Assembly (NCBI GenBank): GCA_016874795.1
Contig: VGTG01000044.1
Coordinates: 1 to 37,947, forward strand
Reading direction: 5' to 3'
DNA from: Deltaproteobacteria bacterium
GTDB taxonomy: Bacteria > Desulfobacterota > Binatia > UBA12015
DNA length: 37,947 nucleotides
Part shown: in pieces, positions 1 through 37,947 of the stretch
How positions within the stretch are numbered: position 1 is the stretch's first letter
How the letters are laid out: every line of letters begins with the position of its first letter
Program-made: the position numbers and the translations under genes
The notes under the pieces: model-generated
Seen by the model: the letters and a program-made list of their open reading frames with translations, nothing else
Database searches by the model: none
Told to the model about the DNA's origin: nothing

Positions 1-939
1 GAGCCGGTCGTGCCCTCCGAGGCGATCGACTCCGCGGCCGAGCTGACGCGCTCCGTGATCGAAGACCGCGGCTTGCGCTTCACCGTCTCGCTCCCGCCCG
101 AGCCGATCCTGCTCGAAGCCGACGCGGTGCGGATCGCGCAGGTCTTCTCGAACCTCCTGAACAACGCGGCGAAGTACACGCCGAAGGGCGGCTCGGTCTG
201 GGTCACCGGTGAGCGGCAGGGCGACGAGGCAATCGTCGTCGTGCGGGACACCGGCGTCGGGCTCGTTCCCGATCTCCTGCCGCACGTCTTCGATCTCTTC
301 GTGCAGGGCACCGCTTCGCTCGATCGCACGACGGGCGGGCTCGGCATCGGCTTGACGCTCGTGCGCTCGCTGGTCGAGCTGCACGGAGGCCGCGTCGAGG
401 CGCGGAGCGCGGGGGTCGGGAAGGGCAGCGAGTTCGTCGTGCGTCTTCCCGCGCTCGCCGCCGCGCGTGCCTCCCCGCGTCCGGCGGTGCCGCCGGGCAC
501 GCGACCCGGCGCTCCCGGGCCGCTTCGCATCCTGGTCGTCGAGGACAACCAGGACACCGCCGAGATGCTCGGCGCGATGTTCAAGATGAGCGGGCACGAG
601 GTCGAGCTCGCCGCGGACGGCTTCACCGCGCTGCGGACGGCCGAGTCCTTCCGTCCCGCAGTCGTCGTGTCCGACCTCGGCCTTCCCGGAATGGACGGCT
701 ACGAGCTCGCGCGGCGCATCCGGCAACAGGAGCGCTCGGGCGACCTCGTGCTCGTCGCGCTCTCCGGCTACGGGCGCGAAGAGGACAGGCTGAAGACGCG
801 CGAGGCCGGCTTCGACCACCACCTCGTGAAGCCCGCGGATGTCGACAAGATCCTCGGGATCGTCGCGGAGCTCGCCGCGCGCGAGGCCGACCGCCAAGGC
901 ACCGCCGTGCGGCGCACCGCCGCAGTCGTCGACCGCTGA
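1..939 (+). CDS. Hybrid sensor histidine kinase/response regulator, C-terminal part
   Basis: The reading frame is open to the first base, so the N-terminal sensor and phospho-acceptor domains lie outside the window. What remains is a HATPase_c domain with an N box (NLLNNAAKYTPKGG), a G1 box (DTGVGL) and a G2 box (GLGIGL). A Pro/Ala-rich linker follows, then a complete receiver domain. The receiver has the acidic pair in VVEDNQDT, a phospho-acceptor Asp in SDLGLPGMDGYE (codon near 673) and the conserved Lys in VKPAD. The gene encodes a hybrid kinase in which phosphate would pass from the kinase core to the attached receiver. It converges on the minus-strand kinase gene downstream, with only 3 nt between the stops. 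The ligand and partner cannot be read from this fragment. The GTG at 10 is internal, not the true start. Confidence 0.9.
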   Translation, partial: EPVVPSEAIDSAAELTRSVIEDRGLRFTVSLPPEPILLEADAVRIAQVFSNLLNNAAKYTPKGGSVWVTGERQGDEAIVVVRDTGVGLVPDLLPHVFDLFVQGTASLDRTTGGLGIGLTLVRSLVELHGGRVEARSAGVGKGSEFVVRLPALAAARASPRPAVPPGTRPGAPGPLRILVVEDNQDTAEMLGAMFKMSGHEVELAADGFTALRTAESFRPAVVVSDLGLPGMDGYELARRIRQQERSGDLVLVALSGYGREEDRLKTREAGFDHHLVKPADVDKILGIVAELAAREADRQGTAVRRTAAVVDR

Positions 940-942
940 GCC

Positions 943-2427
943 CTACAGCGGCAGGTCGAGCCGGACGCGCGTCCCGCGCCCCGGCGCGCTCGTCACGTCG
1001 AGCTTGCCACCGTGGCGGTCGACGACGCCGTGCACGATCGCCATGCCGAGCCCGGTGCCGCGCTGCTTCGTCGTGAAGAAGAGGTCCGCCATGCGAGCGG
1101 CGGTCTTCTCGTCCATGCCGACGCCGGTGTCCGCGACGGCGATCTCGACGCCGGTCGGGGTCCGCTTCGCGACGACCTTCAGCGTGCCGCCTTCGGGCCT
1201 CGCGTCGAGCGCGTTCTGCAGGAGGTTGGCGATCGCGCGGCGGATCTCCGTCGCGTCGAGTGGCAGCGGCTCGCGGACGCCGTCCAGATCGAGCTCGACG
1301 CGGACGCTCTGCGTGGCGCAGCGCTCCGCGAGCAGGGCGAGGCACTCCTGCACGAGCGGCTCGAGCGCGACGGGCTCGCGGCGGAGCTCGCGCTGGCTCC
1401 CGAACGCGAGGATGTCGCCGACGAGACCCGCGAGATGGTCGATCGTGCGCTCCATCTTCCCGGTCACGTCGGTGCCCGCCTCGTCGCCGAGCTGCTGCAG
1501 GCGCTCGGACAGGAGGTAGAGCTGGAGCTTCAGCCCGTTCAGCGGGTTGTTGAGATCATGCGCGACCTGCGTCGCGACGCGGCCGAGGGCCGCGAGCGCG
1601 TCGTTCCCGAGCTGTGAGAGCGCCTGCGCGTTCTTCAGCGCGACGGCCGCCTGTCCCGCGAAGAGCGCCAGCGTCTCGAGGTCGTCGTCCGTCGGTGCGA
1701 CCGTGGTGCGCGCTTCCGCGACGAGCGCGCCGTGCGAGACGCCTTCGACGAGAAGCGGCGCTGCGAGGACGTCACGATTCTCCTCGCGAAGCCGGAGCGG
1801 CTCGGTCGCGTCGACCGCGCGCCGCGCCGCGGACTGCACCGCGGATTGCACGGCGCTCGGCGCGGAGGCCGGAAGACCGCCGATCCCGACGCTCGCACGT
1901 TGCACGAGGTTCCCCGCTTGCGTCAGGAAGACGTGCACGTGGCCGCTCTCGGTCGCCTCGAGCGTCGCCTGTGCGACGGCGCGGAGCGTCCGCTCGATCG
2001 CGCTCGACGAAGCGAGCGTCTCGCCAAGGCTCCGGAGCAGCGTCCGATCGCGCGCCCAGCGGCGCGCCGCGATCGCGCGATCGAGCTTCCGCTGCAGCTC
2101 CGGCGTGTCGAAGGGCTTCGTCACGTAGTCGAACGCGCCCCAGCGGATCGCCTGGACGGCCGTGTCGATCGAGCCGTGCGCCGTCATGATGAGAATCGGA
2201 AGCCGCGGCTGGAGCGTCAGCGCCGCGCGCGCGAGCGAGATGCCGTCCATCGTCTCCATGCGGAGATCGAAGATCGCGACGTCGAACGGACGCCGCGAGA
2301 GCTCGTCGAGCGCCGCCGCAGGATCGCCGCACGCTGTGACCTCGAAGCCCATCGCGTCGAGGCGCATCGCCAGGACCTCGAGGATCGCTGCGTCGTCGTC
2401 GACGGCAAGGAGCTGGTGACGGCTCAA
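943..2427 (-). CDS. Receiver-GAF-histidine kinase, output protein of a Qse/Glr-like operon
   Basis: A 494-residue cytoplasmic protein in an unusual order. An N-terminal receiver spans about 4-120, with acidic residues at D10-D12, phospho-acceptor D54 and K104. A GAF-like domain covers about 130-265. A histidine kinase core follows with the phospho-acceptor His in VAHDLNNP (H290), an N box (NLLQNALDA), a G1 box (DTGVGM) and a G2 box (GTGLGMAIV). There are no membrane segments. The start is a TTG whose last two bases begin the upstream lipoprotein's stop (TTGA overlap); starts further upstream would run through that gene. As the last gene of the operon it takes the place of the sigma-54 activator in E. 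coli qseEGF. Being kinase-tipped, it probably relays phosphate to another protein instead of binding DNA; that is an inference. Confidence 0.85.
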   Translation of the reverse strand: MSRHQLLAVDDDAAILEVLAMRLDAMGFEVTACGDPAAALDELSRRPFDVAIFDLRMETMDGISLARAALTLQPRLPILIMTAHGSIDTAVQAIRWGAFDYVTKPFDTPELQRKLDRAIAARRWARDRTLLRSLGETLASSSAIERTLRAVAQATLEATESGHVHVFLTQAGNLVQRASVGIGGLPASAPSAVQSAVQSAARRAVDATEPLRLREENRDVLAAPLLVEGVSHGALVAEARTTVAPTDDDLETLALFAGQAAVALKNAQALSQLGNDALAALGRVATQVAHDLNNPLNGLKLQLYLLSERLQQLGDEAGTDVTGKMERTIDHLAGLVGDILAFGSQRELRREPVALEPLVQECLALLAERCATQSVRVELDLDGVREPLPLDATEIRRAIANLLQNALDARPEGGTLKVVAKRTPTGVEIAVADTGVGMDEKTAARMADLFFTTKQRGTGLGMAIVHGVVDRHGGKLDVTSAPGRGTRVRLDLPL

Positions 2428-2930
2428 GGCGCGACCTCCGGCCCGAGGTCGACCTCGCGCAGCCGGTCGATGGCCGCCTCGAGCGATCGCAGGCGGTCGA
2501 CGTCGGTCGCGAGCTTCGCGCCCTGGACCTGGCAGCTCGCGAGGTTGCGCAGCGCGGAACGCCACGCCTCCGCCTCCGCGATGCGCGGGTTTCCCGACTT
2601 GCCGTACTTCGCGATCAGCCGCTCGAAGTTGATCAGCGCGAGGCGGTAGTCGCGAAGCGGGCTCCTCGGAGCGAGCTGCAGCATCGCCATGCCCCAGCGC
2701 GCGTCGAACGCGGCGGGATCGTCGGGATGCTCGCGGAGCACGTCGAGATAGAGGTCGCGCGCTTTCTCCGGCTTCCCGTCGGCGGCCAGCTGCTGCGCGC
2801 GGAGGACGAGCGTCTGCGACCCGGTCGGATGAGGCGGTCCCGAAGGTCGCTTCGCGGCGCAGCCCGCGAGCAGCGCGAGCAGCGCGAGCGACGCGAGCGG
2901 GAGGAGAAGCACTACCCCGGCGCGCTTCAC
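2424..2930 (-). CDS. Small lipoprotein with TPR-like helices, positional equivalent of QseG
   Basis: A 168-residue protein beginning with MKRAG and a hydrophobic stretch ending in the lipobox L21-A-G-C24, so it should be exported and lipidated on Cys24. The mature part is helical, with TPR-like character (LVLRAQQLAADGKPEKARDLY) in its first half and a probable coiled coil near the end (DRLRSLEAAIDRLREV). The GTG start overlaps the kinase stop (GTGA), and its own stop overlaps the next start (TTGA), so the three genes are translationally coupled. In enterobacteria QseG is an outer-membrane lipoprotein encoded between the QseE/GlrK kinase and its regulator, and it modulates the kinase. The same position and size class suggest a similar role here, but I see no diagnostic sequence identity. 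Confidence 0.8.
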   Translation of the reverse strand: MKRAGVVLLLPLASLALLALLAGCAAKRPSGPPHPTGSQTLVLRAQQLAADGKPEKARDLYLDVLREHPDDPAAFDARWGMAMLQLAPRSPLRDYRLALINFERLIAKYGKSGNPRIAEAEAWRSALRNLASCQVQGAKLATDVDRLRSLEAAIDRLREVDLGPEVAP

Positions 2931-4315
2931 TTCGACTCCCCCGGCGGCAGCCGGACGGTGAACTGCGTCCCGTGGCCCGGCTCCGACTCGCCGGTGACGG
3001 TTCCGCCATGGGCCTCGACGATGCTCTTGACGATCGCGAGACCGAGGCCCGAGCCGCCCTTCGCGCCCGGCGCCTGCCAGTACCGATCGAACACGTGCGC
3101 CAGCGCTTCGGGGGGAATGCCCGGCCCGGCGTCGTGCACGGCGATCTCGATCGCGCCGTTCTCGCGGAGGACGCGCACGCCGACGCGGCCGCCCTCGCTG
3201 CTGTGCTGGATCGCGTTCCCGACGAGGTTCACGAAGATCTGCGTGAGCTGCTCGTCGTCTCCGTCGACGACGACCTTCGTGCCGGCAGCCGCTTCGAGCA
3301 CGAGACCGCGCGCCTCGGCCTGCGGGCGGAGGCCGTCGACCGCTTCGCGCATCACCGTCGCGAGACCGACCGGACGACGCTCGATGTTCTGCAGCTTGGC
3401 GCGCAGGCGCGAGATCGAGAGGATCCGGTCGACGAGCCGCAGGAGGCGCTCGCAGCTCGAAGCGATGATCCCGAGAAGGCGCTCCTGCTTCGGCTCGATC
3501 GGTCCCGCGAGGCCGTCGCGCAGGAGGCTCGTCGCCTCGCGCACGGCGGTGAGCGGCGAGCGGAACTCGTGCGAGACGTGCGCGAAGAACTCCTCCTTCG
3601 AGTGGTCGATCTCCTTCAAGCGCTCGGCCATGCTCTGGAACGCGACCGCGACTTCGCCGATCTCGTCGCGGCGCCGGATCGGCAGCGTTCCGGCGAACGT
3701 GCCGTCGGCGATCTGGCCGGCCGCGAGCGACAAGCGGCGCAGGTCGCGCGTCAATCGGATCGCGAGCCAGCCCGAGCTCACGAGCGCTGCCAGGACGCCC
3801 GCGCAGAGCCCGAACAGCACAGCGTTCCACGTGCGTCGCTCGAGCCTCGCGGATTCGGTCTTGACGCGATCGAGCGTCGCGTACGTCTTCTCCCGGAACC
3901 GCTCGAGAGCGCGCGACACCGCGGCTCCGGCCTCCGCGGAGGCGTCGGTCCCGAACGCGTCCACGTAGGCGAGGAAGGCCGTCGTGACCACGCGGTGGAT
4001 GGGGGCCTCGCCCTTGGAGAGACGCGCCCCGAGGAGCCGGAGATCGTCGTCGAACTCGCCGGCGAGCTTTCCCCAGGCGCGGAGGTAGCCCGGGTCGCGG
4101 TCCAGGAGCGCGAACTTCCTTTCGTATCCGAGCAGGTCCCGCATCCGCCGCGCCAGGGAGGCCTCGAGACGGATCGCGGGCACCGAGTCCTCCGCGATCG
4201 TCTGGTTGACGCGCACGAGGCGCTCGACCGCGAGCAGGCTCCAGACCGCGATCGCCGTCAGGGCGACGATGCAGAGCGAGTTCGCGAGGAACAGCTTGGT
4301 CGAGAGACGCGTCAA
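2927..4315 (-). CDS. Membrane sensor histidine kinase, GlrK/QseE-like
   Basis: A 462-residue sensor kinase. The first membrane helix lies at about 8-30, a helical periplasmic domain at about 31-162 and the second membrane helix at about 163-187. A HAMP domain covers about 188-240, then HisKA with phospho-acceptor H249 (HVSHEFRSPL). The ATPase domain has an N box (NLVGNAIQHS), a G1 box (DAGPGIP) and a G2 box (GSGLGLAIV). The region after the His (AVREATSLLRDGLAGPIEP) closely resembles the E. coli GlrK/QseE sequence as I remember it. The periplasmic helical domain has the four-helix look of that family. It is the first gene of a minus-strand operon with the lipoprotein and the receiver-kinase, overlapping the next gene by 4 nt. 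The signal is unknown; GlrK relatives respond to cell-envelope conditions. Confidence 0.9.
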   Translation of the reverse strand: MTRLSTKLFLANSLCIVALTAIAVWSLLAVERLVRVNQTIAEDSVPAIRLEASLARRMRDLLGYERKFALLDRDPGYLRAWGKLAGEFDDDLRLLGARLSKGEAPIHRVVTTAFLAYVDAFGTDASAEAGAAVSRALERFREKTYATLDRVKTESARLERRTWNAVLFGLCAGVLAALVSSGWLAIRLTRDLRRLSLAAGQIADGTFAGTLPIRRRDEIGEVAVAFQSMAERLKEIDHSKEEFFAHVSHEFRSPLTAVREATSLLRDGLAGPIEPKQERLLGIIASSCERLLRLVDRILSISRLRAKLQNIERRPVGLATVMREAVDGLRPQAEARGLVLEAAAGTKVVVDGDDEQLTQIFVNLVGNAIQHSSEGGRVGVRVLRENGAIEIAVHDAGPGIPPEALAHVFDRYWQAPGAKGGSGLGLAIVKSIVEAHGGTVTGESEPGHGTQFTVRLPPGESK

Positions 4316-4403
4316 CCCTCCGCTCCCCGGTCGCCTCTATACCATGGCTTCGCGGCCGAGGCGGCCCCGGCGGGTCTCGACGCGGCCCGGCGCAAGGAGT
4401 CTA

Positions 4404-4454
4404 ATGGCTCCGGTACCGGTCGCGGGGCCGGTGAGACCGGGGAGAAGCCGATGA
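4404..4454 (+). CDS. Possible 16-residue leader peptide
   Basis: A short frame reading MAPVPVAGPVRPGRSR. It starts at an ATG 4 nt after a strong ribosome-binding site (AAGGAG, 4394-4399), and its TGA overlaps the ATG of the following secreted-protein gene (ATGA). That geometry is typical of translational coupling or a leader peptide. The peptide is rich in Pro, Val and Arg and has no recognisable domain. The alternative is chance, because Shine-Dalgarno-like purine runs and stop-free short frames are common at this GC content. Confidence 0.3.
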   Translation: MAPVPVAGPVRPGRSR

Positions 4455-4759
4455 AGCCGAGTACACGCTTCCGGAGAGCATCCGCACTCGCCCTTGCTCT
4501 CGTCGCGGCTGCAATGCTGTCGGCCGTAGCAACGGCGGCCTTTGCGATGGAGCCGGCGGGAGTCGCCGAGCCGGACGGCGGCACGACCAGCGAAGTGCAG
4601 CCCGTCACGGCGAAAGCGTCTGCCATCTCGTTCGGCGCGTGCCATTTCCAGGACACGCCGCCGCACGACCCGCACCGCCGGCTCGAATGCGCGCCGGGCG
4701 AGGTCGTGGTCGCCGTGTACGAGCAGGGCGTGCGCTGCTGCTCTCTCGAATTGCGCTGA
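4451..4759 (+). CDS. Small secreted protein with four cysteines
   Basis: A 102-residue protein with an Arg-rich n-region, a long Ala/Leu hydrophobic core and an AFA cleavage site at about residue 32, so it is probably exported. The mature part has four Cys: one in FGACHFQ, one in LECAPGE and an adjacent pair in VRCCSLE near the end. These could form two disulfides or bind a metal. It is preceded by a GGGGAGAAG ribosome-binding site and diverges from the sensor-kinase operon across a 135-nt intergenic region. I do not recognise the family. Its position next to a Qse-like envelope sensor suggests, but does not show, an envelope role. Confidence 0.6.
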   Translation: MKPSTRFRRASALALALVAAAMLSAVATAAFAMEPAGVAEPDGGTTSEVQPVTAKASAISFGACHFQDTPPHDPHRRLECAPGEVVVAVYEQGVRCCSLELR

Positions 4760-4792
4760 GCGGTCGCTGAGGTCGCGATAGACGGTCGCCGG

Positions 4793-5983
4793 CTACGCGG
4801 CGCACGCGGCCGCGCGGCGCGAGATGCCGATCGTGCGGCGCGCCTGCCGGACCGGATTCCGGTCGTGGCCGTTCGTGCAGTAGCCGAGCGAGATTCCCGT
4901 CTCGGGATCGGCCCACGCGATCTGCCCGCCGGCGCCGTTGTGACCGAAGCTCGCCGGCGAGTTCGAATGGCCGAAGCCGCGGAAGTTCCGGTCGTCGTCG
5001 CCCGCGATGATCAAGCCGAGCGAGCGGTTCGCACGCTTCCCGAAGACGAGGTCGGTGAGATCGCCGGAGCGGATCTCGCGCGCCATGCGAATCGTCTCGG
5101 GCTTCCAGATCTCCGGCCCACCGAGAGCGCGACCGCCGTTCAGCAGCGCCTGATAGAAGAGGGCGAGCTCCGCCGCGGTCATCGTCCCGCCGCCGCCGGG
5201 AATGCCCGACTCGCGCACCTCGGCGCGGTTGAAGTGCGTCAGCGCTTCCTCGGTGACTTCCGTGAGCGGCGGCGGTGCCATGCCGAGCGCCTGGAAGTCC
5301 GCGTCGGTCATCGGATTCCCGACGTGCACGATGTCCGCGAGGCGGCCGTGCAGACGGCGCGGTAGCCCGACCCACATGTCGTCGAGCCCGAGCGGCTCGG
5401 CGATCCGCTTCCGCACGAAGTCCCAGTACGTCAAGCCAGAGAGCCGCTCGACGATCTCGCCGACGACGTACATGCTCGACGACGGGTGGTAGACGAACAT
5501 CGACCCCGGCTCCCAGTTGAGCCGCCAGCGCGCGTAGTGCTGGAGGCGTTTCTTCGGGTCGAGGAAGTCGACGGGCGGGAAGGGCGCCATCGGGAAGCCC
5601 GCCGTGTGCGTCATGAGCTGCTCGACGGTGACGACGTCCTTGCCGTTCGTGCCGAACTCGGGAACGTACTCGACGACGCGCTTTTTCGGGTCGAGCTTTC
5701 CCTCCTGGATCATCAGCCACGCGGCGGCCGACGTGATGCCCTTCGTGCTCGAGAAGACGCAGTAGAGCGTGTCGTTCGTCGCGTCGGCCTCGCGTCCCTC
5801 GAACGTCGCGCGACCGAACGTGCGCATCGCGGCGATTTTGCCGTTCCGCGCGATCGCGATCTGTGCGGACGGGAGAAGGCCCTCGCGGACCTCCTTCTCG
5901 GCGCGGTCGAGGAGGGCCGCGAGCTTCGTCGGGTCGATCCCGACGCTCTCCGGCGATTCGGCGATGAGCTTTTTGTCGAGCAT
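4793..5983 (-). CDS. Serine hydrolase of the beta-lactamase class C/esterase EstB fold
   Basis: A 396-residue protein with no signal peptide. It carries the SxxK catalytic motif S78-S-T-K81 (VFSSTKG), the general-base Tyr at Y165 (PGSMFVYHPSS) and a C-terminal HNG motif (FGHNGAGG) in place of the KTG of true beta-lactamases. This is the pattern of EstB-type carboxylesterases and D-aminopeptidase-like hydrolases that act on small esters or peptides. The length is usual for the family. The ATG start at 5983 gives the normal N-terminal extension before the domain. About 100 nt upstream of the start is a near-perfect 34-bp palindrome that may control the gene. An antibiotic-resistance role is unlikely, given the cytoplasmic location and the HNG motif. 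Confidence 0.88.
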   Translation of the reverse strand: MLDKKLIAESPESVGIDPTKLAALLDRAEKEVREGLLPSAQIAIARNGKIAAMRTFGRATFEGREADATNDTLYCVFSSTKGITSAAAWLMIQEGKLDPKKRVVEYVPEFGTNGKDVVTVEQLMTHTAGFPMAPFPPVDFLDPKKRLQHYARWRLNWEPGSMFVYHPSSSMYVVGEIVERLSGLTYWDFVRKRIAEPLGLDDMWVGLPRRLHGRLADIVHVGNPMTDADFQALGMAPPPLTEVTEEALTHFNRAEVRESGIPGGGGTMTAAELALFYQALLNGGRALGGPEIWKPETIRMAREIRSGDLTDLVFGKRANRSLGLIIAGDDDRNFRGFGHSNSPASFGHNGAGGQIAWADPETGISLGYCTNGHDRNPVRQARRTIGISRRAAACAA

Positions 5984-6080
5984 GGTCGGCAGCCTACTTC
6001 CCCGCGAGGGATTGTGGAAATCGAGCGACCGGCACTCCGGCCCTGGGCCGCGTCGGGTCGCTGATCGGATAGCTCTCGCC

Positions 6081-6114
6081 TCTGTCTTGGATTGTCATGA
6101 TCATCCAAGACAGA
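6081..6114. promoter_or_regulatory. 34-bp near-perfect palindrome, candidate operator
   Basis: The arms TCTGTCTTGGAT (6081-6092) and ATCCAAGACAGA (6103-6114) are exact reverse complements. The spacer is centred on the palindromic TCATGA, so 15 of 17 positions match across the dyad. It is distinctly AT-richer than its surroundings. It sits 98-131 nt upstream of the serine hydrolase start and about 60 nt past the stop of the glutathione S-transferase gene. No T-run follows on either strand, which argues against an intrinsic terminator. The form is that of a binding site for a dimeric regulator such as a TetR-family repressor. No such regulator gene is in the window. Confidence 0.55.
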
Positions 6115-6172
6115 ATCTCGGTTTGTCGCGGCCGCCTGTGCGGGAAATGAGATCGTCCCGGCGGCGGGCTGG

Positions 6173-6781
6173 CTACCCCTGCACGCTCGGGCGCTGCTTG
6201 AACGCCCCGTACCAGCGGTGGAGGTTCTGGAACGTCGGGTCGAGGTCGACGCCCGCGAACTCGCCGAACTGGAGCGCCGCGACGAGCGTGCAGTCGGCGA
6301 TCGTCGGCCGGTCGCCCGCCGCGAACGGCTTCGAGCCGATCGACTTCTCGAGCGCGCCGAGCGCGTTCGCGAGGCGCGTGCGGGCGTTCGCCGCCGCCTC
6401 GGCGGACTGCTTCACGCGGCCCGCGAAGAACGGCGACGTGTTCTGGAAGATCGTACCGACCGAGGTGAGGACGCCGATGTCGGCGATGCGCTCGACCTCG
6501 CGCGTGCGCGCGCGCTCCATCGGCGACCCGCCGATCATCGAGGGCGTCGGATGGAGCTCCTCGAGGTACTCGATGATCGCGAGCGACTCGGTCAAGCACG
6601 ACCCATCGTCGAGCTCGAGCACGGGCAGGCCGCCGAGCGGGTTCTTCCGGAGGAACTCCTCCGTTCGGTTCGCGCCCTGCGTGATGTCGACCTCCTGGCA
6701 AGGGACGTCCAGTCCCTTCTCCTTCAGGTAGACGAGTAGCTTCTTCGGGTTCGGAGCCAACGAGAAGACGTAGAGCTTCAT
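6173..6781 (-). CDS. Glutathione S-transferase family protein
   Basis: A 202-residue protein. The N-terminal thioredoxin-fold domain (about 1-78) starts MKLYVFSLAPNPKK and contains the cis-Pro and glutathione-contact segments GLPVLEL and CLTESLAIIEYL. The C-terminal all-helical domain has the N-capping hydrophobic-staple motif (PTIADCTLVAAL). These are hallmarks of cytosolic GSTs, which conjugate or reduce electrophiles. The ATG at 6781 lies 38 nt after the nucleoside hydrolase stop on the same strand, so it may be the last gene of the kinase/hydrolase operon. The exact substrate class is not visible. The 189-nt space between its stop and the next gene holds the long palindrome. Confidence 0.9.
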   Translation of the reverse strand: MKLYVFSLAPNPKKLLVYLKEKGLDVPCQEVDITQGANRTEEFLRKNPLGGLPVLELDDGSCLTESLAIIEYLEELHPTPSMIGGSPMERARTREVERIADIGVLTSVGTIFQNTSPFFAGRVKQSAEAAANARTRLANALGALEKSIGSKPFAAGDRPTIADCTLVAALQFGEFAGVDLDPTFQNLHRWYGAFKQRPSVQG

Positions 6782-6819
6782 GAGGTTCCCCCGGGAATGG
6801 GGTTTGTCTCCCTCTTGTC

Positions 6820-7773
6820 TCAACCGGGAAGCTGAAGCACGCGCTCGACCCAGAAATCGCGGAAGCGAGCGGCGTCGACCGCGGTCGCGGTGTGCATCGT
6901 GCGCGCCCCGGAAGCGCCGGACGGTCGTTCGAACGTGCGGAAGGTCCCGTCCGCCATTGCCGGCTCGATCGCGAGATCCTCGAACGTGCAGAAGCTCTCG
7001 TCCGAGACGCACGCGAGAGCCAGCGGGTCGTGCAGGAAGGCGACGTTCTCCTCGCCGATCGTCGCGCCGAGGCTGCCGAAGATCCGCCGCTGCGTCGGCG
7101 TCCACATGCGGATCGAGCGGGCGAGCGCCTTGTGGATCGGCTTCCGGCTCGCTTCGAGCCGTGCGAGGTCCTCCGGACGGAGCCAGACCTGCAGCGTGAC
7201 GTCGCCCGTCACGAGCCGCGTCGGCACGTCGGTGCGCAGCACGCGGAGGCTCGCCTCGGGATCGGAGCAGAGGTTGTAGTCGACGCCGGGCTGGAAGACG
7301 AAATCGTGGTAGCGGATCCCGCGCACGTGGCCGCCCATGATCGTGAGCTTCTCGATGCGGGAAGCGAGCGAAGGATCCTTCTCCAGCACGGCGGCGACGT
7401 TCGTCATCGGGCCGACCGCGACGATCTCGAGGTCGTCCTCGCTGCGCAGGAGCCGCGCGATCGCGTCCGTCGCGGGCTCCTCCTCGACGCGCGGCCTGTC
7501 TTCCGGCCTGAGGATCCCTTCGCCTTCCTCGCCGGTCCACGCGAACTTCGAGCCCGCCGTGGACGGCCTCACGACGCCCGCGTACACCGGCACGTCTTCG
7601 CGGCCCGCGAGCTCGAGGATCTTCTTCGCGATCTTCGCGCGGTGCCGCGTGTCGGCGCTCACCGTCGTGACGGCGGCGAGCTCGATGTCCGGCATCGCGA
7701 GGGCGAGCGCGAGGCAGAGCGCGTCGTCGACGTCGCTCCCCATGTCGGTGTCCAGGAGGATCCGGTGCTTCAC
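6820..7773 (-). CDS. Nucleoside hydrolase (IUNH family)
   Basis: A 317-residue protein with the Ca2+-binding Asp cluster of inosine-uridine-preferring nucleoside hydrolases at its N terminus (LLDTDMGSDVDDA, residues 7-18). It also has the family motifs VGPMTNVAAVL, IMGGHVRG and HDPLALA, the last supplying a late Ca2+/ribose ligand. These enzymes split the N-glycosidic bond of a nucleoside to ribose plus base. The length is normal. Its ATG overlaps the stop of the upstream MtnK-like kinase by 4 nt, so the two are co-translated. The pairing suggests the released ribose or 5-substituted ribose is handed to the kinase. No signal peptide is present, so it acts in the cytoplasm. Confidence 0.9.
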   Translation of the reverse strand: MKHRILLDTDMGSDVDDALCLALALAMPDIELAAVTTVSADTRHRAKIAKKILELAGREDVPVYAGVVRPSTAGSKFAWTGEEGEGILRPEDRPRVEEEPATDAIARLLRSEDDLEIVAVGPMTNVAAVLEKDPSLASRIEKLTIMGGHVRGIRYHDFVFQPGVDYNLCSDPEASLRVLRTDVPTRLVTGDVTLQVWLRPEDLARLEASRKPIHKALARSIRMWTPTQRRIFGSLGATIGEENVAFLHDPLALACVSDESFCTFEDLAIEPAMADGTFRTFERPSGASGARTMHTATAVDAARFRDFWVERVLQLPG

Positions 7774-8867
7774 GCGAGCGCGACCTTCCGCGGATCGTCC
7801 GGCGGATCGAGCACGAGCCGCTCCGCGGCCCGGATCGCGGCGAGGGAAGCGGCGACGCTCTCGACGGCGGCGACTCGCGCCGCACCGATCGTCCGGCGCA
7901 TCATCTCCAGGCCCGCGTAGCGCGCGACGTCGGCGAAGCCCACCGCTTCGCCGGCGGAGCCGCCGCTCGAAGAGGCGCGATGGGCGTCCCAGACGCGAGC
8001 GGCGCGTGCGGCGATCGAAGCGCCGTCTCTCCCGGTTGCGAGCGCGCCGAGCCAGTCGTGCGCGAGGAGCGTGCCGACGTCGAAGGCCGGATCGCCGACG
8101 TGCGCGATCTCCGCGTCGAGGAGCTTTGGTCCGCCCGGCGCGAGAAGCACGTTCCCCGCCTGGACGTCGCCGTGCACCAGCGCGCCCTGCGGCTCGAGAT
8201 AGCGCTCGTACGCGCGCGCCGCGATCTCCCCGACGCGACCTTCCCGACGCAGCTCCGAAGCGCGGCGCGCGACCTCGTCCGCAAGCGGGAAGTCGTTCTC
8301 TGCATACGGAAGGACGAAGATGTGATCGCCGTGGAGACGCCGGATGTCGTCGTTCCGGAACCGAGCATTCAAGGAAGCGTCATCGCGCGTGGCCGCGTGC
8401 ACGCGGCCGAGGAAGTCGGCGAGCGTCACGAGCCCCGCCTCGAGGCCCTCGACGGCCTCGGCTGCCGCGACGCCCTCGACCGGGGCGCCGCGCAGCAGCG
8501 CCGCGTCGAGCCGCTCGGCGCCGCCGAGATCCTCGAGCACGAGGAGGCGGCGCTTTTCGTCGAAGTGCAGGATCGCGGGACAGACGTTCGCCGGATCGAC
8601 GCGCTGCGCGATCTCGAACCAGCGGTGCTCGAAGACGATCCGCTCGGTGCTCGTTTCGTACTGCGGGAAGCGCGCGAGCGCCGGGCGCGCGTGCTTCACC
8701 ACGACGCTCCGCCCGGAGCGCCGCGAGCGGACGCGCCAGACCCAGTTGATGTTGCCGTCGCCGGCGAGCTCGATCCCGGGTGCTTCGTCGTCGAGGAGGC
8801 CGTGCTCGGTGAGCAGGCGGCCCAGGTCGAATTCCGGCGCCGCGCTCCCCCTTTCGTCCGTCTCCAC
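7770..8867 (-). CDS. mtnK: Methylthioribose kinase-like phosphotransferase
   Basis: A 365-residue aminoglycoside-phosphotransferase-fold kinase. It has the nucleotide loop AGDGNINWVWRV (about 35-46), ATP-binding K58 (VVVKHA), the hinge VLEDLGG, the catalytic loop VHGDVQAGN (D234) and a metal-binding Asp in LLDAE (D251). Two stretches match 5-methylthioribose kinase rather than other APH kinases: FRNDDIRRL...PYAENDF, and the C-terminal GLEMMRRTIGAARVA, which parallels GCELIRRTIGLAHVA in Bacillus MtnK as I recall it. MtnK phosphorylates C1 of 5-methylthioribose in methionine salvage. The start is a GTG with AAGGGAG just upstream. It is the first gene of a unit with the nucleoside hydrolase. The remaining salvage genes (mtnA, mtnB and others) are not in the window, so a related 5-deoxyribose sugar is possible. 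Confidence 0.7.
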   Translation of the reverse strand: METDERGSAAPEFDLGRLLTEHGLLDDEAPGIELAGDGNINWVWRVRSRRSGRSVVVKHARPALARFPQYETSTERIVFEHRWFEIAQRVDPANVCPAILHFDEKRRLLVLEDLGGAERLDAALLRGAPVEGVAAAEAVEGLEAGLVTLADFLGRVHAATRDDASLNARFRNDDIRRLHGDHIFVLPYAENDFPLADEVARRASELRREGRVGEIAARAYERYLEPQGALVHGDVQAGNVLLAPGGPKLLDAEIAHVGDPAFDVGTLLAHDWLGALATGRDGASIAARAARVWDAHRASSSGGSAGEAVGFADVARYAGLEMMRRTIGAARVAAVESVAASLAAIRAAERLVLDPPDDPRKVALA

Positions 8868-8870
8868 CGC

Positions 8871-8885
8871 GCTCCCTTAGGGAGC
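8871..8885. promoter_or_regulatory. Inverted repeat covering the mtnK-like gene's ribosome-binding site
   Basis: GCTCCCT and AGGGAGC flank a single central base between the divergent starts of the kinase gene (8867) and hflK (8951). On the minus strand the AAGGGAG half is the likely Shine-Dalgarno sequence of the GTG-started kinase gene. The transcript could fold as a 5-bp GCTCC/GGAGC stem with a 5-nt loop that occludes it. It could equally be a short operator dyad, or chance. Confidence 0.3.
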
Positions 8886-8950
8886 CACTGCGCTCCGAGC
8901 AAACCCTGTCCCGGACGAGTTGACCGACCGCCAGGAGCCAAATAGCCTGC

Positions 8951-10063
8951 ATGCCAGTGCCGGATCGCTTCGGGAACGGCGCGGCGCGCGGCGATGAAGA
9001 TCCTCTCGCCGAGCTGCGCGAGATCTTCGATTCGCTGCGCGCGCGTCTCGGCGGAGGCGGCGGCCAGGGCGGAAGTGGCGGCAAGGGCACCAGCCTCTCC
9101 CCTTGGCCGTTTCTCGCGATCGGGATCGCGCTCTGGCTCGCGACCGGGATCTTCATCATCGGGCCCGACGAGCGCGGCATCGTGCTCCGCTTCGGGCGCG
9201 TCGTGCGCGAGGTCGGTCCGGGGCCGAGCTACCACCTCCCGTGGCCGATCGAGGCGGTGCTGAAGCCGTCGGTCACGCAGATCCGCAAGGAGGAGTTCGG
9301 CTTTCGCACCGTCGAGGTCGGCCCGCCCGCGCGATACCAGCCCGTCGACGCCGAGGCGCTGATGCTCACGGGCGACGAGAACATCGTGAAGCTGGAGTTC
9401 ATCGTCCAGTACCGCGTGAAGCCCGAGCCTGAAGCGGCAAGCGAGTTCCTCTTCAACCTGCGCGATCCGCGCACGACGCTGCGGGTCGTCTCCGAGGCGG
9501 CGATGCGCCAGGTCGTCGGCAGCAACAACATCGACGCGGCTCTCACCGACGAGCGCGAGCGGATCCAGAGCGAAGCCCAGAAAGTCCTCCAGGCGACGCT
9601 CGATGGCTACGGGAGCGGCATCCAGATCGAGGCCGTGCAGCTCCAGGACGTATCGCCGCCCGATCAGGTGTCCGACGCCTTCAAGGACGTGATCAGCGCC
9701 CAGCAGGACAAGGAGCGCATGATCAACGAGGCGTGGGGTTACGCGAACGACGTCGTCCCTGTGGCGCGCGGCCGCGCCGCGCAGCTCGTGAACGAGGCGG
9801 ACGGGTACCAGCAGTCGCAGATCGAGCGGGCCACGGGTGCTGCCGCTCGTTTCGCCGCACTCCACGAGGAGTATGCCAAGGCCCCGGACGTGACGCGGAC
9901 GCGCCTCTACCTCGAGACGATGGAAGAGATCCTTCCCCGGGTCGACAAGGTGCTGATCGACGAGTCGGCGGGCGACGTCGTGCCCTACCTTCCGCTCGAT
10001 CGCCCTGCACGCGCAACCGCCGATGCGAGCGCCCCGAGCGCGGCATCCGGACAAGCGCCGTAG
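8951..10063 (+). CDS. hflK: FtsH protease modulator HflK
   Basis: A 370-residue protein. It has a Gly-rich N-terminal cytoplasmic segment (about 34-47), one membrane helix (about 51-71) and then an SPFH/prohibitin domain with the typical opening GPDERGIVLRFGR. A long coiled-coil region near 240-310 and a Pro/Ala-rich tail follow. HflK and HflC form a large periplasmic cage around the membrane protease FtsH and restrain its activity on membrane substrates. The Gly-rich N terminus, the domain order and the hflC gene starting right after the stop make the assignment firm. The ATG at 8951 gives the normal length. The GPDERG motif and the SNNIDAALTDER segment, where the family usually has an R-E-x-I stretch, support HflK rather than another SPFH protein. 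Confidence 0.96.
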   Translation: MPVPDRFGNGAARGDEDPLAELREIFDSLRARLGGGGGQGGSGGKGTSLSPWPFLAIGIALWLATGIFIIGPDERGIVLRFGRVVREVGPGPSYHLPWPIEAVLKPSVTQIRKEEFGFRTVEVGPPARYQPVDAEALMLTGDENIVKLEFIVQYRVKPEPEAASEFLFNLRDPRTTLRVVSEAAMRQVVGSNNIDAALTDERERIQSEAQKVLQATLDGYGSGIQIEAVQLQDVSPPDQVSDAFKDVISAQQDKERMINEAWGYANDVVPVARGRAAQLVNEADGYQQSQIERATGAAARFAALHEEYAKAPDVTRTRLYLETMEEILPRVDKVLIDESAGDVVPYLPLDRPARATADASAPSAASGQAP

Positions 10064-10936
10064 ATGGACAAGCGCTGGGTAGCGATGCTGGGCGGGCTGG
10101 GCGGGCTCTTCCTCGTCTGGAACCTCGCCACCTTCACCGTCCCGCAGTGGGAGCAGGCGATCGTGCTGCAGCTCGGCGATCCCGTGCGCACGATCCGCGA
10201 GCCGGGGCTCTACTGGAAGATCCCGTTCGTCCAGAGCGTGATCTACTTCGACAACCGTCTCCTCGACTACGACGCGACGCCGAAGGAGCTCCTCACGCGC
10301 GACAAGCAGCAGCTCGTCGTCGACAACTACACCCGCTGGCGCATCGTCGATCCGCTCCAGTTCTACCGCGCCGTCCGCGACGAGGCAGGCGCGCAGTCGC
10401 GCCTCGACGACATCGTCTACTCGAACCTGCGCGAGAACTTCGGCCGCCAGACTCTGCGAGAGATCGTCAGCGCGAAGCGCGCCGAGCTGATGCGCGAGAT
10501 CGCCCGGAAGAGCGACGAGAAGGCCCGCGAGTACGGCATCGAGGTGGTGGACGTCCGCATCAAGCGCGCGGACCTCCCCGAGAAGAACGAGCAGAACGTC
10601 TTCAACCGGATGCGCACGGAGCGCGAGCGGCTCGCGAAGAAGTTCCGCGCCGAAGGCGACGAGGAAGCCCGCAAGATCCGCTCCGAGTCGGACAAGCAGG
10701 TGCGGATCCTCACGGCTGGTGCGGAGAAGCAGGCCGAGATCCTGCGCGGCCGCGGCGACGCCGAAGCGGTGCGCATCTTCGCCGAGGCGTACGCGCTCGA
10801 CCAGGAGCTCTTCGAGCTCGTGCGGACGCTCGAGGCGTACCGGAAGGCGATTCCGGACAGCACCACGGTGGTGCTCTCCCCGGACGGAGATTTCTTCCGT
10901 CTCCTGAAGGAGCTCCCGGACCGCGAGGCGAAGTGA
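10064..10936 (+). CDS. hflC: FtsH protease modulator HflC
   Basis: A 290-residue protein with an N-terminal signal-anchor helix (about 5-22) and an SPFH domain. Visible HflC features are VPQWEQAIVLQLGDPVRTI, the GLYWKIPF loop, DNRLLDYD and the D-x-R-IKRADLPEKNEQ segment. A coiled coil of repeated E/A/R heptads covers about 190-250 and ends in the conserved LSPDGDFF. It is the obligate partner of HflK in the FtsH-associated complex. Its ATG directly follows the hflK stop with no gap, and its stop overlaps the GTG of the J-domain gene, so the three are one transcription unit. The length matches the family. Confidence 0.96.
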   Translation: MDKRWVAMLGGLGGLFLVWNLATFTVPQWEQAIVLQLGDPVRTIREPGLYWKIPFVQSVIYFDNRLLDYDATPKELLTRDKQQLVVDNYTRWRIVDPLQFYRAVRDEAGAQSRLDDIVYSNLRENFGRQTLREIVSAKRAELMREIARKSDEKAREYGIEVVDVRIKRADLPEKNEQNVFNRMRTERERLAKKFRAEGDEEARKIRSESDKQVRILTAGAEKQAEILRGRGDAEAVRIFAEAYALDQELFELVRTLEAYRKAIPDSTTVVLSPDGDFFRLLKELPDREAK

Positions 10937-11247
10937 GCCGGCTCGTCCTGCTGCTCCTGGCCGCCGTCGCGATCTGGTGGCTCCTTCGCCGCGCCCAGTC
11001 CGGTGTCGGACGGGGGCATCCGGGGCGAGCCCAGAGCGCGGATCGCGCGCCGGCGGGCTTCGATCCGTACCGCGTGCTCGGGATCGAGCGCGGTGCCTCG
11101 CCGGGCGAGATCCGCCGCGCCTACCGGCAGCAGCTCCTTCACTATCATCCCGATCGCGTCGCCGAGCTCGGGGAGGAGCTTCGCCAGGTGGCGCACCGCC
11201 GCACGCTCGAGATCCAGCGCGCCTACGATTTGCTGAAGGCTTCGTGA
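10933..11247 (+). CDS. Membrane-anchored J-domain (DnaJ-like) protein
   Basis: A 104-residue protein. The N terminus is one hydrophobic helix (about 3-18, LVLLLLAAVAIWWLL) followed by a basic linker, and about 43-104 form a J domain. The J domain contains DPYRVLGI, the helix II pattern EIRRAYRQQLLHY and the essential HPD tripeptide at 72-74, so it should stimulate the ATPase of a DnaK/Hsp70 partner. There is no zinc-finger or substrate-binding region, which makes it a minimal type III J protein that recruits Hsp70 to the membrane. The GTG start overlaps the hflC stop (GTGA). Its place at the end of the hflKC operon suggests it feeds clients to, or protects them from, the HflKC-FtsH complex. 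Confidence 0.88.
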   Translation: MSRLVLLLLAAVAIWWLLRRAQSGVGRGHPGRAQSADRAPAGFDPYRVLGIERGASPGEIRRAYRQQLLHYHPDRVAELGEELRQVAHRRTLEIQRAYDLLKAS

Positions 11248-11335
11248 GCGCGGCGCCACGATTCACGCGGGGCGGTGTGCGAGAACGACCGCCGGTTCGT
11301 ACGACGCACGGCGAGCCGCCGCCAAGGAGGCGCAG

Positions 11336-12199
11336 ATGAACTTCGGTGTCATGTTCGTGAACGTCGGGCCGCTGGGCGAGCCGGATACGTTCAAGCTCCT
11401 CGCGCAGACGGCGGAGAAGGCCGGCTTCGAGTCGCTCTGGACGGTCGAGCACTCCGTCGTGCCGGTCGGCTACACGTCGACCTATCCCTACGATCCGAGC
11501 GGCAAGATGCCGCTGCCGGACGACATGGCGCTCCTCGATCCGGTCCTGCCGCTCGTCTACGCGGCCGCGGTCACCGAGAAGATTCGTCTCGGGACCGGCA
11601 TCCTGATCCTGCCGCAGCGCCACCCGATCTACGTCGCGAAGGAGTTCGCGACTCTCGACATGCTCTCGAAGGGCCGCGCGATCCTCGGCATCGGGGTCGG
11701 GTGGCTCGAGGAGGAGTTCGACGCGCTCGGGCTTCCGTTCGAGGACCGCGCTTCGCGCACGCGCGAGAGCGTCGCGGCGCTGCGCGCGCTGTGGAGCCCC
11801 GGGCCGCAGTCGTTCGACGGCAAGTTCTATCGCTGGAAGCCGATCGAATCGAACCCGAAGCCCGTGCAGAAGAAGGGCATCCCGATCGTCGTCGGCGGAC
11901 ACACCGAGATCGCCGCACGTCGCGCTGCGCGCTACGGCGACGGCTTCTTCCCCGGTACCGACGCGACGAGGCTGAAGGAGCTCCTCGCGATCGTGCGCGA
12001 CGAGTGCGCGAAGATCGGACGCGACCCCTCCGAGATCGAGGTCACCTGCATGGGCGGCGGCACGGACCTCGATTCCTATCGCCGTCTTCGCGACGCGGGC
12101 GCGCATCGCGTCACGATTCCGCCGCCGGGCTTCGATCCCGACTCGATCCGCTCCGGCCTCGAGGAGCTCGCCGAGAAGGTCATAGCGAAGCTCGATTGA
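11336..12199 (+). CDS. LLM class F420-dependent oxidoreductase
   Basis: A 287-residue TIM-barrel protein of the bacterial luciferase-like family. Recognisable parts are the N-terminal MNFGVMFVNVGP, the FESLWTVEHSVVP segment that lines the cofactor pocket, LGTGILILPQRHPIYVAKEFATLD and the phosphate-binding GIGVGWLEEEFDALG. The pattern is that of the TIGR03619-type F420-dependent family, which uses reduced F420 or FMN; the substrate cannot be predicted. A strong ribosome-binding site, AAGGAGG (11324-11330), lies 5 nt before the ATG. The 88-nt gap after the J-domain gene suggests a separate transcript. Together with the second LLM gene at the window's right end it hints that the organism makes F420. 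Confidence 0.92.
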   Translation: MNFGVMFVNVGPLGEPDTFKLLAQTAEKAGFESLWTVEHSVVPVGYTSTYPYDPSGKMPLPDDMALLDPVLPLVYAAAVTEKIRLGTGILILPQRHPIYVAKEFATLDMLSKGRAILGIGVGWLEEEFDALGLPFEDRASRTRESVAALRALWSPGPQSFDGKFYRWKPIESNPKPVQKKGIPIVVGGHTEIAARRAARYGDGFFPGTDATRLKELLAIVRDECAKIGRDPSEIEVTCMGGGTDLDSYRRLRDAGAHRVTIPPPGFDPDSIRSGLEELAEKVIAKLD

Positions 12200-12247
12200 C
12201 GGACCTCATTTAATTCGGGGGCGGCTTCTCGCATCGACTCGGCGCGC

Positions 12248-13888
12248 GTGGAATCGTGCGCCGTGGCGAACCGAAGCGGGCTCTGGCCGGTCGAACCGGG
12301 CCGGCAGGCGCGCTCGTCCGGAGAGGGGGCTTTGGGCACGGTCGATCGTCTGCAGGAGCGGGGAGCGCGCGCGCGATCGGCACGTCATCAGGCACTCCTC
12401 GACGCGCCCGCGCGTTTCGCGCAGCTCCTCGATCGCACGCACGACGGAATCGCGTGGATCGACTCCGCCGGACGGATCGACGCGTGGAACGAGCCCTTCG
12501 AGTCGCTGGTCCAGCGCGGCGAGCTGCTGCGTGGCGCGGCGTTCGGAAGCATCGTCGAGAACGACGGTCGCCTCCTTCTCGAGGCCGCGATCGCGCGCAT
12601 CCTCGCGGGCCGGACGCTCGAGGAGACGGTGATCGCGGCGGCGGGCCACAACGAGATCGAGATCCAGCTCGGGCCCGTCGCTGGCACGGGCGGAGGCATC
12701 GAGGGCGCGTCCGCGGTCGTACGCAGCGTGACGACGTGCGCGCCGGAGAGCCGCGCGGCGCTCGCGGCCGAGGCACGTCTCCGGGTCGCGCTCGAGGCCG
12801 CGCACCTCGGGGTCTGGCGCTGGGACCTCGCCTCCGAGCGCCTCGAATGGTCGACGGAAGCCGGGGCGCTCGTCGGCGGGAGCGTCCGCTCCTCCGAGGG
12901 CGGTCTGCGCGACGTCCTCGAGTGGATCCACCCGGCCGATCGCCACATGCTGGCGCACCAGGTCGGCCAGACGCTCGAAGGGACGGGCGCGTTCCGCGTC
13001 GAGGTGCGGAGCAACCCACCCGAAGGCGAGCCGCGCTGGCTCGAGGTCGTCGGACGCGCACAGCGCGACGCGAGCGGCGCCGTCACGGAGCTGACGGGAG
13101 CGCTCGTCGACATCGACGTCCGCAAGCGCGCCGAGATCGCCTACGAGCGAGCGCTCGAGCGCGAGCAGACCGCGCGTGCGGAGGCGGAGCGCGCGAGCAA
13201 GGCGAAGGACGAGTTCCTCTCGGTGCTCTCGCACGAGCTCCGGACACCGCTCCACACGATCACGCTGTCCCTCGACGTGCTCGACGACGAGGAGCAGCTC
13301 GACGGCCCGAGCGCGCGCACCGCGATCGACGTGATCCGCCGCAGCAGCGAGATGCAGACGCGACTCGTGCAGGACCTCCTCGACTTGACGCGGAGCCTGG
13401 TCGGACGCCTCCGGATCGAGCGGCGTCCGGTGAGCATCCGCCCGCTCCTCGGTCTCGCCGTCGTCTCGGCGCGCGCGGCCGCCGTCGAGAAGCGGCTGAC
13501 GATCCGGCTGCACGCGGTGCGCGGCCTCGGCCGCGTGTCGGGCGATCCGGAGCGGCTGACGCAGGTGTTCGGCAACCTGCTTTCGAACGCCGTCAAGTTC
13601 TCGCCGAGGAACGGCGAGATCGACGTCGAGGCGACGCGCCGTGGGTCCTCGATCGTCATCTGCGTGCGGGACCGGGGTGAGGGCATCGCGCGCGAGGACC
13701 TCGGGTACGTCTTCGACCGCTTCTGGACCGCGGACTCGTCGACGACGCGACGACACGGCGGCCTCGGGCTCGGCCTCGCCATCGCGAAGCAGATCATCGA
13801 CCAGCACGCCGGCACGATCGCCGTCGAGAGCGCCGGGCCGGGGCAGGGCGCGACGTTCACCGTGCGTCTGACGGGCTTGCCGCCCTGA
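12248..13888 (+). CDS. PAS-domain sensor histidine kinase
   Basis: Up to 546 residues, soluble, with two PAS-like domains. The first is near 55-165 (LLDRTHDGIAWIDSAGRI). The second is near 175-295, with the PAS/PAC ending VTELTGALVDIDVRKRAE. A short coiled coil (EREQTARAEAERASKAKDEF) leads into HisKA with phospho-acceptor H329 (LSHELRTPL). The ATPase domain has an N box (NLLSNAVKFSPRNG), a G1 box (DRGEGI) and a G2 box (GGLGLGLAIAK). It should autophosphorylate on an intracellular cue; no receiver is attached and no regulator gene is adjacent. The GTG at 12248 is the most upstream start. The first 50 residues are low-complexity, so a later GTG or TTG may be the true one. Its 3' end overlaps the convergent sulfatase gene by 32 nt. 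Confidence 0.88.
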   Translation: MESCAVANRSGLWPVEPGRQARSSGEGALGTVDRLQERGARARSARHQALLDAPARFAQLLDRTHDGIAWIDSAGRIDAWNEPFESLVQRGELLRGAAFGSIVENDGRLLLEAAIARILAGRTLEETVIAAAGHNEIEIQLGPVAGTGGGIEGASAVVRSVTTCAPESRAALAAEARLRVALEAAHLGVWRWDLASERLEWSTEAGALVGGSVRSSEGGLRDVLEWIHPADRHMLAHQVGQTLEGTGAFRVEVRSNPPEGEPRWLEVVGRAQRDASGAVTELTGALVDIDVRKRAEIAYERALEREQTARAEAERASKAKDEFLSVLSHELRTPLHTITLSLDVLDDEEQLDGPSARTAIDVIRRSSEMQTRLVQDLLDLTRSLVGRLRIERRPVSIRPLLGLAVVSARAAAVEKRLTIRLHAVRGLGRVSGDPERLTQVFGNLLSNAVKFSPRNGEIDVEATRRGSSIVICVRDRGEGIAREDLGYVFDRFWTADSSTTRRHGGLGLGLAIAKQIIDQHAGTIAVESAGPGQGATFTVRLTGLPP

Positions 13889-15761
13889 CCGCGTCGACGG
13901 GGCCGACCGGACCGACGGGCTCCAGCGCGACGTCGTGCGCCGTCCGCCGCGACTCGATCGCGACTTCCGCGGAGCGTCGCGCGTAGCCGGGCGCGAGAGC
14001 GCGGACCTCGTAGGTCCCGTGCGGGACGTTCTCGACGACGTACCGGCCGTCGCCTCCCGTCGAGCTGCGCGCGGCGACGTCCGCGCCCTTCGCGCGTGGG
14101 TACACGGACACGAACGCTCCGGGGAGCGGCTGCCCCGTCACCGCGTCGCGTACGGTGCCGTGGAGCCCGCCGCGCTCGGCGGAGGCCGAGCGGTCCTCAC
14201 CCGATTCTCGTTTGCCCGAGAGCGTGACGAATTGTCCGCCCGTCGCGAGCGGCAGCGAGATCCGCAAGCCGCGGCCCGGCGGCCCCTTCGCCGGTGGCAC
14301 GCGTTCGAGATCCGAGACGCCGCGTTTCGCGGAGATCGTGTAGGCCCCGTGCGGCAGGCTCCGGAGCTCGAACCAGCCGTGCGCGTCCGTGATCGCGACG
14401 AGAGCCGGCATCCCCGCGCCGTCGAGTCGCAGGGCCGCGCCCCCGATCGGCGCGCCGTCCGCGTCGCGCAGCACGCCTGCGACGTAGAGACGCTCCGCAG
14501 GCGTGCTCTCGCTTCGCTGCCACGCCGCGAGCTCGGCGGCGAGAGCGCTCACGACGTCCGGTTCCTCCGCGGCGATGTCGGTCGACTCGTGCGGATCCTC
14601 CTCGATGCGATAGAGCGTGCGCGAGCCGTCGGGCTGCTCGACGAGGCGGCGGTCGGCCGTGCGGATCCACGCGCCGCGCTGGCTCCCGGCGACGTGGGTG
14701 CGGCCCAACGGCGCACCCGTCTCGAGCGTGCGCCGAAGCGACGTGCCGTGCCGGTCCGGAGGCGCGTCCACGCCCGCGTAGTCGAGGATCGTCGCGTAGA
14801 GGTCCTCCGTCGTGACGAGACTCTCGTTCTTCTCGCCCTGTGGGATCATGCCCGGCCAGGAGAAAACGATCGGCGTGCGAAAGCCGAGCTCGCTCAACGT
14901 TCCCTTCGAGCTGCGGGAGCCGCGATCGTAGAGGTCCCACCCGACGTTCCATCCGTTGTCGGCCGCGTACACGACGAGCGTCTTCCCGAGGAGATCGTGC
15001 TCGGCGAGCGCGTCCATCACCTCTCCGACGACCTGGTCGAGCCAGAGGATGTTCGCGTAGTAGTCGACGGTCTCCGGCGGCAGGTCGCGTCCCTCGAACG
15101 GTGCGCGAAGCTCGTCGGGCGCGTCGAACGGCGTATGCGGGAGCTTCGGCGCAAGCCAGGCGAGGAACGGTCGGTCGCCGACCTCGTCGAGGAAGTCCTC
15201 GAACGCGCCGATGCCGGCGCGGCCGAAGTCGTCTCCCTTCACGTTCGGCGGCACCTTCGCGATGTCGGCCATGCCCTCGTCGAAGCCGGCGGCCGTGTAG
15301 GTGCCCTCCCACATCTTGCCGCCCTCGAACGACACGTAGTCGCGGCGGCGCAGCTCGCGCGGCAGCGTGCGGATGTGCGCGACGCCGCCGCCGCGTCGCG
15401 GAAGCGGCGCACCGAGCTCGCCGGCGACCGCGTTCGAGGTGTCGTGCCAGCGCTTCGACGTGATGCCGCCGAGGTACGTTCGATGCGACGGCAGGCAGAC
15501 GCTCGCCGTGTTGAAGCCGTGCGTGAACACGGTGCCGCCCTCGGCGAGCGCGTCGAGGTTCGGCGTCTGCACGACGTCGTGATCCATGAACCCGTAGTCG
15601 GTCCACGCCTGGTCGTCGGCGAGGATCAACACGACGTTCGGCGTCGCCGGCCACGAGGGCGGAGCCGGGGTCGAGCGGCAGCCGGCGATCGGAGCGAAGG
15701 AGGCGAGGAGGCCCGCGACGGCCAGGAGCGTTCCTCGAGGAGCGGCGCGCGGTCCTTTCAC
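13857..15761 (-). CDS. Sulfatase lipoprotein with two C-terminal carboxypeptidase-regulatory-like domains
   Basis: A 634-residue alkaline-phosphatase-superfamily protein. The signal peptide ends in the lipobox I-A-G-C28. The metal site opens with D49-D50 (LILADDQAW), and the active-site Cys, expected to become formylglycine, is C89. Later metal and sulfate residues sit in YAADNGWNVG and in the Lys/Glu of SSKGTLSE. After the catalytic domain (about 40-440) come two beta-sandwich repeats of CarboxypepD_reg type (near 445-505 and 545-620), each with the DAHGWFELRSLPHGAYTI-like pattern. The active-site motif reads C-L-P-S-H-R, not the usual C-x-P-S-R. The GTG at 15761 is preferred: GAGGG precedes it and it gives a clean lipoprotein signal, whereas the ATG at 15827 adds 22 basic residues. 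It probably removes sulfate from an extracellular glycan. Confidence 0.87.
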   Translation of the reverse strand: MKGPRAAPRGTLLAVAGLLASFAPIAGCRSTPAPPSWPATPNVVLILADDQAWTDYGFMDHDVVQTPNLDALAEGGTVFTHGFNTASVCLPSHRTYLGGITSKRWHDTSNAVAGELGAPLPRRGGGVAHIRTLPRELRRRDYVSFEGGKMWEGTYTAAGFDEGMADIAKVPPNVKGDDFGRAGIGAFEDFLDEVGDRPFLAWLAPKLPHTPFDAPDELRAPFEGRDLPPETVDYYANILWLDQVVGEVMDALAEHDLLGKTLVVYAADNGWNVGWDLYDRGSRSSKGTLSELGFRTPIVFSWPGMIPQGEKNESLVTTEDLYATILDYAGVDAPPDRHGTSLRRTLETGAPLGRTHVAGSQRGAWIRTADRRLVEQPDGSRTLYRIEEDPHESTDIAAEEPDVVSALAAELAAWQRSESTPAERLYVAGVLRDADGAPIGGAALRLDGAGMPALVAITDAHGWFELRSLPHGAYTISAKRGVSDLERVPPAKGPPGRGLRISLPLATGGQFVTLSGKRESGEDRSASAERGGLHGTVRDAVTGQPLPGAFVSVYPRAKGADVAARSSTGGDGRYVVENVPHGTYEVRALAPGYARRSAEVAIESRRTAHDVALEPVGPVGPVDAVRAASPSDAR

Positions 15762-15886
15762 GAGCCCTCGGCGGCTGCCACGAGCGGCGAATCCGCACCA
15801 GGCGCGGCGAGGCGAGGCGAGGCGCATTCCGTCGCCGCGACGATCGTTTGCGTCTCGGGTGCGGAGGGGGCTACGCGGAGACGGGG

Positions 15887-18799
15887 ATGACGCGGGAGGA
15901 GAAGGAGCGGGGCGAGCTTCGTTCGGCCGCGGCACGAAGGGCGCGCGTCGCCGTCGCGGTGCCCGTGCTGCGCGGAGTCGAGGCCCGGGAGCTTCTCGCG
16001 ACGCTCCAGAGCGTGCTCGATCAGACCGCGCCCGACGTCGAGATCGACGTCCTCGTCGCGGCCGACGCCGGCGGCGAGGTCCTCGCGAGTCGTCCTGCGG
16101 ACGATCGGGTCCGCTGCCATGCGAGCTCCGAGACGACTCTCGGGGGGCTCCTGAACGACGCTCTCTCGGGCGCGGAAGCGGATTGGATCCGCTGCCTTCC
16201 TCCGGGCGATCGTCTCGCGCCGACCGCGCTCGCGCAGGAGCTCGCTCGCATCGAAGAGCGAGCGGACGTCGCCGCGATCCTGTCGCGCTTCGAGGTGGTC
16301 GATCCCGAAGGCGCGCCGATCGCGACGCCGGATGCGCTCGCGCACGCGCAGCGTCGAATCGCCGCGGGGGACACGCTTCTCGCGGACCTCGTCGAGGAGA
16401 ATCCGTTCCCGCTCGGAACGGCGCTCCTCCGGCGCGAAGACGTGCTCGAGATCGGCGGCTTCGACGCGACCTTCGCGGCACGTCCGGAGCACGATCTCTG
16501 GCTGCGCCTCGTCGCGGCGCGCGCGGTCGACGTGCTCGAGGCACCGCTCTTGCGTCTCCGCTGGCCGCGCATCCGAGCGGTCGAAGAGGCCGTCGACCAC
16601 GCCGAGCACGCGCGCGCCCTCGTGCGGTCGCTTCGCGGCGAAGGCATCGAGGAGCTCGTCCGCTCGCTCGGCGGCGGGGAGCGAGACGATCGTGCGCATC
16701 AGGCGATCGCGCGTGCGGAGCTCGCGCGGCGTTTCGCGCGGACGGAGTTGCCGGCGCTGCGGCCGATCGTGCAGCGGCTCGTGCGCGAGTCGCGCGCCGC
16801 GGGAGCGGCGTTTCCCGCGGACGAGCCGTTTGCCGCGATCGGAACGCTCCTGCCGGAGCTCGCTCGGCCCGGGGCATGGTTCGAGGACGTCGCCGGAGCG
16901 GTGCGCGACGTACCCGTCTCGACCGCTTCGCCGTCGGGCGCGTCGTCGAGCGGAGGCTTCCCGCCGCGCGTGCGCTTCGCGATCGCGACGCGCTCGCACG
17001 AAGACCTGGTGCGGGTCGCCCAGTTCCTCGAGGAAACGGATCTTCGCGCGGACGGGATCGACCTCGTCGTCGTGCACGCGCGTTCGCGCGAGGACGAAGC
17101 GGCCTTGCCGGAGGTCGCGGCATCGCTCGAGATCCTGCGCCACGAGGGCTCGACGGCGGAGATCCGGGCCGTGCTCGGGCACGCGGAGATCGTGCTGCTC
17201 GTCGCGGACGAATCTCATCCGGCAACGGCGGTCGCCCGCTCTCTCGGCATCGCGGTGCGATCGGCGTGGCCCGACGCGACGAGCGGATCGGACCGCGCGG
17301 CGCTCGTGCGCGCGCTTCTTCGCGAGGCGGTGGTCCGCAGCGCGGCGCACGCGAGCGCGCGCACTCTCTCTTCGCACGTGGCGGAGAGCGCGCGTGCCGC
17401 GCAGGCCGCCGAGGAGAAGGCGCTCGGCACGCTCCTCGGCGCGATCGGAGAGGCCGCCGCCGCTCCGGCGCGCGGCTTCGTACGTCCGGGAGAGGATCTC
17501 GCCGCGCGTCTCGGAGAAGCGCGACGCGACTCCGAAGCGTTGCAGCGTCTCGCCGGCACGGCGGCGTCGACGGCGGAGCGGACGCTCGACAAGCTCCGCT
17601 TCGGCGCGCGCCTTCGCGCGGCTCTCGCGGGTCGCTCGCCTGCGACGGCCGCGGAGAACGGCGCGCCGATCGTTTCGCTCGACGCCGCCGCGGCGGAGCG
17701 CTTCCTCGCGGGCGTCGCCGCCAAGCCCGAGGCGACGCTCTGGGTCGTGTACACGACGGACCCCTACTCGGAGACGCACGGTCAGCGCTCGACCTGGCTC
17801 GCGCGCGAGCTCCTCGCGCGCGGCCACGACGTCGTCTTCTGCTACTGGCGCTGGCACCTTTCCGACGCGATCCCGCCTTCGCCGAACGCGCGTGTCCTGC
17901 CGGTGCCGATCGACCAGTACTTCCGGCTGCAGAAGCCGCTGATGGATCTCGCCGCGGCGGGCCTCCGCAAGGTCTTCCTCATCGAGTTCCCGGACGCGTT
18001 CCTCTTCGAGCAGATCGACCTCGCGAACGCGCACGGCTTCGTCACCGTCTACGACTGCGTCGACGACTGGGAGGAGTTCGCACGTGCCGGGCACGCGCAC
18101 TGGTACGACCCCGCCGTCGAAGCGCATCTCGCGCGCCACGCGGACGTCGTCGTCGCGACGCATCCGCGCATCGTCGAGCGCCTCGAAGCCATGGGTCGGC
18201 CATCCGGACGCGTGGTGCTCGTGCCGAACGGCGTCGACGTGAGCTCGCTCCGCAGAAGCGGCGAGTCACGAGCGCGCGAAGCCGCGCCGCGCGTCGTCGT
18301 CGGCTATTTCGGGCACTTGACGCCGGCGTGGTTCGACTGGGACCTCCTTCGCGAGACGGCTTCCGCGCGACGCGAGTGGAGCTTCGAGATCTTCGGTCCG
18401 GGCGCGCCGGAAGACCTCTCCCTCCCGTCGAACGTGTCCGTGCCCGGTCCGGTGCCGCACGCGGAGCTCGCCGAGAGGACGCGCGCCTGGAGCGTCGGCG
18501 TCGTGCCGTTCCGGCCCGGCCCGCTCGCGCGCGCCGTCGATCCGATCAAGCTCTACGAGTACCTGGCGCTCGGGCTCCCCGCGGTCGTCGTCGACATGCC
18601 GCATCTCGCCGCGGTGCCCGGCGTCACGTGCTGCGCGCGCGAGAGCTTCGCGGCTGCGATCGAACGAGCGGTCGCGAGCCCGCTCGACGCGGAAGGGATC
18701 GCTCGCTTCGTCGCAGCGAGCGGTTGGGCGAAGCGAACGGAAGCCCTTCTCGAAGCGCTCGACGGCGCCGACTCCACCGATCTCCTGAAGGCAGTGTGA
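15887..18799 (+). CDS. Large fusion glycosyltransferase, GT2-like then GT4-type
   Basis: A 970-residue protein. Residues 20-310 resemble a GT-A/GT2 domain (VAVAVPVLRGVEARELLATLQSVLDQ, then a WIRCLPPGDRL segment where DxD is expected and a GGFDATFAARPEHDLWLRL acceptor motif). About 360-500 form a second Rossmann-like stretch, followed by an Ala-rich coiled coil. A linker with RTLDKLRFGARLRAAL lies near 570. The C-terminal part (about 600-970) is a GT-B/GT4 enzyme with YDCVDDWEEF, VPNGVDVSSL, GYFGHLTPAWFDWDLL and the nucleotide-sugar motif DPIKLYEYLALGLP. It should add sugars to a cell-surface glycan. The ATG at 15887 is preferred over the start at 15848 because purines (GGAGACGGGG) precede it. 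Its stop overlaps the next gene (GTGTGA). Confidence 0.85.
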   Translation: MTREEKERGELRSAAARRARVAVAVPVLRGVEARELLATLQSVLDQTAPDVEIDVLVAADAGGEVLASRPADDRVRCHASSETTLGGLLNDALSGAEADWIRCLPPGDRLAPTALAQELARIEERADVAAILSRFEVVDPEGAPIATPDALAHAQRRIAAGDTLLADLVEENPFPLGTALLRREDVLEIGGFDATFAARPEHDLWLRLVAARAVDVLEAPLLRLRWPRIRAVEEAVDHAEHARALVRSLRGEGIEELVRSLGGGERDDRAHQAIARAELARRFARTELPALRPIVQRLVRESRAAGAAFPADEPFAAIGTLLPELARPGAWFEDVAGAVRDVPVSTASPSGASSSGGFPPRVRFAIATRSHEDLVRVAQFLEETDLRADGIDLVVVHARSREDEAALPEVAASLEILRHEGSTAEIRAVLGHAEIVLLVADESHPATAVARSLGIAVRSAWPDATSGSDRAALVRALLREAVVRSAAHASARTLSSHVAESARAAQAAEEKALGTLLGAIGEAAAAPARGFVRPGEDLAARLGEARRDSEALQRLAGTAASTAERTLDKLRFGARLRAALAGRSPATAAENGAPIVSLDAAAAERFLAGVAAKPEATLWVVYTTDPYSETHGQRSTWLARELLARGHDVVFCYWRWHLSDAIPPSPNARVLPVPIDQYFRLQKPLMDLAAAGLRKVFLIEFPDAFLFEQIDLANAHGFVTVYDCVDDWEEFARAGHAHWYDPAVEAHLARHADVVVATHPRIVERLEAMGRPSGRVVLVPNGVDVSSLRRSGESRAREAAPRVVVGYFGHLTPAWFDWDLLRETASARREWSFEIFGPGAPEDLSLPSNVSVPGPVPHAELAERTRAWSVGVVPFRPGPLARAVDPIKLYEYLALGLPAVVVDMPHLAAVPGVTCCARESFAAAIERAVASPLDAEGIARFVAASGWAKRTEALLEALDGADSTDLLKAV

Positions 18800-19878
18800 G
18801 CTCCGTGGCCTCGAATCCACGGATCCTCTTCGTCTACCAGATCTGCTCGCTCGGCGGAGTCGAGAGCGTTCTGCGAAACCGCGCCGTCGGGCTCGCGCGC
18901 CTCGGTGCGCCGGCGCGGATCGCGGTGCTCGAGGATCTCGGCGGCGGCGCGACGTTCGACGGCGTCGACGGCTTCGAGGGCGTGCGCGACGAGGCGCGGC
19001 TGCGCGAGATTCTCGACTCCGGAACGGTCGACGTCGTCGCGACGATCGACACGCCGAGCGTCTACCCGGTCGTCGCGCGAAGCCGGTTTCGCGGCCGCGT
19101 CGTGACCGAGGTGCACTCGAACAACTTTGCGAACCTCGGCTACCTCGAGCGGATCGCCGACAGCGGCACGGACCTCCTGATCGTCCCGTCCGCCTTCGAG
19201 GGCGAGCTGATCCGGCGCGAGTACCCGGCCGTGACTGCGGCGAAGCTGCCGATCCGCGTCGTGCCGAACCCCGTCGACACGGAGCTGTTCCGCTTCGCTC
19301 CGCCGCACGCGCGACTTCCGTCGCCGCTGATCGCGTGGGTCGGACGGCTCGAGCCGCAGAAGAACTGGCCGCATTTCCTCGCCGTCGCCGGAGATCTCGC
19401 GCGTCGGCGGCCCGACCTCGGATTCGTCTTCGTCGGCGGGATCGCCGCGACGCAGGCCGTCAAGGATGAGTTCCGCGAGCGTGTCCGCGCGAACGACCTG
19501 ATGGGACGGCTTCGTTGGGTGCCGTCGCTCGCGTTCGCGCGCATGCCGGCGCTCTACTCCGCGGTCGCCGCGAGCGGGGGATGCCTCGTCCCGACATCGA
19601 GCTTCGAGCCGTTCGGCATGACCGCGCTCGAGGCGATGGCGTGCCGCTGTCCGGTCGTCGCGGCGCGAAGCGGCGGTCTCGGGGAGCTCGTCGAGGACGG
19701 CGTGAACGGCCTCGGCTTTTCCGTCGACGACACGGAAGCCGCGGTGGGCGCGATCGTTCGCGTCCTCGACGACGGCGCGCTCCGCGCCCAGCTCGTCAAC
19801 TCCGCTTCGGCGCGGATTCGCGAGCGCTTCGAGGCCCGCGCCGTCGCGCGCGGCTATCTCGAAGCGCTCGCGGCCTGA
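18796..19878 (+). CDS. Glycosyltransferase family 4 protein
   Basis: A 360-residue GT-B enzyme. The N-terminal acceptor domain begins ILFVYQICSLGGVESVLRNRAVGLARLG, the classic Gly-rich GGVE loop. The C-terminal donor domain has WVGRLEPQKNWPHFLAVAGDL and the EX7E motif in SFEPFGMTALEAMACRCPVVA. Such retaining enzymes transfer a sugar from a nucleotide donor to a growing polysaccharide or lipid-linked glycan. The GTG start overlaps the stop of the preceding fusion glycosyltransferase (GTGA), so the two are coupled. Its 3' end overlaps the convergent gene by 25 nt. The length is normal, and unlike its neighbours it has a single catalytic unit. Confidence 0.93.
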   Translation: MSSVASNPRILFVYQICSLGGVESVLRNRAVGLARLGAPARIAVLEDLGGGATFDGVDGFEGVRDEARLREILDSGTVDVVATIDTPSVYPVVARSRFRGRVVTEVHSNNFANLGYLERIADSGTDLLIVPSAFEGELIRREYPAVTAAKLPIRVVPNPVDTELFRFAPPHARLPSPLIAWVGRLEPQKNWPHFLAVAGDLARRRPDLGFVFVGGIAATQAVKDEFRERVRANDLMGRLRWVPSLAFARMPALYSAVAASGGCLVPTSSFEPFGMTALEAMACRCPVVAARSGGLGELVEDGVNGLGFSVDDTEAAVGAIVRVLDDGALRAQLVNSASARIRERFEARAVARGYLEALAA

Positions 19879-22388
19879 GAGCCTTCGAGCGCCGCGAGAG
19901 CGGCGCGAACCTGTTCCTCGCCGAAGGGCGAGGAGAGCACGACCGCGCTGCGGTGAAAGGCGTCGCGCGCTTCGCGGCGGCGCACGGAATCGAGCTGCGG
20001 CTCGTCGACGTAGAGGAGGAGCGCCTCCGCGAAGTAGGCGAGCTCGAAGGTCCGGGCCGCGGAAGGAAGGACGATCGCGCCAATGAGGCTCTCGAAGGCC
20101 TCGAGCGGAAGCGTGCTGACCGCCAGCCCGGGCCCGGTCTCGCGGAGCGCCTGCGCTTCGAGCTTCGCCGCCGGCGCGCGGACGTCGATCACCGCGTGTC
20201 CGAGCTCCGCGAGCACCGCCGCGACGGTCTCCGCCGGATCGGACACCGCTCCTTCGTCGCGGGCGCGCAGCACGATCGCCGGCCGGCGACCGGCGGCGTT
20301 CGCGCGGAGCCAGCGATCCACCTCGTCGCGCTGCGCGAGCGTCTGCGCGCGCGTGCCGAGTCCCGGGGGACGCCACGTCGTGTCCCACTTCTCCTCGAAC
20401 TTGCTTCGGTTCTCCTCCCAGAGCGCGTCCTTCCGTGCGAGCATGTCGAAGCTCGCCTGTCCGGCGTGGTGCACGAACGTCTCCTCGGCGCATACGACGC
20501 GGTAGCCGGCGGCGCGCACGCGATGCGCGTAGTCGTCATCCTCGAACATGCCGATGCCGAAGCGCTCGTCGAGGGGCCCGATGGCGTCGATCACCTCGCG
20601 GCGCGCCGCGACGCAGTACATCGCGAGCATGGAGATCGGGTAGAGCCGCTCCGCGTGATCGCGCGCCCAGCGCGCGGCGAAGGCGTCGAGCGCTTCGCGC
20701 GCTTCGCCGTCGATCGCGAGCCCTTCCACGCGCGCTTCGTTCCAGACGCCGTCCGTCACGGGGCCGAGAAGGCCGATGCGCGGAGCCGACTCGAGCACGC
20801 GGGCGAGACGCGCGAGCCAGCCTCGCGGCACGACCGTGTCGTTGTTGAGGAGGACGACGTAGGACCCGCGAGCGAGAGCGATCGCCTGGTTGTTCGCGGC
20901 GGCGAAGCCGCGGTTCTCTTCGTTCAGCACGAGGCGCACGCGCGGCTCGCGCTCCGCGAGCTTCTGGAGCTCCGCGCGAGTCGCGTCGCTCGAAGCGTTG
21001 TCGACGACGATCACTTCGAGCTCCGGCCACGTGCGGTCCTCGAGCACCGAGGCCAGGCATCGGCGCGAGAGCTCCCAGTTGTTCCACGTGACGACGGCGA
21101 CGCTCGCGAGCGGGAACGTCGCTTCGATGGCGCCGACGAGGACCTCCGCCCGCGCCTCCCACGTGTTCGCACGCGCGAAGGCCCGGCGGGCCGCGCGCTT
21201 CTCCGGACCGTCCGTGCGAAGCGCCTCCGCGACCGCGGCGGTGAACGCTTCGCCGGAGTCGACGAGGGAGACGAGCTCGCCGAGGCCGGCGTGAACCGCG
21301 AGCTCGGGTAGGCGGCTCGCGACGACGGGCTTCCCGGCCGCGAGGTACTCGTACAGCTTCACCGGATCCGTCGCCTCGATCAGCGTCGTCAAGCTAAAGG
21401 GGATGCACGCGACGTCGAATCGCGAGACGAGGGCGGGGACCGTCTCGTACGGCTGCTCGCCGAGGAACTGCACGTTCGGCTTCGCCGCGAGGTCGCCGTG
21501 CTCCGGAGCTCCCCACGTCGAGCCGACCAGGACGAAGCTCCATTCGGGATGCTTCTCGATCGCGTCGCGGAGGAGATCGAAGTCGAACCACTCGGAGATC
21601 GCGCCGACGTAGCCGATGATCGGGCGTGGGACCGTCGCGAGCGACGCGGGACAGGCGGGGTCGCCCGCCGCCTTCGCGAAGTGCTCCCAGTCGCACGCGT
21701 TCGGGATTGCGACGAGGTTTCCGGCTCGGCCCGCGACGTGCTCGCGAAGCCGCCGCGAGGTGACGACGACGAGCTCGCTCCCTTCGAGCAGAGCCTCCTC
21801 GCCCGCGAGCATGCGCGAATCGTTCGTCGAGAACGCGGCGTGGTCGTCCATGCAGTCGTAGACGATGCGCCACCGGAGCTTCGCCGCGGCGGCGCGAGCG
21901 AGCGGCGCCCAGAAGGGGAGCTGCACGACCGCGACGACCGCCGTCAGCCCGGCTTCGCGCTGGAGCGCGGCGAGCGCTTCGAGGAGCGGCGCGACGTCCT
22001 CGGGCTCGAGCGCGTCGCGGAACGGATCGCGCGGCCGAGCGCTCGCGAGCCGGATCTCGTGCACGTTCGGCGCGAGCATGGCTCCGCGTCCTTCGCCCGT
22101 CCCGTCGCGGACCGCGTCCGGATCGATCCAGAAGACGCGATGGCCGCGGCGTCCGAGCTCGCGCATGAGCTGCTGCGGGCGCTGGAAGCGGAACGACCAG
22201 GCGATGATCGGGAAGCAGACGACGTCGAAGCGGCCCGAAGGGACCTCGCTCTCGACCGCCGGCGGCTCCGGCGCGATGCGCGGCGGCGGCAGCGGCGGGC
22301 GTCCGATCAGGCGTCGCCAGAGGGTGCGGATCGGGCGCGGGAGACGCGGGCCGATCGCGTCCTCGGCTGTCTTGTAGAGACCGCGCAC
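19854..22388 (-). CDS. Large fusion glycosyltransferase, GT4-type then GT2
   Basis: About 844 residues. The N-terminal unit (about 50-385) is GT-B, with WSFRFQRPQQLMRELGRRGH, YDCMDDHAAFS, GYVGAISEWFDFDLL and DPVKLYEYLAAGKPVV. The central unit (about 400-680) is a GT2 domain with a well-formed active site: ASVAVVTWNNWELSRRCL, VVDNASSD, the DxD-equivalent LLNNDTVV and the base motif MFEDDDYAHRVRAAGYRV. It is rhamnosyltransferase-like. The last about 160 residues contain a small alpha/beta region I do not recognise. The GT4 part is clearly related to that of the 15887-18799 gene, but the domain order is reversed. The GTG at 22388 is the best start because no ATG precedes the first domain. It diverges from the next glycosyltransferase gene across 96 nt. 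Confidence 0.85.
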   Translation of the reverse strand: MRGLYKTAEDAIGPRLPRPIRTLWRRLIGRPPLPPPRIAPEPPAVESEVPSGRFDVVCFPIIAWSFRFQRPQQLMRELGRRGHRVFWIDPDAVRDGTGEGRGAMLAPNVHEIRLASARPRDPFRDALEPEDVAPLLEALAALQREAGLTAVVAVVQLPFWAPLARAAAAKLRWRIVYDCMDDHAAFSTNDSRMLAGEEALLEGSELVVVTSRRLREHVAGRAGNLVAIPNACDWEHFAKAAGDPACPASLATVPRPIIGYVGAISEWFDFDLLRDAIEKHPEWSFVLVGSTWGAPEHGDLAAKPNVQFLGEQPYETVPALVSRFDVACIPFSLTTLIEATDPVKLYEYLAAGKPVVASRLPELAVHAGLGELVSLVDSGEAFTAAVAEALRTDGPEKRAARRAFARANTWEARAEVLVGAIEATFPLASVAVVTWNNWELSRRCLASVLEDRTWPELEVIVVDNASSDATRAELQKLAEREPRVRLVLNEENRGFAAANNQAIALARGSYVVLLNNDTVVPRGWLARLARVLESAPRIGLLGPVTDGVWNEARVEGLAIDGEAREALDAFAARWARDHAERLYPISMLAMYCVAARREVIDAIGPLDERFGIGMFEDDDYAHRVRAAGYRVVCAEETFVHHAGQASFDMLARKDALWEENRSKFEEKWDTTWRPPGLGTRAQTLAQRDEVDRWLRANAAGRRPAIVLRARDEGAVSDPAETVAAVLAELGHAVIDVRAPAAKLEAQALRETGPGLAVSTLPLEAFESLIGAIVLPSAARTFELAYFAEALLLYVDEPQLDSVRRREARDAFHRSAVVLSSPFGEEQVRAALAALEGSQAASASR

Positions 22389-22484
22389 CCGACGGGAGCC
22401 ATAACAGCCTCGGGCGCGCGTTCCACGGCGTCGCGCCGCGAGGCGGGTTTGAAAGCGCGCGGCACGGTGGATAGGACTCGCGCG

Positions 22485-24944
22485 ATGCCGGACGATCGCC
22501 GCGTGCGCGTGACCGTCGTCGTTCCCGCCGTGGAAGGCGGTGCCGGCGCGGCGGACGCGGTCGCGAGCGCGCTCGCGCAGGGGAGCGACGTCGAGGTGAT
22601 CGTCGTCCACGACGGCGGCGCGCGCGACCTCGTCGCCTCCCTCGCCGAGCGCGGCGATCCTCGCGTTCGCCTCCTCGCGCATCCCTCGCAGGGGGTCGCG
22701 CGCGCTCTCGCGCTCGGTGCCGCGGTTGCTTCCGGGGAGTGGCTCGTCGCGCTCTCTCCGCGCGAGACCCTGCTCGAGGGGGCGCTCGCGCGGCGGCTCG
22801 AAGCCGCGACGGAGGACTGTGCCGGCGTTCTCGCGCCGAGCGAGCTGGTCGGCGCTCCGGAGGACGGCTCCGTCGTATGGCCCTCGACTCTGGCGGAGGC
22901 GCTCCTTTCGCCGGTTCTGCTTCCGGGCGGCGGCGCTCTGCTGCGCACGGCCGCCGTGCGCGCGGTCGGAAGCTGGGACGCCTCGCTGCGCTTTGCGCAT
23001 CATCTCGACCTCTGGCTTCGGCTTCTCGCGGAAGGCGCGCTCGTGCTCGAGTCCGCTCCGGCGGTCCGCGAGCCCTGGCGCGGACGAGAGCCGGGAGAGC
23101 GCGAGCCCGAACCGAGCCGTCTCGAGCGCGCGGTCGCGATCGGAAACGCGCTCGCGACGCTTCGTCCTCGGGATTGGTTCCCGGAGCGGAGGGGCGCTCC
23201 CGCAGAAGCCGCGCCGCCCGCGCCGCTCGACCTCGCGCGCCTCGTCGCGCGAGCGGGGCTCGACGAGCTCCTTCCGTACGCGGACGAGCTTCTCGCCGAG
23301 GCGCGCGCGGCAGGTGCCGCCCTCGATGCGGGCGATCCCGATTTCGCATGGGCAACGGCACCCGCGACGCCGCACTCTCCCTCGCGCGCGAGAGCGTCGG
23401 AAGGCGGGACGTGGCTTCGTCTCGCGCTCGAGGTCCGCTCGCTCGACCGCGGCGGGCTCGAGAGCGTCGTCGCGGACCTGGCGCTCGGGCTCGGCTCGAG
23501 CGGCATCGAGCCGGTCGTCGTGTGCACCGAGCGCGGCGGCGCGCGCGCGGACGAGCTCCGCGAAGTCGGCGTCGAGGTCGTCGTCCTTCGCGCGCGCGAT
23601 CGCGCGGCGGAGCTCGGCGCTTTCCTCGAGGAGCGCGCGATCGACGTCCTCAATCCGCACTTCTCGACGCTCGGCATTCGCCCGGCGGCGGCGCGCCTCG
23701 TTCCCGTCGTTCCGACGCTGCACAACGCGTACGCGTGGGTCGGCGCGAGCTCCGTCGACGAGATGCGGGCGCTCGATCCGCTGGTCGCCGGGTACACGGC
23801 GGTCTCGCGGTACGTCGCCGACTTCTGCGCACGGCGCTTCGCGATCGCGCGGGAGCGGATCTGCGTGATCCCGAACGCGTATCGCGGAGCCGCTCCGGTC
23901 CACGGGTCCGAGCGCGGGTCCGAGCGCGGGTCCGAGGAGCTCGCCTCCGAGCGCGCAGCGGCGCGCGCGGCTCTCGGCGTCGCCGCAGACACAGAGCTCG
24001 TCCTGCAGGTGGGCCGCGTCGATGCGATCAAGTGCCAGCTCGCACTCGTCGACGCCGTGGCGGCACTCGTGCGATCGCGTCCGAGGCTCGTCGCCTGGAT
24101 CGTGGGCGCGAGCGGCGACGACGCCTACCGCGCGCGCGTCGTGGAGCGGATCGACCGCGCCGGCCTGGCCGAGCGCGTCCTTCTTCTGGGGGAGCGCGCC
24201 GACGTCGACCGGCTGCTCGCCGCCGCCGACGTGCTCGCGATGCCGTCGGTGCTCGAAGGGCTCAGCCTTTCGGTGATCGAGGCCCTCGCGGCCGGCGTCC
24301 CGGCCGTGCTCACGCGTACCGGCGACGCGGGCTTCCTCCTGGGGGAGGGCGAAGGAGAGTGCGCCGGCGCCTTGCCCGGCGCTCTGATCGAGGGCCCGCG
24401 GATCGACCCCGTCTCGATCGACGGCGAGGAGCTCCTGCGGATCGCGCGCGCGAATCATCCGGCGCACGCACGGGCGCTCGCCGAAGCGCTCGCCCGCGTG
24501 CTCGACGATCTCCCGGCGATGCGTGAGCGGGCGCGGCTTCGCGGTGCGACGATGGCTCGCGATCTAGCGCCGGGCTCGATTCTCGACCGCTATGCGGACG
24601 TCTTCGCGCGTACCGCGGCCGTCTTCGCACGCCGTCGTTCCAGCGCGCGGAGTGCGGAGATCGCCACGCTCGAGGAGGCGCGCCGCCGGCGCGAGCCGTC
24701 CCTCCAAGCGCTGCGCGGGGCGCTCGCGAGCGCGAGCGAGGGGCTCGGGGCGACGCTCGAGACGATGCACCGCCACACCGAGGCCTTGCGCTCCACCGGC
24801 GCTCTCTCCTACGAGCTCGCGACGACGCGTCGCGAGCTCGAATCGACGGTCGGCGTGATGGGCCGTACCCTCGACAAGCTTCGCTTGACGAACCGGCTTC
24901 GCGAAGCGCTCCGCGCACTGGGACGAAGGAGCGGACCCCCCTAG
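22485..24944 (+). CDS. Fusion glycosyltransferase, degenerate GT2-like then GT4, C-terminal coiled coil
   Basis: An 819-residue protein. Residues 5-235 keep the GT2 shape (VTVVVPAVEGGAG, VIVVHDGGARDLV, FAHHLDLWLRLL), but the DxD position reads S91-P-R-E94, so this domain probably lacks normal catalysis. About 310-690 are a GT4 enzyme: LEVRSLDRGGLESVVADLALGL, VPTLHNAYAW, LQVGRVDAIKCQ and the EX7E-type VLEGLSLSVIEALAAGVPAV. After about 700 comes a coiled coil ending in GRTLDKLRLTNRLREAL. That ending matches the inter-domain linker of the 15887-18799 protein. A 12-bp tandem repeat encodes G-S-E-R repeats near residue 475. The ATG is at 22485. It probably acts on the same surface glycan as its neighbours. 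Confidence 0.85.
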   Translation: MPDDRRVRVTVVVPAVEGGAGAADAVASALAQGSDVEVIVVHDGGARDLVASLAERGDPRVRLLAHPSQGVARALALGAAVASGEWLVALSPRETLLEGALARRLEAATEDCAGVLAPSELVGAPEDGSVVWPSTLAEALLSPVLLPGGGALLRTAAVRAVGSWDASLRFAHHLDLWLRLLAEGALVLESAPAVREPWRGREPGEREPEPSRLERAVAIGNALATLRPRDWFPERRGAPAEAAPPAPLDLARLVARAGLDELLPYADELLAEARAAGAALDAGDPDFAWATAPATPHSPSRARASEGGTWLRLALEVRSLDRGGLESVVADLALGLGSSGIEPVVVCTERGGARADELREVGVEVVVLRARDRAAELGAFLEERAIDVLNPHFSTLGIRPAAARLVPVVPTLHNAYAWVGASSVDEMRALDPLVAGYTAVSRYVADFCARRFAIARERICVIPNAYRGAAPVHGSERGSERGSEELASERAAARAALGVAADTELVLQVGRVDAIKCQLALVDAVAALVRSRPRLVAWIVGASGDDAYRARVVERIDRAGLAERVLLLGERADVDRLLAAADVLAMPSVLEGLSLSVIEALAAGVPAVLTRTGDAGFLLGEGEGECAGALPGALIEGPRIDPVSIDGEELLRIARANHPAHARALAEALARVLDDLPAMRERARLRGATMARDLAPGSILDRYADVFARTAAVFARRRSSARSAEIATLEEARRRREPSLQALRGALASASEGLGATLETMHRHTEALRSTGALSYELATTRRELESTVGVMGRTLDKLRLTNRLREALRALGRRSGPP
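23904..23937 (+). repeat. 12-bp in-frame tandem repeat in a glycosyltransferase gene
   Basis: The unit GGGTCCGAGCGC occurs twice exactly and then as a partial third copy (GGGTCCGAG). It encodes repeated Gly-Ser-Glu-Arg between the two halves of the GT4 domain. Because the unit is 12 bp, copy-number slippage would lengthen or shorten the loop without breaking the frame. Confidence 0.8.
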
Positions 24945-24945
24945 G

Positions 24946-26142
24946 GCTAGCTCCGAAGCGCCGATCGACTCCGCCGCCGGCCTCGAAGCGTGCCTCGGGG
25001 TCGATCCGGCCGGGAAGATCGCGAAGAAGTGCGACCTGCTCGAGGAGGTGAAGCCCGGCAAGTTCCAGGTCGACGGCATCCGCGGTGCGATCGCAAAGAA
25101 GTGCGTCGCGAAGGACGTCGACCTCGAAGCCGGGTTCGCCGGCTGCGCCGCGAGCGACGCCGAGGAGACGCACGCGTGCCTCGAACGGAACGCTCTCTGC
25201 CGCGCCTGCGTCGCGGTGAACGAGGCGGACGGGCTCGAGGTCGACTGCGACCTCTTCGACGACGGCACGGCGAACGACACCTGCCCGCCGTTCGTGATCG
25301 GCGCGCAGACCTGCACGTTCGACGAGTTCAGCGGGTTCCTGTTCGACACGAGCGTCGGCTTCCTGAACGGAGCGCTCGCGGGAACCGCGACGATCGCATG
25401 CGGCAACGTCGACCCCGTCACGGGGAGCGCGGCTTGCCAGTGCGGGCTCGGTACCGTCGAGCCGGTCGAGGTCGACGGTGGCTTCGCCTGCATCCGTCCG
25501 GCGGAAGGCTGCGCTCTCGGTGAGGTGTCGTGCGATGGCGGAAACTCGCTCGACTACTCGATCGAGGCGGACCACGACATCGGCGAATGCGAGAGCCACG
25601 CCGCCTGCGCTTCGCAGTGCGAGACACACTGCGGGAGCCTCGGCGCCCAGGTCTACGACAGCGGCTGCGAAGGCTTCTGCGACGGCGGCCCGAGCCACGG
25701 GGCGGCGTGCACGAACGACAATCAGTGCCCGCAGGGAAGCTGCCGCGGGCGGCCGGCGCACGGCGAGATCTGCCAGTGCCAGTGCATCGACTATGGCCAG
25801 GTCTCGCCGGGGGGCGGACCGAGCCGGGAAGGCGGCGTGCGCTGCGAGATCGGCGTCGCGGTCGACATCGAGGCGGCCCTGCCGTGCGACGGCACCGACG
25901 TGCAGTTCGCGATCGGGACGCGCTGCATCCCGTTCACGACCGAGACCTCGTTCGCGATCCTGCGCGATCAGGACGCGGATCCGGGAGACGTGCTCGGCAG
26001 CGAGAGCTATCAGGGGTTGCCGCTGTCGTGTCCGGACCTCTCGCAGGGGACGTCCGGGATGTACATCGGCGCCGTCTTCAACACGTTCGACGTGCCGGCG
26101 GTCGGCGACGTCCACCTGCTGTTCTCGCTCGGGTGCGAGTGA
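24946..26142 (+). pseudogene. Cys-rich secreted-type protein lacking its 5' end
   Basis: An open frame of about 398 codons with some 30 Cys. Coding-like sequence runs from about 24946 (ASSEAPIDSAAGLEACLG) through repeated Lys-Lys-Cys modules (IAKKCDLLEEVKPGKF, IAKKCVAKDVDLEAGF) and paired-Cys segments ([16 protein letters not shown]) to a natural-looking C terminus (LLFSLGCE). Yet no ATG, GTG or TTG precedes the GTG at 25048 in this frame, and there is no signal peptide, though such Cys content calls for export. The sequence begins right after the glycosyltransferase stop at 24944. I infer that the original 5' end was lost by rearrangement. If a product is made it would start at 25048 (364 residues). 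The family looks like hypothetical secreted proteins of uncultured delta-type bacteria. No function is assigned. Confidence 0.6.
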
Positions 26143-26146
26143 CGCT

Positions 26147-26312
26147 CAGGACTTCAGCTACTCGGTGTCGCACGACCTGCGCGCGCCACTGCGCGCGATC
26201 GAAGGCTACGGGCGGATCCTCGTCGACGACCATGCGCGATCGCTCGATGCGGAGGGCCACCGCGTCCTCGACGTGATCCGTGAGAACGCGCGGCAGATGG
26301 GGCGCCTGATCG
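26147..26312 (+). pseudogene. Histidine kinase fragment (HisKA domain only)
   Basis: The translation reads [20 protein letters not shown] and continues to [10 protein letters not shown], a textbook HisKA dimerisation/phospho-acceptor helix pair of the phytochrome-like or PAS kinase class. No start codon, sensor domain or ATPase domain is present. The sequence begins 5 nt after the stop of the preceding Cys-rich frame and breaks off exactly where DDLLAF-type residues should follow. It is a remnant. Confidence 0.8.
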
Positions 26313-26452
26313 CGCGAGGAGCGGGACGTCGTCGAGAGCTACGCGCTCGGCGTCACGGCTACATCGTGAAGCCGGTCGAGCTCGACAACTTCTCGCGCGC
26401 GGTCGCGGACCTCGGGTTCTACTGGCTCCTGTCGAACGAGCAGCCGCGGTAG
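26313..26452 (+). pseudogene. Response regulator C-terminal fragment with a 1-nt deletion
   Basis: Two frames together give [14 protein letters not shown] then [12 protein letters not shown] and [10 protein letters not shown], the end of an Rcp1-type single-domain response regulator (invariant Lys in VKPV, terminal YWL-x-x-N). The first part is in the frame starting at 26313. After the GTC at 26352-26354 only AC precedes GGC, where an AAC (Asn) codon is expected, so one base is missing and the frame shifts. Rcp1-type regulators are usually encoded next to kinases of the class found just upstream, so both pieces are probably relics of one kinase/regulator pair. Confidence 0.8.
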
Positions 26453-26458
26453 CCGCTT

Positions 26459-26833
26459 CTACGGCAAGCGGGAGAGGCACCAGGCGAAGACGGCCGCGAA
26501 CGCGAGGTCTCCGCTCATCGCGAGAACGCCGCGCAGCGGCGCTTCGCCGAAGAGCCAGAAGGCGAGGATCAGGAGGAACGCGCTCGTCTTCCCGATCGCC
26601 GCGAACGTGACGAACGCCCGGTCGAGGTTCGCGCTCCGCGCGAGCCAGAGGTACGAGCCCGCGAAGAGGAGGACGAAGAGTGCGACCAGCCCGCGGTAGA
26701 GGCCGGGCACGTCCGGCGGTAGTCCCGCGAGGCGACCCGGCAGCGAGTCGGGAAACGCGAAAAGGAGGGCGCCCATCACGTTGAAGACGACGCTCAGGCC
26801 GAGGGCGCGGCGCAGGACGAGCTCGGGATTCAT
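26459..26833 (-). CDS. Small four-helix membrane protein of unknown function
   Basis: A 124-residue hydrophobic protein with four predicted membrane helices. They lie near 8-24 (LGLSVVFNVMGALLFAF), 41-60 (GLVALFVLLFAGSYLWLA), 70-90 (FVTFAAIGKTSAFLLILAFWLFG) and 99-120 (LAMSGDLAFAAVFAWCL). Short polar motifs such as PDSLPGRLAGLP, and a Lys inside the third helix (AIGKTSAF), look conserved-type but I cannot name the family. The ATG at 26833 with upstream AGAGCGAGG is preferred; the GTG or TTG possibilities up to 26875 would add 14 Arg-rich residues. It diverges from the peroxiredoxin gene with 65 nt between the starts, so the two may share a control region. Confidence 0.65.
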   Translation of the reverse strand: MNPELVLRRALGLSVVFNVMGALLFAFPDSLPGRLAGLPPDVPGLYRGLVALFVLLFAGSYLWLARSANLDRAFVTFAAIGKTSAFLLILAFWLFGEAPLRGVLAMSGDLAFAAVFAWCLSRLP

Positions 26834-26898
26834 CCTCGCTCTCTGCCACGCGAAGACGCGCCGTGCTACGGCCATCCGCAGGAGGGAGGAGGGAAACC

Positions 26899-27390
26899 AT
26901 GGGACTTCTCGACGGCCTGCTCGGAACCGGAGCGCCCGACGTCAAGATCGGCGACACCGCGCCCGAATTCGATCTCGCGGACGCAGCCGGCAAGCGCGTG
27001 CGTCTCGCGGACTTCCGCGGCCAGAAGGCGGTCGTGCTCTATTTCTATCCGAAGGACGACACGCCCGGCTGCACGAAGGAGGCCTGCGCGTTCCGCGACA
27101 GCTATGAGGCTTTCAAGGACGCCGGCGCCGAGGTGATCGGCGTGAGCTCCGACTCGGAGGCATCGCACCAGAAGTTCGCCGAGAAGTTCCGTCTGCCGTT
27201 CACGCTCGTCGCCGATCCGGGAGGCGCGGTGCGGAAGCGCTATGGCGTGCCTTCGACCCTCGGTCTCCTGCCGGGCCGCGTCACCTTCGTGATCGACAAG
27301 GGCGGCGTCGTGCGACACGTCTTCAACTCGCAGCTCCAGGCGACGAAGCACGTCGAGGAGTCGCTGGGAGTGCTGAAGGGGCTGGCGTAG
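26899..27390 (+). CDS. bcp: Peroxiredoxin, PrxQ/Bcp type
   Basis: A 163-residue thiol peroxidase. The active-site loop YFYPKDDTPGCTKEAC has peroxidatic C58 and resolving C63 five residues later, the alpha-2 arrangement of PrxQ/Bcp. The Thr two residues before C58 that goes with it reads T-P-G-C. Other family signatures are IGDTAPEFDLAD, VIGVSSDS, LVADPGGAVRKRYGV and VTFVIDKGGVVRHVF. It reduces hydrogen peroxide and organic hydroperoxides with thioredoxin as the usual reductant. A very purine-rich ribosome-binding site (GGAGGGAGGAGGG) ends 5 nt before the ATG at 26899, suggesting strong translation. No signal peptide is present. It is monocistronic as far as can be seen. Confidence 0.95.
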   Translation: MGLLDGLLGTGAPDVKIGDTAPEFDLADAAGKRVRLADFRGQKAVVLYFYPKDDTPGCTKEACAFRDSYEAFKDAGAEVIGVSSDSEASHQKFAEKFRLPFTLVADPGGAVRKRYGVPSTLGLLPGRVTFVIDKGGVVRHVFNSQLQATKHVEESLGVLKGLA

Positions 27391-27504
27391 CGCGGCGACC
27401 GACGAGAGCGGCCCCGGACATCGTGGCTCCGAGAAAGCGGGTCTCGGCGTGGTACCGACATGCACGACCAAGGCGACGGGGCTTGAGCGGGCTCTCGAAT
27501 CAGC

Positions 27505-27525
27505 GTAGTCGTGACTCACTACGAC
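27505..27525. promoter_or_regulatory. Dyad upstream of the carotenoid oxygenase gene
   Basis: An odd-centred dyad with a perfect core GTGACTCAC and imperfect outer arms (GTAGTC and ACGAC-type ends) lies 42-62 nt upstream of the ATG at 27567. Size and position fit a dimeric regulator's operator. The match is partial, and no regulator gene is adjacent. Confidence 0.3.
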
Positions 27526-27566
27526 GCCGCGCCCGGTTGGGAGCGCGGCCTGAAAAGAAAGCACGC

Positions 27567-28919
27567 ATGACCGTCGAACGGCAGATCGAAGAACTCCCCT
27601 GGCACCTGAAGGGTAATTGGCATCCGGTTCAGGACGAGTTGAACGTGGATGATCTCGCCGTCGAAGGTGAGATCCCGAAAGAGCTGAGCGGGTTGTATCT
27701 GCGCAACGGAATGAACCCGCGGTCCGGTTGGTCCGAGCACTGGTTCTTCGGCAACGGGATGGTGCATGCGGTCGAGTTGAAGGACGGCAAGGCGTCGTAC
27801 CGGAACAAGTTCGTTCGCACGCCCTACTACGAGAACGACATGAAGCTGATGGACGCGATCGCGCTGCCGCAGGCATCGCCCGCGAACACGCACGTCGTTC
27901 CCCACGCCGGAAAGATCCTCGTCGTCGAGGAGGCCCACGTGCCGTGGGCGATCGATCGAGACCTGAACACGGTCGGGCCCAACGATTGGGGCGGGCGCCT
28001 CACCACGCCGTTCACGGCGCATCCGCGCGTGTGTCCCGAGACCGGCGAGCTCCTGGCGTTCGGCTACACGATGTTCGCTGAACCGTACGTGCGCTACTAC
28101 CGCATCGACGCGACCGGTGAGCTCGTGCAGAACGAGCCCATCGAGATTCCGAAACCCGTGATGATGCACGACTGGAACGTCACGCGGAATCACGTGATCT
28201 TCATGGATCTGCCGCTCGTGTTCTCGCTCGAAGGCGACAGGCCCGGCTTTGCCTGGCGTCCCGAGAACGGCGCTCGGCTCGGCGTCATGCCGCGCAACGG
28301 CACGAATGCGGACCTGACCTGGTACGAGGTGAACCCGGGCTACGTCTTCCACCCGCTGAATGCGCACGAAGAGGGCGACAAGATCATCCTCCACGTCTGC
28401 CGGCAGCCGCACGCGATGAAGGGCGGCATGCAGGACATCGCGAGCGACGAGGACAACGGCGCCCGCCTCTGGCGCTGGACGATCGACACGAAGGGCGGCT
28501 CGGTCAAGGAAGAGCAGCTCGACGACGTGGCGGGCGATTTCCCGCGGATCGACGACCGCCGGGTAGGCCTTCCGGCCAGGTACGGCTACATCATGGGCAT
28601 CGACAGTGAGCAGCCGACGCTCACGTTCGATCGCCGCTACTACCGCTACGATCTGGTGACGGGTGCTCGCGAGACGCATGATCTCGGCGAGGGATGGCAT
28701 GGCGGCGAGCCGTGTTTCGCGCCCCGCACGGCAGACTCCGCAGAAGACGACGGCTTCATGCTGTCGATCGTCTACGATTCGAACGAGAACGAGTCGTACC
28801 TGGTGATCGTGAGCGCGCAGGACTTCTCCGGGGCACCGGTCGCGAAGGTGCGGCTCCCCCGTCGCGTGCCGTTCGGTGCGCACGGGAGCTGGTTGCCCGC
28901 CCGAGGCTCCGACCAGTAG
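27567..28919 (+). CDS. Carotenoid oxygenase family protein (retinal pigment epithelium 65-like)
   Basis: A 450-residue seven-bladed propeller enzyme with the four iron-coordinating His of the family: H152 (TAHPRV), H201 (MMHDWNVT), H262 (VFHPLNA) and H439 (GAHGSW). The N-terminal GLYLRNGMNPRSGWSEHWFFGNGMVH is the typical opening of bacterial carotenoid or stilbene cleavage dioxygenases. These non-haem Fe(II) enzymes split a C=C bond in carotenoids, apocarotenoids or stilbene and lignin-derived phenylpropenoids; the sequence alone does not tell which. The ATG at 27567 follows an AAAAGAAAG purine stretch. No carotenoid biosynthesis genes are in the window, so a catabolic substrate is as likely as a pigment. 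An operator-like dyad lies just upstream. Confidence 0.93.
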   Translation: MTVERQIEELPWHLKGNWHPVQDELNVDDLAVEGEIPKELSGLYLRNGMNPRSGWSEHWFFGNGMVHAVELKDGKASYRNKFVRTPYYENDMKLMDAIALPQASPANTHVVPHAGKILVVEEAHVPWAIDRDLNTVGPNDWGGRLTTPFTAHPRVCPETGELLAFGYTMFAEPYVRYYRIDATGELVQNEPIEIPKPVMMHDWNVTRNHVIFMDLPLVFSLEGDRPGFAWRPENGARLGVMPRNGTNADLTWYEVNPGYVFHPLNAHEEGDKIILHVCRQPHAMKGGMQDIASDEDNGARLWRWTIDTKGGSVKEEQLDDVAGDFPRIDDRRVGLPARYGYIMGIDSEQPTLTFDRRYYRYDLVTGARETHDLGEGWHGGEPCFAPRTADSAEDDGFMLSIVYDSNENESYLVIVSAQDFSGAPVAKVRLPRRVPFGAHGSWLPARGSDQ

Positions 28920-28968
28920 AGCCCGAATCCGGCTTGGCTCGCAGCGGTCCCTCGGGGTAGGAAGGGGA

Positions 28969-30168
28969 ATGCGATCTCCCGCCTCCCTTTTCCTCGTCGC
29001 GTTCTTGGCTTTCGCCGCTTGTGGTGACTCTTCCTCCTCCGGCGACGGAACGCCGGGCGGGGTGCAGGAGGCCGACCCGGGCAGGGGTCCGTGGGAGCTC
29101 GTGCCCCGTGACCGCGTGGCGGAGGAGTGCGGACTGAATCCGGACCTCCTCGAGCAGGCGAACGCGGCGATCGACCGCCCGTGGGCGATCGTGCGGTACG
29201 GAAAGCTCTGTCACGAGTACTACCCGAGCGGCACGGACGAGGTGACCGAGGTCTTCTCCGCGACCAAGACCCTGAGTGCGGTGGTGACGGGCATCGCGGC
29301 GCATGAAACCCGTGATCTGGCACGCTCCGGTCGGAAGACGGGTCCGCTCTCCGATACGGACCGCGTCGATCACTGGCTCGACGAATTCAGCTTCAATCCG
29401 GAAGCTCGCGTCGCCCACGTACTTGCGATGGTTGCGCACAACGAGAACCTCGGCTTGGAGCAGAAGAGCTTCGCGTACGACGCCGCCGGCGAGGTCCAGA
29501 TCAATCGCCTCTCGGATGTGATCAACACCGCGATCGACCAGGACCCCGCACGATTCGGCGAGGATCTCGAAGAGTTCACGCACCGCTTCCTCTACGAGCC
29601 CGTCGGCATGACGAGCTCGAGGTGGACGAGCGGGCGGCCGGACAAGGTCTTCGCGTTCTCCTGGGAAGCGACCACGCGCGACATGGCTCGGCTCGGGCTC
29701 CTGATGCTGAACGGCGGTGCGTGGAGCGGCGAGCAGATCCTGTCGGAAGACTGGGTCTACAAGATGACGCATCCCTCGTTCGAAGATGCGTCGCCGTCCT
29801 ACGGCTACCTCACGTGGTTGTCGACCGGCCCGGGTGACTTCTTCTTCGGTTCCTGTGCGCCGGCGTCGATCTTCCGCGAGCACCCGCACGGCCTCTCCGA
29901 ATCGTCCGACTGCGGACTCGATCAGTGCACGCAGGAGAACGACGTCGGGGTATGGAGTGCGCTGGGGCTGTTCGGTCAGATCATCACGGGTCATCCGGGG
30001 CTCGACATGGTGATCGTCGCGAAAGACATCGGCGACGCCGTTTCCGCGGGCGGCGCGTGGGCGTTCGCGCGCCCGGCGCTGGTGGCCGAGGATCCGCGTT
30101 TCAACGGTGACGAAGACGCGTTCTGCCAATCCTACGCGTCGGGCGGGTACGCTCCGGATCTTCGCTGA
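28969..30168 (+). CDS. Serine hydrolase lipoprotein of the class C beta-lactamase fold
   Basis: A 399-residue protein with a short signal peptide ending in F-A-A-C18, followed by a Ser/Gly linker typical of lipoproteins. The catalytic SxxK motif is S97-A-T-K100 (VFSATKTLSA). The second motif has Y170 in FAYDAAGEVQ, so the usual Y-S/A-N is altered to Y-D-A. The FLYEPVGM and ATTRDMARLGLLMLNGG segments are family-typical. Several Cys in the second half (SCAP, DCGLDQC) could form disulfides in the periplasm. It is probably an esterase or peptidase on the cell surface. GAAGGGGA precedes the ATG at 28969. It follows the carotenoid oxygenase by 49 nt on the same strand and converges on the amidase. 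Confidence 0.85.
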   Translation: MRSPASLFLVAFLAFAACGDSSSSGDGTPGGVQEADPGRGPWELVPRDRVAEECGLNPDLLEQANAAIDRPWAIVRYGKLCHEYYPSGTDEVTEVFSATKTLSAVVTGIAAHETRDLARSGRKTGPLSDTDRVDHWLDEFSFNPEARVAHVLAMVAHNENLGLEQKSFAYDAAGEVQINRLSDVINTAIDQDPARFGEDLEEFTHRFLYEPVGMTSSRWTSGRPDKVFAFSWEATTRDMARLGLLMLNGGAWSGEQILSEDWVYKMTHPSFEDASPSYGYLTWLSTGPGDFFFGSCAPASIFREHPHGLSESSDCGLDQCTQENDVGVWSALGLFGQIITGHPGLDMVIVAKDIGDAVSAGGAWAFARPALVAEDPRFNGDEDAFCQSYASGGYAPDLR

Positions 30169-30175
30169 GCGCAGC

Positions 30176-31603
30176 CTAACGTGCCGCGGACTTCGGCCGT
30201 CGGTCCCACCAGGGCTGTGCCTGCTCGAGCTGGCCAGCCAGGCGGAACAGGGTAGCCTCGTCGCCGAACTTCGCGGCGAACTGCACGCCGAGCGGCAGGC
30301 CGCTGCTGCTCCACACGAGCGGCACGCTCATCGCGGGCTGTCCGGTCACGTTGAAGAGCTGCGTGTATCCGGTCGCCGCCTGCAGGCGGCCAATGTACTC
30401 GGCTGACGGCTCGTTCGAGAGAGCGAGCTGGCCGAGCTTCGAGGGCGGTGCCGCCATGGTCGGGGAGAGCAGCACGTCCAAGCGTTCGAACTCGGCTTCG
30501 ATCGCGCGCCCGACGGCGTGGATCAGGCGGATCGCGCGTGCGTAGTCCGCGGCCGTCGCGGCGCGCGCGCCCTGCACCATGAACCAGGTGATGTTCTCGA
30601 TCAGCTCCGTGCTGACCTCGCGGCCGAGCGCCGCGGCTCGGTCGTCGACCGTCGCCTGGACGTTCGCCGCGATCAATACCTGGGTGGCGCGCGCGAGCGC
30701 CGCGGCATCGACGCCGATCTTCACCGGCTCGACACGGTGGCCCAGGGATTCGCAGAGCTTCGCCGCCGCCAGCGCGGCGTCGCGGCACTCTGGATCGGTG
30801 GCAACGCCGTTGAACGTCTCCGTCACCAGGCCGATTCGCAGCCGCCCCGGCGCGCGCGCGACTTCTTCCAGGTAGGGCCGCTCGGGCTCGGGCGCCTGGT
30901 ACGGCGACCCCAGGTCCGGCCCCTGTGTCGCGTCGAGCAATGCCGCCGAGTCGCGCACCGAGCGCGTCACCGCGTGCGCGGTGCTCATGCCGCCCCAGCC
31001 CTCGCCGGAGTGAGGTCCCGAGGGAACACGCGCGCGTGTCGGCTTCATGCCGAACAGGCCGCAGCACGAGGCGGGGATGCGGATCGAGCCGCCGCCGTCG
31101 CTCGCGTGTGCCGCGGGCAGTATTCCCGCCGCCACCGCCGCCGACGCTCCCCCCGATGAGCCGCCGGAGGTGTGCTCGAGCTTCCAGGGATTCCGTGTCG
31201 CGCCCCACAACGTCGATTCGGTGGTCGCGGTCAGGCCGAACTCGGGCGAGGTCGTGCGTCCGAACAGCACGAGTCCCGCGCGCAGGTAGCGCAGCGTGAT
31301 CTCGCTGTCGCTCTCCGACACGAAATTCGCAAAAAGTCTCGACCCGAACGTGAGCGGCTGGCCGGCGACCTGCGCGTGCAGGTCCTTCAGAAGAAAGGGG
31401 ACGCCGCGGAGCGGCCCATCGGGAAGGCCGGCGCGGATCGCCGCACGCGCCTGCTCGGCCCAGACCATGTTCACGGCGTTGATCGCTGGGTTGCGCGACT
31501 CGGTGCGCGCCAGCGCCTCGCCGAGCAGCTCTTCGGCACTCGTCTCGCCCTTGCGCACCAGCTCCGCCAGGCCGAGCGCGTCGTACGACTCGTATTCCTT
31601 CAT
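30176..31603 (-). CDS. Amidase signature family protein
   Basis: A 475-residue enzyme with the complete Ser-cisSer-Lys triad of amidase signature enzymes: K73 (FLLKDL), the cis-Ser in [12 protein letters not shown] (about 145-154) and nucleophile S173 in [12 protein letters not shown]. The family's glycine-rich block around 145-190 is intact, ending in [12 protein letters not shown]. These enzymes hydrolyse carboxamides, including aryl-alkyl amides, amino-acid amides and 6-aminohexanoate oligomers. There is no evidence for the GatA role: no gatB or gatC is nearby. The ATG at 31603 with GGATGGGC upstream is preferred; a GTG at 31675 would add 24 residues. It lies 126 nt downstream of the amidohydrolase on the same strand and may be co-transcribed with it. 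Confidence 0.93.
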
Positions 31604-31729
31604 GCCGCCCATCCTACACGCGGGAGGTTCGCCCGGCCTTTGGTAGGTTCGCGCCCACTTCGACGACACGCTCACTCCTTTCGCTTCCCCAGGCGTTGGC
31701 CGAAGGGAGCGCAGACGAGGCTAGGCTGA

Positions 31730-33514
31730 TCACGAATCACTCTCAGCGGATACCCGATAGCTGACTCCCCCCAACACCGTCCCCCACACCGGAATATCCT
31801 TGATCGCCATCGGATCGACAGCGTACGGGTCCTGCTCGAGGACGGTAAAGTCCGCCCGCTTGCCGACCTCGATCGAGCCGATCTCGTCTTCCAGGCCCAG
31901 ACTCCACGCCGCTTCGATCGTCACCGCACGCAGCGCCAGATCGAGCGAGATCTTCTGATCCTCGCCCCAAACCTGCCCGTCGCTGCCGACGCGGTTGACC
32001 GCGGCCCAAACGAGCTTGAGCGGCTCGGCAGGCGCCATCGGATAGTCGGAGTGGAACGAGAAGCGGACACCGGCGCGCGCCAGGCCGCCGACCGGCGAGA
32101 TGTCGGCGGCGCGCTCGGGGCCAAGGCCGTGCTGCGCGTAGATCGGCGCCAGCTCGTGCACGTAGTAGGCGTTGTTCGACACCACGACCCCGAGCTCGCG
32201 CAAGCGCGCGTGCTGGTCGTCGCGCGCGTACCCGTAGTGCTCGAGGACGACGCGCTTCTGCGGCGCCGGGTCGGCGGCGCGCTGCTCCTCGATCTGGTCG
32301 AGGACCAGGTCGAGGCCGGCATCGCCGTTGACGTGAATGTGGATGTCCCAGTTACGGCGCCAGAACGCGCGCAAGGCATCGCGTTGTTGCTCCGGCGTCA
32401 TCATCCACTCGCCGTGGTGGCCGTCGAGGTAGGGCTCGGACATCTGCATCAGCTGACTGAAGATGGCTCCGTCGGCGTAGTACTTGGCGTGCTTGATGAG
32501 GCGGACCCGATCCGTCGAGCGGTCGAGCAACGCGGCGGCGGCTTCCTCCGCGTCGGTCGCGTTGCCGTGTTCCCGCATCAGGTACATGGCGTTCGGAACC
32601 AGGACGAAGCGGAACGGCGTGTCGGCTTTGCGCATCTCCAGATGCAGCATGAGCAGCTCGCCGTTCGGCGAGATCTGCGGAAACCCCTGCTCGGCGACCG
32701 TCGTCAGCCCGCCGCGATGGATGACCGCGCGCATCATGGCGAGACCGTGCCGGTACGTCGGCGGCCAGGCGAGGATCGCCAACATCGGCTGCGCGACGGC
32801 GAGCATCCCCGTCTCCCATACGTGTCCGGTTTCCCAGTCGGCTTGGGGATGCGCGTCGAAGTCCGCCGCCGTGAGCCCGAGACGCTCGAGGCCGGCGGTG
32901 TTGAAGTACATCTCGTGTACCGATCGTTGCCACACCATGATCGGCCGCGTCGCCGAGATTCCATCGAGCAAGCTGCGCGACAGCTCCCCGTGGTAGGGCT
33001 GGTGATAGCCCCACGTCAGCAGCCACTCTTCATCGTCGCCCATGGCGCGGTCGAGCTCACGCAATCGGCTCAGGAAGGCATCGTGACCGCGCACGGCGGC
33101 CGATCGGCCTTGCGGGGTGATCCACTCCATTGCCGAGACGATGTCGAGAGGCAGGATGGTCGCGGCGAGCGAAGGGTGCAGGTGCGGCTCGATGAAGCCG
33201 GCGATCAGGGTCTTGTCGGCGAAGCGATCGTCGAAAACGGGTGCCGAAGCATTCGTCTGCGCGCGCACCTCGTCGAGGTCGCCGACGGCGACGATGATGC
33301 CGTCATCGACGGCTACAGCCGTCGCGCGAGGCCGTTTTGGATCCATCGTGATGATGGTCGCGGCGGTGTAGATCGTCGGTCCGGCGGTGGGGAAGGGGCG
33401 TTGGAGTTCGGCGCGCAGCCACAGAACCAACAGCCCCGCAAGCGCGACCAGGAAAGAGACGCCGATCAAGACCGCGCGGAGCCGAGATCGGCGGCGGCGT
33501 GTCGGCGAAGGCAC
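31730..33514 (-). CDS. Membrane-anchored amidohydrolase, YtcJ-like
   Basis: A 594-residue protein with a basic N terminus and one membrane helix (about 13-34), so the catalytic part probably faces the periplasm. The amidohydrolase 3 domain has the metal-binding H111-L-H113 (GFIEPHLHPSL), a later HVNGDAG, HSDYPMAP with the catalytic Asp, and the closing GSIEVGKRADFTVLEQDPY typical of dihydroorotase/urease-superfamily YtcJ proteins. These zinc or iron hydrolases cleave amide-like C-N bonds; specificity is unknown. The ATG at 33514 gives a clean signal-anchor. Co-orientation with the downstream amidase hints at a joint role in amide breakdown. Confidence 0.9.
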   Translation of the reverse strand: MPSPTRRRRSRLRAVLIGVSFLVALAGLLVLWLRAELQRPFPTAGPTIYTAATIITMDPKRPRATAVAVDDGIIVAVGDLDEVRAQTNASAPVFDDRFADKTLIAGFIEPHLHPSLAATILPLDIVSAMEWITPQGRSAAVRGHDAFLSRLRELDRAMGDDEEWLLTWGYHQPYHGELSRSLLDGISATRPIMVWQRSVHEMYFNTAGLERLGLTAADFDAHPQADWETGHVWETGMLAVAQPMLAILAWPPTYRHGLAMMRAVIHRGGLTTVAEQGFPQISPNGELLMLHLEMRKADTPFRFVLVPNAMYLMREHGNATDAEEAAAALLDRSTDRVRLIKHAKYYADGAIFSQLMQMSEPYLDGHHGEWMMTPEQQRDALRAFWRRNWDIHIHVNGDAGLDLVLDQIEEQRAADPAPQKRVVLEHYGYARDDQHARLRELGVVVSNNAYYVHELAPIYAQHGLGPERAADISPVGGLARAGVRFSFHSDYPMAPAEPLKLVWAAVNRVGSDGQVWGEDQKISLDLALRAVTIEAAWSLGLEDEIGSIEVGKRADFTVLEQDPYAVDPMAIKDIPVWGTVLGGVSYRVSAESDS

Positions 33515-33555
33515 GCGGGGGTCTTATCCAGCTTGTCGCCGCGATGCCAGGAAAC

Positions 33556-33606
33556 ACGTTGCCGGGATCGGCGCGCCGACGTTGCCGGTACCCGAGTCGG
33601 CGCGCC
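33556..33606. repeat. Imperfect direct repeat in a short intergenic stretch
   Basis: ACGTTGCCGG occurs at 33556-33565 and 33579-33588, and TCGGCGCGCC at 33568-33577 and 33597-33606, giving two copies of one unit of which the second carries a 7-nt insertion. It lies between the amidohydrolase start and a small open frame. It may be a local duplication or a pair of regulator sites. Confidence 0.4.
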
Positions 33607-33615
33607 TTCATCGCC

Positions 33616-33819
33616 ATGATGGCCGATCCCGCGTACCAGGCCATCGAACCGTACAAGCTCATGGCGATGCAGCTGCTCCTGACGCCGCTCGCGGGTGAGA
33701 TCGCGCTTCCTCCGCTCACGTGGCTCGTGGGAATGGCGCTGTTGACGCTCTACCTCACCGTTGGATGGTGGCGCGCGGCGCGGGCACTTCGAGCGCTCGG
33801 ACCAAGGGCGGCGCAGTAG
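33616..33819 (+). CDS. Small possible membrane protein, or C-terminal gene remnant
   Basis: A 67-residue frame beginning MMADPAYQAIEPYKLMAMQL. Its hydrophobic stretch LTWLVGMALLTLYLTVGWW could form one membrane helix, and the tail is basic (RAARALRAL). I do not recognise it. There is no clear ribosome-binding site before the ATG at 33616, and the frame continues upstream without an attractive start, so it may be the tail end of a lost gene. Codon and residue composition (Trp, Tyr and Met content) looks more like real coding than the Arg-rich antisense frames around it. Confidence 0.35.
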   Translation: MMADPAYQAIEPYKLMAMQLLLTPLAGEIALPPLTWLVGMALLTLYLTVGWWRAARALRALGPRAAQ

Positions 33820-33882
33820 CGCTCATGCGCCCCTGCTCTGGGTGACTTTGGCCCTTTGCATGACTCCTTCCGGAAGCGCTTC

Positions 33883-34335
33883 CTAGACGTAACCGCGATA
33901 GCGCCAGTAGCCGAGCCACGAGCTCGGCCGTGCGAGAAGCGCCAGCATCAGCGCGAGCGAATCGTAGTACGCTTCCCGCTCGCGGATCAGCCCGCCTTCG
34001 ACGACGATCCGGTCGACGGTGCGAAGCTCGTATGGCGCCCGGCCGAGCGTGAAGCGAAGGCGCCAGGAGATCAGCAGCGTCTCCCGATCGAGCGCGGTCC
34101 GATCGACCGTGCCCCGGAGGTCGGGGAGCCAGGCGAGGAGCTTCGCGAACTCCTCGCGCGCCGCGGCGCGCCCGACGATCGGCTTCGTCACCGGCTGCAG
34201 GAGACGCACGTTGGGATGCAGGAGCGCGATGAAGCGGTCGAGCTCGGGGCTCGCCCACGCGGCGGCGAAGCGTGCGGCGACGGACTCCGCTTCCGCAGCG
34301 AAGCCGCCGGCCGGTTCCGTCGCCTCGAGGGGCAC
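33883..34335 (-). CDS. NTF2/SnoaL-like domain protein
   Basis: A 150-residue cone-shaped alpha+beta protein of the NTF2-like superfamily. It opens with a helix (VAARFAAAWASPELDRFIALL) and the HPNVRLLQPVTKPIVGRAA motif common in SnoaL-like proteins. A beta-rich second half has ISWRLRFTLG, ELRTVDRIVVEGGLI and a closing YYDSLALML. Members include polyketide cyclases, limonene-epoxide hydrolases and ketosteroid isomerases, and many are only ligand-binding. The catalytic dyads of those enzymes are not evident here. It is the last gene of a three-gene minus-strand unit, 9 nt after the duplicated protein's stop. It might process the same small molecule as its neighbour. Confidence 0.85.
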   Translation of the reverse strand: MPLEATEPAGGFAAEAESVAARFAAAWASPELDRFIALLHPNVRLLQPVTKPIVGRAAAREEFAKLLAWLPDLRGTVDRTALDRETLLISWRLRFTLGRAPYELRTVDRIVVEGGLIREREAYYDSLALMLALLARPSSWLGYWRYRGYV

Positions 34336-34344
34336 GCGCGACCC

Positions 34345-35619
34345 TCAGACGCGCAGCGGGCGCCGCTCCGCGAACTGGAAGGCCGCTCCCGAGCTGAACT
34401 TCGTGAGCTTGACCTCGGGCGGCTCACGCGAGGGCTGCGCGTCCGGGTCGATCTCGACCTCCCAGGCGACGCGCGCACCGGGGACCGAGCAGCCGCGCAC
34501 GCGAGCGCGGGGATTGACGACGCGGGCCATCGCCTCGACGGCGCGGTGGAGGTCCCCTTCCGGCAGCGCGAGCCACGAGTAGGGGTCCTTCTCCGCGAAC
34601 GCCTCGCAGTCGCCGATCCAGCAGCGCACCGTGTCGCCGTCGAGCGCGACGTGCAGATCGATGTACGCACGCGGCATGAACGCGGAATGGATCTGGAGGA
34701 GCTTCGCGATCGCCTCGGGACCGTCGCCCCCGATCTTCATCGCACGGACGATCCGTTCCGCTCCGACGCCCGCGATGCCGACCCACTGCGAGGCTGCGAT
34801 CGGGATCGCCGCCTCGTCGCCGTGACGCTGCGCGACCGCGAGCATCAGCGCGCGGACGAGGAGATGTCCCTGCAGGCAGAACTCCTGGCCGACGCGCACG
34901 AGCGCCGGATGCGCGAGGTCCTCGAGCTGCATCCCCGGATCGAAGGGGCCGCTGTAGTCGGAGAGCCCGCCCGGCTCCGTCGAAGCAGTCTCGGGGATCT
35001 CGAGCGAGGCGAGCCGCGAGCGACGGACGACGCGAGCGAGATCGATCTCCTCGACGGGCTCGTTCTCCGGCTCGATCGTCACGTTCCAGTGGCAATGCGG
35101 CATCCGGTCCGCGGGAACGCGCGGCGGGCGATGGATCGGACGCATACGCGCGCGCGGGTTCGTCGCGACCGCGGTCGCGTCGAACGTCGGATCCTCGATC
35201 TGGTGGCACATGCCGCGGACGTGCTCCTCGCCCATCGGCTCGACGTCCATCAGGGCGCCGCAGTGCGCGAGCCAGAACTCGCCGTGGTTCGCGTCCGTGA
35301 CGCGCATCTGGAAGTCGAGGAACTGGTGCGGCGCGCCGACGTCGAACTGAATCCCCTTGAAGATGGTCGCGACGTCCTCGCCCGGAAAGCCGAGCGCGCG
35401 CTGCATGCGCTTCGTGTACGTCGGGCTCGCCGCCATCCACTCGTCGATCGCGATCAGGCGCATCTCGTCGGCGCCGAAGCGTCCCATCACCTGCGGCAGG
35501 CCGGAGCGGTCCTGCAGGTGGCAGATCAGCATGTACTCGCGGCCGAGGACGGCGAGGCCGCGGCGGCTGAGCTTCGCCGGGTGGAACTCGGGATCGAACT
35601 TTCCGCCGTAGTCATCCAT
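34345..35619 (-). CDS. Internally duplicated protein of unknown function
   Basis: A 424-residue soluble protein that I cannot name. The two halves are related. Residues 3-195 open with DYGGKFDPEFHPAKLSRRGL and GREYMLICHLQDRSGLP. About 217-405 open with DYSGPFDPGMQLEDLAHPAL and GQEFCLQGHLLVRALML. Both then run through an EW/QW motif, an acidic helix, a D-x-H/D-x-L beta strand and a C-terminal NPRAR followed by W-x-V-x-I. The first half has conserved-looking Cys/His (AHCGALMDVE, MCHQIEDPTFDATA, MPHCHWNV) that the second lacks or has changed to DCEAF. There is no signal peptide. The look is faintly like amino-thiazoline-carboxylate hydrolase-type families, which is a guess. It lies between the DUF4124 and NTF2-like genes in one operon. 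Confidence 0.75.
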   Translation of the reverse strand: MDDYGGKFDPEFHPAKLSRRGLAVLGREYMLICHLQDRSGLPQVMGRFGADEMRLIAIDEWMAASPTYTKRMQRALGFPGEDVATIFKGIQFDVGAPHQFLDFQMRVTDANHGEFWLAHCGALMDVEPMGEEHVRGMCHQIEDPTFDATAVATNPRARMRPIHRPPRVPADRMPHCHWNVTIEPENEPVEEIDLARVVRRSRLASLEIPETASTEPGGLSDYSGPFDPGMQLEDLAHPALVRVGQEFCLQGHLLVRALMLAVAQRHGDEAAIPIAASQWVGIAGVGAERIVRAMKIGGDGPEAIAKLLQIHSAFMPRAYIDLHVALDGDTVRCWIGDCEAFAEKDPYSWLALPEGDLHRAVEAMARVVNPRARVRGCSVPGARVAWEVEIDPDAQPSREPPEVKLTKFSSGAAFQFAERRPLRV

Positions 35620-35643
35620 TGCTTGACTCCGCGCTCCGAGCGC

Positions 35644-36387
35644 TCAGTCGACGAGGTAGCCGTGCCCGAAGAGGAAGCCGCCGCGGGAGTAGTGCCCGTC
35701 CGGGAAGAAGAGGCGAGCGCGCGACAGGTTCTGCGGCGTCGGCTCGAAGTGCGAGTGCGGCGGGAAGCTCCCGTAGGCGAACCCGTAGCCGAGGCTGTCC
35801 GAGCAGCAGGAGGGCGAGCCGATCGCGTAGGGGCCGAGCGCGCCGTAGCGAACGAAGCGGTCGTCGTCGCGGCCGACGACGCGGACGATCACGCGCGGCT
35901 CGTCGCTCCGCGGCGCCGGGTCGAGGATCGGAACCCGCCTTCCCGTGTCGTCGCGGCTCGTCTCGCGCGCCGCCTCGCGGCTCGCCCGGCGCTCGCTCTC
36001 GCGATCGAGGAGGCGGTCGAGGACCTCGCCGACGGCGCGGACGTTGTCCGTGGCGGCTTCGAGCCCCGCGCGAACGCCGTCCGCGTAGGACTCGCCCCCC
36101 GCGACCTTCTCGCTCTCGTTCTGCGGCGCTCGCGGCACGGGCGTCGCCGTCTCGACGTCGACCTTCCACTCCGGCTCGGTCGCGCCCCCGTCCGACTTCG
36201 TGACGGTTCGGTAGACCTCGGGGACCTGGCGCGCCATGTTGGTGAAGTGGAGCGCGCCGTCGTCATCCTGCCAGCTGTAGACGTTCGCGCTCGCGGACAA
36301 CGCCGAGAGGAGCGCGCCCGTCAGCACGGCGCCTCTCAAAGCAGCGAAGGCTCCCCTGCGACGGCCGGCTGGAACGAGCGGCGTCAT
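35644..36387 (-). CDS. Secreted DUF4124-domain protein
   Basis: A 247-residue exported protein. A signal peptide (basic n-region, then AVLTGALLSALSASA) should be cleaved near residue 34. The mature N terminus is the DUF4124 motif NVYSWQDDDGALHFTN, a short beta-hairpin domain common in periplasmic proteins of proteobacteria. The middle is a charged coiled-coil region (LDRLLDRESERRASREAARE). The end is a Tyr/Gly/Phe/Ser-rich tail (YGALGPYAIG, GYGFAYGSFP, SRGGFLFGHGYLVD). Function is unknown; peptidoglycan or envelope binding has been suggested for such domains. It is the first gene of the operon, 24 nt before the duplicated protein. Confidence 0.85.
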   Translation of the reverse strand: MTPLVPAGRRRGAFAALRGAVLTGALLSALSASANVYSWQDDDGALHFTNMARQVPEVYRTVTKSDGGATEPEWKVDVETATPVPRAPQNESEKVAGGESYADGVRAGLEAATDNVRAVGEVLDRLLDRESERRASREAARETSRDDTGRRVPILDPAPRSDEPRVIVRVVGRDDDRFVRYGALGPYAIGSPSCCSDSLGYGFAYGSFPPHSHFEPTPQNLSRARLFFPDGHYSRGGFLFGHGYLVD

Positions 36388-36464
36388 CGATCCGAAACTC
36401 GTAGGCCAGCGACGCCGGCCGTGTCAACGTCGACGCTCTCGGGGCTCGCTCCGCGGCTCGGAAC

Positions 36465-37787
36465 TTGAGGCTCGGCTCGACGACGCTGCGGCGCGGCGCC
36501 GCGCTCGTGGCGGCAGCACTCGTCGCCACGCTCGGGACGCTCGCGATCCTCGAGGTCGCCGCACGGCGGTTCGCGGCCCCGTTCCGCCTCCCGCCGGCGC
36601 CGGAGTCGCGGACGATCGACCCGTACGGCGAGAATCCGTTCATCGTCTCGTTCCGGCCTCTTCTGCGGACGTTCGTGCCGGGCTCCCGGTACCGAGCGGC
36701 TCGCTCCTCGTACACCGTCGACTACACGATCAACTCGAGCGGCTTCCGCGGCCCGGAGGTCGCGCCCAAGCACGCGCGGCGCCTGCTCGTCGTCGGGGAC
36801 TCGATCGCGGAGGGGCACGGCGTACCCTTCGAGGACGCGTTCCCAGCGCTCCTCGACGAGCAGCTCCGCGGCGAAGGCTGGGAGGTCGTCAGCGCGGCGA
36901 TGCAGGGCGCGAGCCCCATCTACTACGCCGCGAACCTGCCTCGGTACCTCGCGCTCGAGCCCGACGCGGTGCTGCTCGTCCTCTTCGAGAACGACCTGTG
37001 GGACGACCGGAAGTGCGAGCAGGCGTACTTCGGCATGCCGCTCCTCGACGTCGAGTCGCGATTCGCTCTCGCCGCGGCGTTGCGGCGCCTCTGGCGAAGC
37101 GCACACCCGACGCCGTTCGAGGAGGACGTCCGCTCGAACCTTGCGCGGTCACCGGGTGGTCTCCCGCCGGCGCCGGACGCGCGCTTCCCGTGGGTGTTCG
37201 CTCCCGACGACGTTCGGCGGGAATGGGCGAAGAGCGCGGTCTACCTCGACCGCTTCGCGAACGCTCTCGACGAGCGCGGCATCCCGCTCTTCGTGTCGGT
37301 CGTCGCGATCGGGACGCTCACGCCGGCGGGACGACCGGTCCACTCCGATCATGCGCACGCGCTCGAGGCCGAGGCGCGTCGCTGGGCGGAGCAGCGCGGG
37401 CTACCGTTTCTTTCCTTGATGCCGCTGGTGGAATGGGGCTACGCGCGGTTCCCGGCCTACGAGGACGTGATGATCGCGGACGACGGCCACCCGACGTCCG
37501 AGATGCACCGGCGCTTCGCGCGCGCGCTCGCGCGCTGGGCCCGCCCGTGGCTCACACCCGCGGCAGCACCTCGCGCGCGAAGCGGTCCGTCATCTCGACC
37601 CCGCCCGTTCCGGAGACGATCACGTGCTCGACGCCCCACTCGCGCTCGCGGCGCCGAAGCTCCTCCACGCACTCGTCCGCCGTGCCGATCAGCGCGAGCG
37701 GCATGCGGCGCGTCGCCGCGCCCTGCAGGCCGAAGCCGGCGGCGAGCCCGTCCGCGAGCTGCGCCGCTTCGGCGGGCGTGTTCGTGA
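36465..37787 (+). CDS. SGNH/GDSL-like hydrolase with N-terminal membrane anchor
   Basis: Up to 440 residues, beginning at a TTG, with a signal-anchor helix (about 11-30). The SGNH domain spans about 75-365. Block I is VVGDSIAEG with nucleophile S113, block II is near SAAMQGASP, block III is LFENDLW with the oxyanion Asn, and block V is the D-x-H pair in DDGHPTS. Proteins of this form are often cell-surface glycan O-acyl esterases or acetyltransferase-linked hydrolases. The recognisable domain ends near 37552. The remaining 78 codons are Arg/Pro/Ala-rich and lie entirely antisense to the convergent LLM gene, so the natural end may be about residue 365 with a lost or misread stop. It diverges from the DUF4124 gene. 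Confidence 0.75.
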   Translation: MRLGSTTLRRGAALVAAALVATLGTLAILEVAARRFAAPFRLPPAPESRTIDPYGENPFIVSFRPLLRTFVPGSRYRAARSSYTVDYTINSSGFRGPEVAPKHARRLLVVGDSIAEGHGVPFEDAFPALLDEQLRGEGWEVVSAAMQGASPIYYAANLPRYLALEPDAVLLVLFENDLWDDRKCEQAYFGMPLLDVESRFALAAALRRLWRSAHPTPFEEDVRSNLARSPGGLPPAPDARFPWVFAPDDVRREWAKSAVYLDRFANALDERGIPLFVSVVAIGTLTPAGRPVHSDHAHALEAEARRWAEQRGLPFLSLMPLVEWGYARFPAYEDVMIADDGHPTSEMHRRFARALARWARPWLTPAAAPRARSGPSSRPRPFRRRSRARRPTRARGAEAPPRTRPPCRSARAACGASPRPAGRSRRRARPRAAPLRRACS

Positions 37788-37947
37788 TCGCGAGGATGAA
37801 GATCGTCGAGGAGAGCTTGATCTCGCGGCCGTGGCTCTTCGCCTCCGCGCGCACGAAGTCGAGCTTCCGCTTGAACCCGTCTTCGGTGAGCTTCGCGATC
37901 TCGCTGACGAGCGCCGTCCCGGCGCGCCCGATGTCGACGATCACGTT
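37552..37947 (-). CDS. LLM class F420-dependent oxidoreductase, C-terminal part
   Basis: The frame is open to the last base of the window, so the first half of the gene is missing; the GTG at 37944 is internal. The 132 visible residues are the C-terminal third of a luciferase-like monooxygenase fold: VDIGRAGTALVSEIAK, LDFVRAEAK, LALIGTADECVEELRRRER and WGVEHVIVSG. They look like the F420-dependent MSMEG_2516 type, though the active site lies outside. It differs in sequence from the LLM gene at 11336, so it is not a recent copy. It converges on, and is overlapped by, the SGNH hydrolase frame. Confidence 0.85.
   Translation of the reverse strand, partial: NVIVDIGRAGTALVSEIAKLTEDGFKRKLDFVRAEAKSHGREIKLSSTIFILAITNTPAEAAQLADGLAAGFGLQGAATRRMPLALIGTADECVEELRRREREWGVEHVIVSGTGGVEMTDRFAREVLPRV

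Follow-up and report, generated by a model that had tools for sequence, protein, structure and literature searches.

The closest described relative of the locus reported here is the QseE-QseG-QseF system (GlrK-QseG-GlrR), in which a kinase with a four-helix-bundle sensor, a lipoprotein, and a sigma-54 activator (REC-AAA+-HTH) are encoded in that order (PMC12691602). QseG joins a globular, helical portion to a long helix at the C terminus; its C-terminal tail, in which L209 is essential and an acidic residue faces Arg, binds QseE, and Arg70 of QseE is required for lipoprotein binding (PMC12691602). Its reported range is confined to Gammaproteobacteria, Betaproteobacteria, and Acidithiobacillia (PMC12691602). 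Another point of comparison is the Leptospira LvrA-LvrB-LvrC system, for which an excerpted account describes an upstream kinase acting on LvrB, a kinase with an N-terminal receiver (Rec-DHp-CA) whose input is Rec phosphorylation and which phosphorylates a downstream partner, the anti-sigma factor LvrC (PMC13269768). The same excerpt treats Rec-controlled kinases as a frequent class of little-known mechanism and describes no lipoprotein in the Lvr system, unlike the operon considered here (PMC13269768).

Within the 37,947-nt stretch of DNA that was analyzed as a whole (the window), from a member of the class Binatia, we find three genes in the QseEGF order of kinase (HK), lipoprotein (LP), and receiver protein (RGK) (Table 1). 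The sequence-only reading had placed three genes here with 4-nt overlaps and had taken the third to encode a receiver-GAF-histidine kinase rather than a sigma-54 activator. Both points were borne out; Pfam places GAF, HisKA, and HATPase_c domains after the receiver. The locus has gene order, a four-helix-bundle sensor, and a GlrR-like receiver in the third gene in common with QseEGF; it differs in having a REC-GAF-kinase where QseEGF has its activator. No report of a lipoprotein-kinase pair of this kind together with a REC-GAF-kinase was found in the open-licence literature. Composition gives no sign of recent transfer of the operon, with a GC content of 0.715 against 0.704 for the window and third-position GC of 0.89 to 0.92 in its genes against 0.80 to 0.94 in six other open reading frames.

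Table 1. Coordinates of the three genes and their main features in the window
Feature	Position	Strand	Details	Basis
HK, membrane sensor kinase	2927..4315	-	462 aa, TTG start	
LP, lipoprotein	2424..2930	-	168 aa, GTG start	
RGK, receiver-GAF-HisKA-HATPase protein	943..2427	-	494 aa, TTG start	
HK/LP overlap	2927..2930	-	4 nt (GTGA)	
LP/RGK overlap	2424..2427	-	4 nt (TTGA)	
HK HisKA	3398..3601	-	aa 239-306, H249	Pfam
RGK receiver domain (Response_reg)	2083..2409	-	aa 7-115, D54, GlrR-like	Pfam, trees
RGK GAF domain	1636..1998	-	aa 144-264	Pfam
RGK HisKA	1396..1587	-	aa 281-344, H290	Pfam
RGK HATPase_c	946..1257	-	aa 391-494	Pfam
LP C-terminal tail	2427..2471	-	IDRLREVDLGPEVAP	aligned with QseE-binding tail of QseG

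HK carries HAMP (aa 183-235) and HATPase_c (aa 352-458) domains on either side of its HisKA domain, and two transmembrane helices flank the sensor. The AlphaFold model of the sensor consists of long helices (mean pLDDT 81.7), and its top Foldseek match is NarQ (E = 1.4e-3), at a moderate TM-score of 0.52; QseE chains were absent among the best 50 structure matches listed. Whether the kinase is GlrK/QseE-like, as had been proposed, depends on the comparison made. In a tree of 42 kinase cores, which took in own-genome kinases for 6 of 8 loci, the cores from RGK operons form one clade (SH-aLRT 98) that groups with GlrK, whose own branch is long, and with the rest of the LP-linked kinases (94); two of the cores, from L042 and L046, are identical. 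In BLAST against E. coli kinases, however, BaeS (129 bits) and PhoR (112) score above GlrK (110) for the window HK, and BaeS rather than GlrK gave the top score for seven of eight HKs from RGK operons.

The lipoprotein has a lipobox (LLAGC, Cys24), and Pfam returns weak TPR matches and nothing else. Its AlphaFold model (mean pLDDT 86.8) comprises TPR-like helices (aa 37-109) and one long C-terminal helix (aa 115-161), a plan that in outline resembles that of QseG (PMC12691602). Structure matches are to TPR proteins and BamD; the best 50 listed are filled by TPR proteins, with QseG chains absent. The QseG family model NF007997 of NCBIfam, which E. coli QseG matches at 359 bits, does not match LP, whose sole match at E <= 0.01 is BamD-type. 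BLAST gave no match between LP and QseG, and hhalign a probability of 0.5. The earlier description of a lipoprotein in the QseG position therefore holds for the position but not for homology: judged by its sequence, LP is a TPR lipoprotein occupying the place of QseG and not a member of the QseG family.

Evidence that LP may nevertheless work like QseG is partial and comes from residue comparisons, which covered 28 HKs, taken from 8 of the 10 RGK loci and 20 of the 25 remaining LP loci, and 29 LPs, nine of nine from RGK loci with an LP and 20 of the 25 others. The position of QseE R70 is Arg in 27/28 LP-linked HKs, so that an acidic tail residue faces Arg as in QseEGF (PMC12691602) in all but the window kinase, which alone differs and has Gly; the position of QseE D80 is Asp in 27/28. 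On the lipoprotein side, the position of QseG E213 is acidic in every LP and that of R219 is basic in 22/29, and Leu occupies the L209 position in only 11/29. The window LP keeps the acidic D161 and E165 and lacks the basic end, with Ala and Pro at the positions of R219 and K220. Because of this substitution and the Gly of HK, the contact between the two proteins may have changed in the window copy. A profile of the LP tail found its best-scoring place in QseG at the QseG tail, a result that was not significant (as high a score was reached by 410 of 5,000 shuffles, and among 44 E. coli proteins QseG ranked only 6th).

RGK combines an N-terminal receiver, DHp, and CA in one chain with its phospho-acceptor residues intact. 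Receiver and kinase likewise follow one another within a single protein in Myxococcus AsgA and AsgD. The window RGK has D54, H290, and N405, and these residues, T82, K104, and the ATPase motifs are invariant across five aligned RGKs. LvrB shares the receiver-kinase arrangement but, in the excerpted account, has no GAF domain (PMC13269768). In a receiver tree (24 of 40 receivers of sigma-54 loci, a random 14 of 57 other AAA receivers, and 12 of 12 other receiver-kinases), the 10 RGK receivers all fall in a single clade (99). This clade joins the GlrR receivers encoded in HK-LP-GlrR operons (85/80), as well as E. coli GlrR (98/69), and not the receivers of RR4, the regulator described below. The alternative topology uniting RGK and RR4 receivers was not rejected (p-AU 0.17, in a tree with five long rows left out). 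For the kinase part, the top BLAST score against E. coli was to ZraS or AtoS, which pair with NtrC-type regulators, in all eight rows counted (L062 and L063 left out).

HK, LP, and RGK follow one another in the same way, adjacent genes overlapping by 4 nt, in four other genomes of the class (L019, L020, L021, and L023), whose RGKs are 50 to 53% identical to that of the window; all five class loci having RGK share this arrangement. Because order and overlaps are the same in these genomes, the association is more than chance. HK-LP, too, recurs in class loci, and in 19 of the 25 other LP loci the third gene encodes a GlrR-type sigma-54 activator; sequences covering most of this protein are 41 to 47% identical to E. 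coli GlrR. LP is accordingly conserved beside such kinases, contrary to one of the refuting outcomes named in the sequence-only reading. These HK-LP-GlrR operons share the LP family, the kinase group, and the receiver grouping with the window operon and lack RGK, in keeping with the proposed QseEGF-like layout.

RGK also occurs in five Candidatus Rokubacteria records, four of which have HK-LP 5' of it; in the remaining one (L059) an unrelated open reading frame lies upstream. In all five, a sigma-54 response regulator (RR4; Response_reg, Sigma54_activat, and HTH_8 domains in L060) lies directly 3' of RGK, overlapping it by 4 nt in four records and 8 nt in one. The idea that the output had become another kinase is thus right about the third gene but incomplete, and since a sigma-54 regulator follows RGK in every Rokubacteria record, RGK appears to be an intermediate step that was inserted into the chain. 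That a gene switch is encoded immediately after RGK in these relatives from another phylum suggests a bacterial signaling chain lengthened by insertion of an extra kinase step.

In none of the five class loci does RR4 adjoin RGK; a regulator 1.4 kb downstream of RGK in L021 is a different NtrC-type protein. A search of the window genome (assembly 96.7% complete) for an RR4 ortholog gave no match standing out: there are 24 strong sigma-54 activator matches, and the 15 of these with a receiver are 37 to 41% identical to the RR4 of L063. A sigma-54 promoter pattern gave no signal in the window (5 matches at <=2 mismatches, 5.7 expected).

We favor, at a probability of roughly 0.55, the reading that the operon is a QseEGF-like envelope-sensing system rewired into a longer phosphorelay. 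Such a relay had been predicted, and it is the natural reading because the third gene of the window joins a GlrR-like receiver to a kinase where sister operons have GlrR. From the observed gene order, domains, conservation, series of operon types, grouping of receivers and kinases, and intact catalytic residues, we infer the phosphotransfer steps, an activating role for LP, and the nature of the output. The long C-terminal helix of LP would contact HK at its periplasmic four-helix bundle and tune HK autophosphorylation at H249. Phosphate would pass to D54 of the RGK receiver, which is probably descended from the GlrR type, the usual partner of this kinase family. Once phosphorylated, the receiver would switch the RGK kinase (H290), by analogy with LvrB and with the GAF domain supplying a second input, and RGK would pass phosphate to a sigma-54 (NtrC-type) regulator, whereas the LvrB target in the excerpted account is an anti-sigma factor (PMC13269768). 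The recipient in Rokubacteria would be RR4; in the window genome, the target may be encoded elsewhere, or another regulator may stand in the place of RR4.

It is also conceivable that RGK serves as a brake or as a sink for phosphate, or that it mainly integrates its own GAF input, with its receiver draining HK phosphate instead of driving a relay and the two kinases acting on shared or separate regulators. Phosphate sinks are known in two-component signaling, no regulator adjoins RGK in the window or its four sister loci, and the GAF domain is an input of its own. We nevertheless consider this unlikely, as the kinase motifs of RGK are all intact and invariant and its translational coupling to RR4 in all five Rokubacteria records is in line with an active kinase that has a target. 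Alternatively, HK and RGK could be two separate kinases whose signals converge on one regulator or several, the operon providing co-expression only. The pairs are indeed separable, given RGK-RR4 without HK-LP at L059 and HK-LP without RGK in the 19 class loci, and elsewhere in the window genome, too, REC-kinases lie near sigma-54 regulators (L184). Still, the RGK receiver is GlrR-like and sits at the exact place of GlrR in sister operons, which makes HK its likely donor and independence of the two kinases unlikely. A chance neighborhood of two-component genes with no functional link might be entertained in a genome so rich in them (51 HisKA matches beside the sigma-54 activators), but conservation of order and overlaps in two phyla leaves this with very little credibility.

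If the longer-phosphorelay reading is true, a simple two-component pathway became a longer relay with its envelope sensor kept, and an accessory lipoprotein is paired with a Rec-controlled kinase. Lipoprotein-driven kinase sensing would also reach groups other than those listed in PMC12691602 and would include a lipoprotein of the TPR type. More doubtful, and offered tentatively, is a full series of relay growth, every stage of which would still be found in living genomes. HK-LP-GlrR would have kept the GlrR receiver and exchanged AAA+-HTH for a GAF-kinase to give RGK, and a new RR4 as fourth gene would have made an outer-membrane-lipoprotein-driven four-protein relay in Rokubacteria. In the few members of the window class that have the module, RR4 would have been lost or displaced and the relay re-plugged into another regulator, with the LP-HK contact of the window changed on both sides. 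One regulator in genome G025 (L190), with no kinase match within the 6.5 kb examined, is 47% identical to RR4 and is, on this resemblance, a candidate displaced RR4.

The earlier reading of the sequence alone had described three genes overlapping by 4 nt each, the third encoding a receiver-GAF-histidine kinase rather than a sigma-54 activator. Coordinates and domain matches agree with this for the membrane sensor kinase (HK), lipoprotein (LP), and receiver-GAF-kinase (RGK), with 4-nt overlaps at HK/LP and at LP/RGK. As base 1 of the window is the contig start and a convergent ORF lies past RGK, no regulator directly follows it. A small divergent ORF with a signal-peptide-like start lies about 135 nt from HK.

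Coordinates of the operon and of related features at other loci
Locus	Feature	Position	Strand	Description
Window	HK	2927-4315	-	membrane kinase: HAMP, HisKA, HATPase_c
Window	LP	2424-2930	-	lipoprotein, weak TPR matches
Window	RGK	943-2427	-	receiver-GAF-HisKA-HATPase_c
Window	convergent ORF	1-939	+	kinase end plus receiver, cut by contig start
Window	divergent ORF	4451-4759	+	small ORF
L184	receiver-kinase locus	1082-3979		own genome, contig C10
L190	sigma-54 regulator	2646-4028		genome G025, C54
L048	short sensor	764-1480		239 aa
L057	short sensor	266-1432		389 aa
L058	short sensor	1951-2871		307 aa

Judged by sequence comparison, RGK is most likely a GlrR-type receiver, of the kind that HK is built to serve, joined to a kinase that replaces the activator part. 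Its receiver shares 39% identity with the E. coli GlrR receiver across 135 aa, and all 10 RGK receivers formed one clade (support, 99) in an 85-receiver tree. In a more careful 80-receiver tree, they grouped with the class's 18 GlrR receivers (85/80), also when E. coli GlrR was added (98/69), which suggests that a GlrR-type receiver was retained. Constraining RGK receivers to join those of RR4, the sigma-54 response regulator that is the fourth gene of Rokubacteria operons, cost 18.6 log units and was not rejected (p-AU, 0.17). The kinase part scored best against E. coli ZraS (six rows) or AtoS (two rows) in all eight readable rows. ZraS and AtoS serve NtrC-type regulators, and a kinase part of this kind thus fits RR4. 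The window's genome holds another receiver-kinase beside an NtrC-type regulator, at L184, where a 429-aa frame with receiver and HisKA matches adjoins a sigma-54 regulator.

The distribution of the RGK operon is patchy and spans two phyla. Profile searches (E ≤ 1e-90) found RGK in 5 of 148 class genomes: that of the window and four from family f8. The window's own family, f1, yielded no further copy among its 13 other genomes; an even draw across the phylum gave 2 of 395 genomes, neither new to the set. The same gene order, which the sequence-only reading had suggested seeking in related genomes, was recovered in all four f8 loci, with both joins overlapping by 4 nt. Among named genomes, the best 5 of 80 loci (L059 to L063) were Candidatus Rokubacteria, so at least five carry RGK there, at 44 to 51% identity. 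In an 18-row rpoB tree, the window's class formed one clade (100) separate from Rokubacteria, which joined Methylomirabilota (88), placing the operon in two phyla.

RR4 directly follows RGK in all five Rokubacteria records, overlapping it by 4 nt in L059 to L062 and by 8 nt in L063, with 61 to 69% identity to the L059 copy; that of L060 has receiver, Sigma54_activat, and HTH_8 domains. HK-LP lies upstream of RGK in four of the five (L060 to L063); the contig end truncates the L063 HK, and in L060 to L062 LP matched its profile weakly (E, 1e-8 to 2e-4). In L059, an unrelated ORF lies upstream, with some unread bases in between, so HK-LP is missing or misassembled there. None of the five class RGK loci showed RR4 within 0.9 kb past RGK (window) or 4.0 to 5.3 kb (the others). 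The regulator at L190, 47% identical to the L063 RR4 and with no kinase match in 6.5 kb of surrounding DNA, is a candidate displaced RR4 of G025, a genome that has HK-LP-RGK.

In the proposed pathway, LP would act on HK (H249), which would phosphorylate D54 of the RGK receiver; D54 would in turn control the RGK kinase (H290), which would signal to a sigma-54 regulator. Control of the kinase by the receiver is proposed by analogy with LvrB, in which, according to PMC13269768, receiver phosphorylation frees the catalytic domains. The window's genome has 24 sigma-54 activator matches, 15 of them with receivers. Among these 15, the regulators at L178, L181, L186, and L187 have no kinase match in nearby DNA, although contig ends are close to both L181 and L187.

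The suggestion that HK is GlrK/QseE-like finds support in a tree but not in the pairwise scores of the window HK. In a tree of 42 kinase cores, GlrK, on a long branch, grouped with all 28 LP-linked HKs (94); six kinases from the window's genome and a further seven from E. coli fell outside that group. In BLAST comparisons, GlrK (110 bits) came behind BaeS (129) and PhoR (112) for the window HK; it was the top match of 1 of the 8 RGK-operon HKs versus 15 of 20 other LP-linked HKs. The HK sensor was modelled as long helices, with NarQ the best structural match; PMC12691602 assigns QseE to this fold class.

PMC12691602 also reports that the C-terminal tail of E. coli QseG activates QseE, that QseG L209, E213, R214, R219, and K220 touch QseE R70, Q74, V77, L78, D80, and others, and that QseG L209D or R219A and QseE R70A abolish binding. 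The E. coli residues agree with the paper's numbering; for QseG we did the mapping ourselves, using an offset of 11 relative to the lipidated Cys. Among LP-linked HKs, 27 of 28 have Arg at R70 and 27 of 28 Asp at D80; the window HK is the sole exception at R70, with Gly, and retains Arg at R73. LP tails are acidic at the E213 position (29/29), hydrophobic at R214 (26/29), and basic at R219 (22/29), and only 11 of 29 have Leu at L209. The tail profile placed best exactly on the QseG tail, at a score that was not significant. Like QseG, LP has a globular helical part and a long C-terminal helix, but the two share no detectable sequence family. We hold with moderate confidence that LP is a QseG analogue, and with less for the window LP. 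In the alignment of 29 LPs, the helix joining the TPR part and tail is very variable (whole protein, 111 to about 200 aa), so reach across the periplasm may vary.

The LP profile matched 27 of 148 class genomes. We compared 25 non-RGK LP loci, one further match standing outside the count: 19 were HK-LP-GlrR, 2 stop at contig edges (L042 and L055), and 4 had no GlrR-type gene (L038, L048, L057, and L058). Parts of the operon are already known; in the open-licence literature searched, we found neither the combination, nor its TPR lipoprotein, nor the series HK-LP-GlrR, HK-LP-RGK-RR4, and HK-LP-RGK.

In three loci of family f2 (L048, L057, and L058), the gene before the LP homologue encodes a shorter sensor protein without an ATPase. 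These sensors keep the Arg motif (EVRYAGKF or EARYAGRF); in that of L057, a weak HisKA match shows Thr-Asp-Glu in place of the expected Ser-His-Glu. L048 and L057 each have a separate kinase end upstream. The lipoprotein and sensor seem to occur also as a paired input module that lacks a kinase of its own.
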